A stretch of DNA of 64,000 nucleotides from Alphaproteobacteria bacterium. Lineage in GTDB: Bacteria > Pseudomonadota > Alphaproteobacteria > Micavibrionales > UBA2020. Below, one piece after another: positions 1 through 64,000 of this stretch. The first letter of the stretch is position 1; every line of letters starts with the position of its first letter. The translations under genes and the position numbers were made by a program. The notes below the pieces were generated by a model. That model was given only the letters and a program-made list of their open reading frames with translations, did no database searches and was not told where the DNA came from. The DNA lies in assembly GCA_025934695.1 (NCBI GenBank), contig JAICWS010000004.1, positions 257,496 through 321,495 on the forward strand. The letters are read 5' to 3'.

Positions 1-2
1 TG

Positions 3-296
3 CGCGCCGTGGCTGGGGCGGATACGGCGGCCATCGAATATTATATCGGTAAGGGGGCCGATCCGACTTTCGTCTGCCCGGAGCTTGGCAGCTTCCCCAT
101 GAAGGCGCTGGAAGAGAATACGACCTTGCAGCCCGCGGACAAGGAGCGCCTGCTGATGCTGATGATGGAGCATATGCCCGCCGTTTCCGCCGCCGTCCCG
201 CCGCCGCCGGACCTCGGAGCGAAGAACGATATCGTGGTTCACAAGCCGCTGGAACTGAAAGTCCAGCCGAAGCCGGGAAAGACGTTTAGCCTGTAA
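3..296 (+). CDS. Ankyrin-repeat protein, C-terminal end (5' partial)
   Basis: Only the 3' end of this gene is in the window: the frame is open from base 3 and stops with TAA at 294-296. The first visible residues (AIEYYIGKGADPTF) match the second half of an ankyrin repeat, where a helix is followed by a GADP turn. The remaining roughly 70 residues form a proline-rich tail without a recognisable domain. A GTG at base 9 could serve as a start, but the repeat is already incomplete there, so the true start is probably upstream. Three further ankyrin genes occur in the window at 41683, 48563 and 59253. Ankyrin repeats bind proteins; the partner is unknown. Confidence 0.6.
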   Translation, partial: RAVAGADTAAIEYYIGKGADPTFVCPELGSFPMKALEENTTLQPADKERLLMLMMEHMPAVSAAVPPPPDLGAKNDIVVHKPLELKVQPKPGKTFSL

Positions 297-330
297 GTTA
301 CAGCGTTGAATCGTTCTTTCGCGCCTTCGT

Positions 331-352
331 CTCCTCCCCCAAGGGGGAGGAG
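331..352. repeat. Perfect C/G-rich hairpin between convergent genes
   Basis: A 10-bp perfect stem (CTCCTCCCCC / GGGGGAGGAG) with a 2-base loop lies between the convergent stops of the ankyrin gene and cckA. It could stall transcription from either side, but no T-run follows on either strand. It resembles the CCCTCTCCC-type palindromes found elsewhere in the window. Confidence 0.5.
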
Positions 353-383
353 CACGACGCGACTCTTTGAGGCGGCTGCGGTC

Positions 384-2894
384 TTAAGGCGTCGAACTGC
401 CTTCCATCACCTCTTTCACCTTCGTCGCGAGCTGCTTGAGGGTGAAGGGCTTGGGGAGGAAGTAGACGTCGGAACCGAGGTGTTCCTTGAAGCGGTCTTC
501 GGCGTAGCCCGAGATGAAGATGATCTTGATCTTCGGGTATTTCTCTTTCACGATCTTGGCGAGCGTGGTGCCGTCCATTTCGGGCATCATCACGTCGGTG
601 ATGAGGATTTCGGGGTCGATCTTCTTTTCTTCGAGAAGCTTCAGCGCGGTCGCGCCGCCCGGCGCATCGACGACGTGATAGCCCTTGTTCGACAGGGCGC
701 GGGCGCTGAAGGTGCGCACGGCGTCCTCGTCTTCCACCAGCAGGATTCGGGCCGAGCCGGTGAGATCGCTGGTCGCGGCCTTTTCCTCGACCGCCTCGAC
801 CTTCTTCTCGCCGCCCGCGTCGTTGTAGCGGGGCAGGTAGATCGTGAAGATCGTGCCCTTGCCGACCGTCGAATGGACGGAGATGAAACCGCCCGTCTGG
901 TGGACGATGCCGTGCACCGTGGCAAGGCCGAGGCCCGTGCCGGCGCCCACTTCCTTGGTCGAGAAGAAGGGCTCGAAGATGCGCGGCATGATCTCGGGGC
1001 TGATGCCGGTGCCGGTATCCTCGACTTCCAGCGTCACCCAGTCGCCCACCGGCAGCGTTTCGTCGTTCGACAGCTTGACGCCCTTGGCGTTGTGCAGGTT
1101 CTGGGTGCGGATGATGAGCTTGCCGCCGCCCGGCATCGCGTCGCGCGCATTGACGGCCAGGTTGATGAGGACCTGCTCCATCTGGCCCTGGTCGGCCTTG
1201 ATGAGAGAGAGGTCGGTGCCGTGGGAGAGGCGCAGCTCGATGTTCGCGCCGATCAGGCGGCGGATAAGGTGCGAGATTTCGGAGAGCACGTCGGTCAGGT
1301 CGAGGACGCGCGGTTGCAATGTCTGCTGGCGCGAGAAGGCAAGCAGCTGGCGCACCAGGTTCGCCGCGCGGTTCGCGTTCTGCTTGATCTGCATGATGTC
1401 GGCGAACGACGGGTCGCCCGGCTTGTGGCGCAGCAGCAGCAGGTCGCAGAAGCCGATCATCGCGGTAAGCAGGTTGTTGAAGTCGTGCGCGATGCCGCCC
1501 GCCAACTGGCCCACCGCCTGCATCTTCTGCGACTGGGTGAACTGCTTTTCCAGCTTCTTCTGCTCGGTCAGGTCGACGAAGTGCATGACGAAATTGTCGC
1601 TGGCCTTGAACTTGCGGGCATAGAGCTGGGCCACGACCTCGACCGACCCTTTGAGCGAAACCTCGATAAAGACTTCCGCCTTTTCCCCGCGCGAGAGCTG
1701 GCGCAGCCATTCCTCGGTGCGGTGCTGCTGGTCCTTGGCGATGAAGTTGAGCAGCGGCTTGCCATTGATCGCATTAACAGGTAATCGCAGCATGGCTGCC
1801 AGCGTCGTGTTGGCGTCGCTCACCACGCCGTCGACGTTCAGCATGCAGATGCCGACGGGCGCTTCCTCGAACAGGCGCTCGAAGCGGTCTTCGGATTCGC
1901 GCAGGGCCTGCTGCATCTTCTGCTCGGTCGTCAGGTCATAGACGACGGAGCGCGATATGACGCGGCCTTCCTCGTTCTGGGTGATGGAATGGGTGATCGC
2001 GGCCTTGAAGATGCGGCCGCCCGCGCCCTTCATCAGCAGTTCGCCGTGCTGGTGGAAGCCGCCTTCCTCGAACAGGTCATAAGGGCGTCCCTGGATCGGC
2101 GGCGCCACGAGGAAGTCGTGCAGCTTGATCTTGCCGATCAGCGTGCGGTTGTCGGTGCCGAGCAGGCGCAGCAGCGTGTCGTTCGCGAACTGGAACTTGC
2201 CTTCCTCGTCGACGGTGAAGAAGCCGACCGGCGCGTTGTCGGTGAAGTCGCGCAGCTTCTCGCGCTCCTCGCGGATGGCCGCTTCCATCTGATAGCGGTG
2301 CGTAATATCGTCGAAGCGCCAGTGCACATAGCCCGGCCAGCCGATGATGAACTGGCAGGTGACCTGGTACCAGACCGTCCGTCCGCGCAGGCGCGTCTGG
2401 ATCTCGGTCGCGGCGGAACCGGCGGGCGAGGCCTTGTTCTGCAGATCCTCGAGGGTTTTTTCGATCTTTTTCGAATGCTCGAACAGCCGCGTGAAGGCGG
2501 AGAGCGAGGGTTCGCCTAAGCCTTCGACCATCTTGCTGAAGCGCACGTTGGAATAGATCGTGTCGCCCTTGGGGTCGGTGATGGCGCGGGCCTCGGTGCT
2601 CTTTTCCAGCACCTCGGTCAGGATCTTGCGGCTGCGGTCGGCCTCGGAATAGCTGCGATTGAGCAAAAAGAAGCCGATGCCGCCGATGATGCCGGTCGCA
2701 TAGACGGCCACGAACGACAGGCCGACCGCGCCCTGGAAGTGCATATAGGCGGTCAGGACGGCGATGAAACCATACAGGGCCCCGATGCCGAACAGCAGCA
2801 TGGCGCGCTGGTTGCGCCTGGAGGTCAGGCGGTTCGGGTTGTCGGGCTTCTTTTCGAGAAAAAAGCTGGAATTCTGGTGGTTTGGCGCGCTCAC
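384..2894 (-). CDS. cckA: Hybrid sensor histidine kinase CckA
   Basis: This 836-residue protein has the CckA architecture. Two membrane segments lie at about residues 31-77. PAS-type sensor domains follow at about 100-440. The HisKA box GGIAHDFNNLL has its phospho-acceptor at His470. The HATPase domain carries the N box NARDAMPGGG, and the C-terminal receiver domain has its phospho-acceptor Asp767 in TDVMMPEMDG and a conserved KPF lysine. In alphaproteobacteria CckA passes phosphate through ChpT to CtrA and CpdR, controlling cell cycle and flagellar genes. The start is GTG, with AGGGGAAAG about 11 bases upstream. It is the last gene of a leftward run that begins at flgB, so it may be co-transcribed with the flagellar export genes; 64 bases separate it from the preceding gene. 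Confidence 0.93.
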   Translation of the reverse strand: MSAPNHQNSSFFLEKKPDNPNRLTSRRNQRAMLLFGIGALYGFIAVLTAYMHFQGAVGLSFVAVYATGIIGGIGFFLLNRSYSEADRSRKILTEVLEKSTEARAITDPKGDTIYSNVRFSKMVEGLGEPSLSAFTRLFEHSKKIEKTLEDLQNKASPAGSAATEIQTRLRGRTVWYQVTCQFIIGWPGYVHWRFDDITHRYQMEAAIREEREKLRDFTDNAPVGFFTVDEEGKFQFANDTLLRLLGTDNRTLIGKIKLHDFLVAPPIQGRPYDLFEEGGFHQHGELLMKGAGGRIFKAAITHSITQNEEGRVISRSVVYDLTTEQKMQQALRESEDRFERLFEEAPVGICMLNVDGVVSDANTTLAAMLRLPVNAINGKPLLNFIAKDQQHRTEEWLRQLSRGEKAEVFIEVSLKGSVEVVAQLYARKFKASDNFVMHFVDLTEQKKLEKQFTQSQKMQAVGQLAGGIAHDFNNLLTAMIGFCDLLLLRHKPGDPSFADIMQIKQNANRAANLVRQLLAFSRQQTLQPRVLDLTDVLSEISHLIRRLIGANIELRLSHGTDLSLIKADQGQMEQVLINLAVNARDAMPGGGKLIIRTQNLHNAKGVKLSNDETLPVGDWVTLEVEDTGTGISPEIMPRIFEPFFSTKEVGAGTGLGLATVHGIVHQTGGFISVHSTVGKGTIFTIYLPRYNDAGGEKKVEAVEEKAATSDLTGSARILLVEDEDAVRTFSARALSNKGYHVVDAPGGATALKLLEEKKIDPEILITDVMMPEMDGTTLAKIVKEKYPKIKIIFISGYAEDRFKEHLGSDVYFLPKPFTLKQLATKVKEVMEGSSTP

Positions 2895-2958
2895 GATTAA
2901 AGGCTTTCCCCTGTGCTTCTAATTTAAGGGCTTTGGCGCCAAAAATCCACTGAATGCA

Positions 2959-3663
2959 TTACCGCTGAAACAGGTCGAGGACCTTGCTGCGGACGCTGGC
3001 CGGCGCTTCCATTTTGTCGTCCCAGACCACGTGAGTGCCATCCTTGGACCACATCTCGATTTTGGAAATGTCCGCCATCATCAGGCTGTGCTTCTTGCCG
3101 TCCAGATCCATCGGTTTCGGGTCGATCTGGGTCGGGATCAGCGTCAGGACGAGGTTCGCGTTCTTCCCGTTGTCGCTTTCCTTCATGATATCGTCGACTT
3201 CTTCCGGCACGGCCTTCAGCCATTGGTAATTGGAGATGCCGTTCGGCACGAGCGCGTAGCGCTGTCCGGAATATGCATAATCGAAGTAGGTCAGTTTCTG
3301 GAAGTTCGAGACGAGAAAGCCTTTCGCGGTCGGGCTGTAACCCGAGATATGCGCCTTGATGGTGATGACGATCGGTTCGGTCGGCGTCAGGAGGTCATAC
3401 GTCGCCTTGAGCTCCTTGCTTTCCTTCAGCACCAGCGCGGGGCGGTCGTAAAGCTGGGCGTTCACGTAGTCAGGCGTATTGCGCACCCATTCCTCGAAAT
3501 CCGGCGTATTGTTGGGATGCTCGATCTTCTCGAAAAGCATCGCGACATAGACCGGCTTGGTGGCATCGGGCATCTTCGTGGGCGTGATTTCCTGCGCGCG
3601 GGAACCGGCGCAAAAGCCCGCGACCGCGAGGGCGATCAGCGCAAGACGGAAGGCCTTTTTCAA
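2959..3663 (-). CDS. Exported protein of unknown function (possibly DUF4852)
   Basis: The 234-residue product starts with a clear signal peptide (KKAFRLALIALAVAGFCAG, cleavage near SRAQ). The mature part contains a repeated motif of hydrophobic strands and no cysteine pair, Zn site or lipobox. The general pattern, with YVNAQLYDRPALVLKESKEL followed by alternating strands, recalls the DUF4852 family, but this is only a weak recognition. The start is a TTG that overlaps the flhB stop codon (TTGA), so translation is probably coupled to flhB. It lies between flhB and cckA. A periplasmic role linked to the flagellum is possible from context, but nothing in the sequence shows it. Confidence 0.7.
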   Translation of the reverse strand: MKKAFRLALIALAVAGFCAGSRAQEITPTKMPDATKPVYVAMLFEKIEHPNNTPDFEEWVRNTPDYVNAQLYDRPALVLKESKELKATYDLLTPTEPIVITIKAHISGYSPTAKGFLVSNFQKLTYFDYAYSGQRYALVPNGISNYQWLKAVPEEVDDIMKESDNGKNANLVLTLIPTQIDPKPMDLDGKKHSLMMADISKIEMWSKDGTHVVWDDKMEAPASVRSKVLDLFQR

Positions 3664-4739
3664 ACTCTTTTCCCCTTAAGCTTGAAGACGTAAGAGATCA
3701 CCTCGGCCACGGCCTTGTAATGCTCCTGGGGAATAGTCTGCTCGATTTCCATGGAATCGTAAAGGGCGCGGGCCAGCGGCGGGTTTTCCACAATCGGAAC
3801 CTTGTTTTCCTCGGCCAGCGTGCGGATGCGCTGGGCGATCAGGTCGGCGCCCTTGGCGACCATCTGCGGCGCGTCCATGTTTTTTGCGTCGTATTTCAGC
3901 GCGACGGCATAGTGCGTGGGGTTGGTGATGACGACGTCGGCCTCGGGCACCGCCTGCATCATGCGCTGGCGCGCCTTTTTCTGGCGCAGGTCGCGCAGGC
4001 GCGCCTTGATGTGCGGATCGCCTTCCGTCTGCTTGAATTCCTCGCGCACCTCCTGCTTGCTCATGCGCATCTTGGCCAGGAAATCATGGCGCTGGTACAG
4101 GTAATCCAGCACCGCCACGAGGAAGAGGACGGAGAGAACGGCCACCATCATCTTCGTGAACAGCGCGCGCAGGTCGAACATCGCAGCGCTCAGGTCCTGG
4201 CCCACGAAGTGCTCGATGCCGCCGAAATAAGGCAGCAGCACGAACAGGGCGGCAGCCGACACAATGATGAGCTTGGCCAGGCCCTTAACCAGCTCCATGA
4301 TCGAGCGCAGCGAAAACAGCCGCCCGAAGCCGCTGATCAGCGATATCTTCGATATATCCGGCTTGATCGGGTCGAGCGTGAAGATCGGGCCGGTCTGGAT
4401 GATGCCGGAGAGAATGCCCACGGCGAATAGCACGAGGCAGGGCAGGGCGATGATGCCGATGACATGCCAGAACAGGTCGCTGAGCAGCGTGTGCAGTCCC
4501 GGGCCGTCGGCGGGCAGGGTACCCGCATTCTGCAGGAAGTGGGCAAGCGTGTCGCGCAGGTCGATCATGATGCCGGGCCCCGCCATGACGACGAGGACGG
4601 CCGTAGCGAAGAGCATCAGCCAGTTCGACACTTCCTTGCTGTAGATGACCTGGCCGCGTTTGCGCGCTTCCTCAAGCCTTCGGGCTGTCGGCTCTTCTGT
4701 TTTCTGGCTCTCGTCTGTGCCTTCTTCGTTTTCAGCCAT
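3660..4739 (-). CDS. flhB: Flagellar type III export switch protein FlhB
   Basis: This 359-residue protein has the FlhB layout. A charged cytoplasmic N-terminus (SQKTEEPTARRLEEARKRGQ) leads into four membrane segments between about residues 35 and 215. The cytoplasmic autocleavage domain has the invariant NPTH motif, with the cleaved Asn at residue 273. FlhB sits in the inner membrane at the export gate and switches substrate specificity from rod/hook to filament. The gene lies 7 bases after fliR. A second FlhB-like domain without the membrane part is encoded at 7314-7628 on the other strand. Confidence 0.97.
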   Translation of the reverse strand: MAENEEGTDESQKTEEPTARRLEEARKRGQVIYSKEVSNWLMLFATAVLVVMAGPGIMIDLRDTLAHFLQNAGTLPADGPGLHTLLSDLFWHVIGIIALPCLVLFAVGILSGIIQTGPIFTLDPIKPDISKISLISGFGRLFSLRSIMELVKGLAKLIIVSAAALFVLLPYFGGIEHFVGQDLSAAMFDLRALFTKMMVAVLSVLFLVAVLDYLYQRHDFLAKMRMSKQEVREEFKQTEGDPHIKARLRDLRQKKARQRMMQAVPEADVVITNPTHYAVALKYDAKNMDAPQMVAKGADLIAQRIRTLAEENKVPIVENPPLARALYDSMEIEQTIPQEHYKAVAEVISYVFKLKGKRV

Positions 4740-4746
4740 GCGCCGC

Positions 4747-5520
4747 CTATGGGTTGATGGCGCCGCCGAGAGCGCCCTGGAAAGCGGTGAGCCAGTAAAG
4801 GACGCCCGCCGAAAGCACCATCGTCAGCATGACGAGGCTGAGCAGGATCTGCAGCGGCATGGCGAGGAAGTAAATCTGCACCTGCGGCATCAGGCGGCCA
4901 AGCAGGCCAAAGCCGATCTGCACCAGCGTGCCGACGATAAGGAAGGGCGTGGCCAGCTCGACGCCGATCTTGAACGCGGCGGTCACGGTGCGCTTGATAA
5001 GTTCAAGCGACGAGGATACGTCTGCGACCTGTCCCATCGCCGGAAACATCTGATAGCTGTCGACGACGGCGGCCAGCATGTAATGGTGCATGTCGGTCGC
5101 GAACAGCAGGACGACGCCCAGCAGCGAATAGAGCGTGCCGACGAGCGATCCTTGCGTCGCCGTGGCCGGGTTGAAGATAAGCGCGTTTGAATAGCCGGCC
5201 TGGATCGAGATCACCATGCCCGCCGTATCCAGCGCGCCCAGCATGATGCGCATGACCGAGCCGATGAGCAGGCCCACGAAAGCCTCGGTGCACAGAAGTG
5301 CCACCATCAGTCCCGCCTGCGCGGGCGGCGCGGGCAGATTGTGCTGGAGAAAAGGGGTGAGGACGAAACTCATCGCCAGCGCGAAAGACAGGCGCAGCTG
5401 CGGCGATACGAACGTATCGCCGATCCCGGGCATGATCATCAGCGCCGTTCCCAGCCGCATGAAGATCAGCAGGAAAGCGAAGACATGTCCGACGACGAGG
5501 TCCTGCAAAAGGGATTGCAT
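4747..5520 (-). CDS. fliR: Flagellar biosynthetic protein FliR
   Basis: The 257-residue product is hydrophobic throughout, with about six membrane segments and family-typical stretches such as FMRLGTALMIMPGIGD near the N-terminus and LATPFLIVGTLVQIGFGLLGRLMPQ in the second half. Length and hydrophobic pattern match FliR, part of the FliP5-FliQ4-FliR1 export gate complex through which flagellar rod, hook and filament subunits leave the cytoplasm. It is followed by flhB after 7 bases. Unusually, 163 bases separate it from fliQ, and this gap is filled by a palindromic repeat, although the two genes are otherwise in operon order. Confidence 0.95.
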   Translation of the reverse strand: MQSLLQDLVVGHVFAFLLIFMRLGTALMIMPGIGDTFVSPQLRLSFALAMSFVLTPFLQHNLPAPPAQAGLMVALLCTEAFVGLLIGSVMRIMLGALDTAGMVISIQAGYSNALIFNPATATQGSLVGTLYSLLGVVLLFATDMHHYMLAAVVDSYQMFPAMGQVADVSSSLELIKRTVTAAFKIGVELATPFLIVGTLVQIGFGLLGRLMPQVQIYFLAMPLQILLSLVMLTMVLSAGVLYWLTAFQGALGGAINP

Positions 5521-5559
5521 GTTCAGATTTTATACAACTTTCTCAAACGTGGCTACCTG

Positions 5560-5676
5560 GCTCCTTCTCCCGCGATAGCGGGAGAAGGCGGGGGATGAGG
5601 GGCTTAGCGGTTCTTCAAAAATGTGAAATACGGTGAAGCCCCTCACCCTAACCCTCCCGCTATCGCGGGAGAGGGA
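5560..5676. repeat. Paired palindromes between fliQ and fliR
   Basis: Two palindromes with the core CCCGCGATAGCGGG (near 5564-5587) and CCCGCTATCGCGGG (near 5654-5671) are inverted relative to each other and joined by about 65 bases. The right one carries the CCTCACCCTAACCCT flank seen also in the fliP leader. Transcripts from flgB towards flhB must cross it, so it could stabilise or attenuate the fliR-flhB part of the mRNA. Confidence 0.75.
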
Positions 5677-5683
5677 ATGGGCG

Positions 5684-5950
5684 TTACCCCATCCCCACGA
5701 TCTTGTCCGCGATCTGCTGCGTAAAGGCGATCAGCGCCTGGGTGAATGCCGGGAAAAGCAGGAAGATGGCCAGGAAGATCGCCATGATCTTCGGCACGAA
5801 GGCCAGCGTCATTTCCTGGATCTGGGTCAGCGCCTGGATCAGCGCGATGATCACGCCCACGAACAGGCCGATCAGCATGACGGGCGCCGACAATTTCATG
5901 GTCAGAATGATGGCTTCGCGCGCGAAGTCGATGATTTCTGCCTCGTCCAT
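5684..5950 (-). CDS. fliQ: Flagellar biosynthetic protein FliQ
   Basis: An 88-residue protein with two membrane helices, matching the usual length of FliQ (about 89 residues). The helix-rich pattern with ALTQIQEMTLAFVPKI between the two hydrophobic segments is characteristic: the conserved QEQTL-like loop is where FliQ packs in the export gate. It acts in the inner membrane with FliP and FliR. The start lies 9 bases after the fliE stop, so the two genes are tightly linked. No defect is visible. Confidence 0.95.
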   Translation of the reverse strand: MDEAEIIDFAREAIILTMKLSAPVMLIGLFVGVIIALIQALTQIQEMTLAFVPKIMAIFLAIFLLFPAFTQALIAFTQQIADKIVGMG

Positions 5951-5959
5951 GGGGCGTCC

Positions 5960-6271
5960 TTATATGGTGGTCCGCATGATCTCTTCGTAGGCGTTCACGA
6001 CGCGGTCGCGGACGGCTATGACGGTATTGAGGGCGATTTCGGCATTGTTGACGGCCTGCAGGACTTCCGTCATGTCGGCTTTGCCGACGAGGGAAGCGGC
6101 GGCGGTCTTTTCGCTGGTGTGCTGGGAGTCGATCGCCGACTGCACCGATTGCTTCAGCACATCGCCGAAGGACGGACCGCCCGCGGCGGCATCGGCTGCC
6201 GGAGCGCCGGTCGCGGCGGAGGTCAGCTTCGAGAGGGCGCTTAACGCCGAGGCGCCGGAAATGTTTGTCAT
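5960..6271 (-). CDS. fliE: Flagellar hook-basal body protein FliE
   Basis: This 103-residue protein matches FliE in length. It has the conserved C-terminal half with KADMTEVLQAVNNAEIALNT followed by VRDRVVNAYEEIMRTTI. FliE is a periplasmic rod-base protein that joins the MS ring to the proximal rod and is one of the first export substrates. The variable N-terminal half is alanine- and glycine-rich, as usual. It sits between flgC and fliQ in the standard alphaproteobacterial order. Confidence 0.95.
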   Translation of the reverse strand: MTNISGASALSALSKLTSAATGAPAADAAAGGPSFGDVLKQSVQSAIDSQHTSEKTAAASLVGKADMTEVLQAVNNAEIALNTVIAVRDRVVNAYEEIMRTTI

Positions 6272-6282
6272 AGCTTTCCTCC

Positions 6283-6693
6283 TTAACTACGCAGCAGGTC
6301 GACGGTATGGAGCAGCATCGAACGGGCCATTTCGATGACGCCGAGGTTGGCCTCATACGAACGCTGCGCCTCGCGCATGTCCATCATCTCCAGCATCGGG
6401 TTGACATTGGGCATCTTCACATAGCCCTTGGCGTCGGCGGCCGGATGGCTGGGGTCGTATTTCATGATGAAGGGGGCCTTGTCCCTCACGATCTTGTCGA
6501 CATCGACGTCCTGGTTGCCGGTCTGGCGGTTGAGAACATTTTTAAAGGTAACAATTTGCCGCTGGTACGGGTTGTCGGCCGCGGTCTTGCCGGTCGTCTC
6601 CGCGTTCGCCATGTTCTCCGAGATCACCTTCATGCGCGTGCCTTGGGCTTTCATTCCCTGGGCTGCCGCTTCCATTGCCTTGACCAAATCCAT
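6283..6693 (-). CDS. flgC: Flagellar proximal rod protein FlgC
   Basis: The 136-residue product has the rod-protein signature ISENMANAETTG near residue 30 and the C-terminal heptad helix EMMDMREAQRSYEANLGVIEMARSM typical of FlgC. It forms part of the proximal rod of the flagellar basal body in the periplasm and is exported by the type III apparatus without a cleaved signal. Length (about 135 residues) is normal. It is followed by fliE after 11 bases and preceded by flgB after 32 bases. Confidence 0.96.
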   Translation of the reverse strand: MDLVKAMEAAAQGMKAQGTRMKVISENMANAETTGKTAADNPYQRQIVTFKNVLNRQTGNQDVDVDKIVRDKAPFIMKYDPSHPAADAKGYVKMPNVNPMLEMMDMREAQRSYEANLGVIEMARSMLLHTVDLLRS

Positions 6694-6725
6694 GATTAAC
6701 CCCTGATTTTCAATCGCTGCTCAAT

Positions 6726-7175
6726 TTATTTAAGAGCTTCTTTGATTATATCGATGTTTTTTTGGTACAAATTGGTCGTGAACTGATAGTCCATGTAGTT
6801 CTGGTTCATCTTGACGAGCTGTTCCTCGAGGATGACGGCATTGCCGTCGGGCGAAACCTCGTAGGGAGATTTTTCCGGCGCTGTCGGGTTCTTGCCGGCC
6901 ATCGTTGAACTGGCGCCTGAGACAATATGCTTCGGATCCGTTGTCGCGAGCACGGGTGCGGGCGCGGAAGGAACGCCTGGGCCGCCCGCGCCCAGTGAAG
7001 CCTTGCTCGTAGAGCTTTGCAGCAAATTCTTGAAATCCAGCGGTTTTACGTCCATCGGCTGGTAATTCGGCGTGTCGGCATTGGCGATGTTCTGGGCGAG
7101 AACTTTCTGGCGCTCTTCCATCCAGTTCATCTTGGCCAGCATCGCTGACATGACTGTCAGGTCCTGCAACGGCAT
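6726..7175 (-). CDS. flgB: Flagellar proximal rod protein FlgB
   Basis: This 149-residue protein carries the rod/hook N-terminal motif LAQNIANADTPNY around residue 27, followed by PMDVKPLDFKNLL, the usual FlgB continuation. The C-terminal helix VKMNQNYMDYQFTTNLYQKN is also typical. The middle contains a proline/alanine-rich stretch that varies in this family. FlgB is a proximal rod subunit and the first gene of the leftward flagellar operon. The start is an ATG preceded by GGGAGAAAA. The 138-base intergenic region upstream separates it from the divergent FlhB-like gene at 7314. Confidence 0.95.
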   Translation of the reverse strand: MPLQDLTVMSAMLAKMNWMEERQKVLAQNIANADTPNYQPMDVKPLDFKNLLQSSTSKASLGAGGPGVPSAPAPVLATTDPKHIVSGASSTMAGKNPTAPEKSPYEVSPDGNAVILEEQLVKMNQNYMDYQFTTNLYQKNIDIIKEALK

Positions 7176-7235
7176 TGATTTTCTCCCTCAGTAATTACAT
7201 ATGCAACGAGTGTGCCATGTAACAACCCCAGAAAC

Positions 7236-7244
7236 ACTATACCA
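7236..7244 (-). promoter_or_regulatory. Possible extended -10 promoter for flgB operon
   Basis: On the minus strand the sequence TGGTATAGT gives an extended -10 (TG, one base, TATAGT) about 60 bases before flgB. No good -35 hexamer is seen 16-18 bases upstream, so an activator such as CtrA may be needed, or the match may be accidental. Confidence 0.3.
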
Positions 7245-7313
7245 CAGCTGCATTTTCGAGCGTAACATTATCAACGTTAATAATTTGTAAATCTTTGTTA
7301 GAATGTTACCTGA

Positions 7314-7628
7314 ATGGTCGACTTCCGTGACAGCGACGGCGACAAGCAAACACCTGAGGAAGAGCGGCGTCGGGTGGCGGTCGCTCTCAAGCAATATGGA
7401 ATTGATGACGTCGCCATCCCCAAGATCATCGCCGCCGGTTACGGCAAGCTCGCCGAGCAGATCCTCGACCTCGCCTTCCAGAACGGGGTGAAGGTCCGCG
7501 AGGACAAGGAGCTGGCGCAGATGCTGGCGGCCATCACGCTCGAGAGCGACATCCCGTCCGAGGCGCTGGTGGCGGTGGCCGAGATTTTGGCCTATGTTTA
7601 CAAGGCGAACAGGAATTACAAAACGTAA
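7314..7628 (+). CDS. Stand-alone FlhB-like cytoplasmic domain protein
   Basis: The 104-residue product matches the C-terminal cytoplasmic domain of FlhB without its membrane part: DVAIPKIIAAGYGKLAEQIL corresponds to the stretch after the cleavage site, and GVKVREDKELAQML and IPSEALVAVAEILAYVYKAN match the conserved end of FlhB. The NPTH cleavage site is missing; at its place the sequence reads VALKQYGIDD. Such short FlhB-like proteins (FlhX/YlqH type) can partly replace or modulate FlhB in other bacteria. It heads a rightward unit with a hypothetical gene, fliO and fliP. The ATG at 7314 follows a TAGAAT-like -10 element by about 10 bases, so the leader would be very short. Confidence 0.82.
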   Translation: MVDFRDSDGDKQTPEEERRRVAVALKQYGIDDVAIPKIIAAGYGKLAEQILDLAFQNGVKVREDKELAQMLAAITLESDIPSEALVAVAEILAYVYKANRNYKT

Positions 7629-7646
7629 AGGGGAAAGAGTAAGCCC

Positions 7647-7952
7647 ATGACGCAACCGACGCCGTTTCTGCCCGACAGCCAGGAGGTGGCGAAAAGGCTG
7701 ACCTCGATCATCGACTACGTGCGCGACTGCGAGCGGCGCGTCAACCAGGGCGAGCTCATGGAGCTCGAAAACCTCGACAAGAACGTGCTCGATCTCTGTA
7801 ACAGCGTGGGCGCGCTCCCTCCCGAAGAAGGCAAGAAGCTCGAAAGCCAGATGGCGGGGCTGATCAAGGACCTCGAGGCGCTCGCCAACGCCATGCGCGC
7901 CATGGCCCGCAAGATGGACGCGGACGAACAGCGGCAGAAGGGCGGACGCTGA
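7647..7952 (+). CDS. Small coiled-coil protein in flagellar unit
   Basis: This 101-residue protein is almost entirely charged helix, with the N-terminal EVAKRLTSIIDYVRDCERRV and a second helical half LESQMAGLIKDLEALANAMRAMARK. It has no membrane segment or signal. It overlaps the fliO start by one base and has an excellent ribosome site (AAAGGGGAAAG). Its size and helix pattern would suit a flagellar export chaperone of the FliT/FlgN type, but no sequence motif proves this. Function is assigned by context only. Confidence 0.7.
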   Translation: MTQPTPFLPDSQEVAKRLTSIIDYVRDCERRVNQGELMELENLDKNVLDLCNSVGALPPEEGKKLESQMAGLIKDLEALANAMRAMARKMDADEQRQKGGR

Positions 7953-8263
7953 TGGACATGGAGCTCGCCGTCAAGTCTATCGCGGCCTTCGTCTTCGTGA
8001 TGGGCCTTATGTATCTCCTGTCCTATGCCTTGAAAAAAATCGGCATCGCGGGGCAGGGCATGCTCACCGGCGCGAAACGCCGCCTGAAAGTTGTCGAATT
8101 CCTGCCGCTCGACCAAAGGCGCAAACTCGTCCTGATCCGCCGCGATCAAAAGGAGTTTTTGCTGGTGCTGGGCCCGAACGGGGAGACGCTCGTCGAAAGC
8201 AATATCACCGCGCCCGCCGACAATGTCGTCGAACTGCCGCAGAAGGAAGCGAAGAATGGGTGA
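7952..8263 (+). CDS. fliO: Flagellar biosynthetic protein FliO
   Basis: This 103-residue protein has one N-terminal membrane helix (SIAAFVFVMGLMYLLSYALKK) followed by the FliO cytoplasmic domain: LKVVEFLPLDQRRKLVLIRR and EFLLVLGPNGETLVES match the conserved strands that resemble the FliN-type fold. FliO helps to assemble FliP in the export gate. The stop codon overlaps the likely fliP start at 8256, the standard fliO-fliP arrangement. Confidence 0.9.
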   Translation: MDMELAVKSIAAFVFVMGLMYLLSYALKKIGIAGQGMLTGAKRRLKVVEFLPLDQRRKLVLIRRDQKEFLLVLGPNGETLVESNITAPADNVVELPQKEAKNG

Positions 8264-9179
8264 AGGTTCTATCGTCGAGTACCCTCATCCTAGCCTTCTC
8301 CCAGAGGGAGAAGGGACTAACGACTTTCGCTGCGCGAAAGAAAATATGATTAATAATTCTCGCGCGAAGCGCGCCACTAGTCCCCTCTCCCTTTGGGAGA
8401 GGGTTAGGGTGAGGGTACTTCGCGGAAGCGCGGTGTTCGCAAGTCTTATAGTGCTGGCTCTCCTCTTCCTTCCCTCCCACACTTTCGCGCAGAGCCTGAC
8501 GCTGAACCTCGGCGGCGCGGATGGGGCGGCGGATGGCGGCACGTCAGTCGCATCGCGCGTCGTGCAGATGGTCGCGCTGCTCACCATCCTGTCGCTCGCG
8601 CCGTCCATTTTGATGATGATGACCTCGTTCACGCGCATTGTCGTCGTCCTGTCTTTCCTGCGCACGGCGCTGGGCACGCAGCAGACGCCGCCCAACACTG
8701 TCATGATCAGCCTTGCCATGTTCCTGACGCTCTTCATCATGATGCCGACGTTCCAGGCCTCTTACGACCAGGGCCTGAAACCCATGATGAACGACGAAGT
8801 CTCCGAGCTCGACGGGCTCCAGGCGGCGGCGCAGCCTTTCAAGCAGTTCATGCTCAAGCATACGCGCGAAAAGGACCTGACGCTGTTCATGAACCTGTCG
8901 AAGACGGAAAAAGTCAAAGACGCGATGGAAACGCCGATGCAGGTCGTCATCCCGTCCTTCATGATCTCCGAACTGCGCCGCGCCTTCGAGATCGGGTTCC
9001 TGTTGTTCCTGCCGTTCCTGATCATCGATATGGTCACGGCCTCCATCCTGATGTCGATGGGTATGATGATGCTGCCGCCGGTCATGATATCCTTACCCTT
9101 CAAGATCATCTTTTTCGTGCTTGTCGACGGCTGGTCGCTGATTGCGGGCAGCCTCGTGCAAAGTTACGGCGGTTCTTAA
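8256..9179 (+). CDS. fliP: Flagellar biosynthetic protein FliP with repeat-derived N-terminal extension
   Basis: The last 230 residues are clear FliP, with four membrane segments and the signature MMTSFTRIVVVLSFLRTALG, then VIPSFMISELRRAFEIGF and a C-terminal hydrophobic hairpin. A cleavable signal peptide (FASLIVLALLFLPSHTFAQS) precedes it, as expected for FliP. Upstream of the signal peptide the frame continues through a long inverted repeat that encodes PHPSLLPEGEG and SPLSLWERVRVRV. The ATG at 8256 overlaps the fliO stop and has a ribosome site (AGAAGGAAG), so it is the most likely start. The next in-frame ATG, at 8346, lies within the repeat. With the 8256 start the n-region is about 50 residues long, far longer than usual. 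Confidence 0.93.
   Translation: MGEGSIVEYPHPSLLPEGEGTNDFRCAKENMINNSRAKRATSPLSLWERVRVRVLRGSAVFASLIVLALLFLPSHTFAQSLTLNLGGADGAADGGTSVASRVVQMVALLTILSLAPSILMMMTSFTRIVVVLSFLRTALGTQQTPPNTVMISLAMFLTLFIMMPTFQASYDQGLKPMMNDEVSELDGLQAAAQPFKQFMLKHTREKDLTLFMNLSKTEKVKDAMETPMQVVIPSFMISELRRAFEIGFLLFLPFLIIDMVTASILMSMGMMMLPPVMISLPFKIIFFVLVDGWSLIAGSLVQSYGGS
8279..8418. repeat. Long inverted repeat inserted in the fliP leader
   Basis: Two arms of about 37 bases (8279-8315 and 8379-8418) are inverted copies: the left begins GTACCCTCATCC, the right ends GGGTGAGGGTAC, and each contains a CTCTCCC/GGGAGAG hairpin of its own. The element is a multiple-of-three insertion without in-frame stops, so fliP stays open through it. 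The same motif class is found at 5560 and 58211. Confidence 0.8.
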
Positions 9180-9197
9180 ATCCCAGGAGCAAACCAC

Positions 9198-9803
9198 ATG
9201 AAAACCTTCATTGCGGCCGCAGCGGCTGTTTTGTTGTTTGTCAACGCCTCCGCACACGCCGCGACGGCCATCATCGGCCAGCCCGCGCCGGATTTCTCCG
9301 TCCCCGACGTGGCGGGAAAGACAGTTAAACTGTCGGATTACAAGGGCAAGACCGTCGTCCTCGAATGGACGAGCAACGAATGCCCCTTCGTCCATAAATG
9401 GTACGACAGCGGCAACATGCAGAAGCTGCAGCAGAAAGCCGCGGCCGACGGCATCGTCTGGCTGACAGTCAACTCTTCGGCGCCGGGGCATGCCGGCTAT
9501 ATGGATGCGAAAACGGCTGCGGACTGGATCAAGACGACGAAAACCGCGTCGGCGGATTTCCTGCTCGATGCCAAAGGCGATGTCGGACATATATTTGATG
9601 CCCGCACCACGCCTGCCATGTATATCGTCGACAAGGACGGCAAGCTCGTCTATGCAGGCGCGATCGACAGCATCGCCTCGACCAGCGCGGATGATATTCC
9701 CAAAGCGACCAACTACGTCATGCAGGCGCTGGCCGAACTTTCCGCCGGGAAGCCCGTCTCCGTCGCTTCGACCAAATCGTACGGTTGCGGCGTTAAATAC
9801 TAG
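9198..9803 (+). CDS. Exported thioredoxin-fold (redoxin) protein
   Basis: The 201-residue product has an N-terminal signal peptide (FIAAAAAVLLFVNASAHA) and an AhpC/TlpA-type redoxin domain beginning IGQPAPDFSVPDVAGKTVKL. The active-site region reads TSNECPFVHKWY, with a single peroxidatic-type cysteine instead of a CXXC pair. A second cysteine near the C-terminus (SYGCGVKY) could be its resolving partner. A cis-proline loop (TTPAMYIVDKDG) is present. It is probably a periplasmic thiol oxidoreductase or peroxidase; the substrate is unknown. It follows fliP by 18 bases with a good ribosome site (AGGAG), so it may be read through from the flagellar unit. Confidence 0.88.
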   Translation: MKTFIAAAAAVLLFVNASAHAATAIIGQPAPDFSVPDVAGKTVKLSDYKGKTVVLEWTSNECPFVHKWYDSGNMQKLQQKAAADGIVWLTVNSSAPGHAGYMDAKTAADWIKTTKTASADFLLDAKGDVGHIFDARTTPAMYIVDKDGKLVYAGAIDSIASTSADDIPKATNYVMQALAELSAGKPVSVASTKSYGCGVKY

Positions 9804-9811
9804 CTTTAGGT

Positions 9812-9855
9812 AAAAAAACCGCCGGCGGTCCTGCCTTTCTTCAGAACCGCCGGCG
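9812..9855 (-). terminator. Intrinsic terminator of the MFS gene
   Basis: A 10-bp stem (CGCCGGCGGT at 9820-9829 with ACCGCCGGCG at 9846-9855) is followed on the minus strand by seven T residues (plus-strand A-run 9812-9818). It lies just after the MFS transporter stop and between convergent genes, so it may also slow transcripts from the redoxin side. Confidence 0.85.
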
Positions 9856-9864
9856 TTAGTCGGG

Positions 9865-11061
9865 CTACGTTACTTTTACAATCGTTTCAGCGTTCCGGCG
9901 GCGGAGGCCGAAGGCGGCGAGGCTCAAACCCGCCACGCACAGCCATGCGGCCAGCGCGACAAGCACGGCCTGCACGCCGTAACCATCCGACACCCTGCCC
10001 ATCGCCCAGCTGACGGGGATGAACAGCACCGACACGCAGAGGCTCTGCGTCGACAGGATCGTCGCGCGGCGCTCCGAGCCCACGTGGCGGTTGATCGCCT
10101 CGCTCACGCGCGGCTGGGCGATGCCGTAGATGCAGGTGCCGCCCACCATCAGGAGGCCCACACCGTGCCAGCCGACACTCAAAGCCGCGCCGAGGCAGGC
10201 GAGAACCGCCATCGACCAGGCCAGCAACAAAGCCTTGTGCGTGCTCACCTTGCCGTCCAGCCTGTGCGCCATCTGGCTCGAGAAGCCGCCCAGGACGAAG
10301 CCCACGGCCATGAGCAGGCCATAGACGCCTTCCTTCAACCCCATCGCCATGTAGTAGGGCTGCTGGGTCCACATGATCAGCTTCGTCGAGCAGAACATGA
10401 TGCCCGCGAAGATGATGATGAGGCCGACCTCCGGGTGGCGCAGCGCATAGCGCGTCGTCTCCACGATATCGGCGACCGGATGCTTCTCCGCCCGCTTCCG
10501 GTGCCGCTCCGGCTCGTCCAGCATGCAGGCCACGACGAGGGCTGCGTTCTGCATGATGACGGTCAGCACGACGGGGAGTTGGTGCATGTGCGGATACATC
10601 AATCCGCCCAGCAGGCTCGCCCCCGCTACGGCATAGAGGCCAAAGCCGGCCCGCCGTCCTTCGCGCTTGCGGTACTCGGCCTCGCGCCCCTGCGCCATCA
10701 GGCTTTCGTACAGGATCGCGGTGTTCGTGCCGTTCAGGAAGCAGATCCCGACGCCGATCACCGACTGCGCGAGCGCCGCCATAGGCAGACTGTGCGCCGC
10801 CAGCAGCAAGGCGTAGCCGCTCAGCATGATCAGGGTTCCCGCGGCCAATACGTGCTTGCGCTGCCACTGGTCGGAAACCCAGCCCATCGGCACGTCCAGT
10901 AATAGGACGGTCGCCGCGAAAGCGGATTCGCCGATGAGGAAGTCGCGAAAGCCCAAGCCCATCTGGTCCCGGTAAAAAGGCATGATGACCGGGATCACGA
11001 ACGCCATGTTCATGAGCAGCGAATGGGCTTCCAGAAGCCGTATGTTTCTATCGACACGCAT
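9865..11061 (-). CDS. MFS transporter
   Basis: This 398-residue protein has about twelve predicted membrane helices. It contains the MFS loop 2-3 motif as GWVSDQWQRKHVLAAG, the variant of GxxxDxxGRR typical of drug-proton antiporters, and a second copy after helix 8 (SQMAHRLDGKVSTHKAL). The N-terminus VDRNIRLLEAHSLLMNMAFV is not cleaved. The substrate cannot be read from the sequence; efflux of a small molecule is likely. The ATG start at 11061 has a strong ribosome site (AAGGAGG). It is monocistronic, ending in an intrinsic terminator. Confidence 0.88.
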   Translation of the reverse strand: MRVDRNIRLLEAHSLLMNMAFVIPVIMPFYRDQMGLGFRDFLIGESAFAATVLLLDVPMGWVSDQWQRKHVLAAGTLIMLSGYALLLAAHSLPMAALAQSVIGVGICFLNGTNTAILYESLMAQGREAEYRKREGRRAGFGLYAVAGASLLGGLMYPHMHQLPVVLTVIMQNAALVVACMLDEPERHRKRAEKHPVADIVETTRYALRHPEVGLIIIFAGIMFCSTKLIMWTQQPYYMAMGLKEGVYGLLMAVGFVLGGFSSQMAHRLDGKVSTHKALLLAWSMAVLACLGAALSVGWHGVGLLMVGGTCIYGIAQPRVSEAINRHVGSERRATILSTQSLCVSVLFIPVSWAMGRVSDGYGVQAVLVALAAWLCVAGLSLAAFGLRRRNAETIVKVT

Positions 11062-11126
11062 GTTGCGCCTCCTTCGCGCGGGTTGCGAAAGGCGGAGCAG
11101 AAAAGGGCCGGTATTTTGGGGTTTTC

Positions 11127-11153
11127 TGTCAGCCTTTCAAAGGGCTGACAGCT
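11127..11153. repeat. Hairpin after a small minus-strand ORF
   Basis: A 9-bp stem (CTGTCAGCC / GGCTGACAG) with an 8-base loop lies 8 bases beyond the stop of the small ORF at 11161-11283 on the minus strand. No T-run follows on that strand, so it may protect an mRNA end rather than terminate. Confidence 0.5.
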
Positions 11154-11160
11154 AAGAAGT

Positions 11161-11283
11161 TTAGGCTATCAGCCGGAGTCCGGTTGCCGTCTCTTGGACG
11201 AAAAGAGGGGCCTTAACGCTATTGCCGTTTTGCGGCAGCGCTTGGGTCCAGGTATTCGGAATGTGTTTCATGCAATAAGACAT
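11161..11283 (-). CDS. Possible 40-residue protein
   Basis: A short minus-strand frame begins with ATG at 11283 six bases after AGAGGA, a strong ribosome site, and encodes 40 residues starting MSYCMKHIPNTWTQALPQNG. An earlier in-frame ATG seven codons upstream would add MSEKRKL. The hairpin just after the stop supports a small transcription unit. The composition is not unusual and no homology is recognised. The wider region 11062-11496 holds nothing else convincing except a TTGACA at 11435 that lacks a good -10. Confidence 0.35.
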   Translation of the reverse strand: MSYCMKHIPNTWTQALPQNGNSVKAPLFVQETATGLRLIA

Positions 11284-11496
11284 GAGTTTCCTCTTTTCAC
11301 TCATTTCCAGTTGAACATGGTTCGCGATTCTTGTCACGCAGATTTTGCTGCACTGCACAATATTATCTGGAGATGATACTGACACCTGCGGCGGTGCCTG
11401 CACACGGCATCGATTATTCCATTTCCGGAATGCCTTGACATCCTTGCTGGGATGTCAGAATTTGAATACGTGTTCACTACGGAATCGGGGAAGAAG

Positions 11497-11688
11497 ATGC
11501 GTAAATTCATGCTCGCGCTGACGATCGTCGGATCGATGACAGGCTGCAGCTCGAACGGCTATTACAGCGACACGGCGCCATCCGGTTATTATTATTCCGA
11601 CCCCGACTTCTGCGCGCATGGCGCGGTCTGCCCGCTGCTGATCGCGGCCGCGATCGGCGGCGTTATCGCGGTAGCTTCGCACCACTAA
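11497..11688 (+). CDS. Small predicted lipoprotein
   Basis: The 63-residue product starts at the ATG at 11497, which has GGGGAAGAAG directly upstream. It has a short signal peptide ending SMTGC, an acceptable lipobox, so Cys16 would be lipidated. A tyrosine- and serine-rich linker follows (GYYYSDPDFCAHG) and then a hydrophobic glycine-rich stretch LLIAAAIGGVIAVASHH, which could insert in a membrane. An in-frame ATG at 11452 would extend it upstream, but would hide the signal peptide. Function unknown. Confidence 0.7.
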   Translation: MRKFMLALTIVGSMTGCSSNGYYSDTAPSGYYYSDPDFCAHGAVCPLLIAAAIGGVIAVASHH

Positions 11689-11694
11689 AAATCC

Positions 11695-12435
11695 TTAGAT
11701 GCCGATGAGGTAGCCGAGCCGGAAGATGCCGGGGCGGGGGGCGGGCTCGCTGTGGAAGAACTGGTCGGGCAGCTCCATGCCGAGATTGCTTTCGCCCTTG
11801 AAGATCGTGACCTCCCCGGTCGAGATTTGCTGCATGCCATATTTACGCTTGACGGCCTCGGTACTGGCCGCTTTTGCGAATTCGTTGCGGAGGGCGATGC
11901 GCTGTTCCGCGCTGACCGGATACCACTCGGTGCCCATTTTTTCATTCGCCGAGTAAATGGTATTGAGGCGCACCTTGAAGCCGTCGATGTGCGGCATGCG
12001 CGCGCCACCGGTGCAGGGCTGCTTCGGATCCGCCGGGTTCTGATAGCTGACATTCTCGCGCAGGAGGCCCTCGCCGCTATTCACCGCCCGGAGGAATATC
12101 TTTGACAGATACTCCATGTCTTCCTTGATCGCCGCAGGCACCTGCGCCACCAGTTCCGGGCTCTCGCGCCCGGGCATGACCTCGCTCCTGCCCGTGAAGT
12201 CGACGCTAAGGGAACGACATTCGTTGGGGAAGGGCGCGGTGTTCATGTTCGCGACCGCCTCTTTGACCTGCGGCGGCAGTTCGCGCTGCCAGATCACGGC
12301 GCTGACGCCGGCGCAATGGATCGCGATCAGGTCATCGGGATTGCTGGTGATGCGCACACGTGGATCTGCCGGATGCGGCCTGGTGTGGCGCAGCGCCTCC
12401 AAAGCTTTGTGTTTATCGATAAAATCGCCGGACAT
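11695..12435 (-). CDS. DUF1826-like protein of unknown function
   Basis: This 246-residue soluble protein resembles the DUF1826 family: SAVIWQRELPPQVKEAV near the N-terminus, MPHIDGFKVRLNTIYSANEK in the second half, a GTEWYPV stretch, and GEVTIFKGES near the end, followed by FHSEPAPRPGIFRLGYLI. The pattern of a His-Asp pair (PHID), a strand-rich middle and a late FHSEP motif recalls 2-oxoglutarate/Fe(II) oxygenase-like folds, but this is inference. I chose the ATG at 12435, nine bases after an AGG; a TTG lies six codons upstream. The gene is isolated and leftward, six bases from the lipoprotein stop. Confidence 0.6.
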   Translation of the reverse strand: MSGDFIDKHKALEALRHTRPHPADPRVRITSNPDDLIAIHCAGVSAVIWQRELPPQVKEAVANMNTAPFPNECRSLSVDFTGRSEVMPGRESPELVAQVPAAIKEDMEYLSKIFLRAVNSGEGLLRENVSYQNPADPKQPCTGGARMPHIDGFKVRLNTIYSANEKMGTEWYPVSAEQRIALRNEFAKAASTEAVKRKYGMQQISTGEVTIFKGESNLGMELPDQFFHSEPAPRPGIFRLGYLIGI

Positions 12436-12505
12436 ATGACCAAACCTGTTCAATGATCATCCGTTATATCACAATTCTTCGTATTATGTCAAATAGAAGA
12501 CGGTA

Positions 12506-13264
12506 TTAAACTTCGTCGCGAGTCACGCGGGCGATGGTCAGGACATGGACCGAGGCCGCGCCATGTTTCTTCAGCGTCCGGGCGCATTCATTCAGCGTCG
12601 CGCCGCTGGTGAAGACATCGTCGATCAGCAGCATGCTTTTTCCCCGGATATCGGCAAGATAGCGCCCGTTCACGGCAAAAGCGTTTTTCACGTTATCGGA
12701 ACGGTGGCCGCGGCTGAGGCCTTTCTGGGGAACCGTATGCCGCAGGCGGATCAGCCCGTCGGGCAGACAGCCCTTGCCCGCGCGTTTGGCGATGACCTGG
12801 GCCAATAATGCCGACTGGTTGAAGCGGCGCATCCACAGGCGGCGCGGGTGCAGGGGAACCGGGATGAGGGCGTCGGTTTCCTCCAGCAGGCTTTCACCGG
12901 CACGCATCATCCAGGGCGCGAAGGTCTGTGCGAAATGGAGTTTGTCGCCATATTTGAAATCGATGACCAGCTTGCGGCTGGCGTCGTTATAGACGACCGC
13001 CGAGCGCGCGCGGTCGAAAACCGGCTCAAGATCGATGCAGCTGGCGCAGATGGAGCCGAGGGGCGCCGCGAAGGCAAAGGGCAGGCCGCAGGTGGTGCAG
13101 AGCGGGTTTTCGATGAAGGTCAGCGCCGACCAGGCCGAGGGACTCAACAGGCCCGGCGCCTCCACAATATCACCCGTCGCGATGCAGCGCGGGGGCAGCA
13201 GCACGTCGAGGGCATTATTCAGCAGCCGGGGCAGGCGCTGGGCGGCTCTTGCGGTTGAATTCAT
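12506..13264 (-). CDS. comF: ComF family phosphoribosyltransferase-like protein
   Basis: The 252-residue protein has the ComF layout. An N-terminal zinc-finger-like region has two CXXC pairs (LCTTCGLPF and ICASC). It is followed by a type I phosphoribosyltransferase domain: the PRPP-binding loop is MLLIDDVFTSGATLNECART, preceded by RRFNQSALLAQVIAKR and PQKGLSRGHRSDNV. ComF proteins act in DNA uptake for natural transformation in some bacteria, but here no other competence gene is nearby. The ATG at 13264 begins the family-typical part. A TTG 13 codons upstream is possible; neither start has a clear ribosome site. Confidence 0.88.
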   Translation of the reverse strand: MNSTARAAQRLPRLLNNALDVLLPPRCIATGDIVEAPGLLSPSAWSALTFIENPLCTTCGLPFAFAAPLGSICASCIDLEPVFDRARSAVVYNDASRKLVIDFKYGDKLHFAQTFAPWMMRAGESLLEETDALIPVPLHPRRLWMRRFNQSALLAQVIAKRAGKGCLPDGLIRLRHTVPQKGLSRGHRSDNVKNAFAVNGRYLADIRGKSMLLIDDVFTSGATLNECARTLKKHGAASVHVLTIARVTRDEV

Positions 13265-13329
13265 AATGCTGGGGAGAGTGCATAAATTATCGAAGGATTT
13301 CAATAGGAAGTTTATTTTCCCTAAAGTTC

Positions 13330-13358
13330 TTGTGTTTCCGTATACCTTATTATATTAT
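13330..13358 (+). promoter_or_regulatory. Probable promoter of the methyltransferase-fusion gene
   Basis: TTGTGT at 13330-13335 and TATTAT at 13353-13358 are separated by 17 bases, a good housekeeping-sigma layout, in an AT-rich gap between comF and the divergent 927-residue gene. Confidence 0.5.
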
Positions 13359-13405
13359 TTCTCAATTTAGCAATAACTGGAGGCGGAACGGGCGTCTCCG
13401 TTATA

Positions 13406-16189
13406 ATGGAGAGATATGTGACTCTTCAGGGCGTAGCCGTGTCGAAAGTCGACAAGACAGAGATCAGCGAGCAGGTCGCTGCGAGCATCCGTAATTTCTC
13501 GGAGCGCGCAAAAGGCCGCGGCGTGATCGAAATGCCCGAGTATATCCAAAAGAAAGCGGCGCTGATATCAGCGCACTTCCTGCTGCCCGCGGGCGCGCGC
13601 GTGGTCGACATGGGCTGCGAAAACGGCGCGGTGACTTATGCGCTGGCCGCGCTGAACCCCAGGGCCGAAATCATCGGCGTCGACCGCGACGAGCGGGCCA
13701 TTGATTTCGCCCGCAAGAATTTCCGGCTGCCGAACCTGTCCTATCAGCTCGGCGACATCGCCATCCCGAACATGGAAGACGATTCCATCGACGGCATCAT
13801 CAATTCCAATATCCTCCACCACGTCTATTCGATGCATGGCTATAATCCCGGCGACGTGACCGCGCTGCTCGAAAAGCAGATGCAGAAGCTCAAAACCGGC
13901 GGGACGATGCTGATCCGCGACTACATGATGCCGCCCGACGGCGAATTCGTGCTGCTGGAACTGCCGAACATGCCAAGCCAGGGCGCCCGGCCGGAAGATT
14001 TGTCGGACGCGGACCTGCTCGTGAATTTCTCCCAGACCGCGCGGCCCATGGTCAGCGGCTGCGAAGGCTTTTTCATCGAGGAAATGATGCCGCGGCGCGA
14101 AGGCACGCGGCTGTTCCGCCTGCCGCACAAGTGGGCGCTGGAATTCGTCCACCGCAAATCCTACCGCGGGGACTGGAACAACGAGCTGAAGGAAGAATAC
14201 ACCTTCTTCACCTACCAGGATTACCGCCGCGAATTCGCGCGTTTGGGCATGCGCATGGTTTTCTCCGCGCCCTATTCGAATCCCTGGGTCGTGAAGAACT
14301 GCTTCAAGGGTCGTTTCCAGCTGTATGAAGAGGATTATACGGCGCTGGGTACGCCCCCCACGAACTACTTCATCGTGGCGCAGAAAGTAGCCGACAAGCA
14401 GAGCCTGCTGCTCGAGGAGCGCCGTCCGTCGCAGAAACCCGTCGGCGACCTGCAGATCATGATCGTGCGCGACAAGAAGAGCGGCGCGTTGCATGAGCTC
14501 GTGAAGCGCCCCGGCGAATATTGCGATATCGTCCCATACCGCATCACGCCCGACAACCGCCTCGTCATTTACGTGCGCTCGGGCTATCCGCGGCCCATCG
14601 TCAACGCGGTGTCGCGCGGAAGCTTTAACCTCGACGGCAAGAAGTGGAGCGGCCACCTGATCGAGCCGATCACGATGGACACCGTCAACATGACCGACGA
14701 CGTCGAGGAAAACCGCAAGATGATTTTCGGCTATGTCGACAGCTATGCATCCTTGCGCGCCAAGTCCGAGGAGAGCTGGTACGTCGGCGACACTTATTTC
14801 CCATCGCCCGACCGTATCGACGAAGCCATCGAGCCTGTCTTCATCGAGGTGGAAAACCCGCAGAAGGCGACCTGGCCCATCAAGGAAGACAAGGAAGTCA
14901 ACTTCACCGAGGCCGGCACGATCACCGAGCTGGACGGCGCGGACATTATCCTCGCCTCCCAGGTGGGCCTGCTGCCCGAGCCGCGGCTCGAACTGCACGT
15001 GTTCGAGCTCATGTCGAAATACAATATCCCGCTACCGCGCTGGATCGGCGAAACCATGCCCAAACTGCCCGGCGAACCCGTCAAGCCGACCGATCCGGAA
15101 GACATACTGGCCGAGGTCGAGCATACCGAGTTCGAGGAAGAGAAACGCGGGCCCGTCACGCTCAAGCCAGTCAAATCTGTCTTCGTTGAGGAAGGCAAGG
15201 TCGGGCGCGCGACGCGCGGCCTGTCCGCCCAGGACGTCGAATTTATCATGACCGAAGACGGCATCGAGAATATCGCGGTCGTCGTGCCGGTGTCGCGCGA
15301 CTGGGACAACAACCTGCTGGTCGCGCTGGACCCCAAGATACTGCCTGTGCCGAACCGGCTGGGTGGCGATGGGGCGATGCTGAACGCGCCCAGTTTCACG
15401 CTGCCGAAAAACGTCAAGACGGTCGAGGACGCCAAGGCCTTCATCGCCGAAAAATTCCGCGTGCCGACCGAGCAGGTGGGACAGCTGGGCGAAAGCTATT
15501 TCACGCATACGGGCGTCACGCCACAGCGCGTTTATCCGTTTATTGTGTCGTCTCCGCCGGATGCCGGGGACGCGCCCAAGCGGCGTTATGCGCCGATCTA
15601 TAAACTCTGGCGCCTGTGGCGCTTCACGCGCTATTCCGGCGATATGCTCAAGGTGCTGGCGCGCGTGCAGATGGCGCTCGACTACAACAACGAATTCGCG
15701 CTGCACCGCGATCCCGTCAACCTGCGCAGCAAGGGTTTCAACATTTCGAGCGAAAAGACCGCCGTCGAAGCCAAGAACGTCGGCTATTCCTCGGCGCCGT
15801 CGCGCGTCCTGGGCCAGCGCGCCGGCGCCACGGGCGGTGGCGGGGGCGGTTCCGCGTCCAAACCGGACGAATACCAGCCGTACCAGCCGCCGAAGGATAT
15901 CGACCCGAAGGTGCTGGAACAGAGCAAGGCCGCGCAGGCCCTCATTGAAAGCATCGTGGCGCCGCGCATCGGCCGCCGCCTGGTGGATTCTTACGCACAG
16001 GCGAAGAAGCTGTTCAAGGGCGGGGATGAAACGCCGATCCAGATGAAGGAAACGCCGACCGTCGCGCAGATCGACCGCGACATCGTGGCGGTCGCCGACC
16101 AGCTCAAGAAAATGAAGAACGACAAGCTGGTGCTCGAACTCACCCCGCCCGCGCCCACGCCGCCCAAGGATAAGGGCGGACGCTTGTAA
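13406..16189 (+). CDS. Large methyltransferase fusion with two Nudix-like regions
   Basis: This 927-residue protein starts with a class I SAM-dependent methyltransferase (about residues 40-330): motif I is VVDMGCENGAVTYAL, the acidic loop is IIGVDRDERAIDFARKN, and motif IV is DGIINSNILHHV. Two Nudix-like regions appear to follow. The first, at about 360-560, has GDTYFPSPDRIDEAIEPVF and ends with VGLLPEPRLELHVFEL. The second, at about 640-740, runs from VVVPVSRDWDNNLLVAL to GESYFTHTGVTPQRVYPF. Neither has a good Nudix box, so both are probably inactive for hydrolysis. The C-terminal 200 residues are charged and include a glycine-rich run. The ATG at 13406 lacks a clear ribosome site; a GTG at 13439 is an alternative. 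Function is unknown. Confidence 0.8.
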   Translation: MERYVTLQGVAVSKVDKTEISEQVAASIRNFSERAKGRGVIEMPEYIQKKAALISAHFLLPAGARVVDMGCENGAVTYALAALNPRAEIIGVDRDERAIDFARKNFRLPNLSYQLGDIAIPNMEDDSIDGIINSNILHHVYSMHGYNPGDVTALLEKQMQKLKTGGTMLIRDYMMPPDGEFVLLELPNMPSQGARPEDLSDADLLVNFSQTARPMVSGCEGFFIEEMMPRREGTRLFRLPHKWALEFVHRKSYRGDWNNELKEEYTFFTYQDYRREFARLGMRMVFSAPYSNPWVVKNCFKGRFQLYEEDYTALGTPPTNYFIVAQKVADKQSLLLEERRPSQKPVGDLQIMIVRDKKSGALHELVKRPGEYCDIVPYRITPDNRLVIYVRSGYPRPIVNAVSRGSFNLDGKKWSGHLIEPITMDTVNMTDDVEENRKMIFGYVDSYASLRAKSEESWYVGDTYFPSPDRIDEAIEPVFIEVENPQKATWPIKEDKEVNFTEAGTITELDGADIILASQVGLLPEPRLELHVFELMSKYNIPLPRWIGETMPKLPGEPVKPTDPEDILAEVEHTEFEEEKRGPVTLKPVKSVFVEEGKVGRATRGLSAQDVEFIMTEDGIENIAVVVPVSRDWDNNLLVALDPKILPVPNRLGGDGAMLNAPSFTLPKNVKTVEDAKAFIAEKFRVPTEQVGQLGESYFTHTGVTPQRVYPFIVSSPPDAGDAPKRRYAPIYKLWRLWRFTRYSGDMLKVLARVQMALDYNNEFALHRDPVNLRSKGFNISSEKTAVEAKNVGYSSAPSRVLGQRAGATGGGGGGSASKPDEYQPYQPPKDIDPKVLEQSKAAQALIESIVAPRIGRRLVDSYAQAKKLFKGGDETPIQMKETPTVAQIDRDIVAVADQLKKMKNDKLVLELTPPAPTPPKDKGGRL

Positions 16190-16210
16190 TCCATGTCGAA
16201 GTTTTGATGT

Positions 16211-16354
16211 GCCACCCCGGCGAAGGCCGGGATCCCCGAACTTGAACCCTTCAGCATAGCAGCCGTTAATTTGTTTGTTTCTTTTTGCTTGAAACTGACT
16301 AAGTTGTAGCCAGTTTCAAGTTTGTACTGTGGACCCGGCCTTCGCCGGGGTGGC
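16211..16354. repeat. Paired palindromes, CCCCGGCGAAGGCCGGG type
   Basis: Inverted arms at 16211-16236 and 16331-16354 (CCACCCCGGCGAAGGCCGGG and its reverse complement) enclose about 95 bases. Inside lies a further hairpin at 16288-16320 (CTTGAAACTG / CAGTTTCAAG). It lies between two rightward genes and could act as a transcript-end structure for the first. Confidence 0.8.
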
Positions 16355-16363
16355 AATGGTGAA

Positions 16364-17269
16364 ATGAATAACCCCGCTCGAATCTTCGACCGCAATCTCC
16401 TGCGTCAGCGCCGCGACCGCGCGGCGGCCAGTATTGGCGATTTCGATTTCCTGCTGCAGGACGTCGCGGAGCGGTTGTGCGACCGGCTGGATGTCGTCAA
16501 GAAGCAGTTTCCGCTCATGCTCGACCTCGGCGGCGGGCACGGCGTCCTGTCGAAGCGGCTGCTGGCGCGGGAAGGGACGCAGAGCGTCATTTCCACCGAC
16601 ATCTCGCTGCGCATGGCGAAACAGTCGCCTGCGCTTTCCGTCGTCGCGGACGAAGAGATGCTGCCGTTTAGGTTCGGCAGCCTCGATGCGATCATCAGCA
16701 ATCTCTCGCTCCAGTGGGTCAACGACCTGCCGGGCGCGCTGGTGCAGATCCGCCAGGCGCTGAAAGCCGACGGGCTGTTCATGGCGGCGGTGCTGGGCGG
16801 CGAAAGCCTGAAAGAGCTGCGCCAGTCGCTGATGCAGGCGGAACTCAACATGACCGGCGGCGTCAGTCCGCGCGTTTCGCCTTTCATCGACCTGCGCGAC
16901 ATGGGCGCGCTGTTGCAACGCGGAGGCTTCGCGCTCCCTGTCGTGGATGCCGATATCATCACGGTCGATTATTCGAGCCCGCTGAAGCTCATGCAGGACC
17001 TGCGCGGCATGGGCGCCTCCAACGCCACTGTCAGCCGCCTGATGAAGCCCACGCGCCGCAGCGTGCTGGCGGAGGCGGCGCGGCTCTACAGCGAAAAATT
17101 TGCCACGCCCGCGGGCCGTGTGCCGGCCACCTTCCAGATCATCTACGCCATCGGCTGGAGCCCGCACGACAGCCAGCAAAAGCCGCTGAAACCCGGTACC
17201 GCCCAAGTGCGCCTCGCCGACGCCCTCAAAACGGAAGAAAAATCCGCCGGCGACAAGGCGCAGCCCTAA
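16364..17269 (+). CDS. NDUFAF5-like/BioC-like class I methyltransferase-fold protein
   Basis: The 301-residue protein begins with ARIFDRNLLRQRRDRAAASI, a pattern typical of the alphaproteobacterial and mitochondrial NDUFAF5 family. It continues with motif I FPLMLDLGGGHGVLSKRLL, VISTDISLRMAKQS and DAIISNLSLQWVNDLPGALV. Human NDUFAF5 hydroxylates an arginine in complex I subunit NDUFS7, so a role in complex I assembly is possible; the closely related BioC methylates malonyl-ACP. The ATG at 16364 follows the repeat; an upstream in-frame ATG at 16322 would translate repeat sequence and is unlikely. The C-terminal 25 residues are variable and charged. Confidence 0.82.
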   Translation: MNNPARIFDRNLLRQRRDRAAASIGDFDFLLQDVAERLCDRLDVVKKQFPLMLDLGGGHGVLSKRLLAREGTQSVISTDISLRMAKQSPALSVVADEEMLPFRFGSLDAIISNLSLQWVNDLPGALVQIRQALKADGLFMAAVLGGESLKELRQSLMQAELNMTGGVSPRVSPFIDLRDMGALLQRGGFALPVVDADIITVDYSSPLKLMQDLRGMGASNATVSRLMKPTRRSVLAEAARLYSEKFATPAGRVPATFQIIYAIGWSPHDSQQKPLKPGTAQVRLADALKTEEKSAGDKAQP

Positions 17270-17272
17270 TCT

Positions 17273-17431
17273 TTATTTTCCTTGGTGATTTTTGCGCGCG
17301 CCGTGCTTTCCGTGCTTGCTCAGGAAAGAGCTCTTGGTGCGCTCGGCGGTGTTGTTGAAATGCGCGGCCACCGGCTTGCGTCCGGCGTGAAATACTTTCG
17401 TCTGTTCGCCATGATGGCGCCGCTTGGTCAT
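17273..17431 (-). CDS. Small basic protein (52 residues)
   Basis: Reading the minus strand from ATG at 17431 gives a 52-residue protein that is strongly basic and histidine-rich. It starts MTKRRHHGEQTKVFHAGRKP, has a central NNTAERTKSSF and ends KHGKHGARKNHQGK before TAA at 17273-17275. The ribosome site AGGGAAGG stands seven bases before the start, one of the best in the window. The gene is convergent with the NDUFAF5-like gene, their stops about 3 bases apart. Its composition would suit RNA or ribosome binding, but no family is recognised. Confidence 0.6.
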   Translation of the reverse strand: MTKRRHHGEQTKVFHAGRKPVAAHFNNTAERTKSSFLSKHGKHGARKNHQGK

Positions 17432-17640
17432 CGAACCTTCCCTAAAGGCCTTGCCTTATTATTATACGCCAGAGCAAAAAAACGCGCTATGCGATCGATT
17501 TATTCCGCTGAAAATATTCGCCAATTCCGGGTGCCACTTCATGATGGCCGTACAACAGGCTAAGACACAAAAGAAGAAGCTGATCCCGGCCAGAATGCCG
17601 GCAAGGGGGCGTGTTTCCCCGCGACGAAACTACAAGCCGC

Positions 17641-18225
17641 TCAGCGAAGTTTTGCGGCATGTGACAGTATCCGCCGCGCGGCGTCGACGGCAGAAATTCC
17701 GGCGACGTCGAGCGTCAGCTCTTCCGGGAGTCCCGTTTTCAGGATTTCTTTCCCCGCATATCTCGCGGCGGCCGCGAGGTCTGTTTCCTTCATGCGCTGT
17801 TCGCGGCTCGGCGACGTGATGCGCCGCCGGTGTTCGTCCGCGTCGCTGATCAGCAGGCGGACGGGAACGTAAAGGCCTTTTCTTTGCTGAGCGACATTAC
17901 GCATATTCCGCATGTGCCGCAGGTCATCGGCGTCGTTCTCGAACAGGGCATTGGTCAGCACGAAACTGAACTCCGGCGGGCAGATATGCACCATCGTATC
18001 GGCGACCGCCGACCAGATCATCCTGACGTTCTGCCAGACACGGGGCGGCAACTTCGTCATGCCGTCCTGGCGGATAAGGCTGAACAGCGGATTGTTGATG
18101 AGATGATTGTCGACGAGGCGGATGTCGGCCAGTCGCGTCATTTCGCTCGCGATCGTATACTTTCCCGTGCCGGGAGCGCCGATCAGGTGGATCACGGCGT
18201 TCTCGATTTTGAATTCGTGTTTCAT
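17641..18225 (-). CDS. P-loop nucleotide kinase/ATPase-like protein
   Basis: The 194-residue protein has a Walker A loop close to its N-terminus (IHLIGAPGTGKYTIASEM) and a kinase-like layout. ADIRLVDNHLINNPLF resembles the substrate-binding region of shikimate/adenylate-type kinases, FVLTNALFEND may hold the Walker B strand, and a possible lid helix is rich in arginine (EHRRRITSPSREQRMKET). The substrate is unknown; AAA-type ATPase annotation is also common for such proteins. It lies 4 bases downstream of ubiG on the same strand, so it is likely co-transcribed with it. Confidence 0.72.
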   Translation of the reverse strand: MKHEFKIENAVIHLIGAPGTGKYTIASEMTRLADIRLVDNHLINNPLFSLIRQDGMTKLPPRVWQNVRMIWSAVADTMVHICPPEFSFVLTNALFENDADDLRHMRNMRNVAQQRKGLYVPVRLLISDADEHRRRITSPSREQRMKETDLAAAARYAGKEILKTGLPEELTLDVAGISAVDAARRILSHAAKLR

Positions 18226-18229
18226 CGGG

Positions 18230-18988
18230 TTACCTGGAAGCGGTCAGCAGGTAATTCACGTCGAGGTCGGATTTGCTTAACTGGAAATCCCGCGTGAACG
18301 GGTTGTAAATAAGCCCGCGTAGATCGGTAACCTCGAGCCCGTGCGTTTCCAGCCCGCGCGCGAGTTCCGATGGTTTTACGAATTTTTTCCAGTCATGCGT
18401 GCCGCGGGGCAGCCAGCGCAGCACATATTCGGTGGCAACAATGCCGAGCAGATATGATTTCGGCGTGCGGTTCAGCGTCGACATGATCAGCATCCCGCCC
18501 GGCGCGACGAGCTTGCAGCAGGCCTGCAGGAAGACATCCACATCGGCCACATGCTCGACGATCTCGAGCGCCGTGACGACGTCGAATTTCTTGCCGGACG
18601 CGGCGAGCTTCTCCGCCGTCACAACCTGGTAATCGATATCGAGTCCGTGCGCTTTCGCATGCGCCTTCGCCACGCGGATGTTTTCCTGGCCGGCGTCGAC
18701 GCCGGTGACGGTCGCGCCCATGCGCGCGAGGGGCTCGGCCACCAGGCCGCCGCCGCAGCCGATGTCGGCGATTTTAAGACTTTGTAAACACTTTATGCGG
18801 TCGGGGAGTGAGAAGCGTTCGCGGATGATCCGGCGCAGGTATTCGAGGCGCACGGGGTTGAGGCGGTGGAGCGGGGCCATTGGGCCCGATTCATCCCACC
18901 ATTTTTCGCCGAGTTCTTCGAATTGCCGAATGTCTTCGGCATCAATCGTCGCGCTGTCCGCAAATTTTTTTCGTTTTTTCGGCGCCAT
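18230..18988 (-). CDS. ubiG: Ubiquinone biosynthesis O-methyltransferase UbiG
   Basis: This 252-residue protein has the UbiG signatures: FEELGEKWWDESGPMAPLHRLNP near the N-terminus, motif I ADIGCGGGLVAEPLARMG, VTGVDAGQENIRVAKAHA, and the post-motif stretch MSTLNRTPKSYLLGIVATEYVLRWLPRGTHDW found only in UbiG and Coq3. It catalyses both O-methylation steps in ubiquinone synthesis and associates with the inner membrane. In many alphaproteobacteria ubiG faces lysC; here the divergent neighbour is an unknown gene instead. The N-terminus is lysine-rich. Confidence 0.96.
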   Translation of the reverse strand: MAPKKRKKFADSATIDAEDIRQFEELGEKWWDESGPMAPLHRLNPVRLEYLRRIIRERFSLPDRIKCLQSLKIADIGCGGGLVAEPLARMGATVTGVDAGQENIRVAKAHAKAHGLDIDYQVVTAEKLAASGKKFDVVTALEIVEHVADVDVFLQACCKLVAPGGMLIMSTLNRTPKSYLLGIVATEYVLRWLPRGTHDWKKFVKPSELARGLETHGLEVTDLRGLIYNPFTRDFQLSKSDLDVNYLLTASR

Positions 18989-19141
18989 TAGATTGCATTT
19001 TATATATTTTTTCCCGATGAAACTGAAAGATTTTTTGAGTCATAAAATGACCGGTTAACAGCTGATTAATTCCATAACCAATTTACTTAACTAATTTTTC
19101 ATAGCGCCGACCGTAGTCTTGCCTTGGGGAGACTACGGGAA

Positions 19142-19588
19142 ATGCTTAGGGGTGTATTTAATTCCATAATATTAGTGTCGGACCTGTCGCGCCGCATCGC
19201 AGCGCATGCAGGCCGCCACTACGTCCGCATCCAGTTCAATCATGCGGCGAACGAAAACGCTCCGGCCGCCGTCGTCCGCTTCGACACGCTGCGCGGCCGC
19301 TTCAACAACTGCAACGACAACCTGTCCTTCTCCGGCGAAGAAGAGAAGAAGGACAGCGCCAAAGCCGCCCTGATCCGCGCCCTGATCGACATGCTGAAGG
19401 ACATCTCGCGCCGCGTCGCCGAAGGCACGGCTTCCTTAACCGAGGCGCTAGGCCTGATCGGCCAGCTGGAATCGCTGGGCATCAAGGTCTCGGGCCTGCC
19501 GCTCTATGCGCCGGGCGCCGCCCTCGACCATACGAAAACGGCTTATGCCCGCCATGTGCACCAGCACCGCAGGGGTTTCGCCGCCTAA
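19142..19588 (+). CDS. Protein of unknown function (148 residues)
   Basis: The ATG at 19142 has GGGGAGACTACGGG just upstream and gives 148 residues; an in-frame TTG at 19124 is less likely. The product is soluble. It has a beta-like first half (YVRIQFNHAANENAPAAVVRF) and a helical second half (ALIRALIDMLKDISRRVAEG, EALGLIGQLESLGIKVSG). No known domain is recognised. It begins a run of three rightward unknown genes ending at 21125, divergent from ubiG. Confidence 0.68.
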   Translation: MLRGVFNSIILVSDLSRRIAAHAGRHYVRIQFNHAANENAPAAVVRFDTLRGRFNNCNDNLSFSGEEEKKDSAKAALIRALIDMLKDISRRVAEGTASLTEALGLIGQLESLGIKVSGLPLYAPGAALDHTKTAYARHVHQHRRGFAA

Positions 19589-19677
19589 GACATAAAACAA
19601 TCCTTACATTGCGCCGAAATGCCCGGCATGGCATGCTCGGTATCGGGGAAATTTCATATATTCCGATCCGGGTTTTC

Positions 19678-20535
19678 ATGGAAGATTTCAATACCTCTCT
19701 GGTCCGGGAGAAGATCGTTTTTATCGACGACGCGGTCACGCCGGACATCGACGACCTCGAGGACGGGCCGAATGTCGTGCGAAGCAACCGCGTCTTCCTG
19801 AAGCTGGGCGACAAGCAGGGCGAAAAAGTCGTCGTGCGCGCGCAAAACATGCATACGACCCTGCGCATGGCCAGCCTGATCCTCGCCGAATATTTCAAGC
19901 ACGGCCCCCTTCAGGGCCGCGACAAGCCCCCCGAATGGAACGAATACTGGGACACAATTCTTTCCAACTACGAGCGCGAATTCAACCCCTACAACTGGGC
20001 CGCCATCTACGCGAACGGCAGGCCCATCTTTCGCACCAAGACCTCGCCCTTCGTCGACGTTGTCGAGCAATGCGCGCTCCTGACCGTCGACAACTATGAC
20101 GCCACGATGAAGGTCGCGCAGGGCGCGCTGAAAAAAGTCGGCAAGCAGATGCGCATCAAGCACATGACCAGCGTCGCGGCGGTGCTGACCGATAACGGCG
20201 AGCAGATGCGCTGCGGCTTCCTCTATCGCGCCGATGGCAATGATCTCGCGTTCAATTTCAGCGCCACGGGCGGGGAGCTTGCCTCGCGCGTCGTGCAGAG
20301 CACGGGCATCGCGGCCGCGCTGCTCGAAGCGCTCAACCTGCGCTACATCACACGGAAGCTCCAGGAAAAAATGGGGGAGACGAGCGGCATGAAATCGACC
20401 GCCGAAGCCAACCAGCTGCGCGGTGCCACCGGGCGCCTCGTCGCGCTGGACAAAAGAATATCCACCTTCGAGGAACAATTCGACGTCAGATACCGGCCCG
20501 AGAAGCCTGTCTTCTTCGGCCGTGAGCAGCAATAG
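19678..20535 (+). CDS. Protein of unknown function (285 residues)
   Basis: I start this gene at the ATG at 19678 (MEDFNTSLVREKIVFIDDAV), because the 23 codons upstream (from 19609) look non-coding in composition; both are in frame. The product is soluble and mixed alpha/beta, with notable segments VVRAQNMHTTLRMASLILAE, FNPYNWAAIYANGRPIFRT, AVLTDNGEQMRCGFLYRADG and FSATGGELASRVVQSTG. The late part could be a helical oligomerisation region. No motif identifies a function. It is preceded by another unknown gene (90 bases) and followed by one after 11 bases. Confidence 0.68.
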   Translation: MEDFNTSLVREKIVFIDDAVTPDIDDLEDGPNVVRSNRVFLKLGDKQGEKVVVRAQNMHTTLRMASLILAEYFKHGPLQGRDKPPEWNEYWDTILSNYEREFNPYNWAAIYANGRPIFRTKTSPFVDVVEQCALLTVDNYDATMKVAQGALKKVGKQMRIKHMTSVAAVLTDNGEQMRCGFLYRADGNDLAFNFSATGGELASRVVQSTGIAAALLEALNLRYITRKLQEKMGETSGMKSTAEANQLRGATGRLVALDKRISTFEEQFDVRYRPEKPVFFGREQQ

Positions 20536-20546
20536 AGGGATATGCG

Positions 20547-21125
20547 ATGGACAATGAAGCCTATGTGAAGCTGATGAAGCTGGTCGTCTCGGACAACGAT
20601 GTCGACGCGACGATGGGGCTGCGCGGGTTGCAGCGGCTGTTCGCGGAAGAGGGGGTCGATTTCGCGGGCGCGATGAAATATGTCCTGAGCCATATCGACG
20701 AGGTCAAGGCGGCGCATCCCAAGGTGGAAGCGCAGGAGAAAAAGGGCCCGGCGCCCATCACGCTTTCCGGCATGCCGCAGACACGCGTGCCGAAAAACGG
20801 CGTCGTCGAGCTCATCCCGCCCGGCAAGACCGAAGGCACGCATGTCCAGGTGCAGGGCGCCGCGGTCGAGGCCTGCGACGTGATTTCGCTGAGCATGAAG
20901 GACGCGCTGGTCGCGGCCGTCCTGAACAAGAGCCGCTTCAAGCTCAAGATCGTCGACATCAAGAACGGCCGGGGCGACATTATCGAATCCGTCCTCCAGG
21001 CCGAATACGAGCGCGAAGGCATGGCTCCCGTGCGCGTCTGGTCCAACGTCCGCGGCGAAGTGGCAGCACTCGCCACCGTCATGCGTCAGGGCGTGAAGAC
21101 GGCGTTCCCGGAGTTGGTGGCTTGA
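20547..21125 (+). CDS. Protein of unknown function (192 residues)
   Basis: This 192-residue protein starts at ATG 20547 after AGAGGGATATGCG, a good ribosome site, 11 bases from the preceding stop. Its first 55 residues are helical (EAYVKLMKLVVSDNDVDATM, LRGLQRLFAEEGVDFAGAMK), a linker follows, and the C-terminal 100 residues look alpha/beta with ALVAAVLNKSRFKLKIVDIK. It has no membrane segment or signal. It is very probably co-transcribed with the unknown gene at 19678. No homolog is recognised. Confidence 0.7.
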   Translation: MDNEAYVKLMKLVVSDNDVDATMGLRGLQRLFAEEGVDFAGAMKYVLSHIDEVKAAHPKVEAQEKKGPAPITLSGMPQTRVPKNGVVELIPPGKTEGTHVQVQGAAVEACDVISLSMKDALVAAVLNKSRFKLKIVDIKNGRGDIIESVLQAEYEREGMAPVRVWSNVRGEVAALATVMRQGVKTAFPELVA

Positions 21126-21133
21126 CGCTACTT

Positions 21134-21245
21134 GTAACCCCGGCGAATGCCGGGGTCTAAGGTGGCACCGTTGGAACAGTGGTTCCGTCGCAATAACTAC
21201 CGGGACATCTGCGAGATTTCAGACCCCGGCTTTCGCCGGGGTTAC
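21134..21245. repeat. Paired palindromes between convergent genes
   Basis: Arms at 21134-21158 (GTAACCCCGGCGAATGCCGG) and 21221-21245 (its inverted copy, with TTTCGCC in the loop) enclose about 60 bases. The element fills the gap between the unknown gene ending at 21125 and the O-methyltransferase ending at 21263, where a two-way transcript end would be useful. Confidence 0.8.
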
Positions 21246-21262
21246 GCTTTGGTTGTCAGGGC

Positions 21263-21916
21263 TCACAACTTCATCGCCACCGTCATGCCCTGCCCGGTAT
21301 TGAGCAGCATGCTCTGATACTTCTTCGGGTCGCTCAAGCGCCGGTTGAAGTCGCGCATGGCGAAGAGGGCGGTCTGGCGCACGCGATCGTTGGGTTCTTC
21401 CTGCCAGACGGCGTCGAATAGGAACGTATTATCGCCGACGATGAGCCCGCCCTTGCGCACGTTATTTTCCGCCCAGTCGAGATATTTCGCGTAAGAGACT
21501 TTGTCCGCGTCGATAAAGATAAGGTCGAAGGGGCCTTTCTTTGACAAAAGGGGCAGCGTCTCATGCGCGTTGCCGCGCACGATGTTGATTTTTTTGTCCT
21601 TGGCGTATTTTTTGAAATTCTTTTCCGCGATCTTCGCGCGCCGCTCTTCGTATTCGCAGGTGTAAATGACGCCGCCCTTCGGCATCGCCTGCGCCATCCA
21701 CAGCGACGAATAGCCGCCCAGCGTGCCGATCTCGACGATCTTTTTCGCGCCAGTGAGCCGGACCAGCAGCTGCAACAACCGCCCGTCCTCTGGCGGCACG
21801 CTGATCTGGTCCTCAGGGCCCGTCAGCCCGTTGCGGATCGCCTGCTGTTGCTTCGGCTCGTGCGCGAAAGTCCGGCGGATATAGTCGCGCCGGTCATGGA
21901 AAGGGGTGTTTTTCAT
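21263..21916 (-). CDS. O-methyltransferase, class I (CCoAOMT-like)
   Basis: The 217-residue protein matches the small-molecule O-methyltransferase family related to caffeoyl-CoA and catechol methyltransferases. SVPPEDGRLLQLLVRLTGAK precedes motif I VEIGTLGGYSSLWMAQAM. The acidic loop is YTCEYEERRAKIAEKNFKK, and the metal-binding region is FDLIFIDADKVSYAKYLDW followed by GGLIVGDNTFLF. Such enzymes methylate hydroxyl groups of catechol-type or related substrates with SAM and a divalent metal; the substrate is unknown. It is a single leftward gene, divergent from cobB. Confidence 0.92.
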   Translation of the reverse strand: MKNTPFHDRRDYIRRTFAHEPKQQQAIRNGLTGPEDQISVPPEDGRLLQLLVRLTGAKKIVEIGTLGGYSSLWMAQAMPKGGVIYTCEYEERRAKIAEKNFKKYAKDKKINIVRGNAHETLPLLSKKGPFDLIFIDADKVSYAKYLDWAENNVRKGGLIVGDNTFLFDAVWQEEPNDRVRQTALFAMRDFNRRLSDPKKYQSMLLNTGQGMTVAMKL

Positions 21917-21941
21917 GTTAGTTTATTCCTATGATAGTGGC

Positions 21942-21968
21942 GTCATTCCCGCTTTTGCGGGGATGACG
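21942..21968. repeat. Single GTCATTCCCGC-type palindrome
   Basis: One hairpin with arms CGTCATTCCCGC and GCGGGATGACG lies between the divergent O-methyltransferase and cobB genes. It is the solo form of the paired element seen at 28702 and 61778. Confidence 0.75.
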
Positions 21969-22009
21969 GACAGGGTGGATAGTGCAGAAAGGAACAAGGT
22001 TTTTCAATC

Positions 22010-22705
22010 ATGCGCGTGGTGGTTCTGACAGGGGCGGGGATTTCGGCGGAATCCGGCATCCGCACGTTCCGCGGCTCCGACGGGCTGTGGGAAGGCCACC
22101 ATATCGAGGACGTCGCTTCGCCCGACGGTTTCCGCCGCGATCCCGACACGGTTTACCGCTTCTATAACGACCGGCGCCGCCAACTGTTGCAGCCGGAGAT
22201 CCAGCCCAACGCGGCGCACCTGGCGCTTGCGCGGCTCGAAGAAAAGCTCGGCGACGACTTCCTGCTCGTGACCCAGAATATCGATGATTTGCATAAGCGT
22301 GCTGGGAGCCTGCGCCTGCTGCCGATGCACGGCGAGCTGCGCCGCGCGCGCTGCTCGGCCTGTCTTGGGCTGCCCGACTGGGACGGCGACTTCGACGAAA
22401 AAACCAAATGCCCAGCCTGCGGCAAATCCGGACATTTGCGCCCCCATGTCGTCTGGTTCGGGGAAATGCCCTTGTACATGGAGGATATTTACACCGCGCT
22501 CGCGCAATGCGAGGTTTTCGCGGCGATCGGCACTTCCGGCAACGTCTATCCCGCGGCTGGCTTCGTCGATGTAGCGCGGCGGCAGGCGGGGGCGCGGTCG
22601 TTCGAGCTTAATCTCGAGAAGTCCCTCGTCCATAATGCGTTCGAAGAGGGGCGCTATGGCAAAGCGACCGAGATTGTGCCAAAATGGGTCGATGACATTC
22701 TTTAG
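22010..22705 (+). CDS. cobB: Sirtuin, NAD-dependent protein deacylase
   Basis: This 231-residue sirtuin has the NAD-binding start VVVLTGAGISAESGIRTFRG, then QNIDDLHKRAG and the catalytic histidine in LLPMHGELRRARC. A four-cysteine zinc site follows (RCSACLG and KCPACGKSG), then VVWFGEMP. The segment YRFYNDRRRQLL contains the Tyr and Arg pair that marks class III sirtuins, such as E. coli CobB and SIRT5, which remove succinyl and malonyl groups from lysine. It therefore probably acts as a deacetylase and desuccinylase in the cytoplasm. It is followed 12 bases later by the RlmI-like gene. Confidence 0.95.
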   Translation: MRVVVLTGAGISAESGIRTFRGSDGLWEGHHIEDVASPDGFRRDPDTVYRFYNDRRRQLLQPEIQPNAAHLALARLEEKLGDDFLLVTQNIDDLHKRAGSLRLLPMHGELRRARCSACLGLPDWDGDFDEKTKCPACGKSGHLRPHVVWFGEMPLYMEDIYTALAQCEVFAAIGTSGNVYPAAGFVDVARRQAGARSFELNLEKSLVHNAFEEGRYGKATEIVPKWVDDIL

Positions 22706-22717
22706 AATTATAGTCCC

Positions 22718-23911
22718 ATGACAGCGCTTCCCGCGATCCGCATCGATGAGCATTCCGTCCGCCGCCTGAGGCAGGGCTATCCGTGGGTATTCCGGTCCGA
22801 AGTTCTGAACTCGAAAGAGGCGGAAGCTGTCGCTTCCGGTCAGGTCGTCGACTTCGTGCGCGACAAGGGCGATTTCGTGGGCCGCGGCTTCTACAACCCG
22901 AAACCGCAGCTGGTCGGGCGCGTCATGACGCTGAAGCCCGAGGAGAATATCGAGCGCTTCTTCATCTATCACAAGGTCGAAAGCGCGATCGTCTTCCGCG
23001 ACCGTATTTTCGCCCAGCCCTTTTACCGCCTCATCCATGCCGAAAGCGACGGGTTGCCGGGCCTGATCGTCGACCGCTTCGGCGACGTGCTGGTGGCGCA
23101 GATCAACACGGCCGGCATGGAGAGTTTGTGGCCGCATGTGGAATCCGCACTGAAGTCGCTGATCCGCCCCAAGGAAATCATCCTGCGCAACGACACGCCG
23201 ACGCGCGAACTCGAAGGGCTGGAGCAAAAGGTCACCGCGCTGATGGGCGCGCTGAAGGAGCCTCTCGTCACCATCACCGAGAATAACACCCAGTTCAACG
23301 TCAATGTGATGGAAGGGCAGAAGACCGGCTGGTTCTTCGATCAGCGCGACAACCGCGCCTGGGTGTCGCATCTTGCGAAAAACGGCACCGTCGCCGATAT
23401 TTTCTGTCACACGGGCGGCTTCGGCGTGACCGCCGCGGTGAATGGCGCGACCGGCGTGACCTTCATCGACAGCTCATCCGATGCCTTGATGATGCTCGAA
23501 AAGAACACGGTTCTGAACAAGGTCGAGGGCAAATGCCAGATTATCGAAGGCCCGGCCTTCGACATGATGGAGAAGCTCGCGCGCATGGGCCGTCGCTACG
23601 ACGTCGTCAGCGTCGATCCGCCCGCTTTCGTGAAAAGCCGCAAGGATATGGGACCGGGCATGAAAGGCTATCAGAAACTCGCGCGCATCGCGGCGGGACT
23701 GGCCGAGCGCAGCGGCTTTTTGTTCTTCGCCTCCTGCTCCAGCCATGTGAACGCCAAAGACCTGATCGACGTGGTTTCCGGCGGCATGGCCAAGTCGGGC
23801 CGCCCCTTCCAACTCATCAAAACCGCCGGCGCCGGACCCGACCACCCCGTCCACCCGATGCTGCCCGAGACGAGCTATCTCAAGGCGCTGACGTTCCGGT
23901 TTTTGGATTAA
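22718..23911 (+). CDS. rlmI: RlmI-type 23S rRNA cytosine C5-methyltransferase
   Basis: The 397-residue length equals that of RlmI. The N-terminal PUA domain starts with IRIDEHSVRRLRQGYPWVFR and contains VDFVRDKGDFVGRGFYNPK. The central part has HAESDGLPGLIVDRFGDVLV. The C-terminal methyltransferase domain has TGWFFDQRDNRAWV, motif I IFCHTGGFGVTAAV and motif IV VSVDPPAFVKSRKDM, and ends with FFASCSSHVNAKDL with the catalytic cysteine. The family methylates C5 of a cytosine in 23S rRNA (C1962 in E. coli). The exact target base here is not proven. Translation is likely coupled to cobB. Confidence 0.92.
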   Translation: MTALPAIRIDEHSVRRLRQGYPWVFRSEVLNSKEAEAVASGQVVDFVRDKGDFVGRGFYNPKPQLVGRVMTLKPEENIERFFIYHKVESAIVFRDRIFAQPFYRLIHAESDGLPGLIVDRFGDVLVAQINTAGMESLWPHVESALKSLIRPKEIILRNDTPTRELEGLEQKVTALMGALKEPLVTITENNTQFNVNVMEGQKTGWFFDQRDNRAWVSHLAKNGTVADIFCHTGGFGVTAAVNGATGVTFIDSSSDALMMLEKNTVLNKVEGKCQIIEGPAFDMMEKLARMGRRYDVVSVDPPAFVKSRKDMGPGMKGYQKLARIAAGLAERSGFLFFASCSSHVNAKDLIDVVSGGMAKSGRPFQLIKTAGAGPDHPVHPMLPETSYLKALTFRFLD

Positions 23912-23918
23912 TCCATAT

Positions 23919-24002
23919 GTCATCCCGAGCGCCAGCGAGGGATCTTCTCTCTCGCCGCAATCGGGAAAGATTCCTCGGTCGCTGCGCTCCCTCGGAATGA
24001 CA
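23919..24002. repeat. GTCATCCCGAGCG-type paired repeat
   Basis: Left arm GTCATCCCGAGCGCCAGCGA and an inverted, diverged right arm ending CTCCCTCGGAATGAC enclose a short centre. The element occupies the gap between the convergent rlmI and rlmJ genes. The same type occurs at 53888-53964. Confidence 0.75.
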
Positions 24003-24007
24003 ATAAC

Positions 24008-24871
24008 TTACAGCTGAATGCTCCCCGTCTCCGGATCGATCTTTTGATTGTCCAGCCAGAATACGTCGGCGAAGGCCTTCACGGGCAGCTTCGACGCGAT
24101 ATACTGCGTCAGCGTTTCGACGACGGCGGGCGGCCAGGGCGGGTTGATGATGATGATGCCGGAGCCGTACATGCGAAATTGTTCTTTCGGCGGTTCGTGC
24201 AGGCGCAGCTCGCTCACCAGCACGTCTTTGACGTCCGTCCGGCGCAGGGCGGTCAGCAGCTGGCGATGGCCCTGCGCTTCCAGCATCGGGTACCAGATGA
24301 GGAAAGTGCCCTGCGGCCATTTCTTCCAGGCCTGCGCCAGGTATTTCGCGAGGTCGCGGTACTCACTCTTGATCTCGTAAGAGGGGTCGACGACGACAAG
24401 GCCGCGCCGGCCCGCGAAAGGCACCATATCGACCAGTGCCTTGAATCCGTCTTCCTGCAGCAGCTGGGTGTTCGCGGCCGTGCCCATCGCCTTCTGCAGC
24501 TCGATGAATTCGCCGGGGTGGCGTTCGATGCAGACCAGCTTGTCCGAGGGGCGCATCAGCTCGCGCGCCATCATGGCCGAGCCGGGGTAGACTTTCAGCT
24601 CGCCGTCCGGGTTGAACTTGCGCAGGATGGCCGAATAATCGCTTAAGACCTTGTCCTCGTCGTTCAGGAACAGCCCTGCGCCGAGGTCATATTCGCGGTT
24701 GCGCGACGCTTCCTCGGAGGACAGGTCGTAGAGGCCCCGGCCGGCGTGGGTATCGAGGACCTGGAAACCCGCCGGCTTCGCGCCCAGCGTCTTGAGCAGT
24801 TTCACCAGGATGGCGTGCTTCTGGACGTCGGCGAAATTGCCGGCGTGGTAGATGTGCTGATAGGAGAGCAT
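24008..24871 (-). CDS. rlmJ: 23S rRNA adenine-N6-methyltransferase RlmJ
   Basis: The 287-residue protein opens with MLSYQHIYHAGNFADVQKHA, the RlmJ signature. It contains LDTHAGRGLYDLSSEEA (motif I) and YPGSAMMARELMRPSDKLVC, and ends with IINPPWPPAVVETL. RlmJ methylates N6 of A2030 in 23S rRNA. The catalytic motif, usually DPPY, reads DPSYE here: a serine replaces the second proline. I chose ATG at 24871 by family alignment; an in-frame ATG six codons upstream exists. A terminator and the cold-shock gene lie upstream of it. Confidence 0.94.
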   Translation of the reverse strand: MLSYQHIYHAGNFADVQKHAILVKLLKTLGAKPAGFQVLDTHAGRGLYDLSSEEASRNREYDLGAGLFLNDEDKVLSDYSAILRKFNPDGELKVYPGSAMMARELMRPSDKLVCIERHPGEFIELQKAMGTAANTQLLQEDGFKALVDMVPFAGRRGLVVVDPSYEIKSEYRDLAKYLAQAWKKWPQGTFLIWYPMLEAQGHRQLLTALRRTDVKDVLVSELRLHEPPKEQFRMYGSGIIIINPPWPPAVVETLTQYIASKLPVKAFADVFWLDNQKIDPETGSIQL

Positions 24872-24894
24872 CGGAGTTTTCCAGTCCAAAAGAA

Positions 24895-24923
24895 AAAGCC
24901 CTTAGATTGTATCTAAGGGCTTT
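24895..24923 (-). terminator. Intrinsic terminator of the cold-shock gene
   Basis: A perfect 13-bp stem (AAAGCCCTTAGAT / ATCTAAGGGCTTT) with a 3-base loop is followed on the minus strand by TTTTCTTTT. It stands 20 bases after the cold-shock gene stop and before rlmJ, so it separates the two. Confidence 0.92.
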
Positions 24924-24943
24924 CTCAAAAGTCAGTGAATTTC

Positions 24944-25150
24944 TTATGCGGCCTTGAGATTAACGGCAGTCATTCGGCCCTGGCGATCGGGAGCCAGCTC
25001 ATAGCTCACTTTCTGCCCTTCATTGAGGCCTTTCAGACCCGACTTTTCCACCGCCGAGATGTGAACGAACACGTCCGTTCCACCGCCGTCGGGGACGATA
25101 AAGCCGAAGCCTTTTTTGTTGTTGAACCACTTTACGGTACCACTGGGCAT
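24944..25150 (-). CDS. Cold-shock domain protein (CspA family)
   Basis: This 68-residue protein is a single cold-shock domain: [20 protein letters not shown] carries RNP1, and [14 protein letters not shown] carries RNP2. The sequence ends with [17 protein letters not shown]. It binds single-stranded RNA or DNA and acts as an RNA chaperone. About 240 bases without a clear gene precede it, so a long 5' leader, usual for temperature-regulated csp genes, is likely. A weak 61-residue frame in that leader (25177-25362) is not accepted as a gene. Transcription ends at the strong hairpin at 24895-24923. Confidence 0.96.
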
Positions 25151-25392
25151 GCGAGTATTCTCCTTGAGTCTCAGTTTTATAAAGTCAGGCCGGCAACCTC
25201 AAAGCCGCGTGGATCACGAGTAAATCGAGGATATCCAGCCTTCTCATAGGAGTAACCGATTTCCCGGACCTCCGCAACTGCAAAACCGGAGCAGAGAAAC
25301 CCCAAATATATTCGATCGTTAGAGCGGAATTTTCGTGCACCGCTGCAGCGCAAAACGTGCAATTTTATGTTATCTGTCGATGATTCCCAGGA

Positions 25393-25761
25393 TCAAACAA
25401 GACAGATGAGCCAGACGATCGCGACGTTGACGAGTGCCACGAACACGGCCGCACTGCCGCCGTCTTTCGCCGCCTTGGAATAAAGATTCCATTCCGGTCC
25501 GAAACGGTTCACGACCGCCTCGATCGCGGAATTGAGAATCTCGACGATCAGGACGAGCATGATGCTGCCGATCATCGCGGCCAGCGACGGGCGGTTGGGC
25601 GCGAGGTAGAAGGCGACCGGAATGAGGACGATCGCGAGCCCGAGTTCCTGCCGGAAGGCCGCTTCGCTTTTGAAGGTCGAGACCAGACCGTCGCGGGTAT
25701 AAAGGCAGGCGCGCAGGATGCGCTGGAGCCCTGTCTTCCTGTCCGGCACTTTCTCTTCCAT
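25393..25761 (-). CDS. dgkA: Diacylglycerol kinase DgkA
   Basis: The 122-residue length matches DgkA. It has three membrane helices and the signature EILNSAIEAVVNRFGPEWN, with the catalytic Glu of the first stretch, followed by SKAAKDGGSAAVFVALVNV. The amphipathic N-terminal part reads ACLYTRDGLVSTFKSEAAFRQE. It phosphorylates diacylglycerol released during periplasmic glucan or LPS decoration, returning it to phospholipid synthesis. It lies 27 bases after the small DUF2892 gene on the same strand. Confidence 0.95.
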   Translation of the reverse strand: MEEKVPDRKTGLQRILRACLYTRDGLVSTFKSEAAFRQELGLAIVLIPVAFYLAPNRPSLAAMIGSIMLVLIVEILNSAIEAVVNRFGPEWNLYSKAAKDGGSAAVFVALVNVAIVWLICLV

Positions 25762-25788
25762 GGTTTGGCGGTCCTTAATTTATGAAAA

Positions 25789-26004
25789 TCACTTCTTGCG
25801 AATTTTGCAGGTCGACAACCCCAAAAGGGAGTAGATCGCGCAGCGCCCGGCGATGCCGTTCACCAGCAGCGCGCCGCCCAGGAGCAGCGCAAGCCATGAC
25901 GCCCCGCCCGGAATAAAGCCCTTGGCGCAGGCGACGACGATGACGACCGCCACGGCGATCCGGACGGCGCGGTCCCACCAGGCGAGGTTCGGCTCGATAA
26001 CCAT
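25789..26004 (-). CDS. DUF2892 (YgaP-type) small membrane protein
   Basis: The 71-residue protein has two hydrophobic segments (VRIAVAVVIVVACAKGF and ASWLALLLGGALLVNGIAG) and the family-typical end GRCAIYSLLGLSTCKIRKK. This matches DUF2892, the transmembrane part of rhodanese YgaP. Two cysteines are present, as in the family. Its function is unknown; it is upstream of dgkA and divergent from uup. The start ATG at 26004 has GGAAGGAG upstream. Confidence 0.85.
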   Translation of the reverse strand: MVIEPNLAWWDRAVRIAVAVVIVVACAKGFIPGGASWLALLLGGALLVNGIAGRCAIYSLLGLSTCKIRKK

Positions 26005-26091
26005 GGCTGAACTCCTTCCGCCATACTATATAACGCCCCTTGGGGTGACAAGCTGCCGGAGACGTGGCAGATTGCGCCGAAAAGGCAGTAA

Positions 26092-27975
26092 ATGGCATCG
26101 ACATTAATCTTGAGCGTCCAGGACGGCAGCGTTTCATTCGGCGAGAAAACGATTTTCGACGGGCTGGCCTTCAACATTCACGATGGCGACAAGATCAGCC
26201 TGGTCGGCAAGAACGGTTCGGGCAAGACCACCCTTATGAACATCATCACGGGCGAGCGCGATCTCGACAGCGGCGAGCGCTGGGTGCTGCAGGGCACGAC
26301 CATCGGCTACCTCCAGCAGGAAATCACGCCGCTGCCGGGCCAGACGGTTTACGATTTTGTTTTCGAGCAGCTCAAGAAAGCCGGCGTGGAGGAGGAGAAC
26401 CGCTACAAGGTCGACATGGTCATCCAGCCGCTCGAACTGAAGCCCGAGGACAAGATGGACATGCTTTCGGGCGGGCAACTGCGCCGCGCGGCCCTGGCCC
26501 GGGCTCTTGTGGAAGAACCCGACATCCTGATGCTGGACGAGCCCACCAACCATCTCGACCTCGACATCATCGAATGGCTCGAGCAGTTCCTGCAGCGCTA
26601 CGCGGGCGCCGTCCTATGCGTCAGCCACGACAAGACCTTCCTTGCCAATATCTCGAACAAGATCTTCTGGCTTGATCGCGCGAAGATGCGCGTCGCGCCC
26701 AAGGGCTTTGCGCATTTCGACGAATGGTCGACCATGCTGCTGGAGCAGGAGGAGCGCGAGCTGCAAAACCGCCAGAAGGCTCTCGACATCGAAGTCGAAT
26801 GGGGCAGCCGCGGCGTAAAGGCGCGGCGCAAGCGCAACCAGCGGCGTTTGGCGCAGATGCACGAGGAACGCGCGCGGCTCAAGAAAGACAAAAGCTCCTT
26901 CCGCCAGATGATGCGGCGCGTGCACCTCGGCGAAATGGAGACGGACGAGCTGGGCTCGCGCCTCGTCGCCGAATATTTCAAGGTGGACAAGAGATTCACC
27001 TCTGATGCGGGACACGAGAAGCTTATCCTGAATAAATTCTCGATGCGCATCCAGAAGGGCGACCGTATCGGCATCCTCGGCAAGAACGGCTCGGGCAAGA
27101 CGACCTTCCTGCGCATGCTCATCGGCGAAATGAAGCCCGACATGGGCAAGGTCAAGCTCGCCAAGGACCTGCAATTCTCCTACTTCGACCAGAAGCGCCG
27201 CGACCTGGTGCCCGAGGACACGGTCAAGCATGTGCTCTGTCCGCAGGGCGGCGAATACCTGAAAGTCATGGACAAGACCCGCCATGTCGTTGGGTACCTG
27301 CGCGACTTCCTGTTCGACGCCGCGATGGTCGACCAGAAGGTCGGCACGCTCTCGGGCGGGCAGAAGAACCGCCTGCTGCTGGCCAAGGTGCTGGCAAACC
27401 CCAAGAGCCTGTTGATCCTCGACGAGCCGACCAACGACCTCGACATGGACACGCTCGACATGCTGGAAGAGATATTGTCGCAATATCCCGGCACGCTCAT
27501 CGTCGTGAGCCACGACCGCGACTTCCTTGACCAGACCGTCAGCAAGATCCTCGCCTTCGAAGGCGACGGCAAGGTCCACGGCTACATGGGCGGCTATACC
27601 GATTACCTCGAGGCCAAGCGCCGCCGTCTGACGGAAGGCGTCGACGAAGACGATTTCCTCGCCTTCAATGAACCACGTGCGCGCCCGAGACCGGCGGTCG
27701 CGCCGGCGGCGCCGAAATCGGAGACGCCGAAGACGTATAAGAAGCTGACGTACAAGCTGCAATACGAGCTTGATAATTTGCCCGGAAAAATTGAAGGTCT
27801 CCAAAAAGAAATCGAAGATCTCGAGCGCAGGCTCGACGATGCGGAGCTGTTCACGCGCGACCGCGGCGCTTTCGACACTGCTTCGCGCCGCCTCGCCGAA
27901 GCGCGCGGCGAGCTTGAAAACGCGGAGACGCGCTGGCTCGAACTCGAGGACATGCGCGCGCAGGCAGAAGGCTAG
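26092..27975 (+). CDS. uup: ABC-F ATPase Uup
   Basis: This 627-residue protein has two complete ABC domains without membrane segments. Walker A is GKNGSGKTT in both (near residues 39 and 328). The signatures are LSGGQLRRAALARAL and LSGGQKNRLLLAKVL, and the Walker B motifs are LMLDEPTNHLD and LILDEPTNDLD. The inter-domain linker is charged (ARRKRNQRRLAQMHEERARL). A C-terminal coiled coil at about 545-625 (DNLPGKIEGLQKEIEDLERR) marks the Uup subgroup, which binds DNA or ribosomes and affects precise excision of repeats and ribosome rescue. It is a single rightward gene. Confidence 0.94.
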   Translation: MASTLILSVQDGSVSFGEKTIFDGLAFNIHDGDKISLVGKNGSGKTTLMNIITGERDLDSGERWVLQGTTIGYLQQEITPLPGQTVYDFVFEQLKKAGVEEENRYKVDMVIQPLELKPEDKMDMLSGGQLRRAALARALVEEPDILMLDEPTNHLDLDIIEWLEQFLQRYAGAVLCVSHDKTFLANISNKIFWLDRAKMRVAPKGFAHFDEWSTMLLEQEERELQNRQKALDIEVEWGSRGVKARRKRNQRRLAQMHEERARLKKDKSSFRQMMRRVHLGEMETDELGSRLVAEYFKVDKRFTSDAGHEKLILNKFSMRIQKGDRIGILGKNGSGKTTFLRMLIGEMKPDMGKVKLAKDLQFSYFDQKRRDLVPEDTVKHVLCPQGGEYLKVMDKTRHVVGYLRDFLFDAAMVDQKVGTLSGGQKNRLLLAKVLANPKSLLILDEPTNDLDMDTLDMLEEILSQYPGTLIVVSHDRDFLDQTVSKILAFEGDGKVHGYMGGYTDYLEAKRRRLTEGVDEDDFLAFNEPRARPRPAVAPAAPKSETPKTYKKLTYKLQYELDNLPGKIEGLQKEIEDLERRLDDAELFTRDRGAFDTASRRLAEARGELENAETRWLELEDMRAQAEG

Positions 27976-28310
27976 TGACGCGGGTTTCTGCGGCGCGGCG
28001 CAAAAAAAATCAAGCGAAAAATGCGTCGCCGCGCGCAATGTGGATAACTGGTTCAGGTGCTGAAAACCCTTATCCCGCAAGGCTTTTTGAACACTCAACC
28101 GCCTTATTACCGCAAAAAAGACGCTAAAAACCCTTAAAAACCGCCTAAAATCGCATTCCGGGCGTATTTTTGTATTGGCGAAGCATTAGTTATCTGTCAT
28201 GAATCGTACTTATCGGCGAGCGAATGTGATTCTGGGGATGCCGCTTTAAAGCGCCTTTTCCATGCATTTTTGAGCGCCGTTGTGCAAACAAACGAAGTGA
28301 GTGTCATACC
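27976..28310. other. AT-richer gap upstream of the HU gene
   Basis: This 335-base gap has no convincing ORF. It is richer in A and T than its surroundings, with runs such as CGCAAAAAAGACGCTAAAAA. One perfect DnaA box on the minus strand (TTATCCACA, 28039-28047) is present but has no companions, so I do not call an origin. The HU promoter is expected in the last 150 bases, but I see no clear hexamer pair. Confidence 0.5.
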
Positions 28311-28610
28311 ATGGCGAAAGCAACCCAACCGACCGTTACGCTGAAAAACATCGCAGCGGAAATCGCTGAGAAGCATGAAATGCCGAAAAAGCAAATCAAC
28401 CTGATCATGGAAGATCTGGTCGCTTCCCTCGTCAAAAACCTGAAAAAAGGCAACCGCGTCCGCATGGCCGGCCTCGGCATCCTGCAGGTCCGCAAGCGCG
28501 CTGCGCGCATGGGCCGCAACCCTGCAACGGGCGAAACCATCAAAATCCCCGCGAAAAAGAAAATCGCTTTCCGCGCTGCAAAAGAACTGAAAGAAGCAGT
28601 CGGCAAGTAA
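28311..28610 (+). CDS. HU/IHF-family DNA-binding protein
   Basis: The 99-residue protein matches HU-type histone-like proteins: VTLKNIAAEIAEKHEMPKKQ at the N-terminus and GNRVRMAGLGILQVRKRAAR leading to the DNA-binding arm GRNPATGETIKIPAKKK. The C-terminal helix FRAAKELKEAV follows. It lacks the usual F-x-x-GK sequence before the last helix and carries an 8-residue N-terminal extension compared with HU. As a dimer it bends and packs DNA in the nucleoid. It has its own strong terminator and is monocistronic. Confidence 0.93.
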   Translation: MAKATQPTVTLKNIAAEIAEKHEMPKKQINLIMEDLVASLVKNLKKGNRVRMAGLGILQVRKRAARMGRNPATGETIKIPAKKKIAFRAAKELKEAVGK

Positions 28611-28654
28611 TTTAATCGCGCCGCTGCATTTTAGCCGGCGCGACCGAATTCAAA

Positions 28655-28686
28655 AAAACCCGCTCCCTTAACCGGAGCGGGTTTTT
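28655..28686 (+). terminator. Intrinsic terminator of the HU gene
   Basis: A 12-bp stem (AAAACCCGCTCC / GGAGCGGGTTTT) with a 7-base loop is followed by TTTTTCTTTT on the plus strand, about 45 bases after the HU stop. Confidence 0.93.
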
Positions 28687-28701
28687 CTTTTCCTCACCTG
28701 T

Positions 28702-28783
28702 GTCATTCCCGCGAAAGCGGGAATCCCGGCGTTATCATGAATTCAAAACATCCACGGGATCCCCGCCTTCGCGGGGGATGACG
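28702..28783. repeat. GTCATTCCCGCG-type paired palindromes
   Basis: Left arm GTCATTCCCGCGAAAGCGGG and right arm ending CCTTCGCGGGGGATGAC are inverted copies joined by about 30 bases. It lies between the HU terminator and the stop of the phosphate transporter gene, which are convergent. Confidence 0.85.
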
Positions 28784-28792
28784 GCACTTGTT

Positions 28793-29785
28793 TCAAATCG
28801 TCCTGAACACCCACATCAGCGCCGCGGCGAGGGCGAAGGTGAGCGGCAGGGTCAAGACCCAGGCCCAGACGATGTTGCCGACGATGCCCCAGCGCACGGC
28901 GGAGACGCGCTTGGTTGTGCCCACGCCCATGATGGCGCTGGAAATGACGTGCGTCGTGCTGACCGGGATGCCGAAGTGCGAGGCCCCGCCGATGATGAGC
29001 GAGGCGGTCGTTTCCGCCGCGAAGCCGTTGATGGGCTGCAGCTTGATCATCTTGGTGCCCAGCGTGCGAATGATGCGCCAGCCGCCCGACAGGGTGCCGA
29101 GCGCCATCGCGAGCGCGCAGCTGGCCTTGACCCACAAGGGGATCACGAAGTCGCTTTGCGGATGGCTGAGCAGCAGGGCAAGGCCGATCATGCCCATCGA
29201 CTTCTGCGCGTCGTTCTGCCCGTGGTTAAGGGCCATGAAGCCGGCCGAGATGATCTGCAGCCGCCCGAACAGGCGGTTGATGCGTCCCAGCTTGACCTTG
29301 TGAAAGCCCCAGGTCAGCGCGAGCATGAGGGTGAAGCCGATGACGATGCCCAGGACCGGCGAGAAAACCATCGGCGCCACGACTTTCGTGCCGACGGCGT
29401 TCCACATGATGTTACTGTTTCCCGCCGACACGAAGGTGGCGCCCAGCAATGAGCCAATCAGCGCGTGCGAGGAGCTGGTCGGCAATCCCTGCCACCAGGT
29501 GATCAGGTTCCAGATGATGGCGGCCGCGATTGCGCAAAGGACCGTGTGAAGGTTCAGCGTCGACGCATTCACGAGGCCCTTGCCCACGGTCGCCGCGACC
29601 TCGGTGCCCATCAGCGCGCCGCCGAAATTCAGCAGGGCGCCGAAGACGACGGCTGCGATCGGGCGCAATACGCGCGTGGAGACGACGGTGGCGATGGCGT
29701 TCGCCGTGTCGTGAAAACCGTTGATGAAGTCGAAGACGAGGGCCAGCCCCACGACCGTGCAGAGGAGGGGAAAGGATGCTTCCAT
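28793..29785 (-). CDS. pit: PiT-family inorganic phosphate transporter
   Basis: The 330-residue membrane protein has the two PiT signature repeats: NGFHDTANAIATVVSTRVL near the N-terminus and ALNHGQNDAQKSMGMIGLAL in the second half. It has about ten hydrophobic segments. PiT proteins take up phosphate together with protons or sodium as a metal-phosphate complex in the inner membrane. The length is at the short end of the family. It lies 14 bases after the DUF47 gene, the usual partner. Confidence 0.95.
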   Translation of the reverse strand: MEASFPLLCTVVGLALVFDFINGFHDTANAIATVVSTRVLRPIAAVVFGALLNFGGALMGTEVAATVGKGLVNASTLNLHTVLCAIAAAIIWNLITWWQGLPTSSSHALIGSLLGATFVSAGNSNIMWNAVGTKVVAPMVFSPVLGIVIGFTLMLALTWGFHKVKLGRINRLFGRLQIISAGFMALNHGQNDAQKSMGMIGLALLLSHPQSDFVIPLWVKASCALAMALGTLSGGWRIIRTLGTKMIKLQPINGFAAETTASLIIGGASHFGIPVSTTHVISSAIMGVGTTKRVSAVRWGIVGNIVWAWVLTLPLTFALAAALMWVFRTI

Positions 29786-29799
29786 GCCGCTTCCCGCCC

Positions 29800-30435
29800 T
29801 TAGCTGTGCTTCAGGGCGATCTGCAGCGCGACGCCGGCGGCGCTGCGGTAGCCGTCGATCACGCGTTCGAGCAGGTCGTAGATATCCTTACGCAGGATCA
29901 GCCGCCGCACGTCGCGGGTGTCCTTCATGAGGTTAACCTGCAGTTCGCTTAGCAGCAGGTCGCCCTTGTTCTCCAGCTCGTCCAGCACAGCCGCCTGCGA
30001 GACCACCTGTTCGGGCTTGCCGCCGCGGATGAGCGCCTTGATGATGCCGTCCATCGCCTCGGCTTCCTGCACAATCAGCCCGACCTGCCGCGGCAGGTCC
30101 TCGACATCATGCATGTCGTGGATGTCGAGATGCTCGCGCACCTTCTCGATGGTCTTGGTGATGCGGTAGAGGTAGGAGGAAAAGAGCTGGATGTCCTCGC
30201 GGTCGAAGGGGGTGACGAAGGTCAGGCACAGCTCCTGCGTGACTTCGTTGGACAGTTTCTTCGCCATCTGGCGGCAGCTCGAGATCGCGTTGCCGGCTTC
30301 GGCCTTCGCAGCCGTGTCGGTGCTGGTGACGAAGGTTTGCAGGTGCGTCGCGCTGGTATGCGCTTCGGCCGAAAGCTGCTCGATGTAGCGGTAGAATTTA
30401 CCTTCGCTGGGCAGCAGCCGGGCGATGTTCAGCAT
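29800..30435 (-). CDS. DUF47/PhoU-like regulator partner of PiT
   Basis: This 211-residue all-helical protein begins MLNIARLLPSEGKFYRYIEQ and contains VTPFDREDIQLFSSYLYRIT, the DUF47 hallmark (D-R-E-D in the PhoU-like metal site). The later helix is LDELENKGDLLLSELQVNLM, with an E-x3-D pattern that binds metal. Such proteins are always coded next to PiT transporters and are thought to control them. I chose ATG at 30435; an upstream in-frame start adds 19 non-conserved residues. It is divergent from the MazG-like gene. Confidence 0.93.
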   Translation of the reverse strand: MLNIARLLPSEGKFYRYIEQLSAEAHTSATHLQTFVTSTDTAAKAEAGNAISSCRQMAKKLSNEVTQELCLTFVTPFDREDIQLFSSYLYRITKTIEKVREHLDIHDMHDVEDLPRQVGLIVQEAEAMDGIIKALIRGGKPEQVVSQAAVLDELENKGDLLLSELQVNLMKDTRDVRRLILRKDIYDLLERVIDGYRSAAGVALQIALKHS

Positions 30436-30583
30436 GTCCTGTGGACCCCTCTTTGTTGTTGCTACGCAGCAAACTACCGGGGAGTTTGGCAATTGTCAAA
30501 TTTTTTCCATAATCCTTCTCTGCGCTTGTGCGGCGGCGCGGGCATGTTATTCTGCTCCGGCACATCATCATCCTGGGGAAGCC

Positions 30584-30985
30584 ATGAACGCCTACGAACA
30601 AAAGGTCCGCGAATTTCACGTCGCGACGAATGCCGCCGTCGACAGAAGCTTCGACATCGCGCTGCTGGAATTGCGCAAGGCGCTGATCGCCGAGGAAGTG
30701 AAGGAGCTTTTCGCCGAACTCGACCGCGCGATCGCCGAAATCAAAAGCGGCAGCACCGTCACGAAACCGACGCGCCTCAACATGATGAAAGAAATCGCGG
30801 ACGTGCAGTATGTGCTCAGCGGCACTTCGATCAGCTTCGGATTGCCCGCGAGCGAAGTCTTCAGCCGCGTTCATGTCAGCAACATGTCCAAGCTCGGCCC
30901 CGATGGCAAGCCGCTCCTGCGCGACGACGGCAAGGTGCTCAAGGGCCCGCATTATCATCCTCCGGTGCTGGAGGATTTGGGTTAG
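30584..30985 (+). CDS. MazG-like nucleotide pyrophosphohydrolase
   Basis: The 133-residue protein is all-alpha, with the metal-binding pattern of MazG/PRA-PH enzymes: EEVKELFAELDRAIAEI provides the first E-x-x-E pair, and MKEIADVQYVLSGTSI provides E-x-x-D after about 35 residues. The C-terminal part (SNMSKLGPDGKPLLRDDGKV, LKGPHYHPP) matches a HisE/MazG-related subfamily that hydrolyses nucleoside triphosphates. It would cleave NTP or dNTP to the monophosphate, possibly removing non-canonical nucleotides. The ATG at 30584 has GGGGAAG upstream. An in-frame ATG at 30425 adds a low-complexity stretch and is not chosen. Confidence 0.85.
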   Translation: MNAYEQKVREFHVATNAAVDRSFDIALLELRKALIAEEVKELFAELDRAIAEIKSGSTVTKPTRLNMMKEIADVQYVLSGTSISFGLPASEVFSRVHVSNMSKLGPDGKPLLRDDGKVLKGPHYHPPVLEDLG

Positions 30986-31032
30986 GTGGAGACGATCAGC
31001 GGCCTCTGTGACGGAAGATAAACGGGCTTAAA

Positions 31033-31743
31033 TTGCATCACCTCATCGTCCATACCTGCTTCGACCTTCTCGCCGTGACGCTCGCGGTTCTGGGCGGATT
31101 TCTCGTGTACAAATGGCGCTTTCAGGACCAGCTGGTGCGGACTGCCGCCAGCGTCGGCAGCGGGTATTTCCTGTTCCTGAGTCTGGGCAGCATCACGGGG
31201 GCGTTTTTCTTCGGCACGCTGAACCTGTACCTGATCGACCTGCACGAGGCGGGGCGCAGCGTGCTGGGCGCGCTGTTCGGCGCGATCCTGATGGTGGAAC
31301 TGTACAAGCTGAAACGCGGCACGAAAGGGTCCACCGGTTATATATATGTCGTCCCGTTCAGCATCTGCATCGCGGTGGGGCGGTTGGGCTGTTTCTTTTC
31401 GGGCATCGAGGACCAGACGGCGGGCGTGTCCACCGGACTCCCCTGGGGCCACGATTTCGGCGACGGGATTCTGCGGCATCCCGTCCAGCTTTACGAAAGC
31501 TTGTCGATGCTGGCTTTCCTGCTGTTCACGCTGGGGATGCTAAGGAACCATCCGGGCTTCATCATCCGCTATGGCTTTTATCTTTGCGCGGGCTTTTACG
31601 CGGCCCAGCGCTTCGTGTGGGAGTTCCTGAAACCCTATGCGCCGATCGGCCCGCTCGACATGTTTCAATACCTTTGCCTTGCCATCGTTCTTTACAGTTC
31701 TGTCATGATTTACGGATCCCGCCATGCCCTTCGAGCAGCGTAA
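31033..31743 (+). CDS. Lgt-like membrane protein (diverged diacylglyceryl transferase)
   Basis: This 236-residue protein has about seven hydrophobic segments and the Lgt fold pattern: SICIAVGRLGCFFSGIEDQTAG aligns with the Lgt signature GRxGNFxNxE, and HPVQLYESLSMLAFL matches its HPTQLYE motif. The Lgt family transfers a diacylglyceryl group from phosphatidylglycerol to a lipoprotein cysteine. Here the essential Asn of the signature is Cys, and the histidine-glycine pair before it (HGG) reads LGA, so normal Lgt activity is doubtful. The start is TTG at 31033 with only CGGG upstream. The gene overlaps the radical SAM gene by 20 bases, which implies coupled translation and joint function. Confidence 0.85.
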   Translation: MHHLIVHTCFDLLAVTLAVLGGFLVYKWRFQDQLVRTAASVGSGYFLFLSLGSITGAFFFGTLNLYLIDLHEAGRSVLGALFGAILMVELYKLKRGTKGSTGYIYVVPFSICIAVGRLGCFFSGIEDQTAGVSTGLPWGHDFGDGILRHPVQLYESLSMLAFLLFTLGMLRNHPGFIIRYGFYLCAGFYAAQRFVWEFLKPYAPIGPLDMFQYLCLAIVLYSSVMIYGSRHALRAA

Positions 31744-33130
31744 GCAAACGCCCTATGTTTTTTACGGCCAGACGACCTCCCTGTGCGAAGAATGCCTCGC
31801 GCTGGTTCCCGCAAAAATCCTGATCGAGGAGGGGGAAGTTTACTATCAGAAACGCTGCCCGGCGCACGGCGTGCAGAAGACCAGGGTTTCCAGCGACGCC
31901 GGCTATTTCAAATGGTGCAAGGACTTCCAGAAGCCGGGCGACCGCCCGCTCGACTACCAGACGCGCACGGAATACGGCTGCCCGCTCGACTGCGGCCTGT
32001 GCCCCGACCACGAGCAGCACAGCTGCCTCGCCCTGATCGAGATCAACGAGGAATGCAATCTCGAATGTCCGGTCTGCTTCGCGGAATCGTCGCCGATGCG
32101 CAAGAAGCATTTAAGTCTCGACAAGGTCGGGTTCATGATGGATGCGCTCGTCAAAAGCGAGGGCGAGCCCGACATCCTCCAGATCAGCGGCGGCGAGCCG
32201 ACGATCCATCCGCAGATCGTGGATATCCTGAAACTTGCGAAGACAAAACCTATCCGCCATCTGATGATCAACACTAACGGCGTGCGCATCGCGTCGGACA
32301 AGGAATTCGTCAAGCAGCTCGCGGCCCTGCGACCCGGCTTCGAGGTCTACCTCCAGTTCGATTCGATGAAGAAGGAAGCGCTGGAGAATCTGCGCGGCGT
32401 CGATCTTCGCAATGTGCGCAAGAAGGCGCTCGACAATCTCGAGGAAGCCGGCATTTCGACGACGCCGGTGGTGACGGTCAAGAAAGGCGTTAACGAGGAT
32501 GAGGTCGGGGCCATCATCGACCATGCATTGAGCTATCGCTGCGTGCGCGGCGTCACTTTCCAGCCCGTGCAGGACGCGGGCCGCAACGAGGGTTTCGACA
32601 AGAACCGCGACCGCGTGCTGCTCAGCGATATCCGCCGCGGCATTTACGAACAATCCAGCGTCTTCAAGGCGCCCGACATCATCCCGCTGCCCTGCAACCC
32701 GGAAACGATTTCCATCGCTTATGGCATCCGCGATGGCCGCAAAGTGACGCCCATTACATCGCTGATCCCGCAGCACGACCTCGTCGCCGCCGTACCGAAC
32801 GCCGTCTCGTTCGAAAAAAACCGGGAGCTCAAGCAGCGCGTGATCGACCTGTTCTCGCTCTCCTCCGGCGACCTGAACACGGCCGAACGCATGCAGTCTC
32901 TGCTCTGCTGCCTGCCCGAAATCCCGGTGCTGAAAAACATGAGCTACGAGAACGTTTTCCGCGTGACCATCGTGCAGTTCATGGACCGTTTCAACTTCTG
33001 CCTTGCCAACATCAAGCGCTCCTGCATCCATTTCGTGACACCGCACGGACAGATCATCCCGTTCGAGAACTACAACATGTTCTACCGCAACGGGCTGGTG
33101 GAAGAGATGCGGCGGAGGAAAGCAGGATGA
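31724..33130 (+). CDS. Radical SAM enzyme of the Tes/MJ0619-like (COG1964) family
   Basis: The 468-residue protein has the radical SAM cluster motif C-x3-C-x2-C in EECNLECPVCFAES. Just before it is the family-specific cysteine group GCPLDCGLCPDHEQHSC. An N-terminal rubredoxin-like region has SLCEECLALVP and KRCPAHG. SAM-binding motifs include ILQISGGEPTIHP and MINTNGVRI. A late cysteine group (LLCCLPEIP, IKRSCIHFVTP) probably binds another cluster. Known relatives include the archaeal tetraether lipid synthase Tes, which joins lipid tails by radical chemistry. Overlap with the Lgt-like gene and the following membrane-protein genes point to lipid modification, but the substrate is not shown. 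The start ATG at 31724 is preceded by CGGATC. Confidence 0.85.
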   Translation: MPFEQRKQTPYVFYGQTTSLCEECLALVPAKILIEEGEVYYQKRCPAHGVQKTRVSSDAGYFKWCKDFQKPGDRPLDYQTRTEYGCPLDCGLCPDHEQHSCLALIEINEECNLECPVCFAESSPMRKKHLSLDKVGFMMDALVKSEGEPDILQISGGEPTIHPQIVDILKLAKTKPIRHLMINTNGVRIASDKEFVKQLAALRPGFEVYLQFDSMKKEALENLRGVDLRNVRKKALDNLEEAGISTTPVVTVKKGVNEDEVGAIIDHALSYRCVRGVTFQPVQDAGRNEGFDKNRDRVLLSDIRRGIYEQSSVFKAPDIIPLPCNPETISIAYGIRDGRKVTPITSLIPQHDLVAAVPNAVSFEKNRELKQRVIDLFSLSSGDLNTAERMQSLLCCLPEIPVLKNMSYENVFRVTIVQFMDRFNFCLANIKRSCIHFVTPHGQIIPFENYNMFYRNGLVEEMRRRKAG

Positions 33131-33435
33131 ATGGGAGACGTTTTGCAGGATGGACTTTGGTTGTGATTGGCGGGTTGCTTGCGTTGCTGACGGGCGGGTG
33201 CACGCTTTACCAGGCTATCCAGGACTTTATGGGGTACTACCGCTCAGAAATCGGGCCGATTTATATTTTTGGGTGCGTACCATTTGTTATTGGCGTCGCG
33301 ATCGTATGGATCGGATTTGTTTTGCTTAAGCCTACCCATAGCGCGCGTAGGGAAGACATGAACTCATGGGAAATTGAGAAGCAGGAGGAGACGCGGGTTT
33401 CATTTAAAAAGTCAGGCGAAGGGGACGATAGTTGA
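33127..33435 (+). CDS. Small two-helix membrane protein, tandem paralog 1
   Basis: This 102-residue protein starts ATG at 33127, overlapping the radical SAM stop (ATGA), so it belongs to that operon. Its first segment is RFAGWTLVVIGGLLALLTGG followed by a cysteine (GGCTLY); the second is IYIFGCVPFVIGVAIVWIGF. The tail is charged. The order hydrophobic helix, GGC/GPC motif, then VPFVIG helix is shared with 33995 and 34398, which indicates tandem duplication. The cysteine could be lipidated, but the helix is long and the segment would be an unusual signal peptide. Confidence 0.75.
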   Translation: MNGRRFAGWTLVVIGGLLALLTGGCTLYQAIQDFMGYYRSEIGPIYIFGCVPFVIGVAIVWIGFVLLKPTHSARREDMNSWEIEKQEETRVSFKKSGEGDDS

Positions 33436-33484
33436 AAAAAGCTTTCCATCCCGGCGCCATTAGAGGTGCGAGGACAAATTAAAC

Positions 33485-33967
33485 ATGGACACCTTTTTGG
33501 GCGCATTATTGAAGCTTATCGGCAACGTGATCATGGTTGGCTCCGCGATCGTGGGGCTCTTTGTCATCGTGATCATGCTGAACCCGCTGGAGCGGCATAA
33601 TTCGCTGGGCCTGAATATTTTGGTCTTCTTCATCATGGTAGGGCTGCCGTACCTATTCGGACATGGGTTGCACAGCATCGGCAAGCGCTTGCAGGAAAAC
33701 AAGCCGGTGGGCGTCGTTTGGGAGCCTGTTGAGAATGCGCCCTCATCTGCGATGGCCAACTCCATCACGCCCACGGCATTCGAGCCGCCGCGCTTTCGGC
33801 AGCGCCGCCCCGCGCGCGAGGTCGATGTGGACGTCGAACCGGAACAGGCGACTGCCTCCCCACCCGCAACGCCTGAGGTGACGGCTGCGCCCCGGCGCTC
33901 AGTGGACAATAAGCCTGACCCGACGTCGATGGGTGTCGATACGTTTATTGATCCGGACAAGAGGTGA
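33485..33967 (+). CDS. Membrane protein with C-terminal cytoplasmic tail, tandem paralog 2
   Basis: The 160-residue protein has two hydrophobic segments (VIMVGSAIVGLFVIVIML and GLNILVFFIMVGLPYLFGHG) in the first 75 residues, then a hydrophilic, proline-rich tail. The second segment, VGLPYLFGHGLHSIGKRL, parallels VPFVIG...GRRL in the neighbours, but the GGC/GPC cysteine is missing, so it is the most diverged member. The ATG at 33485 has GAGG upstream. Function unknown. Confidence 0.7.
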   Translation: MDTFLGALLKLIGNVIMVGSAIVGLFVIVIMLNPLERHNSLGLNILVFFIMVGLPYLFGHGLHSIGKRLQENKPVGVVWEPVENAPSSAMANSITPTAFEPPRFRQRRPAREVDVDVEPEQATASPPATPEVTAAPRRSVDNKPDPTSMGVDTFIDPDKR

Positions 33968-33994
33968 TGCAGTGATAGCAGCGGAACAGGTCGC

Positions 33995-34324
33995 ATGAAC
34001 CCGGGAAGATTTCTCGGCGGATTACTTTTGTCCCTCGGCCTGATGATTGTTTGGATTTCGGGTCCTTGCACAGTTTTTGTTTTCGCCGGCACGCTGTTGG
34101 GCGGGAAAGGGATCGGTCATCAAAAGCTGGCGGATGTCGCGGGTGCGGAATTGTTGCCCCTCATTGTCGGCGGCGTTCCTTTCGTCATCGGGGCTGTTCT
34201 TGTTAAAATCGGGAGGCGGCTCACGGGCGGACACCCGCCTGACGTCTATATGCCGCCACCGAAGGATACGGAAACTCCCTCGTCGCAGGACGATATCGAA
34301 AGAATGAACAAGGACATCGAGTGA
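33995..34324 (+). CDS. Small two-helix membrane protein, tandem paralog 3
   Basis: The 109-residue protein begins MNPGRFLGGLLLSLGLMIVW, with a following SGPC motif, and a second helix ELLPLIVGGVPFVIGAVLVK followed by IGRRL. This is the same layout as the gene at 33127. The charged tail has the segment SQDDIERMNKDIE. GGAACAGG stands just before the ATG. It is probably in the same transcript as its neighbours. Confidence 0.72.
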   Translation: MNPGRFLGGLLLSLGLMIVWISGPCTVFVFAGTLLGGKGIGHQKLADVAGAELLPLIVGGVPFVIGAVLVKIGRRLTGGHPPDVYMPPPKDTETPSSQDDIERMNKDIE

Positions 34325-34397
34325 AGTAAATGTTCGATTTTTGTGACGCACATTTGACGAGGATTCCAGGGGCGGTTCTCTTTCCGGGCAGATCCAC

Positions 34398-35264
34398 ATG
34401 AATATCAGGGCGTTCTTCGGCTATATATGGATCGCGCTCGGCGCGATGATCATGTTCTCTTCCGGCGGCTGCGCCATCAGCATGATTTTCGATCCGCTCG
34501 TCCACGGACGACTGCGCGGCCTGTCGGACTTCGTCGTGGGTACCGCCTTCACCCTGTTCTTCAGCGCTATTCCGTTTCTCATCGGCCTGGGACTGTTTCG
34601 GCTGGGGATCAGGATGGCCGCGCCTTCCATCTCCGGTTTGAATAAGCTGAATATGCAACGCGTTGCGCCGGCGGCACTGGCCGATGACGCCAATTCGCTC
34701 TGGCTCTCTTTGAAGGAAGGGTGGAAAGCGGTCGCCGGACCGGATTCGCTGGTGCTGCAACTGCTGAAGAAGTTCGGCATTCCGCCCATCATGCTGATCG
34801 CCGTCGGCAACTTTATAGGACGCATCGGCGCCTACGCGCTCATTTTCATCATGCTCTTTGCCTGGGCGGATTCCTATGAAGGGCACAAAATATCGGTGAG
34901 CAAAATCCTCAGCCAGATATTGACATGGTCGGTCCTTCCCTTCTGCCTGGGATGGGGTATTGTAGCCTGGGGGCGGCAATTGCGGTCTTCGCAGCCGGCG
35001 GCTGAAGAGGGTGCGGAGCCAATCAGTGAACGAAGGGCCTTTTACAGCGCCCTCATGATGATTGCGGGCGCGCTTATCATCATCTCAGCGACATTGCATA
35101 CGCTACGCGTCTTCTTCCACGGCGTCTGGGCTTGGGGATGGATGGCGGATACGCTGATCTTGCCGTTGATCGTCTACGTCCTGATGGTCGTTCCGGGCGC
35201 GCTTCTGGTTTGGGGCGGATGGCGGCTGGCAAAACCAAAAGCGAAAAAGGATGACGTCAAGTAA
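34398..35264 (+). CDS. Multi-pass membrane protein, tandem paralog 4 (fused or duplicated)
   Basis: This 288-residue protein starts with MNIRAFFGYIWIALGAMIMF then SGGC, and has FFSAIPFLIGLGLFRLGIR, so its first third is another copy of the two-helix unit. It continues with further hydrophobic segments (AYALIFIMLFAWADS, LTWSVLPFCLGWGIVAWGRQ, SALMMIAGALIIISA, LILPLIVYVLMVVPGALLVWGG). The last ones again resemble the second helix (VVPGALLVWGGWRL). It therefore looks like an internally repeated, larger member. Function unknown. Confidence 0.75.
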   Translation: MNIRAFFGYIWIALGAMIMFSSGGCAISMIFDPLVHGRLRGLSDFVVGTAFTLFFSAIPFLIGLGLFRLGIRMAAPSISGLNKLNMQRVAPAALADDANSLWLSLKEGWKAVAGPDSLVLQLLKKFGIPPIMLIAVGNFIGRIGAYALIFIMLFAWADSYEGHKISVSKILSQILTWSVLPFCLGWGIVAWGRQLRSSQPAAEEGAEPISERRAFYSALMMIAGALIIISATLHTLRVFFHGVWAWGWMADTLILPLIVYVLMVVPGALLVWGGWRLAKPKAKKDDVK

Positions 35265-35281
35265 AGTCGAAACTGCTGTCT

Positions 35282-36181
35282 TTACATTCCCAGCATAAAC
35301 AGCACCAGCGATCCAAATCCGGCATTCGACTTGAAGATGCGCAGGCAGCTGTCAGGGTCCCGCATATCCCAGTTCAGCAGTTGCCAGATGGCCTGCGCGA
35401 TCACCGGCATCGTCAGGAGCACGGTGAACTCGCTGTAGGCGGTGAAGAACTTCGTCAGGGCCAGGAAGAAGATCGACAGCATCAGGCAGATGCCGACGAA
35501 CCAGCCGCTCCTGTCGCCCCACAGCAAAGCGGTGGATTTGATGCCGACGGTCGCATCGTCTTCCTTGTCCTGGTGCGCGTAGATCGTGTCATAGGCGAGC
35601 GTCCACAAAATCCCCGCGAGATATAAAACGAACGGCGGCGCATTCAGTGTGCCGCGCACGGCGGCCCAGCCCATCAGCGCGCCCCAGTTGAAGGTGAAGC
35701 CCAGGAACAGCTGCGGCCACCAGGTGATGCGCTTCATCGCCGGATAAGTCCCGACCAGCACCAGCGACAGTACGCCCAGGATTTGCGCGGCGCGGTTGAG
35801 ACTCAGGAGAATAAGCAGGCTCAGAAACAACAGGATGCCCAGGAAAATCACTGCCTGGCGGACGGTCAGCTCGCCCGAGGGCAGGGGGCGCACGCGGGTG
35901 CGTTCGACCTGCGCGTCAAGCTTGCGGTCCCAGATATCGTTGACGGTGCAGCCCGCGCCGCGCATGAGGACCGCGCCGAGCGCAAAGCGCAGCATCAGGT
36001 TCCATTCATGCGCGGTCATAGAGGGCAGGCCGCCGCTCGCGAGCGCGATGCTCCACCAGCACGGGAAAAGGAGGAGCCATGTGCCGATGGGCCGGTCGAG
36101 CCGCGCCAGCTTCACATAAGGATGGAAGCGGGCCGGCGTGACGCGGAAAACGAATTTGTCAGTCTGGATATCGGTCGCCAT
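35282..36181 (-). CDS. ubiA: 4-hydroxybenzoate polyprenyltransferase UbiA
   Basis: The 299-residue membrane protein has the UbiA motifs: the first aspartate-rich motif is [20 protein letters not shown], and the second is [20 protein letters not shown]. The N-terminal [20 protein letters not shown] matches UbiA and Coq2. It attaches the polyprenyl tail to 4-hydroxybenzoate in ubiquinone synthesis, in the inner membrane. It is divergent from rsmE, as in many alphaproteobacteria. The DUF3309 gene lies between them on the same strand as ubiA. Confidence 0.96.
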
Positions 36182-36243
36182 GCCGGGACAGGATAATTTA
36201 TCCGGCCCGCCCGGAAAAGCTTATTACCGCCGCGCTGACGTTC

Positions 36244-36402
36244 CTAAATATGTCCGCTGAACATCAGCAGGACCAGGACGATGAGCAGGAGGCCAACGCC
36301 GCCGCTCGGCCCGTAACCCCAGTTGCTGCTGTAGGGCCAGGCTGGCAAGGCACCCAATAGCGCGAGGACCAGGATCACCATCAGGATTGTTGAAACTGTC
36401 AT
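36244..36402 (-). CDS. DUF3309 small membrane protein
   Basis: This 52-residue protein consists of two hydrophobic helices around a conserved loop ALPAWPYSSNWGYGPSGG, the DUF3309 pattern, and ends LLLIVLVLLMFSGHI. The family is common in alphaproteobacteria and is often induced by stress, but its function is unknown. I chose ATG at 36402 over the ORF start 17 codons upstream, because the family begins at MTVSTILMVILVL. Confidence 0.9.
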   Translation of the reverse strand: MTVSTILMVILVLALLGALPAWPYSSNWGYGPSGGVGLLLIVLVLLMFSGHI

Positions 36403-36511
36403 GTTGCACCCGTTCTTGTTGTTTTCTGGCAATGGTCTGTAAGACCAATGCATTTTCCGTAGGGACGTTCCGGTTTCCCGTGGCTATAGAAAATGTTATG
36501 CTTTCAGCAAG

Positions 36512-37252
36512 ATGACCGTTGCCGACCACCGAAGCCTGCTGCGCCTCTATGTTTCCCGCGACAATATCTCCCGCGGCGAAAACCATGCGTTATCAGAGGG
36601 GCAGCTTCATTACCTCAGGAATGTGATGAGGGCGAAGCCGGGCGACCGGCTGCGCACCTTCAACGGGCGCAACGGCGAGTGGCTGGCGGAGGTCACTGAA
36701 CTCAGTAAAAAGAAAGCGATCGTGTCTTTTCTTGAGAAGATACGCGAGCAATCGCCAGCGACAGACACTTGGGTGCTTGCTTCACCTGTCAAGAAAGAAG
36801 CCTTCGATATGATGGTTGAAAAATCGGTGGAATTGGGCGCGGCCCGGTTCCAGCCGGTGATCTGCGACCATACTGTCGTTCACCGCGTGAACGAAGATCG
36901 CTTAAGCGCGCTGGCCACCGAAGCGGCGGAGCAGTGCGAGCGGCTCGACCTGATGCAGGTCATGCCCGCAGAAAATCTGAAACAGGTTTTGAATACATGG
37001 CCTTCGGGCCGCAAGCTCATCTTTTGCGTTGAGAGGGAATCGGCGCCGCCGCTGGCATCCGCGCTGCGTCCGCTGGCCGGCCAGAGCCTCGCCCTGCTCG
37101 TCGGGCCGGAGGGGGGCTTTTCGGCGGCCGAGGTGGATTTCATATCGAAGCTTCCATTCGTTCAGCCGGTCTCGCTCGGACCCCGTATCCTCAAATCCGA
37201 GACCGCTCTGATCGCCGCTTTGGCCTGTGTGCAGATGATTGGAATTGCATAA
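36512..37252 (+). CDS. rsmE: 16S rRNA uridine-N3-methyltransferase RsmE
   Basis: The 246-residue protein has the PUA-like N-terminal region (RLYVSRDNIS, LRNVMRAKPGDRLRTFNGRN) and the SPOUT methyltransferase domain with a deep trefoil knot: VGPEGGFSAAEVDF and VSLGPRILKSETALIAAL are the conserved RsmE motifs. It methylates N3 of U1498 in 16S rRNA. It is followed after 185 bases by gshA, a common alphaproteobacterial order. Confidence 0.96.
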   Translation: MTVADHRSLLRLYVSRDNISRGENHALSEGQLHYLRNVMRAKPGDRLRTFNGRNGEWLAEVTELSKKKAIVSFLEKIREQSPATDTWVLASPVKKEAFDMMVEKSVELGAARFQPVICDHTVVHRVNEDRLSALATEAAEQCERLDLMQVMPAENLKQVLNTWPSGRKLIFCVERESAPPLASALRPLAGQSLALLVGPEGGFSAAEVDFISKLPFVQPVSLGPRILKSETALIAALACVQMIGIA

Positions 37253-37288
37253 TTTAATTTGCATAATCTACTGTAAAGCCTAATTTTA

Positions 37289-37317
37289 TTGACATAAAAA
37301 TTCGCAGCCGCTATGAA
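37289..37317 (+). promoter_or_regulatory. Probable housekeeping promoter of gshA
   Basis: A perfect TTGACA (37289-37294) and TATGAA (37312-37317) are separated by 17 bases. Transcription would start near 37324 and leave a leader of about 114 bases before gshA. Confidence 0.7.
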
Positions 37318-37437
37318 TCTATAACCCCGTCATGCCGCCTGCATGAACCAAAAACGCCTGACTGCCGAAGGCGAGGGACCGGCGACGGGTGGGATTATAA
37401 AAACGAGAAGATTAGACGCGGCACAGGTGTTTTACAG

Positions 37438-38934
37438 ATGTCGAGCGCAAGCCAGGTCGACAAGAAGGTCATTGAATCCAAGCAGGAGCTCGTGGACTGG
37501 TTCGCGGCTGGCTGCACGCCGCCCGAAAAGCGCCTGATCGGCGTCGAGCACGAAAAGCCGCCTTTTTATCTCGATAACGGTGAGCCGGTGCCCTATCTGG
37601 GCGTTGCGGGCCGCGCCGGCATGGAAGACTTCATCGCCAAGATGGCGAGCGATAAGGGCTGGACTCCGGGCCAGCCCGAAGACGGGCTCTTTGTCGACCT
37701 GCATAAAAATAACATGAACTGGACCTTCGAGCCCGGTCTCCAGATGGAGCTGGGTGGCGCGCCCCTGAAGAACGTCCACCAGAACGCCCGGGAAACGGAC
37801 GAAACGATCAAGGAAGCGGTCGAGGTCACCAAGGAACTCGGCTTCGGCATGCTGGCCACAGGTTATCACCCGACCAAGGAGGGCAAGGATATGCCCTTCA
37901 TGCCCAAGTCGCGCTACCAGGCGCTGTTCGACTGGTTCGACGACAAGAAATTCCCCAACGCCTACGACGTGGCCTCCTGCACCGCGACCGTGCAGGTCAA
38001 CATGGGCTACCAGTCCGAAGAAGACATGGTCAAGATGATACGGGTCTCGCTATCGCTCCAGCCGATCGCCGTGGCTCTCTTCGCCAACTCCCCATTCTCG
38101 GAAGGCAAGCTGAACGGCTACCAGAGCTTCCGCTCGCACAAGCTGTACAAGAACCTCGGTGGCCGTTACGGCTTCATGCTGCCCGTCGCCTTCGAGGACG
38201 GTTTCGGCTTCGAAAAATTCGCCGACTATGCGCTCAAGACCATGCCGATGCTCGGCATCTACAAGGGCAATGTCTTCATGGACGCCAAGGGCGCGCCGTT
38301 CCAGGATTTCATCGACGGCAAGCTCGACATCTGCCCGGGCCAGAAGGCGACGCTGTCGGACTGGCAGAACCATCTGAATACGATCTGGCCCGAGGTGCGC
38401 GTGCGCCGCTTCCTCGAGATGCGCGGCACCGACAACGGCCCGCAGGAAATGATCAAGGCGCTGCCTGCCTTCTGGGTCGGTCTCCTTTACGACAAGCAGT
38501 CGCTCGATGCCGCTTACGACATGGTCAAGGACTGGTCGAACGAAGACCGCGATTACCTGCGCATCATGACGCCCCAACATGGATTACAAACGCCCTTCAT
38601 GAACGGCACGACGACGGTGCAGGAGATCGCCAAGAACTGCCTGGCGCTCGCCGAAGCGGGCCTCAAGCGCCGCGCGGTGCTGAATGATAAAGGCCAGGAC
38701 GAGACCATCTATCTCGAGCCCCTCAAGGAAATCGCCGACAGCGGCCTCAACTGGGCGCAGCGCCTGACCGACCGCTATAACACGGTCTGGAAAGGCGACA
38801 TCACGCAGCTGTTCAAGGAAATGAATTACGAGAACGATCCTTCGGTGCTGAAAACCGCCCTTCCTGCGGCCACCGCCGCGCCCGCGCAGAAGCGCATCAT
38901 TATGCCGGGTGACAAGGATTTCAAAATTCCCTGA
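37438..38934 (+). CDS. gshA: Glutamate-cysteine ligase GshA
   Basis: The 498-residue protein matches the alphaproteobacterial/plant-type glutamate-cysteine ligase. The N-terminal part has RLIGVEHEKPPFYLDNGEPV, with the substrate-binding glutamates, and FIAKMASDKGWTP. The middle has WTFEPGLQMELGGAPLKNVH, CTATVQVNMGYQSEEDMVKM and FRSHKLYKNLGGRYGF. It joins glutamate and cysteine in the first, ATP-dependent step of glutathione synthesis. Length and motifs are complete. It has its own promoter and is followed by a palindromic repeat, so it is probably monocistronic. Confidence 0.96.
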   Translation: MSSASQVDKKVIESKQELVDWFAAGCTPPEKRLIGVEHEKPPFYLDNGEPVPYLGVAGRAGMEDFIAKMASDKGWTPGQPEDGLFVDLHKNNMNWTFEPGLQMELGGAPLKNVHQNARETDETIKEAVEVTKELGFGMLATGYHPTKEGKDMPFMPKSRYQALFDWFDDKKFPNAYDVASCTATVQVNMGYQSEEDMVKMIRVSLSLQPIAVALFANSPFSEGKLNGYQSFRSHKLYKNLGGRYGFMLPVAFEDGFGFEKFADYALKTMPMLGIYKGNVFMDAKGAPFQDFIDGKLDICPGQKATLSDWQNHLNTIWPEVRVRRFLEMRGTDNGPQEMIKALPAFWVGLLYDKQSLDAAYDMVKDWSNEDRDYLRIMTPQHGLQTPFMNGTTTVQEIAKNCLALAEAGLKRRAVLNDKGQDETIYLEPLKEIADSGLNWAQRLTDRYNTVWKGDITQLFKEMNYENDPSVLKTALPAATAAPAQKRIIMPGDKDFKIP

Positions 38935-38964
38935 CATAAGCGCGCATCATCATTGAGATGAGAT

Positions 38965-39061
38965 CACCCCGACGAAAGTCGGGGTCCAGTTATTTAACTT
39001 CTATCGCGAAATTGATGAGGTAGAACTTGTGTAAACTGGACCCCGACTTTCGCCGGGGTGG
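38965..39061. repeat. Paired palindromes after gshA
   Basis: Left arm TCACCCCGACGAAAGTCGGG and right arm CCCGACTTTCGCCGGGGTGG are inverted copies with about 45 bases between them. Each arm is also a short palindrome. Position after the gshA stop fits an mRNA-end structure. Confidence 0.8.
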
Positions 39062-39142
39062 TTGCATTTATGTTAATCCCCGCTTCGCCTTTATTAATCA
39101 TTCCCGGTTAAACTTGTTCCGGGAAAACAAGGGGAGGGCAGC

Positions 39143-40414
39143 ATGGCAATCGCTGAACCGGTCGCGGCGCTTCAGGATCATCGCAAGGTCACAGGATTTT
39201 CGGGCAACGAGATTTATTGCCTCAGGCAGCTCGGCCTCTCGCCGGGGCAGCTGTGCATCGGCAACAACGTCCTGTCATTGGGCGTATTGCGCGGCATCGG
39301 CGCGGGCTTGTCGAACCTGGCGGGCGGCGAGGTGACGGAAATCACGCAGCTCATCCACGATGGACGCAAGGTCGCCTATGACCGAATGGTGGAAGAGGGT
39401 AAGCAGCACGGCGGCGTCGGCATGGCGGGGATTTCTTTCGACATCGTCAACCACGGCGCGAACCTCGAATTCCTTGCGATGGGCTCGACGGTGCTGAAGT
39501 CGGATTCGAACGCCGCGGCGCGCGATATTCCGAACTTCACCTCATTCGCCAACGCGCAGCAGCTCTATTGCCAGGTCGATTCCGGCTTCGTGCCGCACGG
39601 TTTCGTCTTCGGCAACGTCGCCTATTCGATCGGCGTCGGCGGCAATATTGGCGGCGCGCTGCGCGGCCTCGTGCGCGGTGAAGTCCCGCAGTTCACCGAG
39701 ATTTTCACGCGCACGCGGCATCTCGCGCTGACGCGCATCAAGGAAGACGCCAGGAAATCCGGCGCCAACGCCGTCATCGGTATCCAGACTTCCATCGTGC
39801 CGCTGCTGGGCGCGCAGGAGATGCTGATGCTGGGCACGGCTTCCACGCATCCGCGCCTGACGCAATATTCCGGCGATCCCGTCACCTCCGACATGACGAA
39901 CGAAGAAATGTGGAACATGGTCAATATCGGCTATCTGCCGGTGGGCCTCGTCATGGGCGTGTCGGTTTATTCGCTCGGCCTCGCGTCGGGCATCGCCTCT
40001 TGGGCGAAGAGCATCGCGGGCGGTGAGGTCGATACGCTCACCAAGCTCCTGTACGAGGCGCGCGAAAAAGCCTTCGACCGCATCCAGCAGGACGCGCAGC
40101 GCTACGATGCCGACGAAGTCGTCGGAGTCAAAACGAGGGTCTATGATCTTGGCGGCGGACTCGTCGAGATCATGGCCATCGGCACGGCGGTCAAGAAAGT
40201 GGACGCGCTGACGACGCGCAGTCCCGCGCTGCCGCCGCAGGCGATCATCCAGGACCAGGACACTTTCGTCGAGGCGGCGATGCCCGACAACAGCGTGCAG
40301 ATGAGAAAAATGGCGTCGGCCAGCCGCACGCAGAAGGGACCGATACGCGTTATCTTCGCGATCATTATCTTCATCTTTTACGTTCTCGCGATGCTGAACG
40401 ACCACCACCACTGA
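39143..40414 (+). CDS. Triple YbjQ-domain protein with C-terminal membrane anchor
   Basis: The 423-residue protein consists of three successive YbjQ-type (PF01906-like) domains. Each has the layout VxGNxxSLGxxRG...GGEVTEITxLI...A.DRxxEEGK....GVxGI: LGVLRGIGAGLSNLAGGEVT, YSIGVGGNIGGALRGLVRGE and SVYSLGLASGIASWAKSIAG begin the three units. A membrane helix near the end (VIFAIIIFIFYVLAML) anchors it, facing the cytoplasm or periplasm. YbjQ proteins form pentamers and are thought to bind heavy metals or other small ligands. The next gene (M48 protease) starts at the last base of this stop codon, TGATG. Confidence 0.88.
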   Translation: MAIAEPVAALQDHRKVTGFSGNEIYCLRQLGLSPGQLCIGNNVLSLGVLRGIGAGLSNLAGGEVTEITQLIHDGRKVAYDRMVEEGKQHGGVGMAGISFDIVNHGANLEFLAMGSTVLKSDSNAAARDIPNFTSFANAQQLYCQVDSGFVPHGFVFGNVAYSIGVGGNIGGALRGLVRGEVPQFTEIFTRTRHLALTRIKEDARKSGANAVIGIQTSIVPLLGAQEMLMLGTASTHPRLTQYSGDPVTSDMTNEEMWNMVNIGYLPVGLVMGVSVYSLGLASGIASWAKSIAGGEVDTLTKLLYEAREKAFDRIQQDAQRYDADEVVGVKTRVYDLGGGLVEIMAIGTAVKKVDALTTRSPALPPQAIIQDQDTFVEAAMPDNSVQMRKMASASRTQKGPIRVIFAIIIFIFYVLAMLNDHHH

Positions 40415-41196
40415 TGGAAGAAGAGCAGCACGACAAGGCCTCCAAGCTCAAGGGCCTGCTCTGGCTGATCGGCGGGGCGGGTCTCGCCGGCATTTTTGCG
40501 CTCGGCATCGGGCCCTTCGCGCGCGCCATTCCGTGGTCGTGGGAGGAAAGGGCGGCGCGGGAAATCCCGGCGAATACAGTAGGCGAATGCAAGGCCAATC
40601 CGAAGGCCGAGGCGCTGCTGCAAAAGCTGGTGACGCGTATCTATCCGCTGATGCCCGACGACAAAAACTTCTCTGTCAGCGTGCAGGCGGTGCATGACGA
40701 GCAGGTCAATGCCTTCGCCACGCTGGGCGGAAAGATATACCTGAATTCGGGACTGCTGGCGCAGGCGCATTCCGCGGAGGAGGTAGCGGGCGTCCTGGCG
40801 CATGAGATCGAGCATGTCCACCGCCGCCATATTATTCAGGGCGTCGCCACGCGAATGCTGACAGCGCAGGGCCTCAGCATGGTATTCTCGGGCGGCGCCG
40901 ATACTTCGGCCGCCGACTGGGCGCAATATTTCCTGACCATGAACTTCACGCGCCAACAGGAAGACGAGGCCGACCGGGGTGGCCTCGCGCGGCTTCAGCA
41001 GGCGCATGTCGACAACAAGGGCTTCCGCGAGTTTTTCGAACGCATGGAAGAAGAGGACGGAACGGCGAGCAAATTCCTTTCCGACCATCCGTCCAGCCAG
41101 TCGCGGGCCGAACTCGTGAAGGAGTTTCCCAACAGCGACGTGAAAACGGTGCTGGCGCCGGAAGAATGGGCGGTCCTGAAGACTTATTGCCGGTAA
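40414..41196 (+). CDS. M48-family zinc metalloprotease
   Basis: This 260-residue protein has an N-terminal membrane segment (LLWLIGGAGLAGIFALGIG) and the M48 catalytic motif in LAHEIEHVHRRH (HExxH). A third zinc ligand lies in the conserved QEDEADRGGLARL. The segment YLNSGLLAQAHSAEEVAGV is typical of the BepA/Oma1-like group. It is a periplasm-facing, membrane-anchored protease, perhaps for outer membrane protein quality control. Start ATG overlaps the stop of the triple YbjQ gene (TGATG), so the two are translationally coupled, which points to a shared role. Confidence 0.9.
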   Translation: MEEEQHDKASKLKGLLWLIGGAGLAGIFALGIGPFARAIPWSWEERAAREIPANTVGECKANPKAEALLQKLVTRIYPLMPDDKNFSVSVQAVHDEQVNAFATLGGKIYLNSGLLAQAHSAEEVAGVLAHEIEHVHRRHIIQGVATRMLTAQGLSMVFSGGADTSAADWAQYFLTMNFTRQQEDEADRGGLARLQQAHVDNKGFREFFERMEEEDGTASKFLSDHPSSQSRAELVKEFPNSDVKTVLAPEEWAVLKTYCR

Positions 41197-41281
41197 GTGT
41201 GTTCTGGCAAATGGCTTCGCCGCATCTCGCCTTTGCGCGCCGGATGGAATAAGATTTTTCTGGTTTCGGAGAGGCAGAAAT

Positions 41282-41686
41282 TTGACCGCTGTTCCGCACA
41301 TCACCTCGTTTTACGCCGGCATCCTCGGCCTCATGCTGGTCGTTCTGTCGTGGCGCATCATGCAAATGCGCCGGAGGCTCGAGGCCATGAACGGAGACGG
41401 GGGCGAACGCGATCTCAGCGTCGCGGTGCGCATTCAGGGCAATTTCATCGAATATGTGCCGATGGCGCTGCTGCTGATGGCTTTCGACGAAATGGCGGGC
41501 TGGAACCCCCTCATCATCCATGCGCTGGGCATTGCGCTCGTGGCGGCGCGGCTGGCGCACGTCCATGGCATGACTCGCAAGAACGCGCTGGGGCGCGGGC
41601 GCCGCATGGGGGCGGTCTGCACTTTCGCCGTCATCGTCGCGGCCTCCCTTCTGAGCATCGCGGCGCTGCTGGGCCATGGCACATGA
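41282..41686 (+). CDS. MAPEG-family membrane protein
   Basis: The 134-residue protein has four hydrophobic segments and the MAPEG motif RIQGNFIEYVPMALLLMAFD, followed by AARLAHVHGMTRKNALGRGR. MAPEG proteins include microsomal glutathione transferases and leukotriene synthases. In bacteria they are often glutathione-dependent detoxification enzymes; gshA lies 2.3 kb upstream. The start is TTG at 41282, preceded by GAGAGGCAG. Its stop codon overlaps the start of the ankyrin gene (ATGA). Confidence 0.85.
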   Translation: MTAVPHITSFYAGILGLMLVVLSWRIMQMRRRLEAMNGDGGERDLSVAVRIQGNFIEYVPMALLLMAFDEMAGWNPLIIHALGIALVAARLAHVHGMTRKNALGRGRRMGAVCTFAVIVAASLLSIAALLGHGT

Positions 41687-42591
41687 ACGCTTTCTCGAGA
41701 TTCGCTTCCGGTCCTTCCGGCGACGGCAAGCTGTCGGCGGACAAGCTGACGAAAATGCTGGTGGCGGCCATCATCAAGAATGACGCGGGCGCGATCGCGA
41801 GCCTTGTGCCGATGGGCGCCGATGTGAACCGCAGCGACGAGAAGGGCAACAGCCCACTCGTCATCGCGGCGACCGACCCGCGCGAATATGGCGCGCTCAA
41901 GGCGCTGCTCGCGGCGAAGGCCGACCCGAACCTGCCCGGCGCCAATGGCCGACTGCCGCTCCACTCCCTGTTGCGCATGAAGGACGAGCGCATCATGCAA
42001 GAAGGCGTTGGCCTGCTGCTGGAGGCGAAGGCCGATCCGAACAAGCTCGAAAGCCAGGCTGGTGCCTGGCCTGCCGCGGCGCTGCACGTGGCGATCATCG
42101 CCGGCCGGTCGGACAAGATCATCGACATGCTGCTGTTCGCGGGCGCCGACCCTTGCGCGGGCGAGGATTCGGGCGCGGGCATTCTCGCGCCGCTGCATCT
42201 GCTCGCCCGGTCCGGGCGCTATCCGCTGCTCGAGACAGCCTTTGCGAGCGGCGCGGACGTCGACCGGCGCGACGCGTCGGGCAAGACCTGCCTGATCTGG
42301 GCCGCGCAGGAAGGCATGGTCAAAACCGTCGAGGCGTTGCTCGAGCGCGGCGCGGACCCCACGCTCAAGGACAGGGACGGCAAGGACGCCGCCGCCCGCG
42401 CGCTGGCCGTGCCCGTCGAGGAAGGACGCGGCGAGATATTGCGGATGCTGGTCCGGTTTTCGCGCGACTTCACGGTGCGCGCCGAAATCCGGGAATTGCG
42501 CGCAGGGCTCGACACGCTGCGCCGCGCGCTCGACCAGCTCGCCGGTGCGAACGACGCGCTGAAGACGGTCAAGAACGGCGGGAAGACGTAA
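41683..42591 (+). CDS. Ankyrin-repeat protein with C-terminal coiled coil
   Basis: The 302-residue protein has about six ankyrin repeats, seen as LVPMGADVNRSDEKGNSPLV, ALLAAKADPNLPGANGRLPL, LLFAGADPCAGEDSGAGILA and LERGADPTLKDRDGKD with the GADxN-type turns. The C-terminal 60 residues (EIRELRAGLDTLRRALDQLA) form a coiled coil. No signal peptide is present. The ATG at 41683 overlaps the MAPEG stop, so the two genes are coupled. A longer ORF begins upstream, but no start there is credible. The partner protein is unknown. Confidence 0.85.
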   Translation: MNAFSRFASGPSGDGKLSADKLTKMLVAAIIKNDAGAIASLVPMGADVNRSDEKGNSPLVIAATDPREYGALKALLAAKADPNLPGANGRLPLHSLLRMKDERIMQEGVGLLLEAKADPNKLESQAGAWPAAALHVAIIAGRSDKIIDMLLFAGADPCAGEDSGAGILAPLHLLARSGRYPLLETAFASGADVDRRDASGKTCLIWAAQEGMVKTVEALLERGADPTLKDRDGKDAAARALAVPVEEGRGEILRMLVRFSRDFTVRAEIRELRAGLDTLRRALDQLAGANDALKTVKNGGKT

Positions 42592-42601
42592 ATCGCATTC
42601 T

Positions 42602-42721
42602 TTAGTGTGCAGAATGATGCGCATCCGCCAGCGGATGATTGCGCGCATAATGAATTTCGGCGACGAAAACGCCGAAGATGATCAGCATATAGAGCAGGAT
42701 CAGCGCGAGACGCCGGTGCAT
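42602..42721 (-). CDS. Small single-helix membrane protein (39 residues)
   Basis: On the minus strand a 39-codon frame from ATG at 42721 to TAA encodes a typical single-pass small membrane protein: MHRRLALILLYMLIIFGVFV followed by a histidine-rich tail (HYARNHPLADAHHSAH). It starts 12 bases after the stop of the DUF-type membrane protein at 42734 on the same strand, so it is likely in the same transcript. The ribosome site is weak (AGCGAGTG). No family is recognised. Confidence 0.55.
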   Translation of the reverse strand: MHRRLALILLYMLIIFGVFVAEIHYARNHPLADAHHSAH

Positions 42722-42733
42722 CGCATACACTCG

Positions 42734-43630
42734 CTACAGGCCGGCCGGCGCCGTATAGGGTGCCACTTCCCCAGACGGCGTCAGCTGCGTAAAGGGCAGG
42801 GCGCCCGACCGGTCCACCTGGACCGAGGCGCTGATGCCGATGACCTTGTTGTTCGCGTCGAATTTCACGAAGACGAACCACAGCCTGTCGGCTTCGGCAC
42901 TGCCCATCATCCACGCGAGAACATCCGTCAGGAAGCCGCGCGAGGCGCCGTTGGCATAGCCGTAGGAGAATGTTTTCCAGCCCGCGCCCTGGTCGTAGAG
43001 CTTCACGGTCCCGTGCGCCGTCGTGAAAAGCAGCCTGTCGACGGCGGCTTTCGGCGTGCCGACAGGGAGGAGCTTACGTGCCGCGTTTTCAAGCTCCGCC
43101 GTAGAGCGGTAATCCGTGAAGCTGAACTGCGCGACATTGAACTGCGCTCGCGCCGGGTCGGTGATCTTCCACGGCGGAGGGTATCCGAGGATGCCGTAGC
43201 GCTGGAAGCTGGCGGCCCCCAGGAATGCGAGCATCAGGCAGGTGAAAAAGCGGATGGCGGTACGCCGCCGCATCGCGCGGCGCTCGGGGCCCAGCGCGTC
43301 GCGTCCCTTTACCTTGGTCGACTGTTCGTAACCGGCGGCGATGCCCGAGGTCATGAAGTAGACGATGAAGGCCAGCACCTGCACGGCGACTGCTGTCATG
43401 GCCGCCGACTTGGTCAGGATGTCGAATTTCAGCACGATCATGCCGATGAGCATGGTCAGGGCGCAGCCAATGACGAGCTTGAGCGTGGCGTTTCCCTTTT
43501 CGGGCTGGGGCGCTTTGCTGGCCGATGGCGCGCGGCTCGCGCCGGAGCGGGGAGGGGGAGAGGTTTCCTCCTCGAACTCCGTGACGTCTTCCTGTTCTTC
43601 AGCCTCGTTCATGGCGGGCGTCCAAGACAT
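42734..43630 (-). CDS. Membrane protein of unknown function
   Basis: This 298-residue protein has an acidic, disordered N-terminus (EAEEQEDVTEFEEE), then three hydrophobic segments: LKLVIGCALTMLIGMIVLKF, MTAVAVQVLAFIVYFMTSGI and FFTCLMLAFLGAASFQRYGI. The rest is a soluble domain with LLPVGTPKAAVDRLLF and KLYDQGAGWKTFSYGYANG, then FDANNKVIGISASVQVDRSG. This recalls lipoprotein-type small folds that sense or bind in the periplasm (SmpA/BamE-like), but the match is weak. It faces the GGDEF gene, divergently transcribed. Function unknown. Confidence 0.68.
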   Translation of the reverse strand: MSWTPAMNEAEEQEDVTEFEEETSPPPRSGASRAPSASKAPQPEKGNATLKLVIGCALTMLIGMIVLKFDILTKSAAMTAVAVQVLAFIVYFMTSGIAAGYEQSTKVKGRDALGPERRAMRRRTAIRFFTCLMLAFLGAASFQRYGILGYPPPWKITDPARAQFNVAQFSFTDYRSTAELENAARKLLPVGTPKAAVDRLLFTTAHGTVKLYDQGAGWKTFSYGYANGASRGFLTDVLAWMMGSAEADRLWFVFVKFDANNKVIGISASVQVDRSGALPFTQLTPSGEVAPYTAPAGL

Positions 43631-43775
43631 TTGTCCTTATTCTAGGATAGCAGACAGCCACTGTTTAGACGGTAAATATCGTTGTTTAACGCTTCGTTAA
43701 GCTTTGGGTAAGGCGTCATTAACATATAAGCCCTATGCTGTAATGGCGCCGATTTTTTTTCAGGAGAGATGCCGC

Positions 43776-45464
43776 ATGCTGCCGGAAATGTCCTTTCCCT
43801 CACAGTTCAAGAAAGATATGTCGAGGCTTCAGCAATCCTACGTGGAACGCCTGAAGCAAAACCTGGTCGAGTTGCGGCGAATGCGCGAAATCCTGGCGAC
43901 GGCCGAGCCGCGCAAGCGCGATGTGCAGGGTCTCTACACGCTCGCCTTGTTGCTGGCCGATTCAGGCGTCACCTTCGGCTTTCCCGCCATCAGCGACACT
44001 TGCCGGCCGCTGTATCTCGCTATCCGCAAATTGCTGGCGCCCGAGGCCGATGCGGCCGTGCAGGCGGCCAACCGCAGCGACGTCGTGGCAAAATTGCAGG
44101 CGGCCGAGGCGGCCTGCCGCATCGCCATCGAGAGCCCGGCCCGCGAAGCGGAAGGCATGGTGCTGACGGATCCCGCGCCGCTGAAGATCGCGCAAGGAGA
44201 GGACGACATCTATATCATCGCAGCACCCGTCGATCGCGGTGCGTCGGAAAGCCTGGCCGAACAGGTCGCGCAGTTCGGATATATGGTTTACGCGGGCGAG
44301 GACGAGCCCTCATTCCGCGATATTTTCGCGAAGGGCCATATGAAGGCGGCCATTTTCTATTCGGATCTGTCCGACCATGAGCTGAACCGGATCAGCGCCA
44401 TCCGCGCGCTGAACCCGCGCGTGCCAGTCGTCGTCATGTCGCCCTTCGACGATTTCGAGGCACGCCTCCGCGCGGCGCGCATCGGCGCCCAAGGATATTT
44501 CTCAGGCCCCACGGAAACCATCCGCATCGTGGAAAAGATCGAGCGCCTGGCCGGCCAGTACATGATGGTGCCGGATTACCACGTGCTGATCGTTGACGAC
44601 GACGAGGTGCTGCTGGAATTCTACCGCCACGCGCTGCAGCGCACGGGCCTGAAGGTTTCCGTCATTACCGACCAGAAAGAGACGATAGCTTTCCTCGGCC
44701 AGAACGAAGTGGACCTGCTGCTCATCGACAACGCGATGCCGCGCTGCTCAGGGCAGGAGCTGGCTTCCATCGTCCGGCAGTATGATGAGTTCCTGAGCAT
44801 TCCCATCATCTTCATGTCGCACCAGGACGAAATCGACCAGATCCAGGCGGCGGGCACGGGCCCCGGCATCGACGACTTCCTCGTCAAGCCTTTCGTCCCC
44901 GACCAGCTGCTGGGCGTCGTGCGCTCGCGCGCGCGCCGCGCGAAGGAACTCAAGTCCGTAACCGTTCATGATACTTTCACGGGTCTGTACAACCATGAGC
45001 ATTTCACCGACATGCTGGCGACCGAAATCGCGCGCAGCAAGCGCAACAAGGAAGAGACCGCCTACGCCATCCTCGATATCGACGGGTTCAAGCAGATCAA
45101 CAGCGCCTATGGGCACCATGTGGGCGACCAGATCATCAAGATGTTTGCGCACATGCTGCGCCATCACCTGCGCCGCACCGACGTCATCGGCCGCTGCGGC
45201 GGCGAGGCCTTCGGCGTCATCCTGCCGGGTTGCGGCCTGAAGAACGCGCATGAGAGCCTCGAAAAATTCCGCGCGAAAGTAACGGCCTCGTTCTTTTCGG
45301 TCGGGCCGCAGCGCGTGCGCGTGACCTTCTCGGGCGGCGTCGTGCTGGTCGATGGCAGCCGCGGCGACGATGATGTCATCAAGGGCGCGGAAGAAGCGCT
45401 CTACCAGGCCAAGAAACGCGGCCGCAATCAGGTCGTTGCCGGCCCGGCTGGACTAACGGATTGA
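43776..45464 (+). CDS. Diguanylate cyclase response regulator (degenerate Hpt-REC-REC-GGDEF)
   Basis: The 562-residue protein appears to have four domains. The N-terminal region resembles an Hpt domain (VQGLYTLALLLADSGVTFGF) but has Tyr in place of the phospho-histidine. Next is a degenerate receiver (EDDIYIIAAPVDRGASESLA). A complete receiver follows, with VLIVDDDEVLLEFYRHALQR, phospho-acceptor LLIDNAMP and KPF. The GGDEF domain begins HDTFTGLYNHEHFTD. The active site is RCGGEAFGVILP, with the third residue Glu kept, and an inhibitory I-site RRTD stands five residues before it. It would make cyclic di-GMP, controlling the motile-to-sessile switch. The ATG at 43776 has an AGGAGA ribosome site. 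Confidence 0.88.
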   Translation: MLPEMSFPSQFKKDMSRLQQSYVERLKQNLVELRRMREILATAEPRKRDVQGLYTLALLLADSGVTFGFPAISDTCRPLYLAIRKLLAPEADAAVQAANRSDVVAKLQAAEAACRIAIESPAREAEGMVLTDPAPLKIAQGEDDIYIIAAPVDRGASESLAEQVAQFGYMVYAGEDEPSFRDIFAKGHMKAAIFYSDLSDHELNRISAIRALNPRVPVVVMSPFDDFEARLRAARIGAQGYFSGPTETIRIVEKIERLAGQYMMVPDYHVLIVDDDEVLLEFYRHALQRTGLKVSVITDQKETIAFLGQNEVDLLLIDNAMPRCSGQELASIVRQYDEFLSIPIIFMSHQDEIDQIQAAGTGPGIDDFLVKPFVPDQLLGVVRSRARRAKELKSVTVHDTFTGLYNHEHFTDMLATEIARSKRNKEETAYAILDIDGFKQINSAYGHHVGDQIIKMFAHMLRHHLRRTDVIGRCGGEAFGVILPGCGLKNAHESLEKFRAKVTASFFSVGPQRVRVTFSGGVVLVDGSRGDDDVIKGAEEALYQAKKRGRNQVVAGPAGLTD

Positions 45465-45557
45465 TTATTTGGAATAAAAAGTAAAGTTGCGCCGTATTAT
45501 CAAAAATGGTACGGTCGCCCGGACATTACATAACTCTGATTCCTTCCGGGAGATTTC

Positions 45558-46772
45558 ATGAGCAAGCCCTCAGCCAAGCCGATCCTGCTGATTATCACCG
45601 AAGCCGCGCTGGAGCACCCCGAGGCCGTGCCGCTGTCGCCCAAGGACAAGGAACGCGTGAACGGCGTGGTGCGCACCTACCAGGGCCTGCATGCGCCGCT
45701 CGAGAAATATTACGACGTGCGCTACCTGACGCCGTTCGATTACCCGGGGAAGGAAAGCAAGCGCCGCGCCGTCTTCCACAAAAACCAGCCCTTCAACATC
45801 CCGCAGCAGAAAAGCGTGCGGCTCGTCGTTCCCTCGCAGAAAAATCTCGAGGAGAAGATCGGCAAGCTGAAGCCCCTGCATGTGCATATCGCGACCGAAG
45901 GCCCCTTGGGCTTCAGGGCGATGAAATATTGCAAGAAGCACGGGCTGTCCGTGTCGACCGCTTTCCATACCAACTGGCAGCAGTATGTGAAGGAAGACGG
46001 TTTCAATGTGCCCGGCGTCCCGCGCAAGATCAGCGCGGCCGCGACGCTCGCCTTCCTGAAGGATTTCCACAAGAAGGCCGATGCCGTCATGGCCGCCACG
46101 CCCGAGCTGAAACAGGGCCTCGTCGACTGGGGCCTGAGGAAAGACAAGATCCATCTCGTCAACCGCGGCGTGGACACGGCGGTGTTCCGCCCCTATCAGC
46201 CGGAAGAAAGCCCCTCGCAGGAGGAATATGTTGTCTGCGTCGGACGCGTGGCGCCCGGCAAAGGCGTCGAGGATTTCTGCAATCTCGACACCAAGGGCCT
46301 CAAGAAAATTGTGGTCGGCACCGGCCCCATCTTTGACGAGTTGAAGGCGGCGCATCCCGATGTCGAATTCGCGGGGTACAAGCAGGGCGCGGACCTCGCG
46401 AAATACTATGCCGGCGCGAAGCTGTTCGTGCTGCCCTCGGAAACCGAAACGCTCGGCATGACGGTCATGGAAGCGCTGGCCTGCGGCACGAAAGTCGCGG
46501 CGCTGACGCGCGGCGGCCATCAGCCGATTCTGAACGCGGCCAAGGGCCTCGGCGTCATGAAGGACAGGCTGCAGGACGCCGTTGACGCGGCGCTGGACCA
46601 TCCGGAAAATTTCATGTCGCGGAAAGACATCTCGGCTTTCGCCCACAAGACCATGAGCTGGGCGCATGAGGCGGATAATTTCAAGACCATGGCCGATGCT
46701 GCGCAGCCGATTCTGCCGAAGAAGCACATGGACCTCTTGAAACAGCATCTCAGGCACCGCCGCCCGCGGTAG
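45558..46772 (+). CDS. Glycosyltransferase, GT4 family
   Basis: This 404-residue protein has the GT-B fold. The C-terminal donor-binding domain has VCVGRVAPGKGVEDF, LFVLPSETETLGMTVMEALA with the E-x7-E motif, and CGTKVAALTRGGHQ. The N-terminal acceptor part has VNGVVRTYQGLHAPLEKYYD and TAFHTNWQQYVKEDG. Family members move glucose, galactose or mannose from nucleotide sugars to lipids or sugars; SQD2- and diglycosyl-diacylglycerol synthase-like types show a similar N-terminus. The acceptor is unknown; a cell-surface glycolipid is possible. GGGAG stands seven bases before the ATG. Confidence 0.88.
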   Translation: MSKPSAKPILLIITEAALEHPEAVPLSPKDKERVNGVVRTYQGLHAPLEKYYDVRYLTPFDYPGKESKRRAVFHKNQPFNIPQQKSVRLVVPSQKNLEEKIGKLKPLHVHIATEGPLGFRAMKYCKKHGLSVSTAFHTNWQQYVKEDGFNVPGVPRKISAAATLAFLKDFHKKADAVMAATPELKQGLVDWGLRKDKIHLVNRGVDTAVFRPYQPEESPSQEEYVVCVGRVAPGKGVEDFCNLDTKGLKKIVVGTGPIFDELKAAHPDVEFAGYKQGADLAKYYAGAKLFVLPSETETLGMTVMEALACGTKVAALTRGGHQPILNAAKGLGVMKDRLQDAVDAALDHPENFMSRKDISAFAHKTMSWAHEADNFKTMADAAQPILPKKHMDLLKQHLRHRRPR

Positions 46773-46790
46773 CACCGCACGCCGGAAAGC

Positions 46791-47300
46791 CTATTTCGGA
46801 GCGGCCAGCTTTGCATTCGGGCCGCCGCCCCAGTCTTCGAACCAGAGCTCGGGCTTTTCCTTGCGGAATTTCGCACAGAGGGCGATGCAGTCCCTGGCCG
46901 CCGCGCTTTTGACGGGGTCGAGCAGAACGATCTCCACGCCGCGCGAGCGCATAAAGTCAATCGTATCGGCGGATGAGGCGTTGGAAACATCTGCGATGAC
47001 GGTGCGCGGAATGCCGAATTGCACAATAGTGCCCGCGCACATGAAGCAGGGCTGGAGCGTCGTGTACATCGTCGTATCGTGCCGGTTCTTCAGCCGCCCC
47101 GCCGCGCGCATTGCCGCCATTTCGCCGTGGATGATCGGATTGCGTTCCTGTACCAAACCGTTGTGGCCAAGGCCCAGCACGCGGCCCGTCGCATTGTCGA
47201 CCAGCGCGCCGCCGATGGGGCAGCCGCCTTCCTTATAGCCTTTCAGCGCCTGTTCATAGGCGAGGCGCATATATTTTTCGTGATCGAGGGTTTGCGGCAT
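46791..47300 (-). CDS. Cytosine/nucleoside deaminase, yeast Fcy1-like
   Basis: The 169-residue protein has the zinc deaminase motifs IIHGEMAAMRAAGRLKN (H-x-E) and LQPCFMCAGTIVQFGI (P-C-x2-C). The C-terminal WFEDWG matches the WFEDIGE end of yeast cytosine deaminase Fcy1, as does TTMYTTLQPC. This suggests deamination of cytosine to uracil in pyrimidine salvage, rather than the guanine or tRNA-adenosine deaminases of the same fold. The gene is convergent with the glycosyltransferase and monocistronic. Fcy1-like enzymes are less common in bacteria than CodA. Confidence 0.85.
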   Translation of the reverse strand: MPQTLDHEKYMRLAYEQALKGYKEGGCPIGGALVDNATGRVLGLGHNGLVQERNPIIHGEMAAMRAAGRLKNRHDTTMYTTLQPCFMCAGTIVQFGIPRTVIADVSNASSADTIDFMRSRGVEIVLLDPVKSAAARDCIALCAKFRKEKPELWFEDWGGGPNAKLAAPK

Positions 47301-47379
47301 GGCGGGCTCCTGTTCCCAATTTCTAGCATGAAATATGGGGCAAGGGGAACCGCGGCGCGCCGCAGGGCGTAAGGCCCTT

Positions 47380-48396
47380 ATGGCTTCCCATCGCGCCCAT
47401 GCCTTGCCATTCCAGTCCGCGGAACGCGGCGCGTCGCCCTATTTTTCCTGGAAAGCCTTCGGCTGGTGGATGACGGGCTTGCTGGCGGTGGGCGCGGCTG
47501 TCGTGGTCGCGCTGCACTTCACCGAGCTGTCACGCATCGCCGAAGGGCTGAAGCACATGAATCCGGTCTGGCTTCTGCCGGCCCTGGCGTTCCAGGCGTT
47601 AAGCTATGTCTGCGCGGCCGGAGTGTGGTTCCTCGTCGCCCGGAAATGCCGGGCGCGCGTGAATTTCCCCTCGCTGGTGGTCCTGAGCATCGGACAGGTT
47701 TTCGCACGCCAGGCGGTGCCGAGCGGCGGCGTCAGTGGCAGCCTGCTGGTGGCCAAGGGCTTCCGGAACCGCGGCGTGCCGGAGGATGTGGCGGCCGCTT
47801 GCCTCATGATCAACATGATTTCGTTCTATGCGGGTTATGCCGCCGCGATGATCGTGGCCATGTCCTCGTTCATGGCAAAACATGCCTTGTCGCACCGGAT
47901 TGAGGCCGTCGGCTTCGGCGTGTTGGCGCTCGCCGTCGCGGCGCCTGGCGCGATCTGGTTCCTGTGGCGCGCGGAAGCGAAGCATCGGCCGCGCATCGTC
48001 GACCGGTGGAAGTGGCTGAGCGATGTCTACGAGGCGCTGCAACAGGCGCGCGGACGCATGCCGCGCAGCCTGACACTGGTTCTGGCGGCAGCGGCCTGCC
48101 AGTTCGGCGTCTTCGTGGTCGACTCCGCAACATTATTCGTGGTGCTCAAGGCCTTCGGTCCTGCGCCGCCACCCACGCTCGTCTTCGCGGCGCAGGTGCT
48201 GGCGAACGCGGTGGGGACGGTCGCGCCCGTGCCGCTCGGCCTCGGCGCTTACGAAGGCGCCTGCATCTACCTGCTGCACCGCATCGGCGCGCCGGTCGAA
48301 ACCGCGCTGACGGCGACGCTCATCTTCCGCGGCCTCACCTTCTGGCTGCCCATGCTGCCGGGGTTTTTCATCACGCGGCGCGAACTCAGCCGTTAA
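47380..48396 (+). CDS. LPG synthase-type membrane protein (flippase-like YbhN family)
   Basis: The 338-residue protein has about eight membrane helices and the YbhN/UPF0104 signature GQVFARQAVPSGGVSGSLLV, with PVPLGLGAYEGACIYLLHRI and FWLPMLPGFFITRREL near the end. This matches the integral-membrane domain of lysylphosphatidylglycerol synthase (MprF) without the soluble domain. Such proteins are probably lipid flippases or partners of glycosyltransferases. I chose ATG at 47380, seven bases after AAGG; an ORF start 15 codons earlier is possible but its extra residues are basic and unlike the family. The preceding glycosyltransferase is 600 bases away. Confidence 0.85.
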   Translation: MASHRAHALPFQSAERGASPYFSWKAFGWWMTGLLAVGAAVVVALHFTELSRIAEGLKHMNPVWLLPALAFQALSYVCAAGVWFLVARKCRARVNFPSLVVLSIGQVFARQAVPSGGVSGSLLVAKGFRNRGVPEDVAAACLMINMISFYAGYAAAMIVAMSSFMAKHALSHRIEAVGFGVLALAVAAPGAIWFLWRAEAKHRPRIVDRWKWLSDVYEALQQARGRMPRSLTLVLAAAACQFGVFVVDSATLFVVLKAFGPAPPPTLVFAAQVLANAVGTVAPVPLGLGAYEGACIYLLHRIGAPVETALTATLIFRGLTFWLPMLPGFFITRRELSR

Positions 48397-48485
48397 AAGG
48401 CTGATTCGGGACATGGCCGTTATCACGCGATCCCTGTCTGTAACCAACGTTTTCAATGGGTTGATTAAGCTCTTCTGCGCGAAAT

Positions 48486-48514
48486 TTGACGTTCACGAAA
48501 AGGCTTGGGATAAT
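48486..48514 (+). promoter_or_regulatory. Probable promoter of ankyrin gene 48563
   Basis: TTGACG at 48486-48491 and GATAAT at 48509-48514 are 17 bases apart, nearly ideal for the housekeeping sigma factor. Transcription would start near 48521, downstream of the first in-frame ATG of the longer ORF (48413), so the protein start must be at or after 48530. Confidence 0.7.
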
Positions 48515-48562
48515 TCCTATGAATTAAGTATGTTTTTAAAACGATTGGGGGTACTGGTACCG

Positions 48563-49474
48563 ATGCCATTCTTCAGCAGCCGCAGAAGTTTCTTCGAAGC
48601 CGCCATGACGGGTGATGTCGCCGAGCTGCAGCATTGTCTTGGCGAAAAGAACTTTGACGTCGACATGAAAGACGATAAGGGCGACACGGCCCTTCATACC
48701 GCGGTGAATTTCCGCCAGGTCGATGCCGTGAAGCTGATCGTCCGCTACCATCCCGATTTCGACGCGGCCGGAAAGGACGGTCTTTCTCCGCTCATGCTGG
48801 CGATGGAAAAGGGCAACCGGCAAATCATCCTCGCCATTATTCGCGCAGAAGGCTCCACGCCCAACACGCACGATGAAAAATACGTCTATCCGCTCCACAA
48901 GGCCGCCGCGGAAGGAGAAATGGACGTCGTTCGCGCGCTCGTTGAAAAGGGCGCCGACGTGAACGTCCGCACGCGCGACACGGAGGACACGCCGCTCCAT
49001 CTCGCGATCGCGAACGGCCGGCGCGGCGTGGCGGAATACCTGGTCTCCAGGGGCGCGCGTATCGATATCGCGGGCAAGGACGGCAAGACCGCGGCGCAGC
49101 TGGCGAAGGACACAGGCCCTTCGATGCTCAAGGTCGTCGACCCGCAATCCGCCGCGAACGAAAATATGCGCCAGCCGCCGATGGAAGTATGGGAACTCGC
49201 GGCGCCCACCGTCGTCGCGAAAATCTCGACGCTGCCCGCCTTGCAGCGCAAGATTACCGAGATATTCAACTTCGAGACGCGCGAGCGCCAGACGGTCACC
49301 CGCAACCTGAAAACCGGCACGGAATCGCCCAGCGAAACCGCGCCCTTCACCAGCCTGTCGGATGACGCCGTCGCGATCGCGCGGGCGCAGCTGAAGACGC
49401 TGGGCGGCAAGCTGCCCGGCGAGAAGCCGGAGGGGCCTGTCGGCAATTCGGTGGTCGGGAAGTTCAAAATCTAG
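48563..49474 (+). CDS. Ankyrin-repeat protein
   Basis: From ATG at 48563 the product has 303 residues, beginning MPFFSSRRSFFEAAMTGDVA. Five or six ankyrin repeats follow, for example KDDKGDTALHTAVNFRQVDA, KDGLSPLMLAMEKGNRQI, YVYPLHKAAAEGEMDVVRAL and DTEDTPLHLAIANGRRG. The C-terminal 100 residues are a different, charged region (LPALQRKITEIFNFETRERQ). An in-frame ATG at 48413 is rejected, because a strong promoter lies inside that part; 48530 is also possible. Stop overlaps the convergent EamA transporter stop (CTAG). Binding partner unknown. Confidence 0.85.
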   Translation: MPFFSSRRSFFEAAMTGDVAELQHCLGEKNFDVDMKDDKGDTALHTAVNFRQVDAVKLIVRYHPDFDAAGKDGLSPLMLAMEKGNRQIILAIIRAEGSTPNTHDEKYVYPLHKAAAEGEMDVVRALVEKGADVNVRTRDTEDTPLHLAIANGRRGVAEYLVSRGARIDIAGKDGKTAAQLAKDTGPSMLKVVDPQSAANENMRQPPMEVWELAAPTVVAKISTLPALQRKITEIFNFETRERQTVTRNLKTGTESPSETAPFTSLSDDAVAIARAQLKTLGGKLPGEKPEGPVGNSVVGKFKI

Positions 49475-50385
49475 GCGGCGGGCTGCTGGCGGAGATAGAG
49501 GAAATATCCGCTGATGATGATGAGCGCGCTGCCTGCGAGGCCGACAAGCGTCGGCGGCTCATGGAAGATGAAGTAGCCGATGATCAGCGCCCAGATGATC
49601 TGGCTGTACTGCGCGGCGGCGATGAGCGGGGCTTTGGTTTTGCCGAAGGCCTTCAGGTAAGCGAACAGGCCGATATTGCCGATCACGCAGCCCGAGGCGA
49701 GCGGCAATAGCACAAGCGGCGAAAAATGCCATGTCATCGAGCGCCATTCCGCCGTCGAGAGGAGCAGCAGCGCCACGAAGAACAGCAGCGTGAGCGCAAA
49801 CAGATTCTCGTCCTGCGCGTATTTGCGCACATAGCAAATGCGCGTCGCGCCGAACAAGACGTTGAGGCAGGCGCAGACCCACCCGATCCACGCCGCATGG
49901 GGCGCGACGGCGACGGCTCCCGCGTCCGCGCCGGACGGGAACAGCAAAGGCGAAGCAGCGACGATCAGCGCGCCCAGGAATCCCGCCGTCATGGCGATGA
50001 CCTGGTTGCGGTGGAGATGCTCCTTCAGAAAAATGGCCGAGATGACAAGCACCGCCATCGGCGTCGCGAGGATGACGACGAAGAGTTCCGCGAAGGGCAG
50101 GAACTTCAGCCCGGTCAGGAAGCATAATTGTTCGAGCACGTTGATCGTGACGATCGTGAAAACATGCCGCGCTTTCTTGGGCCGGAACGATTTTTTCTGC
50201 ACGACACCCGTCCCACCCGTGATGACAATGTTCATCGCATAGCAGATGAAGATGACCTGCGAAAAGCCCATCACGTGCATCGTGTGCTTGATGGTGGCGT
50301 CGAAGATGCTGAAGGTGAGCATGCCGAAGAGGGCGAAGGCGGTCCCCTGCATTTCAGGATTCAAACGGTCCAGAAATTTCTGCAT
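49471..50385 (-). CDS. EamA/DMT-family transporter
   Basis: The 304-residue protein has ten hydrophobic segments in two five-helix halves, the EamA (DMT) layout, with internal repeat ends LPFAELFVVILATPMAVLVI and APLIAAAQYSQIIWALIIGY. The second half ends IIISGYFLYLRQQ. Such proteins export metabolites such as amino acids or drugs; the substrate is unknown. ATG at 50385 has GGGAG eight bases upstream and is preferred over the 29-codon longer frame. It is convergent with the ankyrin gene (shared CTAG). Confidence 0.88.
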   Translation of the reverse strand: MQKFLDRLNPEMQGTAFALFGMLTFSIFDATIKHTMHVMGFSQVIFICYAMNIVITGGTGVVQKKSFRPKKARHVFTIVTINVLEQLCFLTGLKFLPFAELFVVILATPMAVLVISAIFLKEHLHRNQVIAMTAGFLGALIVAASPLLFPSGADAGAVAVAPHAAWIGWVCACLNVLFGATRICYVRKYAQDENLFALTLLFFVALLLLSTAEWRSMTWHFSPLVLLPLASGCVIGNIGLFAYLKAFGKTKAPLIAAAQYSQIIWALIIGYFIFHEPPTLVGLAGSALIIISGYFLYLRQQPAA

Positions 50386-50523
50386 CCGCGATACTCCCAA
50401 TCTTCCCTCCGCCAGAGCGGAGCCCGGGCATCTTTGTATCAGCATAGAAGATATTTCGCGGTTAGGCTGCATGCGAAACCCATCCGCGGTCTGACGCTTA
50501 TTATTATGTTTACTTGAAGGCGA

Positions 50524-51099
50524 TTACGCCCCGAAGCCGCGCTGGAACGGCTTCGTCGCGGGTGCCGGCAGCAGGCCCGCTTCTTCTTTCAGGCGGAAGT
50601 ATTCGGAGGCCGCGATGGGCGTTGAATCAGGCGGAATAAGATATTCCGCCTTGCCGGACGATATAGGGTTCTGCGGACAGGTCACGACGACCTTGTCGCC
50701 GATGGTCTCGAAGCCAAATTCGTAAGGACCACGGCAGCTGCCGCAGCTGTGCGCACAGGCTTCGTTGAAGAGATGGCTGAGGTTCATGGCGCCCGTCAGA
50801 CGGCTGACATCGCGCGCGACCTGTTCGCCTTCGGGCGTGTCGCGGTCGAATTCATAGCGTTTATGGCCGGCGGTGATGCGGCCGAAGGTGCTCTCTTTCC
50901 AGCCGGCGGGCACACTGCCTTCCTTGAACTGGAAGCTGGGGCGGCCGTATTCGAAGCTCACATTGGCATTCCAGGCTTTCGCCATCTCGCGCAGCTTTTC
51001 CTCCGCCTCGGCCTTGCCGGCTTTCAGGGCATTGATGAAGTCGAGCGTCTGGCCTCCGGCGATCGCATATGCGGACATTTCGGGAGGAGGGGTGGTCAT
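50524..51099 (-). CDS. Protein of unknown function with CxxC pair
   Basis: This 191-residue soluble protein has a helical first half (LDFINALKAGKAEAEEKLRE), a basic/acidic middle and a single cysteine-rich stretch (NEACAHSCGSCRGPYEFGFE) that could bind a metal. The C-terminal 60 residues contain VVVTCPQNPISSGKAEYLIP. No known family is recognised. The AAAGGTACGC stretch before ATG gives a moderate ribosome site. It lies upstream of the EamA gene with 138 bases between them, so it may be separately transcribed. Confidence 0.6.
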   Translation of the reverse strand: MTTPPPEMSAYAIAGGQTLDFINALKAGKAEAEEKLREMAKAWNANVSFEYGRPSFQFKEGSVPAGWKESTFGRITAGHKRYEFDRDTPEGEQVARDVSRLTGAMNLSHLFNEACAHSCGSCRGPYEFGFETIGDKVVVTCPQNPISSGKAEYLIPPDSTPIAASEYFRLKEEAGLLPAPATKPFQRGFGA

Positions 51100-51206
51100 G
51101 ATGCGTACCTTTAAAAATGAAGTGCTGAAAACTGGCTGCGATCATAGACAGGCTTTGTGGTTATGTCAAAGCTAAATATGCAGGGGGCTGGTTTTGCGGG
51201 GAAATT

Positions 51207-51716
51207 TCAAATCAGCGCGTTATGGGCCCATTGCAGCAGCGCCTGCCGCTGGCGCGGGCGGCACCAGATATCGCCCGCGTCGCAATTCTCCTTTACCTGC
51301 GCCGCATGCCGCGCGAAGGCGCGCCAGCGCTTGATCTGTTTCGCATCCACATCGGGAATGCGGCGGCCCATGTAATAGCGGCAATACCACTGGAACCAGC
51401 CGCGCGGGTCTGGCCCGATGATCCAGCCTTTGTCGCGCCACACTTTCAGCGGCTGACGGCTCTTGATCTTGAAGTAATTCAGCGACGGGTCGGGCGTCGC
51501 GGAGATTTTCGCCTTTTTGAACCAGTCGGCGGGAAATTCCTTTTTGCAGTCGTTCATATACTTGCCCTCGAACACGCCCATCTCGAGCATTTCTTTCGGA
51601 CTGTAATAAGGCCTGAAGCCGGGATCGAATTTCTTCCCCACCGGGGCGGTAAGTTCATACGCATAGCCGCGCTGCATTTTGTCGCTGACTTTAATCGTCT
51701 TGGCGTTCATTCTCAT
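51207..51716 (-). CDS. Conserved protein of unknown function, aromatic-rich
   Basis: The 169-residue protein has the segment YYSPKEMLEMGVFEGKYMND, then a remarkable aromatic region DPRGWFQWYCRYYMGRRIPD, and ends RPRQRQALLQWAHNALI. I recognise the general pattern (GWFQWYCRYYxGRR, CRPRQRQALLQWA) as conserved in uncharacterised bacterial and some plastid or algal proteins. No catalytic motif stands out. It contains four cysteines. The start ATG at 51716 has AGAGATGAGA upstream. It is divergent from 52154 and preceded by a palindromic repeat. Confidence 0.72.
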   Translation of the reverse strand: MRMNAKTIKVSDKMQRGYAYELTAPVGKKFDPGFRPYYSPKEMLEMGVFEGKYMNDCKKEFPADWFKKAKISATPDPSLNYFKIKSRQPLKVWRDKGWIIGPDPRGWFQWYCRYYMGRRIPDVDAKQIKRWRAFARHAAQVKENCDAGDIWCRPRQRQALLQWAHNALI

Positions 51717-51724
51717 CTCTTAAA

Positions 51725-51839
51725 CGTCATCCCCGCGCAGGCGGGGATCCAGTACCATAATAAAAGCAGCTGGCGCGCAGCCGAACAGGCGACTGTTTTA
51801 TAATCCACGGTACTGGATTCTCGTGTGCGCGGGAATGAC
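51725..51839. repeat. GTCATCCCCGCG-type paired palindromes
   Basis: Left arm near 51725-51757 (CGTCATCCCCGCGCAGGCGG) and diverged right arm near 51809-51839 (ending GCGCGGGAATGAC) are inverted copies; AGTACC and GGTACT next to them extend the pairing. Unlike most others it lies between divergent genes. Confidence 0.75.
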
Positions 51840-51915
51840 AGGAAGTATGGGCAGCAGGCCTGATAACTTGCGTCAGGCGGCAGCAATAGGCAATCTGCTC
51901 ATTCACGTTAATTAT

Positions 51916-51944
51916 TTGACATAACGTTTGAAATCGGCTAACTT
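51916..51944 (+). promoter_or_regulatory. Strong housekeeping-type promoter
   Basis: TTGACA (51916-51921) and TAACTT (51939-51944) are 17 bases apart. Transcription would start near 51951, about 200 bases before the small membrane-protein gene at 52154. Confidence 0.7.
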
Positions 51945-51950
51945 GTCAGC

Positions 51951-52090
51951 AAGCAGTGGGCATACTGCGGCGGGACGTGTTTAAAGAGTTTCCCGGCCTG
52001 CCGATCCTAAAGCCAACCTGCAAAACAACCGTTGAATCGCGTTTTTTCAGAGGTTGTTCCTGGCAGGCTTGCCAAATTTTCATCAAATGA
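51951..52090 (+). ncRNA. Candidate structured leader or small RNA
   Basis: Downstream of the promoter the transcript could fold into a nested structure: outer stem GCCTGCC (51996-52002) with GGCAGGC (52062-52068), inner stem AACAACC (52024-52030) with GGTTGTT (52052-52058), and loops of 21 and 21 bases. No ORF is present. It may be a regulatory leader for 52154 or an independent RNA; no terminator-like T-run follows. The rest of the 51840-52153 gap shows nothing else. Confidence 0.25.
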
Positions 52091-52153
52091 TCTCACGAAG
52101 CGCGAGCGGCGGACGCGGCCCTTTATGCATGCTTCCTTTGAAATGAGGTTCAG

Positions 52154-52531
52154 ATGAATATCAAGGATGGTCTCGCAAAAATCTTCAACTCCACGACGTT
52201 CGGCTGGCTTGCCGATATACCTGAAAATCAGGGAACGCTCGGCGCTTGGATCACGAAATGCGCGCAGAAAGGGGGGGACCCGATTGCAATCAGCGAGGGC
52301 GATTTTATGAGCCTTCCCCTTTGCCGCGCTGGCCGCATCACGGAGAGGACGATGACCCTGACGTCCGCATTTCTCGTCGCCGCTGCCGTCGGCACTTCGG
52401 TAAGTCCCGTCGCGGCCATCCCGGTGGGTCTGGCGATGCTCATGATGGGCAAATATGCCGGGCTGCTGTCGGGCTTCGGCGTGAATGCAGGCGTCCAGAA
52501 AGCGGAAGAATGGGCTTGGCGGCGGATGTAA
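52154..52531 (+). CDS. Small membrane protein of unknown function
   Basis: The 125-residue protein has a hydrophilic N-terminal half (KDGLAKIFNSTTFGWLADIP, GTLGAWITKCAQKGGD) and a long hydrophobic stretch from about residue 67 to 105 (LTSAFLVAAAVGTSVSPVAA, IPVGLAMLMMGKYAGLLSG), giving perhaps two helices. It ends AEEWAWRRM. The stop codon is directly adjacent to the convergent stop of the AstE-like gene. No family is recognised. It has its own promoter and a 200-base leader. Confidence 0.65.
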   Translation: MNIKDGLAKIFNSTTFGWLADIPENQGTLGAWITKCAQKGGDPIAISEGDFMSLPLCRAGRITERTMTLTSAFLVAAAVGTSVSPVAAIPVGLAMLMMGKYAGLLSGFGVNAGVQKAEEWAWRRM

Positions 52532-53395
52532 TCACCGGAACGGCCCCGCATTGCCGCCGAAATAGAACCAGGCCTCGGACAGGGCGGCATCCGGCGTGGG
52601 GAAGATGATGCAGCCATCCGACGGCGCCGTGATGGCCTCGCCATCGTCATAAACGGCGACGGTGGCGCCTTTCGGGACGGCCTCAAAATTTCGCCAGTCC
52701 TGGACAAGCCGGCCCGGGCGCTCTTTCAAGATGCGCTTCGTCATGACGATTTCTTCAGGCGCGGGCGGCGTCGCGGCCGGCGGAGGCAACATGCCCAGGT
52801 GCGACAGGCAGTTTCGCAGGCACTGCCGCGCGGCCGCAATGGCAGCGGGTTCGTCGTGCCAGCCGCATTCGGCGAAGGCGCTGGTCTTGCCTTTCGAGAA
52901 AGCGTAATCGGCGGGGCCGGGCGCGAAGGCATTGTCGGCGGCATAAACCTGGTTCCACCCCGTGCAGACATAGCCAAGGCCCAGCGCGGCGGTGAGACGC
53001 CGGTTTGCAGGCGTGTCATTGTCCATGAAGGCGAAGGGCCGGTCGATGACATGGCAGGAATGGATGTCGAGCAACACGTCGCAGGCGTCGATGAGCGGCA
53101 TGATTTCGGTGGCGGCGCGCTCCTCGTCGTTTGCGGGGCTGAGGTTCGGCGCGAACAGGCGGTTCATATTGGCATTCACGAGGCGCTTTTTCTGCGCGTA
53201 GGCAGCCGGGTTTGCGACGGGAACGCCGACCAGCCGCCCCCGCAACAGCGTCGCGCGCCCCTTGTCGATGTCATTCATCAGCTCATTCAACGCAATCGTG
53301 CCTGCCGTCCCGTCGCCATGCACCGCGCAGAGGACGAGCAGCGAAGGGCCTGATGTTCGGGCGTCGAAAACGCGGGTCTGGACAAGGCCGGGCAT
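52532..53395 (-). CDS. Succinylglutamate desuccinylase/aspartoacylase-like protein
   Basis: The 287-residue protein is related to AstE/AspA zinc carboxypeptidase-like hydrolases: VLCAVHGDGTAGTIAL holds the first zinc motif, LLDIHSCHVIDRPF holds the second histidine, and SAFAECGWHDEPAAI contains the catalytic glutamate region. In active family members the first motif is HGxE, whereas here it reads HGDG; the zinc-ligand glutamate is missing. It may have lost hydrolysis or use other ligands. The C-terminal domain (QDWRNFEAVPKGATVAVYDD) is the family-typical beta domain. ATG at 53395 is chosen by alignment; it lies only 2 bases past the stop of the SnoaL-like gene. Confidence 0.8.
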   Translation of the reverse strand: MPGLVQTRVFDARTSGPSLLVLCAVHGDGTAGTIALNELMNDIDKGRATLLRGRLVGVPVANPAAYAQKKRLVNANMNRLFAPNLSPANDEERAATEIMPLIDACDVLLDIHSCHVIDRPFAFMDNDTPANRRLTAALGLGYVCTGWNQVYAADNAFAPGPADYAFSKGKTSAFAECGWHDEPAAIAAARQCLRNCLSHLGMLPPPAATPPAPEEIVMTKRILKERPGRLVQDWRNFEAVPKGATVAVYDDGEAITAPSDGCIIFPTPDAALSEAWFYFGGNAGPFR

Positions 53396-53397
53396 CG

Positions 53398-53760
53398 TTA
53401 TGACTGCGCCAGTTTCTTTGTATCGAAGATGATCCAGACTTCCCGGATCTTCCCCTGCGCGTCGAAGGCAAAGATATCGACGCAATCGAACGGCGGCGCG
53501 TCCGGCTTGCAGTAATCGAACAACACCGCCGCCGTTCCCGGCGGCTCGCCGTGGAAGAAGGATTTGGCGCGAAACGCCGTGCCCTTCGTCTTCTCCAGCA
53601 GCGCGGGATAAAATTCCTGCGGCTTCTTTGGCTCGGCTTGCGTCGGCGAATGCACGACCGCATCGCGCGCGAACAGCCCCAGAACGCGCGCCAGTTCGCC
53701 CGAGGTCACGGCCTCGAGGTAGCGGGTCATGGTTTCTTTGTGTTTGGAGAAGGCGGTCAT
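53398..53760 (-). CDS. SnoaL-like (NTF2-fold) protein
   Basis: The 120-residue protein matches the NTF2/SnoaL-like fold: an N-terminal helix pair (KHKETMTRYLEAVTSGELAR), VLGLFARDAVVHSPTQAEPK and FDCVDIFAFDAQGKIREVWI near the end. Such small proteins are isomerases, dehydratases or ligand-binding domains; the substrate cannot be told. Its stop lies 2 bases before the start of the AstE-like gene, indicating a coupled pair. Confidence 0.8.
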   Translation of the reverse strand: MTAFSKHKETMTRYLEAVTSGELARVLGLFARDAVVHSPTQAEPKKPQEFYPALLEKTKGTAFRAKSFFHGEPPGTAAVLFDYCKPDAPPFDCVDIFAFDAQGKIREVWIIFDTKKLAQS

Positions 53761-53780
53761 GATGACGATTATATAACATC

Positions 53781-53873
53781 GTCATTCCGACGAAAGCGGG
53801 AATCTCGCAGGCCGAAGGACTGCTTTATAAATGCGCGCTTCGCGCGAGAGATCCCGGCTTTCGCCGGGATGAC
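53781..53873. repeat. GTCATTCCGACG-type paired palindromes
   Basis: Left arm GTCATTCCGACGAAAGCGGG and right arm CCCGGCTTTCGCCGGGATGA, inverted copies with about 45 bases between. It is followed within 15 bases by a second element of another type. Confidence 0.8.
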
Positions 53874-53887
53874 AAATTGTTGAGGGC

Positions 53888-53964
53888 GTCATCCCGAGCG
53901 CCAGCGAGGGATCTTCGCGGGTTCCGCCAAAGATTCCTCAGTCGCTTCGCGCCTTCGGAATGAC
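53888..53964. repeat. GTCATCCCGAGCG-type paired repeat
   Basis: Left arm GTCATCCCGAGCGCCAGCGA and right arm CGCGCCTTCGGAATGAC, a close relative of the element at 23919. It lies just after the tldD stop (on the minus strand). Confidence 0.8.
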
Positions 53965-53971
53965 AAAATAT

Positions 53972-55411
53972 TTAGGTTTTGGTGCCGCCCACCGTCAGCC
54001 CGTCGATGCGCAAGCTCGGCTGCCCCACGCCGACCGGCACGCTTTGGCCGTCTTTGCCGCAAGTGCCGACGCCGTCGTCGAGCTTCATGTCGTTGCCGAT
54101 CATTTTGACCTTGGTGAGCGCGTCGGGGCCGTTGCCGATCAGGGTCGCGCCTTTCACGGCGGGGCCGATCTTGCCGTTTTCGATCAGATAGGCTTCGGAG
54201 GCCGAGAACACGAATTTGCCCGAGGTGATATCCACCTGCCCGCCGCCGAAGTTGACAGCATACAAACCCTTTGGCACGGATTTAATGATTTCTTCCTGGC
54301 TCATGTTGCCGTTCAGCATGATGGTGTTCGTCATACGCGGCATGACGTGATCCGCGTAAGACTCGCGGCGTCCGTTGCCGGTCGGCTTCACGCCCATCAG
54401 GCGCGCGTTCATGCGGTCCTGCAGATAGCCCACGAGGATGCCGTCCTCAATCAGCGTCGTGCGTTGCGAAGGCGTACCTTCGTCGTCGATGGTGATGGAG
54501 CCGCGGCGGTCCGGCATGGTGCCGTCGTCGACGACGGTGACGCCCTTGGCCGCGACCTGCTTGCCGATCAGGCCCGAGAAGGCCGACGTTTTCTTGCGGT
54601 TGAAGTCGCCTTCGAGGCCGTGGCCGATCGCTTCATGCAGCAAAATGCCCGGCCAGCCGGGGCCGAGCACGACGGTCATTTCGCCCGCGGGGGCGGGGAC
54701 GGAGGTCAGGTTCACGCTCGCCTGGCGATAGGCCTCGTCGACCGCGCCTTTCCAGGCGCCTTCCTCGAACAGGCGGTCGTAGGAATAGCGCCCGCCGAAA
54801 CCGTAGTAGCCGTCTTCCATGCGGCCCTTGCCGTCGTCGAGATAGACCGAGACGTTCATGCGCACGAGCGGACGGATATCCGACGCCTTGTGGCCGCCGG
54901 CGCGCAAAATCTGCACCGCCTTCCAGGTCGCGGCGATCTGGATCGAGACCTGCTTCACGCGCATGTCCTTGGAGCGCGCATAAGCATCGATGTCCTGCAG
55001 CAGCTTCACCTTCTTCTCGAAGGGCACCTGGAGCAGCGGATTGTCGTCACTGTAAAGCTGGCGGTTGGTGCCATGCGGGTTCAGGTCCATCTTGCCGCCG
55101 TGGCCCTGCTGGACGCTCTTCACCGTCTCGGCCGCGCGGGCGATGGATTTTTCGCTGAGCTCCGACGAATGCGCGAAGCCGAAAGTCTCGCCCGCGACCG
55201 AGCGCAGGCCGAAGCCCATGTCCGTGTCATAGGTGCAGGTTTTCAGCCGCCCGTCGTCCCAGCCGAAGAATTCGCTCTGCACATATTCCATGAACAGCTC
55301 GCCGTCGTCGGCGCCATTCAGGCTGCCATCGACCAGCTTGCGCGTGGCATCGGGGTCCAGCTTGTTCTTCTCATAGAAAATCTTGTCGGTCGTCTGGGTG
55401 TGAGAGGGCAT
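53972..55411 (-). CDS. tldD: Metalloprotease TldD
   Basis: The 479-residue protein has the TldD family zinc motif in GILLHEAIGHGLEGDFNRKK (HExxxH), a late conserved GGGQVDITSGKFVFSASEAY, and RIDGLTVGGT at the end. The N-terminal part includes ELFMEYVQSEFFGWDDGRLK. TldD works with TldE/PmbA to degrade peptide leaders, such as those of microcins or gyrase-inhibitor antitoxins. No pmbA is seen in the window. I chose ATG at 55411 (MPSHTQTTDKIFYEKNK); the longer frame adds a hydrophobic segment, not usual in this family. Confidence 0.94.
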   Translation of the reverse strand: MPSHTQTTDKIFYEKNKLDPDATRKLVDGSLNGADDGELFMEYVQSEFFGWDDGRLKTCTYDTDMGFGLRSVAGETFGFAHSSELSEKSIARAAETVKSVQQGHGGKMDLNPHGTNRQLYSDDNPLLQVPFEKKVKLLQDIDAYARSKDMRVKQVSIQIAATWKAVQILRAGGHKASDIRPLVRMNVSVYLDDGKGRMEDGYYGFGGRYSYDRLFEEGAWKGAVDEAYRQASVNLTSVPAPAGEMTVVLGPGWPGILLHEAIGHGLEGDFNRKKTSAFSGLIGKQVAAKGVTVVDDGTMPDRRGSITIDDEGTPSQRTTLIEDGILVGYLQDRMNARLMGVKPTGNGRRESYADHVMPRMTNTIMLNGNMSQEEIIKSVPKGLYAVNFGGGQVDITSGKFVFSASEAYLIENGKIGPAVKGATLIGNGPDALTKVKMIGNDMKLDDGVGTCGKDGQSVPVGVGQPSLRIDGLTVGGTKT

Positions 55412-55498
55412 GGGCCTGAAACCTTTGAATATTTGAACTCCTAATCTAACACCTGAGAGGGCAAAGGCGAGCAGCAAAAGACCCATCTGTGCCAACTC

Positions 55499-55527
55499 TT
55501 GACATATTTTCATAATGTATATAGACT
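55499..55527 (+). promoter_or_regulatory. Probable promoter of the gene at 55558
   Basis: TTGACA (55499-55504) and TAGACT (55522-55527) are 17 bases apart. The leader would be about 25 bases and includes a TTGGA ribosome site. Confidence 0.7.
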
Positions 55528-55557
55528 ATTGCAGTTTATGCTGCTTGGAAAATATCT

Positions 55558-56292
55558 ATGGGACTGAAAAAGAACGATATTTTTAACGAACCGCTGGTGC
55601 AGGACGTCATGCGCGCCCTGGACGGCGAGCATGGCATGCAGGTTCCCGTGCCTGACGAGTTTGCCGAAACGCCGTTGATGCGTTTTCTGCTGAAAACCGA
55701 CTACCTCGATGGCGCCTCCGCCGCGGCATTGCTGGCCGTCGAAATGACCGCGGGCCATCCCGATGTGGGATCCGTCATGACGCTGGTGCCCGAAGCCGTG
55801 CGCCCCGAAGTGTGGAGCTTTCGCCGCCATCCGCCCCAGGAGACGGGGCTGATTTTCAAAAGCCTCTGCGATCTCGACACGCCGGCCTCGACGCGCATCG
55901 CCCTCGCCGCCATCACCCTTTGGGGCGAGGAGCTGCACAATGCCCTGATTGAAGGGCGCATCGAGCGCAAGCATGCGCAATTCATCGGCGATGTTGCCCT
56001 GAACGCCTGCAAGCTGCTCGATAAACTGCAGACCAACGATTACTGGCAGCAGTTGCCGCCGCCTGCGGTGGATGCCTTCATCGACGCCGTGCAATATATC
56101 GCCGGCGCCGACCCGCGCACCGACCGCCAGCGCTGGGTCTGGGACACCGTCGAAACCCTCCAGAAAAAACGCGGCGTCATTCCGACGGAGCCGGAAGAAA
56201 AACTGGAAGAAGACGCGCCGGAAGAAGAAACGACTCTCCCAAAGCCGCCAGGAAAATCCGGAAAACTTGATAACGGAGATTTTTCGTTCTGA
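55558..56292 (+). CDS. Paralog family protein 1 (NEPLVQ type), unknown function
   Basis: The 244-residue protein begins MGLKKNDIFNEPLVQDVMRA, like the proteins at 57506 and 58497. It shares the segments FLLKTDYLDGASAAALLA and LLDKLQTNDYWQQLPPPAVD with them. It is mostly helical and soluble; the C-terminal 35 residues are acidic and lysine-rich (EPEEKLEEDAPEEETTL) and probably disordered. No catalytic motif is visible. Own promoter upstream. The following gene codes for an HDAC11-like protein. Confidence 0.75.
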   Translation: MGLKKNDIFNEPLVQDVMRALDGEHGMQVPVPDEFAETPLMRFLLKTDYLDGASAAALLAVEMTAGHPDVGSVMTLVPEAVRPEVWSFRRHPPQETGLIFKSLCDLDTPASTRIALAAITLWGEELHNALIEGRIERKHAQFIGDVALNACKLLDKLQTNDYWQQLPPPAVDAFIDAVQYIAGADPRTDRQRWVWDTVETLQKKRGVIPTEPEEKLEEDAPEEETTLPKPPGKSGKLDNGDFSF

Positions 56293-56339
56293 AGAAAAAG
56301 CCCGTTCCGGCGTCGGCCTGAATCCTGTACCCTGAATGC

Positions 56340-57437
56340 ATGAAGTTCAGGGAATTCCTTTTCAACAAGGCAGCGCTATGGCGCATCACGCGGATTTATC
56401 TTCCGCTCGCCGCCGTAATTTATTTCGTTTTGCTGGCGGCCGCCTTTTCGTTGGACGACACGAACCCACCGCGCCTCGATCTTGCGCAAAGCTTTCAGGG
56501 CAAGCTGCCGATTGTTTACAACGAAAGATACAATATCGAATTTTTCGGGTTGGAGCGGCTGCATCCCTTCGATAGCGTCAAGTATCGAGAAATCCTGAAT
56601 ATCCTTCTCAGTCACCATGCGCTGGAAAGAAAGCAGCTCATTGAAGGGGCACCCCCTGACGCCACGCTTATGCATCTCGCGGAAAGCGACGATTACCTCC
56701 AGAGCCTGCAATCATCATGGACGCTGGCGAGGATTTCGGAGCTGACTTTCCTGCGCTTCTTTCCATCGCACCTCAGCCGCAACGTCCTGCTGGTGCCGAT
56801 GGAATACCAGATGGGCGGCAGTCTGCTCGCGGCCATGGCCGCGCTGAAATTCGGATGGGGCATCAATCTGGGCGGCGGTTTTCACCACGCGTCGTACAAT
56901 GACGGCGGCGGTTTCTGCCCGTTGGCGGATATCAGCCTGATCGTCAAATACTTGCGGCAGCAGAAGCTGGCGCAGAAATTCATGATCATCGATCTTGATG
57001 CGCACCAGGGCAATGGCTACCAGCGCGACTTCGTGCATGATCCCGATGTTTACATCATGGACGCCTACAACAAGGACATTTATCCGCACGACACCTATGC
57101 CAAGCAGGGCATCCGGCTGAAGGTCGAGCTGGATGCCTTCGCCATCGATTCAGAATATTTTCCCAAGGTCGAGAAAGCGCTCGATGAATCCTTCGCGCAG
57201 TTCAAGCCCGACTTCATCATCTACAACGCCGGCACCGACCTGATGACCGGCGATCCTTTGGGCGCGCTCGACATATCGCCCGCCGGCATCGTCAAACGTG
57301 ATCAGATGGTTTTTGAACGGGCGCACGCGAAGAAAATTCCCATCGTGATGCTCCTTTCGGGTGGTTATCAGCGCACGAATGCCCAGGTGATCGCCGACAG
57401 CATCTTAAATTTGAAACAAAAGTTCAAATTATTTTAA
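56340..57437 (+). CDS. Membrane-anchored HDAC11-like (class IV) deacylase
   Basis: The 365-residue protein starts with a membrane anchor (LAAVIYFVLLAAAFSLDD) and then a complete histone deacetylase-type domain: INLGGGFHHASYNDGGGFCP carries the two catalytic histidines, FMIIDLDAHQGNGYQRDFVH holds the zinc-binding Asp and His, and DFIIYNAGTDLMTGDPLG holds a further Asp. The short spacing and GGGFHH-x-S sequence match class IV (HDAC11), which in humans removes long-chain fatty acyl groups from lysine. The anchor would place the domain at the membrane surface, in the periplasm if the N-terminus is inside. The substrate could be acylated protein or polyamine. Confidence 0.88.
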   Translation: MKFREFLFNKAALWRITRIYLPLAAVIYFVLLAAAFSLDDTNPPRLDLAQSFQGKLPIVYNERYNIEFFGLERLHPFDSVKYREILNILLSHHALERKQLIEGAPPDATLMHLAESDDYLQSLQSSWTLARISELTFLRFFPSHLSRNVLLVPMEYQMGGSLLAAMAALKFGWGINLGGGFHHASYNDGGGFCPLADISLIVKYLRQQKLAQKFMIIDLDAHQGNGYQRDFVHDPDVYIMDAYNKDIYPHDTYAKQGIRLKVELDAFAIDSEYFPKVEKALDESFAQFKPDFIIYNAGTDLMTGDPLGALDISPAGIVKRDQMVFERAHAKKIPIVMLLSGGYQRTNAQVIADSILNLKQKFKLF

Positions 57438-57468
57438 GGGCTTATACGTAAATCCTCACATATATCGG

Positions 57469-57497
57469 TTGACATGAATCACTTGGCCCCTTATCCA
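57469..57497 (+). promoter_or_regulatory. Probable promoter of the gene at 57506
   Basis: TTGACA (57469-57474) and TATCCA (57492-57497) are 17 bases apart. The expected start near 57504 lies only one or two bases before the ATG, so the mRNA may be leaderless. Confidence 0.6.
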
Positions 57498-57505
57498 TTA
57501 CGGCC

Positions 57506-58198
57506 ATGCGAATTCAGAACACAGAAACTTGGAATGATCCCCTCGTGCAGGAAACGCTGGCCGGCGTGGCCGAGCTGAATGAACTGGCCGATCGCGGCGA
57601 TATCAACGATCACCCCATCATGAAGGTGCTGCTGCAGACTGACTGCCTCGACCCGCTCGCGGTCGCGATGGTGATCGGCATGAATCCCTATGCGCGCGAC
57701 GCCGTGCCGCCGGAGGTGCGCGACGCCCTCGATCTCGCGGAAGCTGAGCGCGTGCGCGAGAACGGTCCCGGCCACCTGTTCATGGCGGGCAATGCCTCGG
57801 CCATCCGTTTCGTGCTGGCGGAATTCGCTTCCGAAGCGACGGGCGAGGGGTATAAGGAGCTGCTCGCGCGTCCCGATCTCGACGTGATCAGGCCGCATAT
57901 CGAAGCCGCCGCCGAGAACGTCGTGGCGCTGGCCGATGGACTGATGGACAGCGGCCTGTGGCGCGAGATGCCGCCCAAGCTGCTCGACAAATTCATCGAG
58001 AGCATGGAGAACGTGAAATCCATGACCGGCAGCAGCATCCTCAAGCGCGGCATCGCCTCGACCGTCTCTGCCTTCAAGACCGTGATCGCCGAAGGCAATG
58101 CGCAGGAAATGACGGAAGTCCGCGCGCCCTGCATCGATCCCTCCAGCCAGTATATGGCGATGAAGCAGATCGCGCGCACAAAGTTCAGGCTGCATTGA
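57506..58198 (+). CDS. Paralog family protein 2 (NDPLVQ type), unknown function
   Basis: The 230-residue protein begins RIQNTETWNDPLVQETLAGV and shares VLLQTDCLDPLAVAMVIGM and ADGLMDSGLWREMPPKLLDK with the paralogs at 55558 and 58497. It is helical and without membrane segments. It has one cysteine pair (CLD, CIDPSS) far apart. There is no ribosome site before the ATG, consistent with leaderless translation. It is followed by a palindromic cluster. Confidence 0.75.
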   Translation: MRIQNTETWNDPLVQETLAGVAELNELADRGDINDHPIMKVLLQTDCLDPLAVAMVIGMNPYARDAVPPEVRDALDLAEAERVRENGPGHLFMAGNASAIRFVLAEFASEATGEGYKELLARPDLDVIRPHIEAAAENVVALADGLMDSGLWREMPPKLLDKFIESMENVKSMTGSSILKRGIASTVSAFKTVIAEGNAQEMTEVRAPCIDPSSQYMAMKQIARTKFRLH

Positions 58199-58210
58199 GT
58201 TTTCATAAAA

Positions 58211-58425
58211 CTATCCTCCCCTTTGGGGGAGGCTGAAGAATTTCATTAGGAAATTCTTCAGGGCCCATGCCGAAGGCATGGGAAGGTGAGGGTACTCCGT
58301 GCAGCAAGAGCTTAAATAAGCTCACTTTGCGAATTCTGCACCAAGTACCCTCACCTTCCCATCGCCGCATGCTTCGCATGCGCATATAAAGCAATGGGCC
58401 CCTTCCTCTCCCAGGGGGAGAGGAG
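58211..58425. repeat. Composite palindromic cluster
   Basis: Several inverted repeats lie side by side: CCTCCCCTTTGGGGGAGG, GAATTTCATTAGGAAATTC, CCCATGCCGAAGGCATGGG, then the long pair GGTGAGGGTACT / AGTACCCTCACC around a 35-base centre, and a last CCTCTCCCAGGGGGAGAGG. This is the most complex repeat stretch in the window and related in parts to the fliP leader element. Confidence 0.75.
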
Positions 58426-58440
58426 ATTTAAGGCAGCGCC

Positions 58441-58469
58441 TTGACCCTTTGTTCCTCCGGGTCTAAGAA
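58441..58469 (+). promoter_or_regulatory. Probable promoter of the gene at 58497
   Basis: TTGACC (58441-58446) and TAAGAA (58464-58469) are 17 bases apart, with a short leader ending in AAAGGAGAGG before the ATG. Confidence 0.6.
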
Positions 58470-58496
58470 TATGCAAATCCTAAAAGGAGAGGCGCC

Positions 58497-59249
58497 ATGG
58501 GCCTGCAGCTGGCCGACATCGAAAACGATCCGCTCGTGAAGAGCACGATGCAGGCATACCGCGAGGCGTTCGCCGAGGAATATACCGACCCGGATTTCCA
58601 GCCGCAGGACCGGCACATGATGCCTCAGCTGGATAATCCCGCCTTCAAGACGCTGGCCGGGATCGACGAGCTGGATTCCATTTCCGCCGCCGTGCTGTCC
58701 GCCAGCCATTTTAACGGACTCATTCCCTTCGAGCGCGTGCGCGACCGGCTCGACAAGGATGTGGCCGCGGCCCTGGAAATTCTCAACGCCGACGTGTCGG
58801 ATGATCCGGAAGCCGTGTTCAAGACCAAGAACCCGCATGTCCTCAAGGTGCTCGTCGCAACGCTGGCGGGCGTCTCCGCGACCGATGAGCTCAAAGAGAT
58901 CGTCGGGCAGATGTATCCGGGCGAGCTGCAGATGGAGGCGGTTGCCAGCTGTCACACGTTGTGCGAACTGACCGACCGTTTGCTCGAGGATGGCCGCTGG
59001 AAAGATTTGCCGCCCAAGCTGGTCGACAAATATGTCGAAGGCCTCGAGAATGTCGCCGACATCATGCCGAGCCGTATGTTCAAGCGCGTCCTGAAGCTTT
59101 ATGCGCAGGACATGAAAACCGAAATCGCGAAAGCCGCGGCGGAAGAAATGCTGTCCCAATCCCTGCCGCCGCAGGTCGACCCCGAGAGCCGCTTCGAGCA
59201 GCTCAAGGTCAATGCGCGTAAATTCAAGCCGTTCAATCCGGGGACTTAA
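58497..59249 (+). CDS. Paralog family protein 3 (NDPLVK type), unknown function
   Basis: This 250-residue protein begins MGLQLADIENDPLVKSTMQA and shares with paralogs 1 and 2 the segments FKTLAGIDELDSISAAVL and LLEDGRWKDLPPKLVDKYVE. It is helical and soluble, with a strong ribosome site (AAAGGAGAGG). The next gene, an ankyrin protein, starts 3 bases after its stop, so the two are coupled and may act together. No motif suggests a catalytic role. Confidence 0.75.
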   Translation: MGLQLADIENDPLVKSTMQAYREAFAEEYTDPDFQPQDRHMMPQLDNPAFKTLAGIDELDSISAAVLSASHFNGLIPFERVRDRLDKDVAAALEILNADVSDDPEAVFKTKNPHVLKVLVATLAGVSATDELKEIVGQMYPGELQMEAVASCHTLCELTDRLLEDGRWKDLPPKLVDKYVEGLENVADIMPSRMFKRVLKLYAQDMKTEIAKAAAEEMLSQSLPPQVDPESRFEQLKVNARKFKPFNPGT

Positions 59250-59252
59250 ACG

Positions 59253-59696
59253 ATGGCGGATGAAAACGGGCTTCTTCTCATCACCGCCGCCGCGACGAAC
59301 GATGTCGCGAGCGCTGAATCCCTGCTCGCGCAGGGGATCGACGTCCATACCGACAACGACATGCCGCTGCGCGCCGCCGCGATGATGGGCAACGCCGAGA
59401 TGGTGAAATTCCTCGTCGACAAGGGCGCGAATGTCCAGGCTTCCAACAACGAGGCGCTGCTCTATGCGGCCAAGCGCCAGGACGATGCGACCGTCGCCTT
59501 GTTGTTGTCCAAAGGCGCTGATATCGCCGACATGTTGCGCACGCACAAGAAGGAAGTCGACCAGTACTGTCTTGAGACGCTCGACCGTCACCAGTCGAAA
59601 AAGCTGCATGACGCTTTCGAGAAAAACTTCGCGAAGCTGAAGCGTCCGCCCAAAAAGCTGAAGCCCGGCAAGCGCCTCCGTCCGCCGCGGCCATAA
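59253..59696 (+). CDS. Small ankyrin-repeat protein
   Basis: The 147-residue protein has three ankyrin repeats: LLITAAATNDVASAESLLAQ, MPLRAAAMMGNAEMVKFLVD with KGANVQ, and ALLYAAKRQDDATVALLLSK with KGADIA. The C-terminal 45 residues are highly basic (KRPPKKLKPGKRLRPPRP) and might bind nucleic acid or a membrane. It starts 3 bases after the stop of paralog 3, probably by translational coupling. No signal peptide. Confidence 0.85.
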   Translation: MADENGLLLITAAATNDVASAESLLAQGIDVHTDNDMPLRAAAMMGNAEMVKFLVDKGANVQASNNEALLYAAKRQDDATVALLLSKGADIADMLRTHKKEVDQYCLETLDRHQSKKLHDAFEKNFAKLKRPPKKLKPGKRLRPPRP

Positions 59697-59791
59697 TCTG
59701 TTGCCAGAATAACCTGTATCTTCGCCGGTTTGCCGCCGCGGGCGTCTTCGGCTATCCTCTTTCCAGGCAGGATCAATCGCAGAGGGATACC

Positions 59792-60571
59792 ATGGGCAAT
59801 CCGCAAAAAATCACCATCACCAGCACGGACACGCCGCACATTCGCGTCGGCCTGAAATGGGAACCGCGCGAGATCGACCATATCAAGTTCATCACCGCGT
59901 CAAGCAGCGATGCCACGGCGTATCTGAAGTTCGGCACCGAGACCGGCTTCTCTGCGCTCTACAGCATGTTCGGGACTCTCGCGCGCAACCTTTCGAAATC
60001 GCCCGACGCCGCGAAAAACTTCGATGCCAGCGCCGATGTCATGAAACATGTGAACGAGATGAAAAAGGCCATGCGCGAGGAGATGAAAGGCCCCGCCTAT
60101 AACCTCGACCTGCTGTGCTTCAAATACGACAGCAACAAAAAGCTGGTCGGCATGATTTCGCCCTACAGCATCGTGCCCAGGAACGCGGACAAGGCCCAGC
60201 TCGCCATCCTTCATTCCGGGGACGACCCGGACGGCGTCGGGGTCGGCTTCGATGAGGAAATCATGATCAATCTCGGCGACGTGGAAAAGAACGTATCGAC
60301 CGTTTTCTTCGTCGTTTCGTCGGAGAACTACGGCTTCAGCAAGATCAAGGGCGGGCTGTGCAGCCTGATCCGTACGCAGGACGAGCAGGAACTGATCGGC
60401 AGCGATTTCACCGCCGGCGGCGACCAGCAAACCTTTGTCTTCGCCGGCATGCGCCGGACGGGCGATGGCTGGACACTGGAAAAGATCGCGGACTTCATCA
60501 CCGTCGACGCCGACAAGCAGTCGCCGCTCGACGACACGATCGACGACATCCTGCGCAACAAATATTGTTGA
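59792..60571 (+). CDS. TerD-like protein with internal insertion
   Basis: The 259-residue protein matches TerD: IRVGLKWEPR at the start, YNLDLLCFKYDSNKKLVG, then AILHSGDDPDGVGVGFDEEI with the calcium-binding aspartates, and MINLGDVEKNVSTVFFVVSS. About 70 residues of helix (KNLSKSPDAAKNFDASADVM region) are inserted between the first and second strands. TerD proteins are linked to tellurite or phage-related stress and envelope functions and usually occur in a ter operon; here it stands alone. A ribosome site AGAGGGAT precedes the ATG. Confidence 0.85.
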   Translation: MGNPQKITITSTDTPHIRVGLKWEPREIDHIKFITASSSDATAYLKFGTETGFSALYSMFGTLARNLSKSPDAAKNFDASADVMKHVNEMKKAMREEMKGPAYNLDLLCFKYDSNKKLVGMISPYSIVPRNADKAQLAILHSGDDPDGVGVGFDEEIMINLGDVEKNVSTVFFVVSSENYGFSKIKGGLCSLIRTQDEQELIGSDFTAGGDQQTFVFAGMRRTGDGWTLEKIADFITVDADKQSPLDDTIDDILRNKYC

Positions 60572-60651
60572 AATCCCGTCATCCCGGCGCGGCACTTCCT
60601 CCTTCGCACTCATTGGTCGGGGATCGCAATATTATCAAATACTTAGCTTCC

Positions 60652-60680
60652 TTGACAAAAACTACAGGTTGCCATAAGCT
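60652..60680 (+). promoter_or_regulatory. Probable promoter of the gene at 60713
   Basis: TTGACA (60652-60657) and TAAGCT (60675-60680) are 17 bases apart, with a leader of about 25 bases. Confidence 0.65.
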
Positions 60681-60712
60681 CCAGCCAGTCCTAACAATTT
60701 TGAAGTGAGACC

Positions 60713-60940
60713 ATGTTCTGGAAGCTTTTCGGTTCCGAACGTCGCGTGCAGGAAGCGCTCGACCAGTCGGTCGGCTACGATATCTCGCCCAACATCATCA
60801 AGGCGGAGCCCGTGCGCGCGGAACGCCATCCTGATCCGGTCATGCCTGGTTTCTGGAAGGATTACGCCTTCGTCATGCCCGCGAATTCTTCCGATGCGCC
60901 TGCCCGCTTCGAGGAAAAGCGCGAGCGCAAAAAAGCCTGA
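60713..60940 (+). CDS. Small protein of unknown function
   Basis: The 75-residue protein (starting MFWKLFGSERRVQEALDQSV) is charged and helical in its first half, with a proline-rich middle (EPVRAERHPDPVMPGFWKDY) and a basic end (RFEEKRERKKA). No family is recognised. It has its own promoter and a GAAGTGAG ribosome site, and lies 42 bases before the following gene, probably in the same transcript. Confidence 0.65.
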   Translation: MFWKLFGSERRVQEALDQSVGYDISPNIIKAEPVRAERHPDPVMPGFWKDYAFVMPANSSDAPARFEEKRERKKA

Positions 60941-60982
60941 AGATCATCGTTCGTCCATTATCGAACTGAAGGAGAACCACAG

Positions 60983-61702
60983 ATGACCCAAGCCCTTTCC
61001 CTCTCCGCCGACAGCCAGCGCCGCGTCGCCGAACAAGCCGATGCCGACGCACAGCGCGCTCACGCAAAAGCCAGGAAGAGTTTCAAATGGTCGCTGGGAG
61101 GTTTTGCCGCGGCCGTCGCGGTCGCCGCCGTTTTCCCGCCCGCCGCGCTGGTGGGCGTCGCGATGCTGATCGCGGGCACGGTAGGGATCGTCGCCGGCGC
61201 CTATGCCGCCGGCCATAAAATCGACGAAGCGATGCTGAAGAGCGTCAAGAAAGAAAGCGCCAAAAAAGGCTTCGCCGAAAAAATGCAGAAGCGCGCCGGA
61301 CGCCTGAGCAAACTTTTCAGCCGCTCCGACAAGCTTTCCGATTACAGCCTCTTTTCCGCGCTGGGGTTGGCCGGGGTGGCGCTGCTGGCGCCCCCGGTCG
61401 CGCCCATAGCCTGGGCTGCCTATTCGGTTGCGATCTACACGATGGCGGGTGCGACCCTCGTCCGGGCGGTCACGCGCGATTCAAACAGCAGCGCGACCAG
61501 GATCAGCGTCCTGACGCAGGAGCTGGCGGCGCAGGACGGGCTGAAGTCCGCTGTAAAGCCCTCGAACGAAAACAACCCGCCCGCCGCGCCCGCCCTGTCG
61601 AACGCGCCGTCGCCCGCGAAGGAATTCGACAAGGCCGTCAACGGTCCGGCGCCGGACGCGAAAGCCGAGCCGGTCAAGGCGCTGCCGCCACCCAAGCCTT
61701 AA
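60983..61702 (+). CDS. Membrane protein of unknown function
   Basis: The 239-residue protein has a charged N-terminal helix ([20 protein letters not shown]), two hydrophobic segments ([40 protein letters not shown]), a basic loop ([20 protein letters not shown]) and a further hydrophobic hairpin ([20 protein letters not shown]). The C-terminal 60 residues are proline- and alanine-rich and disordered. It closes the island, being followed by an intrinsic terminator. No family is recognised. Confidence 0.7.
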
Positions 61703-61718
61703 AGCGCGTTTTACATAC

Positions 61719-61753
61719 AAAAGGCGGCTCATATCATTTGAGCCGCCTTTTTT
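61719..61753 (+). terminator. Intrinsic terminator after 60983-61702
   Basis: A perfect 13-bp stem (AAAAGGCGGCTCA / TGAGCCGCCTTTT) with a 7-base loop is followed by a T-run. It ends the island transcript and precedes mccB. Confidence 0.93.
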
Positions 61754-61777
61754 GTTGTTCTATAGTCTGCAAAATCC

Positions 61778-61863
61778 GTCATTCCCGCGAAAGCGGGAAT
61801 CCCGGGAGGGAAGGGAGCCGTGTCCCGTTCACGGCGCAAGATCCCCGCTTGCGCGGGGATGAC
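61778..61863. repeat. GTCATTCCCGCG-type paired palindromes before mccB
   Basis: Left arm GTCATTCCCGCGAAAGCGGG and right arm CCCCGCTTGCGCGGGGATGA, inverted copies with about 40 bases between. It lies 19 bases upstream of mccB and is read in frame in the longer ORF, which is why a false longer start exists. Confidence 0.85.
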
Positions 61864-61881
61864 GCCAAGGGTGATGATCAT

Positions 61882-63489
61882 ATGCCGCAACTCGCATCGC
61901 AGCTGTCGCCGCAGAGTCAGGAATTCCACGCCAACACCGCGGCGATGGAAAAACTGGTCGCGGATTTCCGAGACAAGCTGACCGAAATCCAGAAGGGCGG
62001 TGATGAAAACGCGCGCGCCAAGCATCTCGCCCGCGGCAAGATGCTGCCGCGCGACCGCGTGAAGCACCTGATCGATCCGGGCTCGCCGTTCCTCGAATTC
62101 TCGGCCTTCGCCGCCTACAAGACCTATGCGGACAATGTTCCCGCCGCCGCAATGATCACCGGCATCGGCCGGGTTTCAGGAACGGAATGCGTCATCGTCG
62201 CGAACGACGCGACGGTGAAGGGCGGCACCTATTATCCGCTGACCGTGAAGAAGCACCTGCGTGCGCAGGAAATCGCGGCGCAGAATAATTTGCCGTGCAT
62301 CTATCTCGTCGACAGCGGCGGCGCGTTCCTGCCCTTGCAGGACGAAGTCTTCCCGGACAAGGAACATTTCGGGCGCATCTTCTACAACCAGGCGAATATG
62401 TCGGCGCGCGGCATTCCGCAGATCGCGGCGGTGATGGGCTCCTGCACCGCGGGCGGCGCCTATGTGCCCGCGATGTCCGATGAATCCATCATCGTGAAGA
62501 ACCAGGGCACGATCTTCCTGGGCGGCCCGCCGCTCGTGAAAGCGGCCACGGGCGAAGAGGTGAGCGCCGAAGACCTCGGCGGCGCGGACGTGCATTGCCG
62601 CCAGTCGGGCGTGACGGACCATTACGCGCAGAACGATGGCCATGCGCTGTCCATCGCGCGGCAGATCGTGGGCAAGCTCAACCGCACCAAGAAAATCGAC
62701 ATGGCCGTGCGCGATGCCGCGGCGCCCAAATACGACCCCAAGGAAATCTACGGCCTGATCCCGCAGGACAGCCGCAAGCCCTATGACATCCGTGAGGTCA
62801 TCGCGCGCATCGTCGACAACAGCGAGTTCGACGAGTTCAAAAAGCTCTACGGCGAGACGCTTGTGTGCGGCTTCGCGCATCTCTACGGCTATCCCATCGG
62901 CATCATCGCCAACAACGGCATCCTGTTCTCGGAATCGGCGCTGAAGGGCGCGCATTTCGTGGAGCTGTGCTGCCAGCGCAAGATACCGCTCATCTTCCTG
63001 CAGAACATCACCGGCTTCATGGTCGGGCGCAAGTACGAGGCGGGCGGTATCGCCAAGGACGGCGCGAAGCTGGTCCACGCGGTATCCTGCGCGCAGGTGC
63101 CGAAATTCACCATCCTCATCGGCGGCTCGTTCGGCGCGGGCAACTACGGCATGTGCGGACGCGCGTTCAATCCGCGTCTGCTCTGGACCTGGCCGAACTC
63201 GCGCATCTCGGTCATGGGTGGCGAACAGGCGGCCTCCGTGCTGGCGCAGGTGAAGAAGGACGCGATGGCGGCGAAGAAAGAGACCTGGGCCGCGAACGAC
63301 GAAGAGGCTTTCAAAAAGCCGATCCGCGACCAGTATGAAACGCAAGGGCATCCCTACTATGCCAGCGCGCGCCTGTGGGACGACGGCATCATCGATCCCG
63401 CCGATACGCGCATGGTGCTGGGCCTCTCTATCTCAGCGGCGCTGAATGCGCCGATCGCCGACACCAAGTTCGGCGTCTTCCGGATGTAA
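61882..63489 (+). CDS. mccB: Methylcrotonyl-CoA carboxylase beta subunit
   Basis: The 535-residue protein is a carboxyltransferase. The start [20 protein letters not shown] is family-typical, followed by [40 protein letters not shown], and [20 protein letters not shown]. The C-terminal half has [40 protein letters not shown] and [20 protein letters not shown], typical of MccB/LiuB. It transfers carboxyl from biotin to 3-methylcrotonyl-CoA in leucine breakdown. ATG at 61882 is chosen; the longer frame runs through a repeat. The partner biotin subunit should lie beyond the window edge. Confidence 0.96.
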
Positions 63490-63505
63490 GAAAGAAATAG
63501 AAAAA

Positions 63506-64000
63506 ATGTCAGAACAGCAGATCCTTTATAAAACCGAAAGTGGCATCGCGACCATCACACTGAACCGCCCGGAAGTTCATAACGCTTTCAACGAGAATGT
63601 GATGGATGAGCTGACCGCGCTGGTCCGCAAGGCGGGCGGCGACAAGGGCGTGCGCGCGGTCGTCCTGCGCGGCAACGGCAAAAGCTTCTGCGCCGGCGGC
63701 GATCTCAACTGGATGCGCAAGTCGGCCGGCTACAGCTATGACGAGAACGTCAAGGACGCGATGCGCCTGGGCATTCTGCTGAAGGAACTGAATTTCCTGG
63801 CCAAGCCCACGATTGCCCTTGTGCACGGGAATATTTTCGGCGGCGGCGTGGGGCTCGCCTCCTGCTGCGACATTTTGATCGCGGAGACGGGCGCGCAATT
63901 CTGCCTGTCGGAAGTGCGCATCGGGCTGATTCCCTCCATCATCGCGCCCTACGTTATCAACGCGATGGGCGAACGCATGGCGCGCCGGTATTTCATGACG
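63506..64000 (+). CDS. liuC: Methylglutaconyl-CoA hydratase (LiuC-like), 3' partial
   Basis: The gene is cut by the right edge; 165 codons are visible from ATG at 63506. It has the crotonase pattern: ITLNRPEVHNAFNENVMDEL, GKSFCAGGDLNWMRKSAG (oxyanion hole), LVHGNIFGGGVGLASCCDIL and LSEVRIGLIPSIIAPYV with the catalytic glutamate. DLNWMRK is typical of methylglutaconyl-CoA hydratase, the step after methylcrotonyl-CoA carboxylase. It starts 16 bases after the mccB stop, in the same operon. Confidence 0.9.
   Translation, partial: MSEQQILYKTESGIATITLNRPEVHNAFNENVMDELTALVRKAGGDKGVRAVVLRGNGKSFCAGGDLNWMRKSAGYSYDENVKDAMRLGILLKELNFLAKPTIALVHGNIFGGGVGLASCCDILIAETGAQFCLSEVRIGLIPSIIAPYVINAMGERMARRYFMT

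Follow-up and report, generated by a model that had tools for sequence, protein, structure and literature searches.

What a diverged relative of Lgt and a radical SAM enzyme do together, when their genes share coding bases, was the question raised by this locus, which lies in a 64,000-nucleotide stretch of DNA (the window). The earlier note, made from the letters of the window, had reported a 20-base overlap between the two genes, and the reading frames of the Lgt-like and radical SAM proteins indeed had bases 31724-31743 of the plus strand in common. The stop codon of the radical SAM gene in turn overlapped the start of the following membrane protein gene (ATGA). The Lgt-like frame opened with TTG in the window, and a homologue from the same genus had GTG at the equivalent residue. 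Small membrane proteins with a G-x-C motif, which were absent from the earlier note, formed a third part of the locus, and three of them were encoded directly after the pair, between positions 33127 and 35264 (Table 1).

Table 1. Reading frames of the pair and of the membrane proteins that follow it in the window.
Feature	Positions	Strand	Remarks
Lgt-like membrane protein, 236 aa	31033..31743	+	PF01790, 60.1 bits; TTG start
Radical SAM enzyme, 468 aa	31724..33130	+	rubredoxin/zinc ribbon, CPLDCGLC, CxxxCxxC; within the Lgt-paired clade
Small two-helix membrane protein, 102 aa	33127..33435	+	G-x-C motif LLTGGCTLY (Cys25); profile E 1.5e-23
Small membrane protein, 160 aa, without the Cys (VGSAIVGLF)	33485..33967	+	weak profile match, E 0.001
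Small two-helix membrane protein, 109 aa	33995..34324	+	G-x-C motif VWISGPCTVFVF (Cys25); profile E 8.1e-20
Larger membrane protein, 288 aa	34398..35264	+	first hairpin with G-x-C motif MFSSGGCAISM (Cys25); profile E 2.8e-22

Lgt, prolipoprotein diacylglyceryl transferase, moves diacylglyceryl from phosphatidylglycerol onto a Cys. The Lgt-like protein belonged to the Lgt superfamily and had lost two residues of the known enzyme. Its score against PF01790 (60.1 bits) exceeded the Pfam gathering score of 24.9 bits, and the signatures GRLGCFFSG and HPVQLYE were both present. It nevertheless remained below every NCBIfam cut-off for Lgt (at most 23.1 bits versus 118.9-428) and was shorter than the Lgt of the same genome (236 versus 280 residues). 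In the alignment with E. coli Lgt (PDB 5azb/5azc), Cys120 occupied the position of Asn146 and the His103-Gly-Gly motif became L-G-A, with Leu in place of His103, in agreement with the earlier reading of an exchanged Asn and an altered HGG. The equivalents of Arg143, Gly154, Pro197, Tyr235, Arg239, and Glu243 were retained. His103, the proposed base, and Asn146 are both essential for E. coli Lgt (PMC4728403, PMC8689077); the active site of the enzyme faces the outer side, and Arg143 and Arg239 act on phosphatidylglycerol (PMC4728403).

These substitutions were general among the paired proteins. The residue alignment comprised 49 paired Lgt-like proteins, 7 extra paired ones, and 18 genome-best Lgt proteins, with no filter for HGG. 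Asn146 was replaced by Cys in all 56 paired proteins (49/49 and 7/7), and none of the 56 had His103. Arg239 was present in 56/56 and Glu243 in 52/56 (48/49 and 4/7, with Asp in the rest), while Arg143 and Gly154 were each found in 49/49 and 5/7, the other two proteins having Lys in place of Arg143. A further CC pair occurred in 31 of the 49. Both His103 and Asn146 were present in 17 of the 18 genome-best copies. The exception, L086 from an Armatimonadota-type genome (G452), had neither residue, so the signature of Cys146 without His103 was not exclusive to paired copies; the other Lgt copy of that genome also had Cys146 and lacked His103. Judged from these alignments, the signature may be compatible with real transferase activity.

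Most genomes with the pair also encoded another Lgt. A further copy was found in 15 of the 16 pair genomes scanned (one in 14 genomes and two in G313), the archaeon G453 having the paired copy only, and each of the three genomes without the pair had one copy. Four paired Lgt-like proteins aligned by hhalign to the genome's own Lgt with a probability of 98.2. A phmmer search of the PDB with the Lgt-like protein returned only unrelated weak matches. The predicted models of the Lgt-like and radical SAM proteins, built from few alignment rows, were poor (mean pLDDT 56.5 and 41.4), and the Lgt-like model gave no Foldseek match at E<=0.001; the reading given below draws on neither.

The radical SAM protein was related to tetraether synthase (Tes) and stood apart from it. 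The C-x3-C-x2-C motif and the family-specific group noticed earlier were located at C111/C115/C118 and at residues 85-96 (GCPLDCGLCPDH), downstream of an N-terminal zinc-ribbon domain (PF23545). The protein had a rubredoxin set of the form C-x2-C...C-x2-H (C21, C24, C45, and H48) and an N-terminal cluster motif of the form CxxxCxxC (C86, C90, and C93), with H96 nearby. The roles of these ligands, together with those of the radical SAM motif, were taken from work on Tes (PMC9433317). All three groups are shared with Tes (GDGT-MAS; MJ0619, PDB 7tol/7tom), and archaeal MJ0619 (7tol) was the closest solved relative (E 6.6e-62). A profile search for both families had been suggested in the earlier note; it recovered the Lgt domain as described above, but the radical SAM protein reached only 272.8 bits against the Tes cut-off of 450 (NF045702). 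Its top NCBIfam score, 309.7 bits, was to the TrsS radical SAM (seleno)protein model (NF045646), yet this too was under the cut-off of 490 bits. Eight other relatives that were scanned likewise scored highest with TrsS, far below 490 bits, and all were below the cut-offs of both models. TrsS genes occur next to a methyltransferase.

The carbon-carbon coupling of lipid tails that had been proposed by analogy with Tes was not supported for the window protein. T328, S433, and E448 were found where archaeal Tes-type rows had Cys in 27/27, and we infer that these three archaeal C-terminal cysteines are ligands of a [Fe4S4] cluster in Tes. Coupling by Tes is proposed to proceed through a carbon-sulfur intermediate bound at the C-terminal cluster (PMC9433317). 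Since the three cysteines are absent, Tes chemistry is not supported for the window protein, which also fell in a separate clade outside the archaeal branch. Other cysteines of the protein were C101, C324, C395, C396, and C434. Every one of the 59 members of the Lgt-paired clade kept C101 and C324 along with the rubredoxin set of cysteines and the radical SAM motif, and C434 was kept in 58/59. Among 49 paired radical SAM proteins, 20 had the N-terminal cluster motif without the C-terminal set and 29 showed the reverse, a division that depended on the alignment. Members of the clade may accordingly differ in the type of reaction that they catalyse.

The association of the two genes was conserved over a wide range of genomes. 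The first survey covered 55 genomes, the window's own and 54 relatives, and a full-length relative was found in only two others, one from the same genus (88% identity) and one from the same family (71%). In the same phylum, the PF23545 cut-off was passed in 12 of 398 genomes, and all 11 genomes other than that of the window had an Lgt-like reading frame near the radical SAM gene, with a gap of at most 795 bases. In the phylum of an Armatimonadetes MAG, 41 of 251 genomes passed, and an Lgt-like gene was present within the fetched stretch at 31 of the 41 loci. The pair was also present in plasmid records of Persicobacter (Bacteroidota), Nonomuraea, Mycobacterium branderi, and M. avium (Actinomycetota). 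Matches occurred in 62 of 116 archaeal genomes, from which 48 distinct places were taken in, and the pair was present in three genomes of the archaeal phylum to which a Poseidoniales MAG belongs. In total, an Lgt-like gene lay no more than 1.9 kb away on the same strand in 52 of 114 radical SAM rows; the 52 paired rows came from genomes or plasmids of Pseudomonadota, Bacteroidota, Actinomycetota, Armatimonadota-type genomes, and Poseidoniales-type archaea. Two partial matches (27% identity, 39% of the query covered) were seen in phage records.

A FastTree phylogeny of 111 radical SAM rows, from which L180 and L181 (places identical to L214 and L215) and L134 (381 aa) were left out, placed all 52 paired rows in one branch of 59 with a support of 98. 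Five of the seven unpaired rows in this branch ended less than 2 kb from a contig end. L068, with its gene in two reading frames, and the shorter second reading frame of L131 were under the length limit, and at L058, which was below the cut-off, neither an Lgt-like nor a radical SAM gene was found. The 52 relatives outside the clade, among them Tes-type proteins of archaea and plasmid proteins of haloarchaea and M. vanbaalenii, had an Lgt-like neighbour in no case, and 28 of them had short flanks. The flanks of rows L171-L200 reached only some 1.4 kb to one side and 0.1 kb to the other, which makes the absence of Lgt weaker evidence there than in the remaining 24 unpaired rows that lay beyond the clade. 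The haloarchaeal and M. vanbaalenii plasmid genes were annotated next to a methyltransferase, not Lgt. Within the clade, the Lgt-like gene was upstream or downstream of its partner depending on the branch, and the two genes overlapped or were spaced; since order and spacing vary between branches, the linkage has outlasted rearrangement. The pairing is far beyond chance, with 52 of 59 clade members paired, and the lack of conservation that the earlier note had named as a refuting outcome was not found. A wider conserved neighbourhood was considered and rejected, as the cross-lineage BLAST clusters of 15 loci and the window consisted of the pair and its reading-frame shadows.

Reading frames listed beside the pairs contained small multi-helix membrane proteins with Cys in a hydrophobic-G-x-C context, recognised by eye and by motif. 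They were counted with a strict criterion (45-190 aa, 2-4 predicted helices, and G-x-C after a hydrophobic stretch) whose definition had drawn on some of these loci. The 306 kb that lay no further than 3 kb from a pair contained 43 such frames, at 27 of the 52 loci; 42 of the 43 shared the strand of the pair, and a few overlapped each other. The controls gave 2 in 843 kb in total: 1 in 234 kb further off within the pair loci, none in 209 kb surrounding 60 radical SAM genes that lacked Lgt, and 1 in 400 kb made up of 20 regions, chosen by position, elsewhere in 20 pair genomes. There was no strict match at the remaining 25 loci; a looser look added 7 and a profile 2, which left 16 without a G-x-C protein. 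The Cys of the motif was present in 53% of 81 small membrane reading frames near pairs versus 4% of 46 controls. Cys was the outlier at this place, as other residues rose less near pairs: Gly went from 17% to 36%, and Pro, Phe, and Thr, at 2-4% in the controls, reached 16-21%.

Two checks were partly independent of the loci that shaped the criterion. All three parts were present at 4/4 newly sampled loci, two of which, from one family, were very diverged; at three loci below the cut-off, neither enzyme was found. The other check was a genome-wide profile built from 18 G-x-C hairpins, with rows supplied by 10 of 16 pair genomes. At E<=1e-6 it matched 14 of the 16 pair genomes and none of 31 genomes without the pair (best 4.5e-5), and every match lay within about 2 kb of a pair. 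Four of the six pair genomes that had supplied no rows still matched. Cysteine-bearing membrane proteins of the G-x-C type, Lgt-like proteins with Cys146, and radical SAM enzymes from a clade other than that of Tes thus occur side by side in several bacterial phyla and also in archaea. In the window, one of the three G-x-C proteins was recognised by the strict criterion and all three by the profile; the protein at 33995-34324 was absent from the strict set, and the 288-residue protein exceeded the length limit. A later hairpin of the latter matched the same profile without the Cys (E 1.1e-6). The 160-residue protein that lacks the Cys is possibly a degenerate paralogue of the G-x-C proteins.

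The G-x-C proteins had two or more predicted helices, and by the positive-inside rule the Cys end of the helix was outside in 36 cases, inside in 4, and undecided in 2. The stretches joined to the G-x-C helix varied (zinc ribbon, DUF4395, SHOCT-like, and others), as would fit a modification signal. In the lipoprotein pathway (Lgt, LspA, and Lnt, acting on a lipobox Cys), the Cys likewise faces outward where a hydrophobic helix ends, and here an Lgt-type protein is encoded adjacent to it. The G-x-C proteins differ from lipoproteins in being multi-helix proteins accompanied by a radical SAM enzyme and in the G at -2, which was imposed by selection; the lipobox pattern [LVI][ASTVI][GAS]C, which in lipoproteins follows a cleavable signal peptide, accordingly matched 0 of 51 listed motifs by construction.

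Taken by its sequences, the gene set suggests an undescribed way of modifying membrane proteins. The reading that we favour, and to which we give about an even chance, is that the pair forms the enzyme core of a dedicated three-part system for small polytopic membrane proteins, in which the Cys of G-x-C is lipidated by the Lgt-like protein, with the radical SAM enzyme altering either the lipid or the adduct. The Lgt-like protein would bind a phospholipid through Arg143 and Arg239 and move its glyceryl-lipid part onto the thiol of the Cys. An outer-end Cys encoded beside an Lgt relative that keeps these arginines would be a plausible acceptor. The transfer would take place at the membrane face where Lgt acts, and neither a classical lipobox nor a cleaved signal peptide would be needed. 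Working from the side of the cytoplasm, the radical SAM enzyme might change the tail of the lipid or its adduct with the protein; this weaker step is a guess from the kinship with Tes, a lipid enzyme. The loss of His103 and Asn146 calls for caution about the transferase role, and the Lgt-like protein is possibly non-catalytic or engaged in another role. A more specific version, which we consider unlikely, is a separate bacterial and archaeal Cys pathway in which the radical SAM enzyme and the Cys-bearing Lgt relative attach a radically modified lipid, possibly membrane-spanning or tail-linked, to the outward Cys of polytopic proteins.

The main rival to lipidation by the Lgt-like protein is a RiPP-like reaction, in which the radical SAM enzyme itself modifies the Cys of G-x-C or its neighbours, for example by a thioether or a carbon-carbon cross-link, and the Lgt-like protein, instead of being a transferase, assists as a lipid-binding membrane partner or, through its Cys, as a hydrogen-atom donor. 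This would agree with the loss of the two essential Lgt residues in all 56 paired proteins. The six plasmid radical SAM relatives that adjoin a methyltransferase in place of Lgt point the same way, as the radical SAM enzyme may be the constant member and its partner the variable one, and a carbon-sulfur bond to a cluster arises in the course of catalysis by Tes, a related enzyme (PMC9433317). The topology speaks against it. Radical SAM enzymes are cytoplasmic, whereas 36 of the 40 decided cases had the Cys on the outer face of the membrane; the retained Arg143, Arg239, and Glu243 would also be needless in a mere scaffold. We regard this rival as doubtful.

Somewhat less probable still is the reading of the earlier note, that an unusual membrane lipid (ether, bridged, or branched) or lipoprotein is the product of the pair, with Tes-type tail coupling. 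Part of it stood: the pair is a conserved unit of diverged relatives of lipid-acting enzymes. The relation to Tes agrees with it, as do the three Tes-type C-terminal cysteines kept in 29 of 49 paired radical SAM proteins and the synthesis of brGDGTs proposed for bacterial Tes homologues (PMC8941075). The tail coupling itself was not supported, since the window type lacks these cysteines and is below the Tes cut-off. The pair is moreover found in archaea as well as in bacteria, two groups that differ in their bulk lipids, and the dedicated G-x-C proteins beside it make a protein target likelier than bulk membrane lipid. A membrane complex without covalent lipidation, in which for example the cysteines of G-x-C and of the Lgt-like protein provide the radical SAM enzyme with metal or redox ligands, would suit the Cys-rich parts (Cys146, the CC pair in 31/49, and the zinc-ribbon matches on some G-x-C proteins), but it is improbable, as most predictions place the G-x-C Cys outward and the tandem copies of several different G-x-C proteins at one locus resemble substrates rather than subunits.

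If lipidation by the three-part system is correct, membrane proteins would have a second route of Cys modification, recognisable by its motif and with a set of substrates already at hand, and a radically modified lipid on the G-x-C Cys would be an anchoring chemistry not known elsewhere for proteins. Neither the pairing with Lgt nor the G-x-C proteins were recognised in any of the openly licensed PMC papers listed, as far as titles and the beginnings of abstracts show. Published work reports 456 bacterial Tes homologues (PMC8941075) and 281 bacterial MAGs with such homologues (PMC11868695), and both propose brGDGT synthesis for them. As the sampled branch comes instead with an Lgt relative and dedicated Cys-bearing membrane proteins, lipid-biomarker studies could be misled if they took each Tes homologue of a bacterium to indicate membrane-spanning lipids.

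None of the 49 paired radical SAM proteins combined the N-terminal cluster motif with the C-terminal cysteines of the Tes type: 20 carried only the motif and 29 only the cysteines, a division that depends on the alignment. On the Lgt side, analysis of the Armatimonadota-type genome G452 revealed that its best Lgt copy (L086) lacked His103 and had Cys at the place of Asn146 (E. coli Lgt numbering). Some bacteria may therefore rely on an Lgt of this kind.

A second small two-helix family with the pattern F-x-[FY]-C-K ... R-C adjoined the pair within one Armatimonadota-type branch. The family was also present at three of its loci that had no Lgt-like gene in the fetched stretch, and none of its members was found in the 20 control regions. 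In Poseidoniales-type archaea, the pair was adjoined by larger proteins with a terminal helix bearing G-L-C, G-F-C, or F-G-C near the C-terminus.

In one sub-branch and at L153, the pair was accompanied by a gene for a membrane methyltransferase of the ICMT/PEMT family. Where plasmids of M. vanbaalenii and haloarchaea carried a radical SAM relative (L060, L061, and L065-L068), its neighbor was an annotated methyltransferase and not an Lgt-like gene.

The gene set of the window was flanked on both sides by ordinary chromosomal genes. One flank contained a PiT-like transporter ORF, recognized by eye, together with a weak PhoU_div match below the cut-off, and the other contained a UbiA prenyltransferase. 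The same-genus genome G001 showed a similar arrangement.

Features near the pair and its relatives (L, sampled locus)
Feature	Position	Remark
Ordinary chromosomal genes	window 28793-30435; 35282-36181	flanking gene set
Larger proteins, C-terminal-helix Cys motif	L205:3249-4160; L205:4172-4657; L202:7485-8567	Poseidoniales-type archaea
F-x-[FY]-C-K ... R-C two-helix family	L028:11134-11433; also L132, L138, L165 and others	23 loci in total
ICMT/PEMT-family methyltransferase	L143:5974-6600	between radical SAM and Lgt-like genes; PF04140, 47.5 bits
ICMT/PEMT-family methyltransferase	L141, L146, L148	separating the radical SAM gene from the Lgt-like gene; assigned by eye
ICMT/PEMT-family methyltransferase	L153	adjoining; assigned by eye
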